Below, piece by piece: positions 1 to 10,484 of a stretch of DNA of 10,484 nucleotides. Where the stretch lies: the NCBI GenBank assembly GCA_903828035.1, contig CAIKKV010000230.1, positions 1 through 10,484 of the forward strand, read 5' to 3'. The notes beneath the pieces are model-generated. The model saw only the letters and a program-made list of their open reading frames with translations, was not told the DNA's origin and did not search any database. How positions within the stretch are numbered: position 1 is the first letter of the stretch; each line of letters starts with the position of its first letter. Source of the stretch: an uncultured bacterium (GTDB taxonomy: Bacteria > Verrucomicrobiota > Kiritimatiellia > CAIKKV01). The position numbers and the translations under genes are program-made.

Positions 1-950
1 AGAACTGCGTGCTGATCACCAATCCCGAGATTTTCAAAATGACGCGCGGGGCGCCCGTCCTGGACCGCCCGCGCCTCCGCCGCCTGGTGAAAATTTTCAC
101 CGCGGCGGGGCTGCCTGATGTCGAGGGTGGCTTTGTGGCCATGCGCAAGGAGTGGACGGCCCCGGTTTTCGTGGAGGTGATGAACCGCGAGCCCGCCACC
201 ACCCCCGCGGGCTACGCCACCGTCGAGGCCCTCTGCCGGCAGCTATACGCGGAGATCGAGCGGAACGGCTGGCGCGATCGCTGGTTCCAGCATGTGGCCG
301 ACGAGCCCATTCCGCCCAGCGCCGCGGACTATCGCATTCTCAGCGGCATCGTCCGCAAGTTCATGCCCGGCATCCCCCTCTTCGATGCCACGCAGGATCC
401 GTCCCTGGTCGGCTCGGTCGATATGTGGTGTCCGCAGGTGCAGGAGTATGAGCGGGATCGCAAGGAATACGAGGTCGCCCGCGACAAGGGCGACAAGGTC
501 TGGTGCTACACCTGCTGCTTCCCCGGCGGCCGCTGGCTCAATCGGCTCCTGGATCAGGAGCTGCTGAGGCCCGCGCTGCTGGGGTGGGGCGTGGCGTTGT
601 ACAAGCTGGACGGCTTCCTGCACTGGGGCTTGAACTGGTGGCAGGATGACTTCCGCCAGGCTACCAGTCCGCCGCGGCCCAAAGGCAAGCCCAACGCCAA
701 CCGGCTTCCGCCCGGCGATACGCACGTGATCTATCCCGGAGCGGAGGGCCCTCGTTCAAGCCTCCGCTTCGAGGCTCAGCGCGAAGGATTTGAGGACCAC
801 GAGCTGCTGCGCCGGCTGCAGGCCCAAAATCCCGCTGCCGCGGCCAAGGTTATCCGCATGGCGATCCGCGGCTTTGGCGACTACACCAAGGATGTCCGCC
901 GCTTCCGCGCCGCGCGCAAGGCCTTGTTGAATAGCCTGGCTGTGGGTTAG
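1..950 (+). CDS. GH123-like / DUF4091 glycosidase, 3' part
   Basis: This is the C-terminal part of a probable glycoside hydrolase of the GH123/DUF4091 type (beta-N-acetylgalactosaminidase-like, retaining, substrate-assisted). The frame is open from base 3 to the TAG at 948-950 with no stop before the GTG at 9. These proteins are usually over 500 residues, so the true start most likely lies upstream. Numbering from the GTG at 9, an acidic pair Asp98-Glu99 in the motif HVADEP fits the Asp/Glu catalytic pair of GH123. Aromatic-rich strands follow (VWCYTCC about 164-170, FLHWGLNWW about 203-211). A DUF4091-like tail has DTHVIYPG about 237-244 and RFEAQREGFEDHELL about 253-267. The helical end is Arg/Ala-rich. 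The gene is convergent with the outer-membrane gene after it and overlaps it by 4 bases. Family membership is fairly secure; substrate is inferred only, and other DUF4091 proteins have no known activity. Confidence 0.75.
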   Translation, partial: NCVLITNPEIFKMTRGAPVLDRPRLRRLVKIFTAAGLPDVEGGFVAMRKEWTAPVFVEVMNREPATTPAGYATVEALCRQLYAEIERNGWRDRWFQHVADEPIPPSAADYRILSGIVRKFMPGIPLFDATQDPSLVGSVDMWCPQVQEYERDRKEYEVARDKGDKVWCYTCCFPGGRWLNRLLDQELLRPALLGWGVALYKLDGFLHWGLNWWQDDFRQATSPPRPKGKPNANRLPPGDTHVIYPGAEGPRSSLRFEAQREGFEDHELLRRLQAQNPAAAAKVIRMAIRGFGDYTKDVRRFRAARKALLNSLAVG

Positions 951-1690
951 AGAACCACGGACAGCGTCAGGCTTCCCCAGAACTGGTCGTCATCCCCGTA
1001 GAGGGCCTTCGCGCCGTCCCGGATATCGGAGTCGGGAAGCCAGGCATACTGGACGCAGGGGGTGAGGGTGACGGTTTCCGACAGGGCGAACGACACCTTG
1101 GCGCACGTGGTTACATCGTTCAGGGCGGCATCGTCGACGCCGAAGTAGAAGGCGTTGTAATCCTCGTCCGCCGCGCCCAGCGAGGCGCTCAGCTCCAAGG
1201 TGGTCTTATCGCAAAGGGTGAACTCCTTTGAAATCGCCACCGAGGCATAGAACCCGTCGGCCTCCTCCACATCGCGGTAGACGGAGAGGGTGGGGACCAC
1301 CACCGAGGCGTCCGGCAGGGACAGGCTTCCGTAGACTTCCCGCGTGCTGGAGGCGTCCGTGTTGGGAAACAGGTATTCGATCACGCCGACGCCATATTCC
1401 ACGGCCCCTAGCTGGCCGCCGTAGGAAGCGGTGAGATCGACCTCCGAGAAGTCGGCTTTGGTCTCTCCGCGGTCGGTGGCGTCGTAGTTCGCCCAGACGT
1501 TCACTCCGAAGCCGCCCTTTTCCACGTTCAAGGCGGGCTGGATGACCGCTTCGTCGTTCAGCACCTGGCCGCGCCACACGTAGGCCGAGAGGACCGGCAG
1601 GTCCACGCCCACATCCGCGCCACGCGCCGCTGTTCCCGCGCCCAGAATTCCAGCCGCCGCCATCAGCATCAGTCCCGTTGCCATCCGCAT
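947..1690 (-). CDS. TorF/Gcw_chp-like outer-membrane beta-barrel protein
   Basis: Probable small outer-membrane beta-barrel protein of 247 residues. I chose the ATG at 1690 over one at 1723 because AGGGAG lies 8 bases upstream of it and because the protein then starts directly with a signal peptide: a short basic start, a hydrophobic Met/Ala/Gly core, and a likely cut near residues 22-25. The mature protein opens with the signature SAYVWRGQVLN (35-45) and then alternating polar/hydrophobic strands with many Gly, Tyr and Phe (for example FGVNVWANYD 61-70). This resembles the TorF/Gcw_chp family, where a YxxRG motif follows the signal peptide. The last residues, SLTLSVVL, form a terminal strand but end in Leu rather than the usual aromatic residue. 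Acidic residues are abundant, as in surface loops. Transport substrate is unknown. It is divergent from rpsB across a 433-base gap and convergent with the glycosidase gene. Confidence 0.75.
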   Translation of the reverse strand: MRMATGLMLMAAAGILGAGTAARGADVGVDLPVLSAYVWRGQVLNDEAVIQPALNVEKGGFGVNVWANYDATDRGETKADFSEVDLTASYGGQLGAVEYGVGVIEYLFPNTDASSTREVYGSLSLPDASVVVPTLSVYRDVEEADGFYASVAISKEFTLCDKTTLELSASLGAADEDYNAFYFGVDDAALNDVTTCAKVSFALSETVTLTPCVQYAWLPDSDIRDGAKALYGDDDQFWGSLTLSVVL

Positions 1691-1726
1691 GTTCGTACTC
1701 CCTGGTTGTGTTTCAGTCGACATATC

Positions 1727-1776
1727 CCTATAGCAAGGGCAATGCCAACTCGGGCCAAAGAGTTGTAAATATCATA
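1727..1776 (-). promoter_or_regulatory. Candidate promoter elements for the outer-membrane gene
   Basis: Two minus-strand -10-like elements precede the gene. One is an extended -10, TGCTATAGG (plus-strand 1727-1735), which would give a leader of about 30 bases. The other is TATGAT (1771-1776), a 5-of-6 match with only a poor -35 at the right distance. Neither has a good -35, so the exact start is uncertain. Confidence 0.3.
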
Positions 1777-1810
1777 CCGGCAATCGGTTGCAAGATAAAA
1801 GGCAAGAATG

Positions 1811-1838
1811 GCGAAATTTCGCAAAACGACAATATTGT
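1811..1838. promoter_or_regulatory. Twin perfect palindromes, possible operator
   Basis: Two exact palindromes lie side by side: GCGAAATTTCGC (12 bases, 1811-1822) and ACAATATTGT (10 bases, 1829-1838). Their centres are 17 bases apart. They sit in the A+T-rich part of the divergent region, upstream of both flanking genes. Dimeric regulators often bind such sites, but no cognate regulator is identifiable here, and short palindromes in A+T-rich DNA can arise by chance. Confidence 0.35.
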
Positions 1839-1904
1839 TGAAGCTGATTCCTGGAGTTACAGGATTGTCTCTCTTGGGAGCGCAAACTCAAAAAGGATAC
1901 GAGT

Positions 1905-1939
1905 CGGTCATCCCGAGCGAGGTCGAGGGATCTCGACCG
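1905..1939. repeat. REP-like intergenic inverted repeat
   Basis: CGGTC+ATCCC (1905-1914) pairs with GGGAT (1927-1931) and GACCG (1935-1939), giving ten pairs with a three-base bulge. A competing seven-pair hairpin, GGTCGAG/CTCGACC, with a GGAT loop occupies 1921-1938. The core TCATCCCGAGCGAGGTCGA resembles a family of dispersed intergenic repeats (TCATTCCGAGCGAAGCGAGG type) that I recall from many environmental bacterial phyla. Only one copy is in this window, so dispersal cannot be shown from it. It lies upstream of the predicted rpsB promoter, so it should not be in the rpsB mRNA. Confidence 0.5.
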
Positions 1940-1959
1940 GCCCGCGACTGATTCCGCGC

Positions 1960-1988
1960 TTGCTTTGCCGCGGTCGGTTCGCTATATT
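1960..1988 (+). promoter_or_regulatory. Candidate sigma70 promoter for rpsB-tsf
   Basis: TTGCTT (1960-1965) and TATATT (1983-1988) are separated by 17 bases. The -10 matches consensus at 5 of 6 positions; the -35 matches only TTG. Transcription would start near 1995, giving an rpsB leader of about 129 bases. This is the best plus-strand pair I can see upstream of rpsB. Confidence 0.5.
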
Positions 1989-1994
1989 CCCCTG

Positions 1995-2123
1995 TCTATT
2001 AAGTCACGGAAAGCCGGATCGTGAGGTCCTGGCCCGATTCCGAGACGGAAGCGAGTGCCTCTTCGCGCCATCGGGGAGGCCAAAGCGGATTGCGGCTCCG
2101 GCCGCCAAAGAAGGAGATGGCAA
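1995..2123 (+). promoter_or_regulatory. rpsB 5' leader with stable hairpins
   Basis: The predicted leader contains a hairpin CGGATCG/CGATTCCG (2015-2021 with 2035-2042, one bulged base). It also contains a compact hairpin GCGGC-TCCG-GCCGC (2092-2105) with a C(UCCG)G loop, a member of the extra-stable cUNCGg class. The second hairpin ends five bases before the AAGGAG at 2111-2116. S2 autoregulates rpsB-tsf in Escherichia coli through the leader, so a regulatory role is plausible, but I do not recognise a specific known leader fold. Confidence 0.35.
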
Positions 2124-3128
<1,005 letters not shown>

Positions 3129-3164
3129 TCAATCCAACGTCCCTGTTTTTGAAGGAGTTTAATC

Positions 3165-4001
3165 ATGGCCGATATTACAGCCAAGATGGTCAGCGAATTG
3201 CGGGAAGCCACCGGCGTCAGCATGATGGAGTGCAAGAAGGCGCTCGTCGAAGCCGGCGGCGATAACGAGAAGGCCGTTCGCCTGCTGCGTGAACGCGGCA
3301 TGGCCAACGCCCAGAAGCGCGCCGGCCGCGCCACCAACCAGGGCATCATCGTCACCGCCGCCTCGGCGGATGGCAAGACCGCCTCCCTGGTCGAAGTCAA
3401 CTGCGAGACCGACTTCGTGGCCCGCAACGACGAGTTCAAGGCGTTCGCCGCCTCGCTCGCCCAGAAGGCGCTGACCACCGATGTCGCCCTGGCCGAGTCC
3501 GAGAAGGACGTCGTCACCTCCCTGATCCAGAAGACGGGCGAGAACATGCAGATCCGTCGCAACCTGCGCTTCCAGGCGCAGGGCGAAGGCCGCCTGGTCG
3601 CCTACATCCACCTCGGCGCCAAGGAAGGCGTTCTCGTGGAGCTCGGATGCGGCAAGCCGGCCACGGCCGCCGCGCCCGCTTTCGTGGAGCTCGGCCGCGA
3701 CATCGCGATGCACGTGTCGGCTGTCTCGCCCCGCTACCTCGAGCGCAGCGAGGTGCCGGCCGAGATCGTCGCCTCCGAGCGCGAGATCTTCGCCAAGCAG
3801 GTCGTCGATAAGCCCGCGAACATCGTGGACAAGATCGTCGACGGCAAGATCAACAAGTTCTACTCCGAGGTCTGCCTGATCGATCAGCCGTTCGTCAAGG
3901 AGCAGAAGATGTCGATCAAGCAGCTGCTCGAAGCCAAGGGCAAGGAATTGGGCGACACGCTGACCCTCCGCCGCTTTGTCCGCTGGATGCTGGGCGAGTA
4001 A
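3165..4001 (+). CDS. tsf: Elongation factor Ts
   Basis: EF-Ts is the cytoplasmic nucleotide exchange factor that releases GDP from EF-Tu. The ATG at 3165 has GAAGGAG ending seven bases upstream. The 278 residues match the family length. An N-terminal UBA-like module (about 1-55) contains ELREATGVSMMECKKAL (11-27). The EF-Tu-contacting motif TDFVARN is intact at 82-88, within VNCETDFVARNDEFKAF. The core repeats continue with AMHVSAVSPRYL (181-192) and the C-terminal signature DGKINKFYSEVCLIDQPFVK (226-245). It follows rpsB by 36 bases, and its TAA at 3999-4001 directly abuts the GTG of the next gene. The pyrH and frr genes that often follow tsf are absent here. Confidence 0.98.
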   Translation: MADITAKMVSELREATGVSMMECKKALVEAGGDNEKAVRLLRERGMANAQKRAGRATNQGIIVTAASADGKTASLVEVNCETDFVARNDEFKAFAASLAQKALTTDVALAESEKDVVTSLIQKTGENMQIRRNLRFQAQGEGRLVAYIHLGAKEGVLVELGCGKPATAAAPAFVELGRDIAMHVSAVSPRYLERSEVPAEIVASEREIFAKQVVDKPANIVDKIVDGKINKFYSEVCLIDQPFVKEQKMSIKQLLEAKGKELGDTLTLRRFVRWMLGE

Positions 4002-4559
4002 GTGTCGCGCCGCGCGGGCCTCTCGCTTTCCGAACTGTGCGCCTCGCTTCACCGCGGGCCGCATTACATCCGGAGTTTACAGCAGGGGCTCGGGCTTCCC
4101 GTCATCGCCAGCCGCGAGGGCTATCCCAAAGAGTACGTCGCCTTTCTTGACCGGGTGCTCTACCTGCGCGTCTTCGCCGTTCCGCTGGACGACATCGCCT
4201 CGCTTTTCGCCATTGAAAAGAAGCTGATGCAGATGCTGAAGGTGGACACCACCGCCTCCTCGCCGCTCTGGTACATGGAGTGGTGCGGGATCGAGGATGC
4301 CTCGCCCAACCGCCTGCTGCTGACCAACTTCGACGCCGGCCCCTGGATCCGCGAGGACGGGACGGTCCAGTTCTCGCTCGACTTCGGCACCCGCAGCCCC
4401 GAGCTCTTCAAGAGCGCCGAGATGGGCGAGGATATCCGCCACGTCTTCTCGCTCTACCGGGAGCAGCTGGCCGCCGTCTCCCGCCGCCTGCGCGACGAGC
4501 GCACCGTGGTGCGCGACGCGCTGGCCTGGGTTTGCACCGACGCTCTCCGGAAAACTTGA
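4002..4559 (+). CDS. Unknown 185-residue protein, possible MerR-like N-terminus
   Basis: I do not recognise this protein firmly. It starts with GTG on the base after the tsf stop, so it is probably translated by re-initiation or coupling; only a weak GGGCGAG-like stretch precedes it. Residues about 7-75 are helical, with a pattern (LSLSELCASL, YIRSLQQGLGLP, then GYPKEYVAFLDRVLYLRVFAVPLDDIA split by short turns) reminiscent of MerR-type winged helices: a helix-turn-helix, a wing and a long helix. The middle (about 80-135) is more beta-like with WYMEWCG and NRLLLTNFDAGPW. The end (about 136-185) is helical and charged. There is no signal peptide or membrane segment, so it is probably cytoplasmic. 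Codon use and composition match the neighbours, and the frame is free of stops, which supports a real gene. It could be a DNA-binding regulator, or a helical translation-linked protein. Function is unknown. Confidence 0.75.
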   Translation: MSRRAGLSLSELCASLHRGPHYIRSLQQGLGLPVIASREGYPKEYVAFLDRVLYLRVFAVPLDDIASLFAIEKKLMQMLKVDTTASSPLWYMEWCGIEDASPNRLLLTNFDAGPWIREDGTVQFSLDFGTRSPELFKSAEMGEDIRHVFSLYREQLAAVSRRLRDERTVVRDALAWVCTDALRKT

Positions 4560-4584
4560 AATGCGGGTTCTTTCGCTTTAGAAT
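4556..4584 (+). promoter_or_regulatory. Strong sigma70-like promoter for the purD operon
   Basis: TTGAAA (4556-4561) and TAGAAT (4579-4584) are each 5 of 6 matches to consensus, with an ideal 17-base spacer, in an A+T-rich pocket of otherwise G+C-rich DNA. The -35 overlaps the TGA stop of the preceding gene. The expected transcription start is about 4591, only about two bases before the purD ATG at 4593, and no Shine-Dalgarno site precedes that ATG. This predicts a leaderless message for the first gene of the operon. Confidence 0.65.
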
Positions 4585-4592
4585 AACCCCTT

Positions 4593-5870
4593 ATGAAAAT
4601 ACTGGTCATTGGCGGCGGCGGCCGCGAGCATGCGCTTCTTTGGGCCCTGGCCCGGGATCCCCGGAAACCGGCCCTGTTCTGCGCGCCCGGCAATGCCGGC
4701 ACCCCGGCCCTGGCGGAGACCGTTCCCCTGGCCGCCGAGGACGTCGACGGCCTGCTGGCGTGGGCCGTTGCCCATCGCCCTGATTTCACGGTCGTCGGCC
4801 CCGAGGCGCCCCTGTGCGCCGGCATCGTCGACCGCTTCACCTCCGCCGGCTTCCGCATCTTCGGCCCCTGCCGCGAGGCGGCGCAGCTCGAAGGCAGCAA
4901 GATTTTTTCAAAGGAAGTCATGGCCGCGGCCGGCGTGCCCACCGCGGCCTCCGCGTCGTTCACCGACCCCGCCGCCGCCCTTGCCTATGTGCGCCGGCTG
5001 GGCGGTCCGCTGGTCGTGAAGGCCGACGGGCTCGCCGCGGGCAAGGGCGTGGACGTCTGCGCCACCCCGGCCGAGGCCGAGGCCGCCGTCCGCCGCTCCC
5101 TGGTGGAGCACGCCCACGGCGCCGCCGGAAGCCGGATCCTGATCGAGGAGTTCCTCGAGGGCGAGGAGGTCTCCGTGCTGGCCCTGGTGGACGGGGAGCG
5201 CGTCGTGCTGCTGGACTCCGCGCAGGACCACAAGCGTATTTTCGACCACGACCAGGGGCCCAACACCGGCGGCATGGGCGCCTATTCGCCCGCGCCCGTG
5301 ATGACGGCCGAGTGGAAGCCGGTGATCAAGGAGCAGGTCTTCGATCGCACGCTGGCCGAGCTGAAGCGCCGCGGCATCACCTACAAGGGCGTGCTCTACG
5401 CCGGGATCATGATGACGGCCAGGGGGCCGCGCGTGCTGGAGTTCAACTGCCGGTTCGGCGATCCCGAGACGCAGGCCCTGCTGCCCCGGCTCGCCTCCGA
5501 CCTGCTTCCCGCGCTGGAAGCCTGCGTGGATGGCACGCTGCGGGAGTCGCACGTGGCCTGGAAGCCCGCCGCCTGCGTCTCCGTGGTCGCCGCCGCCGCC
5601 GGCTATCCCGGCGCCTATCCCAAGGGGGGCGTCATCCGCGGCCTTGCCGCGGCCGCCGCCCTGGACGACGTCATCGTCTTTCACGCCGGCACGACGCTGA
5701 AGGACGGCCAGGCCGTCACCTCCGGCGGGCGCGTGCTGGGCATCACGGCGCTTGGCCCCACGATGTCCGCCGCCGTGCGGCAGGTGTACGAGGCCGTGGA
5801 CCGCATCACGTTCGACGGCATGCAGGTCCGGCGCGATATCGCGGCCCGGGCCCTGAAGCGGGGTCTTTAA
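4593..5870 (+). CDS. purD: Phosphoribosylamine-glycine ligase (GAR synthetase)
   Basis: PurD joins glycine to 5-phosphoribosylamine using ATP, making glycinamide ribonucleotide in de novo purine synthesis (cytoplasm, ATP-grasp fold). The 425 residues match the family. The N-domain begins [19 protein letters not shown] (1-19) and has GNAGT (33-37) and [11 protein letters not shown] (67-77). The ATP-grasp region includes [16 protein letters not shown] (138-153), an [12 protein letters not shown] segment (185-196), [17 protein letters not shown] (217-233) and the PurD signature [12 protein letters not shown] (283-294). The C-domain completes at 425. No Shine-Dalgarno site precedes the ATG; a promoter ends nine bases before the start codon, so translation is probably leaderless. 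The gene is first in an operon that also encodes GlyA, which makes its substrate glycine. All hallmark motifs are intact. Confidence 0.98.
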
Positions 5871-5895
5871 CAGTCAACCTTCCGACGGAGGCTTC

Positions 5896-6423
5896 ATGGA
5901 CAAGGCAAAAGCAATCGACGTGGGCGTGGTGATGGGCAGCGATTCCGACTGGCCCCTGATCAAGCAGACGGCCTCGACGCTGGACTCCTTCGGCGTGGGC
6001 TATGAGGTGCGCGTGATTTCGGCGCACCGCTCGCCCGCCACGGCCAGCTCCTATTCCAGCGAGGCGCAGGCGCGCGGGCTCAAGGTGATCATCGCCGCCG
6101 CCGGCGGCGCGGCCCACCTGGCCGGCGTCCTGGCCGCGCACACCACGCTGCCCGTCATCGGCGTTCCGGTCAAGGGCGGCGCCATGGACGGGCTCGACGC
6201 GCTGCTCGCGACGGTGCAGATGCCGGCCGGCATCCCGGTTGGCACCGTGGCGCTGGGCAACGCCGGCGCGGTGAACGCCGCCATTCTCGCCGTCCAGATC
6301 CTGGCGCTGGCCAACCCCGCGCTGGCGCAGCGGCTGGTGCTGCACAAGAAGAGCCTCGCCGACAAGGTGGCGGCCGCCAACGAGAAGCTCCAGGCGGAGT
6401 TGAACGCGGCCCGCCCGGGATGA
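5896..6423 (+). CDS. purE: N5-CAIR mutase, PurE class I
   Basis: PurE class I converts N5-carboxyaminoimidazole ribonucleotide to CAIR in purine synthesis; it is a cytoplasmic octamer in known members. The ATG at 5896 has GGAGG four bases upstream (5887-5891). Signatures are [12 protein letters not shown] (9-20), the catalytic-histidine motif SAHRSP (42-47), [19 protein letters not shown] (69-87) and the helical C-terminus. Length is 175 residues, near normal. Two mild departures are seen: Ser in SAHRSP where Thr is common, and Ala replacing Pro in the usual GGAAHLPG. The SDSDW motif favours the bacterial class I enzyme, which needs PurK to supply its substrate; no purK is in the window. The gene lies 25 bases after purD, and its TGA overlaps the next ATG by ATGA, suggesting coupled translation. 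Confidence 0.97.
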
Positions 6424-7376
6424 TGACCCTGCTGCTAGCCGTCCTCTGCCAGGCCGCCCCGCTGGATCCGGCCGCCGATATCTTTGCGGTGCTGAAGGCC
6501 CGCGGCGTGCCGGTGGAGCCCCGGGCCGCCACCCGCGTGGCGACCGAGGCGGTGGTGCGGCTGGCCGATCCGGGCGCCCTGTTTTTCGACGAGGCCGGCG
6601 CGGCCGCGTTCGAGGCGGCCCAGGCGGGCTCCGCCACCAACCCCCCGGCGCTGCAGGACCTGGGCGAGGGGATTGTCCTGCTGAAGGCCGCCGGGATCAA
6701 CGACTCCGTGGCCGCCCTGACCGCCACCGGCCTGGCCCGGGCCGCCTCCCTGGGAGGCGGCTTCATACTCGACTGCCGCGGCGCGGGCGGGACCAACGTG
6801 ACGGCGGTGGATGCCATGGCCGCCCCCTTCGCCGCCCCCGACACCTTTCTGTACGCGGTCCAGGATGCCGCCGGCGAAGACCTGGAGCTGCACGCCGCGC
6901 CTCCGGCCCCCGCCGCCGCTGTCCCCGTATTGATGCTGACCGACTCCCGGACAACCGGCGCGGCCGAGCTGCTGGCCGCCGTGCTGGCCCGCAACCGGGG
7001 CGTCATGCTGGTGGGGGCCGCGACGAAGGGCGATCCCGCCCGGCGCGAGCTCGCCGCCCTGGCCGGCGCCGGGTATGCGTTCATGGCCACGGGCCGCTTT
7101 GTCCGGCCCGACGGCTCCACGTGGGCCGGCACGGGGATCGCCCCGCACGTGCGCGTTCCGGCGGACGCGCCGGCCCGGCCCGAGTTCCGGACCAACCTGA
7201 CCTCCCGCACGGGCAAGCCGCTGGACGCGCTGGCGCGGCGGCATCTCGAATTGTTTTCGCGCGTCCGCTCCGATCCGGGGCTGGCCCGGGCGGTGGACCT
7301 GTTGCTCGGCCTGAAAGCGCTCGCCATCCTTCCGGAGAAAACGCATGCCCCCGTTGCTGCAGCCGATCCCCGTTAA
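6420..7376 (+). CDS. S41-peptidase-like protein, probably inactive
   Basis: This 318-residue protein resembles the core of C-terminal processing (S41/Tsp-type) peptidases, but without a PDZ domain. Residues about 20-65 resemble the N-terminal helical cap. The fold is seen in [12 protein letters not shown] (83-94), the [13 protein letters not shown] segment (112-124), [20 protein letters not shown] (168-187), [12 protein letters not shown] (194-205) and GTWAGTGI-like turns (about 232-240). Aligned without gaps from the Asp of [10 protein letters not shown] to E. coli Tsp DRFSASASE, the catalytic Ser falls on Gly180 and the catalytic Lys on Asp205 (Lys203 is two residues away). It is therefore probably a pseudoprotease. 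The N-terminus is hydrophobic but short (LLLAVLC), so export is uncertain and the lipobox is not canonical. The ATG overlaps the purE TGA by four bases, and the 3' end overlaps the next gene by 32 bases. Role in the operon is unknown. Confidence 0.8.
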
Positions 7377-8430
7377 CCCGCACCGCCCGGATCCCGGCGT
7401 CATCGAGAAAGCGGTTCGCGCGCTGGCAGCGGGCGGCCTGATTCTCGTCCCCACGGAAACGGTTTACGGGCTCGCGGGGGATCCCCGCGTTCCTGGCATT
7501 GAGCGCCGGATTTATGAGTTGAAGGGGCGCGACGAGGGCAAGCCCCTGCCGCTGATGGCGGCGAGCGCCGGCCAGGTGCTGGCTTCCGGCGCCGTGATGG
7601 GCGCGCGGGCGCGCCGGCTGGCGGCCCGGTACTGGCCGGGGCCCCTGACCCTGGTGCTGGAGACGCCCGGCGGCGAGGAGGGCTTCCGCGTGCCCGATCA
7701 TGCCGTCATGCGCGCCATTCTTGAAAAGGCCGGCACCCCGCTGCGCGTGACGAGCGCCAACCGGAGCGGCGAGCCGGCCGCCACGACCGCGGCCGAGGCG
7801 GTCGCGGCGCTGGGGCACGGCGTCGCGCTGGCCCTGGATGCCGGCCCCTGCCGGATTGGAACCGCCTCCAGCGTGGTGCGCCTGGCCGGCGGAGCGTTCC
7901 AGATCCTGCGGGCCGGCGCGATTCCGGAGGGCGACCTGGCCCAGCCGCCCGTGATCCTGTTCGTCTGCACGGGCAACACCTGCCGCAGCATGATGGCGGA
8001 GTACAGCTTCCGGGAGCGGCTGCGCCAGTCGGGAATCGGGTGGCGGACCGCCTCGGCCGGAACCGAGGCGGTGGACGGCTTTCCGGCCTCATCGCTGGCG
8101 ATCCGCCTGCTGGCCAGGCGAGGAATCGACGGCGCCGCGCACCTGAGCTCGAGGCTGACTCGGGAACTGGTTGACGAAGCCGGACTGATTGTGGTAATGA
8201 CGCAATTTCACCGGATGACCGTCCTGAGGCGCTTTCCGGACGCCGCGCCCAAGGTGCGACTGCTCAAGGAGTTTGACAGTCGGTCCGGAGGCGGGGATGT
8301 GGAAGACCCGTTTGGCGAGTCTTCCGGGGAATACGTGCGGATTCTGGAAGAGATCGAAGCGGCATTCCCGGAACTGGTTTTAGCCGTGCATGAGCTCGAG
8401 CGATCGGATCGGTCGGGCGGAAAGGGATAG
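7345..8430 (+). CDS. tsaC-ywlE: Fusion: TsaC threonylcarbamoyl-AMP synthase + YwlE-like phosphatase
   Basis: Two enzymes lie in one 361-residue frame. Residues about 15-195 are a Sua5/YrdC/TsaC domain, which makes threonylcarbamoyl-AMP for the t6A modification of tRNA. Motifs are [17 protein letters not shown] (30-46), [11 protein letters not shown] (60-70), [10 protein letters not shown] (96-105) and TSANRSGEP (136-144). Residues about 203-350 are a low-molecular-weight phosphatase domain with P-loop CTGNTCRS (208-215; nucleophile Cys208, Arg214) and a DPFG acid motif at Asp321. Thr212 aligns with Thr11 of Bacillus YwlE, the residue linked to phospho-arginine rather than phospho-tyrosine specificity, so a protein-arginine phosphatase is likely by homology. 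The usual Pro after CRS is Met. GGAG (7334-7337) lies seven bases before the ATG at 7345, which overlaps the preceding gene by 32 bases. The fused rpiB-glyA gene begins two bases later. In Bacillus these are separate genes of one neighbourhood. Confidence 0.93.
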
Positions 8431-8432
8431 CC

Positions 8433-10109
8433 ATGAAATGGGCAATAGGCGCCGACCACGGCGGCTTTGAGCTGAAAGAGCACCTGAAGGGGATGCTCCG
8501 GGCGCGCGGGATCGAAGTCGAGGACTTCGGCTGCTCGGATACCGCCTCGTGCGATTATACCGACTTCGCCAACAAGGTGGCCGCCGCGGTGACCACGGGC
8601 CTCGCCGGCCAGGGCCTGCTGGTCTGCACGACCGGCCAGGGCATGATCATGGCGGCCAACAAGTATCCGCACGTGCGGGCGGCGCTGTGCATGACGGCCG
8701 AGATGGCGGCCATGACCCGCTCCCACAACGACGCCAACGTCCTCGTCCTGGCGCAGAAGTACACCCCCCAGGAGCAGGCGGACGCCATTTTGGACGCCTG
8801 GCTGAAAGCCAAGCCCGATATGGCCGAGCGGCATCACCGCCGGCTTGTTAAAATGGGCGGCTCGGGCGTGACGGATCCGCTGGAGATCGCGAGCGTCGAT
8901 CCCGACTTGTACGTCCTGATGGATGCCGAGCGGACCCGCCAGGCGGAGACGATCGACCTGATCGCCTCGGAGAACTACAGCAGCCGGGCCGTGCGCGAGG
9001 CGCAGGGCTCCCTGCTGACGAACAAATATGCCGAGGGCTATCCGGGCAAGCGCTGGTACAACGGCTGCCGCTGGGTGGACGAAGTCGAGAAGCTGGCGAT
9101 CGAGCGGGCCAAGGCTCTCTTCGGCGCCGAGCATGCCAACGTCCAGCCGCACAGCGGCAGCGGCGCGAACATGGCGGTCTATTTCGCCCTGCTCCAGCCG
9201 GGCGATGCCATCCTGGCCATGCGCCTGGACCAGGGCGGCCATCTGACGCACGGCAGCGCCGTCAATTTTTCAGGCCGCCTGTTCCGGGTGAGCCACTACG
9301 GCGTTAGACCGAAGACCGAGCTGATCGACTATGACGAGGTCGAGAAGCTGGCGAAGGAAAAGAAGCCGAAGCTGCTCGTGGCGGGCGCCAGCGCCTATCC
9401 GCGCGTGCTTGATTTCCCCCGCCTGCGCGCCATTGCCGATTCGGTTGGCGCCCTGCTGATGGTCGATATGGCGCATATCGCCGGGCTGGTGGCCGGCGGC
9501 GCCCATCCCAACCCCATGCCGTACTGCGATATCGTGACCAGCACCACGCATAAGACGCTCCGGGGGCCCCGCAGCGGACTGATTCTCTGCCGGGAGAAGT
9601 ATGCGGCCGACATCGACAAGCAGGTGTTTCCGGGCATCCAGGGCGGCCCCCTGATGCATGCGGTGGCGGCCAAGGCCGTTTGCTTCCACGAGGCGGCCCA
9701 GCCGGCGTTCAAGGCCTATATTGCGCAGGTCCTGGCCAATACCCGGGTGATGGCGGAGCGTCTGGCCGCGGCCGGGCTCCGGATCGTCTCGGGCGGCACG
9801 GACAATCACCTGCTGCTGGTGGATTTGAACAGCCTGGGGATTTCCGGCAAGGATGCGGCCAATGCCCTCGAAAAGGGCGGCGTGACGTGCAACAAGAACG
9901 CCATTCCCTTCGACACCCGGAGCCCCTTCCAGACATCCGGCATCCGCCTCGGCGCGGCCGCGGTCACGACGCGCGGCATGAAGGAAGCCGAGATGGAGGG
10001 CATTGCCCATCTGATTGTGGAAGGCCTGCGCCATGCGCAGGACGATCAGGCCCTGGCCGCCCTGCGGCTCGAGGCCCTGGCGTTGACGGCCCGTTTTCCG
10101 ATTGATTAA
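8433..10109 (+). CDS. rpiB-glyA: Fusion: ribose-5-phosphate isomerase B + serine hydroxymethyltransferase
   Basis: One uninterrupted 558-residue frame carries two complete enzymes. Residues 1-140 are RpiB (ribose-5-P/ribulose-5-P isomerase): DHGG (8-11), DYTDFA (41-46), [14 protein letters not shown] (64-77; Cys65 and Thr67 at the catalytic positions) and SHNDANVL (97-104; His98). Thr66 replaces the usual Gly of CGTG, and Thr replaces Pro in DYPDFA. After a linker of about ten residues (141-150), residues about 155-558 are GlyA (SHMT; serine + THF to glycine + methylene-THF, PLP-dependent): LIASENY (176-182), [11 protein letters not shown] (201-211), [13 protein letters not shown] (238-250), DMAHIAGL (345-352), [10 protein letters not shown] (371-380; PLP Lys374), [11 protein letters not shown] (399-409) and TSGIRLG (501-507). 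Trp208 replaces the first of the usual paired Tyr. AAAGGG precedes the ATG at 8433. The GlyA part resembles the Bacillus enzyme closely. Confidence 0.97.
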
Positions 10110-10134
10110 CGCATAGAACGCATAGAACCCACAG
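10108..10134. repeat. 9-base tandem repeat after glyA
   Basis: The unit AACGCATAG occurs twice exactly (10108-10116 and 10117-10125), followed by a degenerate third unit AACCCACAG (10126-10134). It begins inside the TAA stop of rpiB-glyA and ends just before the next Shine-Dalgarno site. No hairpin-plus-T-tract terminator is present, so the following gene may be read from the same transcript. Confidence 0.55.
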
Positions 10135-10151
10135 AAAAGGAGATACGAGGA

Positions 10152-10484
10152 ATGAAGAAGACAGTAGCGATGATGGCGGCGGCGATGATGGCGATGGCGA
10201 TGGTGGTCCACGCGGAAGAGGCGGCCCCGGCCGCAGCTGCCCCGGCCGCAGCTGCCCCGGCGACTCCTCCCGCCCCCGTGGTGAAGAAGGCGTTGCCCCC
10301 CGCCCAGGACCTGGAACTCGTCGGCAAGGTGATTCAGCAGGAGAAGGTCCGCAAGAACAAGGACGGCACCGAGGTCAAGCAGACGGTGATCGCCCTCGAC
10401 ATCGTGGCGGATGGCATCCAGGTGGCGCTGCCCGCGGCCCGCAAGGGTGGCGTGGATCCCGCGACGTTCGTGGGCAAGGACGTC
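10152..10484 (+). CDS. Secreted Ala/Pro-rich protein, 5' part
   Basis: An open frame of 111 codons runs off the end of the window. The ATG at 10152 has AAGGAG nine bases upstream (10137-10142). Residues 1-21 are a clear Sec signal peptide: MKK, a Met/Ala hydrophobic core and VVHA before the likely cut at 21/22. A flexible Ala/Pro segment (about 22-51) contains an exact five-residue repeat. From about 53 a folded part begins with DLELVGKVIQQEKVRKNKDG, then strand-like TVIALDIVADGIQVALP. The GKV start and alternating strands could suit a small beta-barrel (OB-like) fold, but this is a guess. The protein is probably periplasmic or surface-located. It lies 42 bases after rpiB-glyA with no visible terminator, so it may be co-transcribed. 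Function and family are unrecognised. Confidence 0.8.
   Translation, partial: MKKTVAMMAAAMMAMAMVVHAEEAAPAAAAPAAAAPATPPAPVVKKALPPAQDLELVGKVIQQEKVRKNKDGTEVKQTVIALDIVADGIQVALPAARKGGVDPATFVGKDV
10224..10262 (+). repeat. In-frame 15-base tandem repeat
   Basis: GCCCCGGCCGCAGCT occurs twice exactly (10224-10238 and 10239-10253) and is followed by the partial unit GCCCCGGCG (10254-10262). It encodes the Ala-Pro-Ala-Ala-Ala linker of the secreted protein. Its length could vary between strains by slippage without shifting the frame, because the unit is a multiple of three. Confidence 0.7.

What the first reader, a model, noticed from the sequence alone, without database searches (positions are those of the whole stretch)
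8433..10109. RpiB and GlyA fused into one bifunctional enzyme
Both domains are complete and joined by a linker of only about ten residues. RpiB supplies ribose-5-P (hence PRPP) and GlyA supplies glycine and one-carbon units, which are the inputs of the purine pathway whose genes purD and purE lie in the same operon. The frame contains no stop, and no second Shine-Dalgarno site precedes the possible internal ATG at 8853. This is a gene-neighbour pair (as in Bacillus) turned into a single polypeptide, and a bifunctional enzyme that I do not recall being characterised.
Basis: partly seen in the sequence, partly recalled or inferred. Interest (0 to 1): 0.7.

Follow-up and report, generated by a model that had tools for sequence, protein, structure and literature searches.

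The report
Two fused enzymes, common in Verrucomicrobiota
One gene makes a single protein that joins a sugar-phosphate enzyme (RpiB) to a glycine-making enzyme (GlyA); the join is real and widespread in one bacterial phylum, and it is of interest because in some lineages the sugar enzyme half has lost its working parts yet stays attached.

Summary
Confirmed: window 8433-10109 is one open frame (558 aa) with full RpiB (4-140) and SHMT (153-528) domains. Close relatives keep the length; 219 of 288 genomes drawn from the phylum have one uninterrupted match through both domains, against 0 of 97 Omnitrophota and 0 of 99 Acidobacteriota. Both active sites are intact in the window. In 29 genomes with the fusion it is the only full SHMT (29 of 29), RpiA is absent (0 of 29) and it is the only RpiB in 23, so both halves should work. 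No re-initiation signal marks the join. The fusion is not new to print: a 2008 paper describes an LMW-phosphatase/RpiB/SHMT protein in Methylacidiphilum infernorum; I found no biochemistry. New here: where a standalone Glu-type RpiB exists, fused RpiB can lose Cys65 and His98 (7 of 22 loci against 0 of 46), seems to be cut out in other lineages, or, in 99 database proteins, carries fixed new pocket residues. The M. infernorum protein itself lacks isomerase residues. The window's protein is best read as genuinely bifunctional.

The parts
8433..10109 (+). RpiB-GlyA fusion gene, 558 aa, ATG start, stop at 10107-10109
   Evidence: Pfam; NCBIfam; homologues of the same length
8433..8858 (+). RpiB (LacAB_rpiB) domain, residues 1-142; catalytic Cys65 codon at 8625-8627
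   Evidence: Pfam 161.2 bits; PRK05571 149.3 bits over cut-off 135; Asp8, Cys65, His98, Asn99, Arg133, His134, Arg137 invariant in a 48-protein alignment
8859..8888 (+). linker, residues 143-152; 143-147 have pLDDT under 50
   Evidence: linker 0-18 residues in 50 fused loci, 8-10 in 34 of them
   Evidence: no SD-like word upstream; 13 of 50 fused loci have no ATG, GTG or TTG at all at the join
8889..10106 (+). GlyA (SHMT) domain, residues 153-558; PLP-binding Lys374 codon at 9552-9554
   Evidence: Pfam 531.6 bits; PRK00011 618.3 bits over cut-off 335; alignment to 1kkj; conservation
7345..8430 (+). Sua5/YrdC + LMW phosphatase fusion, 361 aa, the next two members of the same conserved gene string; ends 2 nt before the RpiB-GlyA start
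   Evidence: Pfam Sua5 26-191 and LMWPc 204-344
4593..5870 (+). purD
   Evidence: TIGR00877 516.9 bits
5896..6423 (+). purE
   Evidence: TIGR01162 191.6 bits
6420..7376 (+). S41-peptidase-like protein between purE and sua5
   Evidence: Pfam Peptidase_S41 50.6 bits; a relative lies beside the fusion in some related loci

Best explanation
The gene encodes a true bifunctional enzyme. The N-terminal domain is a Cys-type ribose-5-phosphate isomerase B (ribulose-5-P to and from ribose-5-P), the C-terminal domain a PLP-dependent serine hydroxymethyltransferase (serine + THF to and from glycine + methylene-THF), joined by a short flexible linker and translated as one chain. It arose once, or nearly once, at or near the base of the phylum Verrucomicrobiota (wide sense: Kiritimatiellota, Lentisphaerota, Verrucomicrobiota) from a gene string sua5 - ptp (LMW phosphatase) - rpiB - glyA, in which neighbours have been joined in several ways. 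No intermediate is shared by the two reactions, so substrate channelling is not expected; the likely benefit is fixed 1:1 supply of ribose-5-P (PRPP) and of glycine plus one-carbon units, which meet in purine synthesis (PurD joins the PRPP-derived amine to glycine). Shown: single frame, spread, intact active sites, lack of backup genes in most genomes tested, absence of a start signal at the join. Inferred: both activities, quaternary structure, the purine rationale, time of origin.
For: One uninterrupted match through both domains in 219 of 288 phylum genomes (150, 30, 39; tally; seven of them have a dead RpiB). Of 29 genomes holding the fusion (29 of the 43 behind the fused loci): full SHMT exactly one in 29, RpiA 0 of 29 (the same search rings in 8 of 14 control genomes), other LacAB_rpiB copies in 6. 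RpiB catalytic residues kept. Of 17 SHMT positions checked in 51 rows, 12 are invariant, four have one gap, one (182) varies. SD-like in-frame start at the join: 2 of 51 fused genes, 9.3% of control stretches of the same genes, against 26 of 43 GlyA ORFs without RpiB, where the stretch scanned was often longer. Natural experiment: with no Glu-type RpiB elsewhere 0 of 46 fused RpiBs lost Cys65 or His98 and 43 of 46 keep all 13 residues checked; with one, 7 of 22 lost both. rpiB and glyA are separate genes in the same order in the loci of other phyla that hold both; in 6 of 13 such genomes they share a frame with one stop between.
Against: No activity was measured. The RpiB half scores 132.9 bits against the equivalog model TIGR01120 (cut-off 138.65), just short. 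The residue after Cys65 is not Gly in at least 49 of 50 fused loci, but Gly in 26 of 35 unfused RpiBs; the window also has Gln69, seen in 6 of 212 fused database proteins. Six of 29 genomes carry another RpiB-family gene. No whole genome is held for the window, so a second RpiB or SHMT there cannot be excluded. purD linkage is patchy.
Confidence: 0.85

Rival explanations
1. The RpiB half isomerises another sugar phosphate (an allose-, erythrulose- or galactose-phosphate-like substrate) rather than ribose-5-P, so the protein is bifunctional but not an R5P supplier.
For: Lineage-specific change beside the catalytic Cys (Cys-Thr-Thr-Gly-Gln-Gly in the window); score just under the rpiB equivalog cut-off.
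Against: No RpiA in 29 of 29 and no other RpiB in 23 of 29 such genomes, which would leave them without an R5P isomerase of either known family; PRK05571 (RpiB) cut-off met, while LacA, LacB and erythrulose-P models stay far below theirs; the catalytic residues are lost only where a Glu-type RpiB exists.
Confidence: 0.1
2. Two proteins are made: RpiB from the first start and GlyA from an internal start at the join.
For: An in-frame ATG (8853) and GTG lie at the join in the window. SD-like words are no perfect guide here: by the same rule only 16 of 33 RpiB-GlyA genes have one before the RpiB start.
Against: No stop between the domains; SD-like starts at the join are rarer than in control stretches (2 of 51 against 9.3%) and far rarer than at GlyA ORFs without RpiB (26 of 43); 13 of 50 fused loci have no start codon there.
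Confidence: 0.04
3. The RpiB half is a passenger or assembly domain, as in the Methylacidiphilum relatives, and only GlyA works.
For: Such proteins exist: 7 of 22 fused RpiBs with a Glu-type backup gene have lost 5-11 of 13 residues, and 113 of the 120 listed hits of one of them are degenerate.
Against: The window keeps every one of these residues. The nearest held genome, G138 (GlyA 75% identical), shows no second RpiB-like match, and G001 and G002 have one LacAB_rpiB each.
Confidence: 0.05
4. The fusion is selectively neutral: neighbouring genes lost a stop codon and the join persists without any functional link.
For: In 6 of 13 genomes of other phyla the pair lies in one frame with a single stop between; the neighbouring LMW phosphatase joins and parts repeatedly (8 changes for the three-domain label); LMWP-GlyA genes show that GlyA can do without RpiB.
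Against: RpiB-GlyA is present in 219 of 288 genomes with few changes on the GlyA tree (4), and 42 of the 69 genomes without an intact fusion have a Glu-type RpiB. This rival concerns the reason for the fusion, not the two activities, so its odds overlap with the best explanation.
Confidence: 0.35

Closest known systems
Methylacidiphilum infernorum Minf_1669 kind: LMW phosphatase + RpiB + SHMT in one chain (Biol Direct 2008, PMC2474590)
   Same: RpiB and SHMT in one chain (passages read); the only such fusion I found described in print.
   Different: It carries an LMW phosphatase in the same chain, which the window has in the upstream ORF. The M. infernorum protein in the database (P0215, 736 aa, longest contig 2,287,145 bp) deviates at 10 of 13 RpiB residues checked, Cys65 and His98 among them, so it should not be an isomerase; the window's should be.
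Standalone RpiB (solved: 3he8, 1o1x, 2vvr and others)
   Same: Aligned over the whole domain with the Cys, Thr, His and Arg positions in register.
   Different: C-terminally joined to SHMT; Gly66 replaced.
Standalone bacterial SHMT, GlyA (solved: 1kkj, 1dfo and others)
   Same: 60% identical to B. stearothermophilus SHMT 1kkj in the structural alignment with the active-site stretches in register.
   Different: N-terminal RpiB; of 107 matching PDB sequences the 60 listed are SHMTs of at most 507 aa, so no solved fusion is seen there.
Gene string sua5 - ptp - rpiB - glyA (as around ywlC-ywlE-ywlF-glyA of Bacillus; Bacillus names recalled)
   Same: Same order in Bacillota loci L051 and L068 (in L068 about 750 nt lie between rpiB and glyA) and Omnitrophota locus L101.
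   Different: Fused in Verrucomicrobiota in several combinations: 2+2 (window), LMWP-RpiB-GlyA, all four (L009), LMWP-GlyA.

Membership tests
RpiB (ribose-5-phosphate isomerase B) | LacAB_rpiB domain over its full length | tested here: met
   Pfam 161.2 bits, profile 2-137 of 138; PRK05571 149.3 over cut-off 135
RpiB (ribose-5-phosphate isomerase B) | Catalytic Cys, Thr/Ser of the anion hole, ring-opening His, phosphate-site His and Arg residues (roles recalled from E. coli RpiB literature) | tested here: met
   Cys65, Thr67, His98, His9, Arg133, Arg137 present; Cys65, His98, Arg133, Arg137 invariant and His9, Thr67 nearly invariant in 48 proteins
RpiB (ribose-5-phosphate isomerase B) | Equivalog score TIGR01120 over cut-off | tested here: not met
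   132.9 bits against 138.65; membership of the wider subfamily is met, so the claim 'works like RpiB' is unaffected but the equivalog label is not earned
RpiB (ribose-5-phosphate isomerase B) | R5P isomerase activity | not testable with these tools
   indirect: no RpiA in 29 of 29, no other RpiB in 23 of 29 fused genomes
Serine hydroxymethyltransferase (GlyA) | Full SHMT domain, subfamily model PRK00011 over cut-off | tested here: met
   618.3 bits against 335
Serine hydroxymethyltransferase (GlyA) | PLP lysine in TTHKT, catalytic Glu, Tyr, His and Asp residues (roles recalled) | tested here: met
   Lys374, Glu180, Tyr203, His270, Asp345, His348, Arg505; alignment to 1kkj
Serine hydroxymethyltransferase (GlyA) | Serine/glycine interconversion with THF | not testable with these tools
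   indirect: sole full SHMT in 29 of 29 genomes with the fusion
LMW phosphatase-RpiB-SHMT protein (Minf_1669 kind) | LMW phosphatase in the same chain | tested here: not met
   LMWPc lies in the upstream ORF 7345-8430, fused to Sua5
LMW phosphatase-RpiB-SHMT protein (Minf_1669 kind) | RpiB N-terminal to SHMT in one frame | tested here: met
   window; order in the M. infernorum relatives from L143 and P0215

The most novel reading that the evidence does not exclude
The RpiB module on SHMT has a second, non-isomerase role. Where a standalone Glu-type RpiB took over, lineages more than once lost the isomerase residues but kept the domain; in one group (99 proteins, LMWP-RpiB-GlyA, picked by Asp at position 65) the pocket looks rebuilt with fixed new residues (Glu44 in 99 of 99, Ser95 99, His99 98) while the phosphate-site residues drift, and the domain has diverged no faster than live ones. 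There it may sense a ligand or set the assembly of SHMT.
Probability: 0.3. Interest if true: 0.7.

Novelty: new variant of a known kind. Interest (0 to 1): 0.5.

Why it matters
It bears on annotation: where a source gives a name, these proteins are called only SHMT or only RpiB (listings), so one activity can be missed in metabolic maps of a phylum. It questions a printed inference: the 2008 paper took the domain mix of the M. infernorum protein to link the serine and pentose phosphate pathways, but its RpiB half lacks the isomerase residues. And it offers a natural series (separate genes, live fusion, dead domain kept, domain absent) for asking why enzymes of different pathways stay fused and what a dead enzyme domain does for its partner.

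Tried and rejected
Sequencing artefact or chance frame: rejected (relatives of the same length; 219 of 288 genomes). Internal start: made unlikely by the start-signal test and by the 13 of 50 loci without any start codon at the join. Fusion in two other phyla: no uninterrupted match through both domains in 97 Omnitrophota and 99 Acidobacteriota. A fusion with a long linker could show as two matches, so 16 rows whose 'open_frame_aa' suggested a joint frame were fetched; none has RpiB and GlyA in one ORF, that column runs through stop codons. The first 80 loci are the best 80 of 497, so they are biased to close relatives; other phyla were seen only through those. A structure search of the AlphaFold2 model (pLDDT 87.3, pTM 0.79) lists only SHMT chains in its 50 rows and adds nothing on the RpiB half or on quaternary structure; no dimer model was made. 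The four-domain ORF L009 (927 aa) is equivocal: an ATG with an AGGAG 12 nt upstream remains at its LMWP/RpiB join (sequence printed), and in the 120 listed hits only P0121 (892 aa, 100% identical over 96%) also has all four domains. The Asp65 group had no close full-length match in 387 phylum genomes (best 65% to its member P0254), so whether its hosts hold a backup RpiB could not be tested. The decay test (7 of 22 against 0 of 46, Fisher p 1.8e-4) ignores kinship: six of the seven dead rows form one clade with the broken remnant L117 and L147 lies apart; in the fuller tree, L144 parts from the others with live rows between. Some of the 46 have other RpiB-family genes that are not Glu-type (G003, G013, G028, G029; G188, G291). 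The Glu-type label of the 62 genomes rests on a score gap (147 against 131 bits); the motif itself was read in 15 standalone sequences. Trees are 'quick' builds with many weak forks, and the RpiB tree has only 141 columns.

Full report
WHAT IS THERE. The window's ORF 8433-10109 (558 aa) reads without a stop through a complete RpiB domain and a complete SHMT domain. Its start lies 2 nt after the stop of ORF 7345-8430, which Pfam reads as Sua5 (26-191) plus LMW phosphatase (204-344), another fusion. Further upstream on the same strand are an S41-peptidase-like ORF, purE, purD, a 185-aa ORF without Pfam or NCBIfam match, and ORFs for EF-Ts and ribosomal protein S2.

HOW COMMON. A protein search scored 8000 relatives, of which the best 120 (the window's own protein among them) are listed; 119 of these 120 carry both the SHMT and the RpiB Pfam domain (P0014 lacks the RpiB call) and many also an LMW phosphatase. 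Of 80 loci from species genomes (best 80 of 497), RpiB and GlyA share an ORF in 43, titled as Verrucomicrobia, Lentisphaerae, Kiritimatiellota or PVC group, or as unnamed bacteria that group with these in the tree; in the loci of other phyla that hold both genes they are separate and in the same order. In 288 genomes drawn from the phylum of G006 (a Kiritimatiellae MAG; Lentisphaerota loci such as L029 and L045 lie in the drawn genomes too), 219 have one uninterrupted match through both domains (150 listed, 30, 39; tally). Of the other 69, at least five look fused but cut by contig ends (G206, G257, G269, G290 by their coordinates; G296 by reading L119), one lost the frame at the join (G217 = L118), six had no match, three only weak or RpiB-only matches (G114, G133, G159), and the remaining 54 have GlyA matches that do not run through RpiB. 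In 97 Omnitrophota and 99 Acidobacteriota genomes none has an uninterrupted match through both. In 6 of 13 genomes of other phyla the pair lies in one frame with just one stop between.

ONE CHAIN. At the RpiB/GlyA join 2 of 51 fused genes (50 loci and the window) have an in-frame start preceded by an SD-like word, against 9.3% of control stretches in the same genes and 26 of 43 GlyA ORFs without RpiB; for the last the stretch scanned was often longer. By the same rule 16 of 33 RpiB-GlyA genes have such a word before the RpiB start. 13 of 50 have no ATG, GTG or TTG at the join. Linkers run from 0 to 18 residues, 8-10 in 34 of 50. AlphaFold2 gives two mostly confident domains with residues 143-147 under pLDDT 50.

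BOTH HALVES SHOULD WORK. In the window the RpiB residues aligned with solved RpiBs are in place, and Cys65, His98, Arg133 and Arg137 are invariant in 48 fused proteins. Of 17 SHMT positions checked in 51 rows, 12 are invariant, four (the PLP-lysine block) have one gap, and one (182) varies. In 29 genomes with the fusion (29 of the 43 behind the fused loci were given), it is the only full SHMT in 29 (one further hit in G012 is under the cut-off); RpiA is found in 0 of 29 while the same search rings in 8 of 14 control genomes; other RpiB-family genes exist in 6 of 29. The roles given to single residues, and the reaction of each enzyme, are from general knowledge.

WHERE IT CAME FROM. On a GlyA tree of 101 rows the fused/unfused label needs 4 changes, compatible with one early fusion and a few losses; support at the base is weak. 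The LMW phosphatase joins more freely: the three-domain label needs 8 changes, and near-identical GlyAs differ in it (L034 against L028, L029). Among 100 loci the ORF holding GlyA was GlyA alone 43, RpiB-GlyA 33, LMWP-RpiB-GlyA 16, LMWP-GlyA 7, all four 1; this count depends on BLAST, and L090 and L093 have long N-terminal stretches in which Pfam finds no LMWP either. purD lies on the stretch in 15 and purE in 8 of 50 fused loci; stretches differ in length, so these are lower bounds.

LOSS AND REPLACEMENT. Seven loci have LMWP joined directly to GlyA (L081-L084, L086-L088, L081 and L087 confirmed by Pfam). Twenty standalone RpiB genes of the phylum were fetched; 15 form their own clade (97, starred) with the motif GGSGNGE in place of the Cys motif. 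This is the type of M. tuberculosis RpiB, which uses Glu as base (recalled); of four tested, L121 passes the RPI_actino cut-off, L127, L128 and L135 do not. By a score gap, 62 of 288 genomes have this type: 20 of 219 with the intact fusion against 42 of 69 without (Fisher p 1.6e-17, kinship ignored). In fused genes without such a backup (46 loci; absence checked, though some have other RpiB-family genes) 43 have all 13 RpiB residues checked, 3 miss one, none misses Cys65 or His98. In fused genes with it (22 loci) 15 keep all 13 and 7 have lost 5-11 of 13, Cys65 and His98 among them, while the frame stays open. In one search six of the seven form one clade with L117, where the RpiB part has decayed and a stop follows, and L147 lies elsewhere; a fuller tree splits L144 off. 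So the RpiB half is kept intact where no Glu-type copy exists, which is the best indirect evidence for the window.

DEAD DOMAINS THAT STAY. A search with one dead-domain protein (L143) returned named hits: Methylacidiphilum caldifontis (the query itself), M. infernorum, M. kamchatkense and Methylacidimicrobium. Of the 120 listed hits 113 have lost Cys65 or His98 or at least three of 13 residues. Over the 333 proteins held plus the window's row, classes are live 220, Cys65-to-Asp 99, other 15; the Asp class is defined by that residue. It keeps Gly68, Asn76, Arg82, Arg96, Asn102 and Trp123 in 99 of 99 and has its own near-fixed residues (Glu44, Leu71, Ser95 99 of 99, His99 98), while His9, Arg133, His134 and Arg137 drift; its RpiB-domain identity at a given GlyA identity is not lower than in live pairs (0.752 against 0.688 at GlyA 85-90%; 60 Asp-class proteins used). 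On a tree the dead rows fall in three starred groups and one single row, with live rows between at supports of 85-94. None of the 387 phylum genomes searched with a member gave a close full-length match, so its hosts and backup genes are unknown.

WHAT IS IN PRINT. The 2008 genome paper of M. infernorum calls Minf_1669 an unusual protein with SHMT, LMW phosphatase and RpiB domains and infers a tight link of serine and pentose phosphate pathways (PMC2474590; passages only). The M. infernorum protein P0215 deviates at 10 of 13 RpiB residues; that P0215 is Minf_1669 is inferred from species and domains. Ten paper searches listed no other paper that I could recognise from its listing as describing the fusion; apart from PMC2474590 I saw only search listings. 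The library holds open-licence papers only.

VERDICT. Real, widespread, very likely bifunctional in the window's lineage, already glimpsed in print in another form. The surprising part lies in its relatives: the same fusion with the isomerase residues lost more than once, and in one group apparently refitted.

Noticed in passing
window 7345-8430: Sua5/YrdC and LMW phosphatase in one ORF; the phosphatase motif reads CTGNTCRS, with Thr where many tyrosine phosphatases have Ile, as in arginine phosphatase YwlE (recalled).
   Followed up: partly
L009 4882-7665: A 927-aa ORF with Sua5, LMWP, RpiB and GlyA in one frame; its sister L010 has a stop/start overlap at the LMWP/RpiB join. An SD-like word and ATG remain at that join in L009, so separate translation is possible.
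   Followed up: partly
L081-L084, L086-L088: LMW phosphatase fused directly to GlyA with no RpiB between; for six of the seven host genomes (not G281) a Glu-type RpiB is found elsewhere.
   Followed up: yes
L117 (G179) 1096-3308 minus strand: Decayed RpiB between LMWP and GlyA, interrupted by a stop, with a standalone Glu-type RpiB elsewhere in the genome (L127).
   Followed up: yes
99 of the proteins P0224-P0333, such as P0254: LMWP-RpiB-GlyA proteins whose RpiB has Asp for the catalytic Cys and other near-fixed new residues; hosts unnamed.
   Followed up: partly
fused RpiB domains, window residue 66: The residue after the catalytic Cys is Thr 27, Arg 13, Lys 7, Asn 1, Met 1 in 50 fused loci (one more not shown) but Gly in 26 of 35 unfused RpiBs.
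   Followed up: no
window 4002-4559: 185-aa ORF between the EF-Ts ORF and purD with no Pfam or NCBIfam match.
   Followed up: no
window 3-950 and 947-1723 (minus): Partial GH123 catalytic-domain ORF running off the window, and a TorF-porin-like ORF on the other strand (38.7 bits, under cut-off).
   Followed up: no
genomes G219, G236, G242, G248, G259: SHMT-like matches in two pieces (main piece 47-52% identical), perhaps the longer PRK13580-like SHMT; in G242 beside an intact fusion.
   Followed up: no
one of 51 GlyA rows, probably L027 (534 aa): The stretch that holds the PLP lysine is a gap in that row; assembly error or loss not told apart.
   Followed up: no
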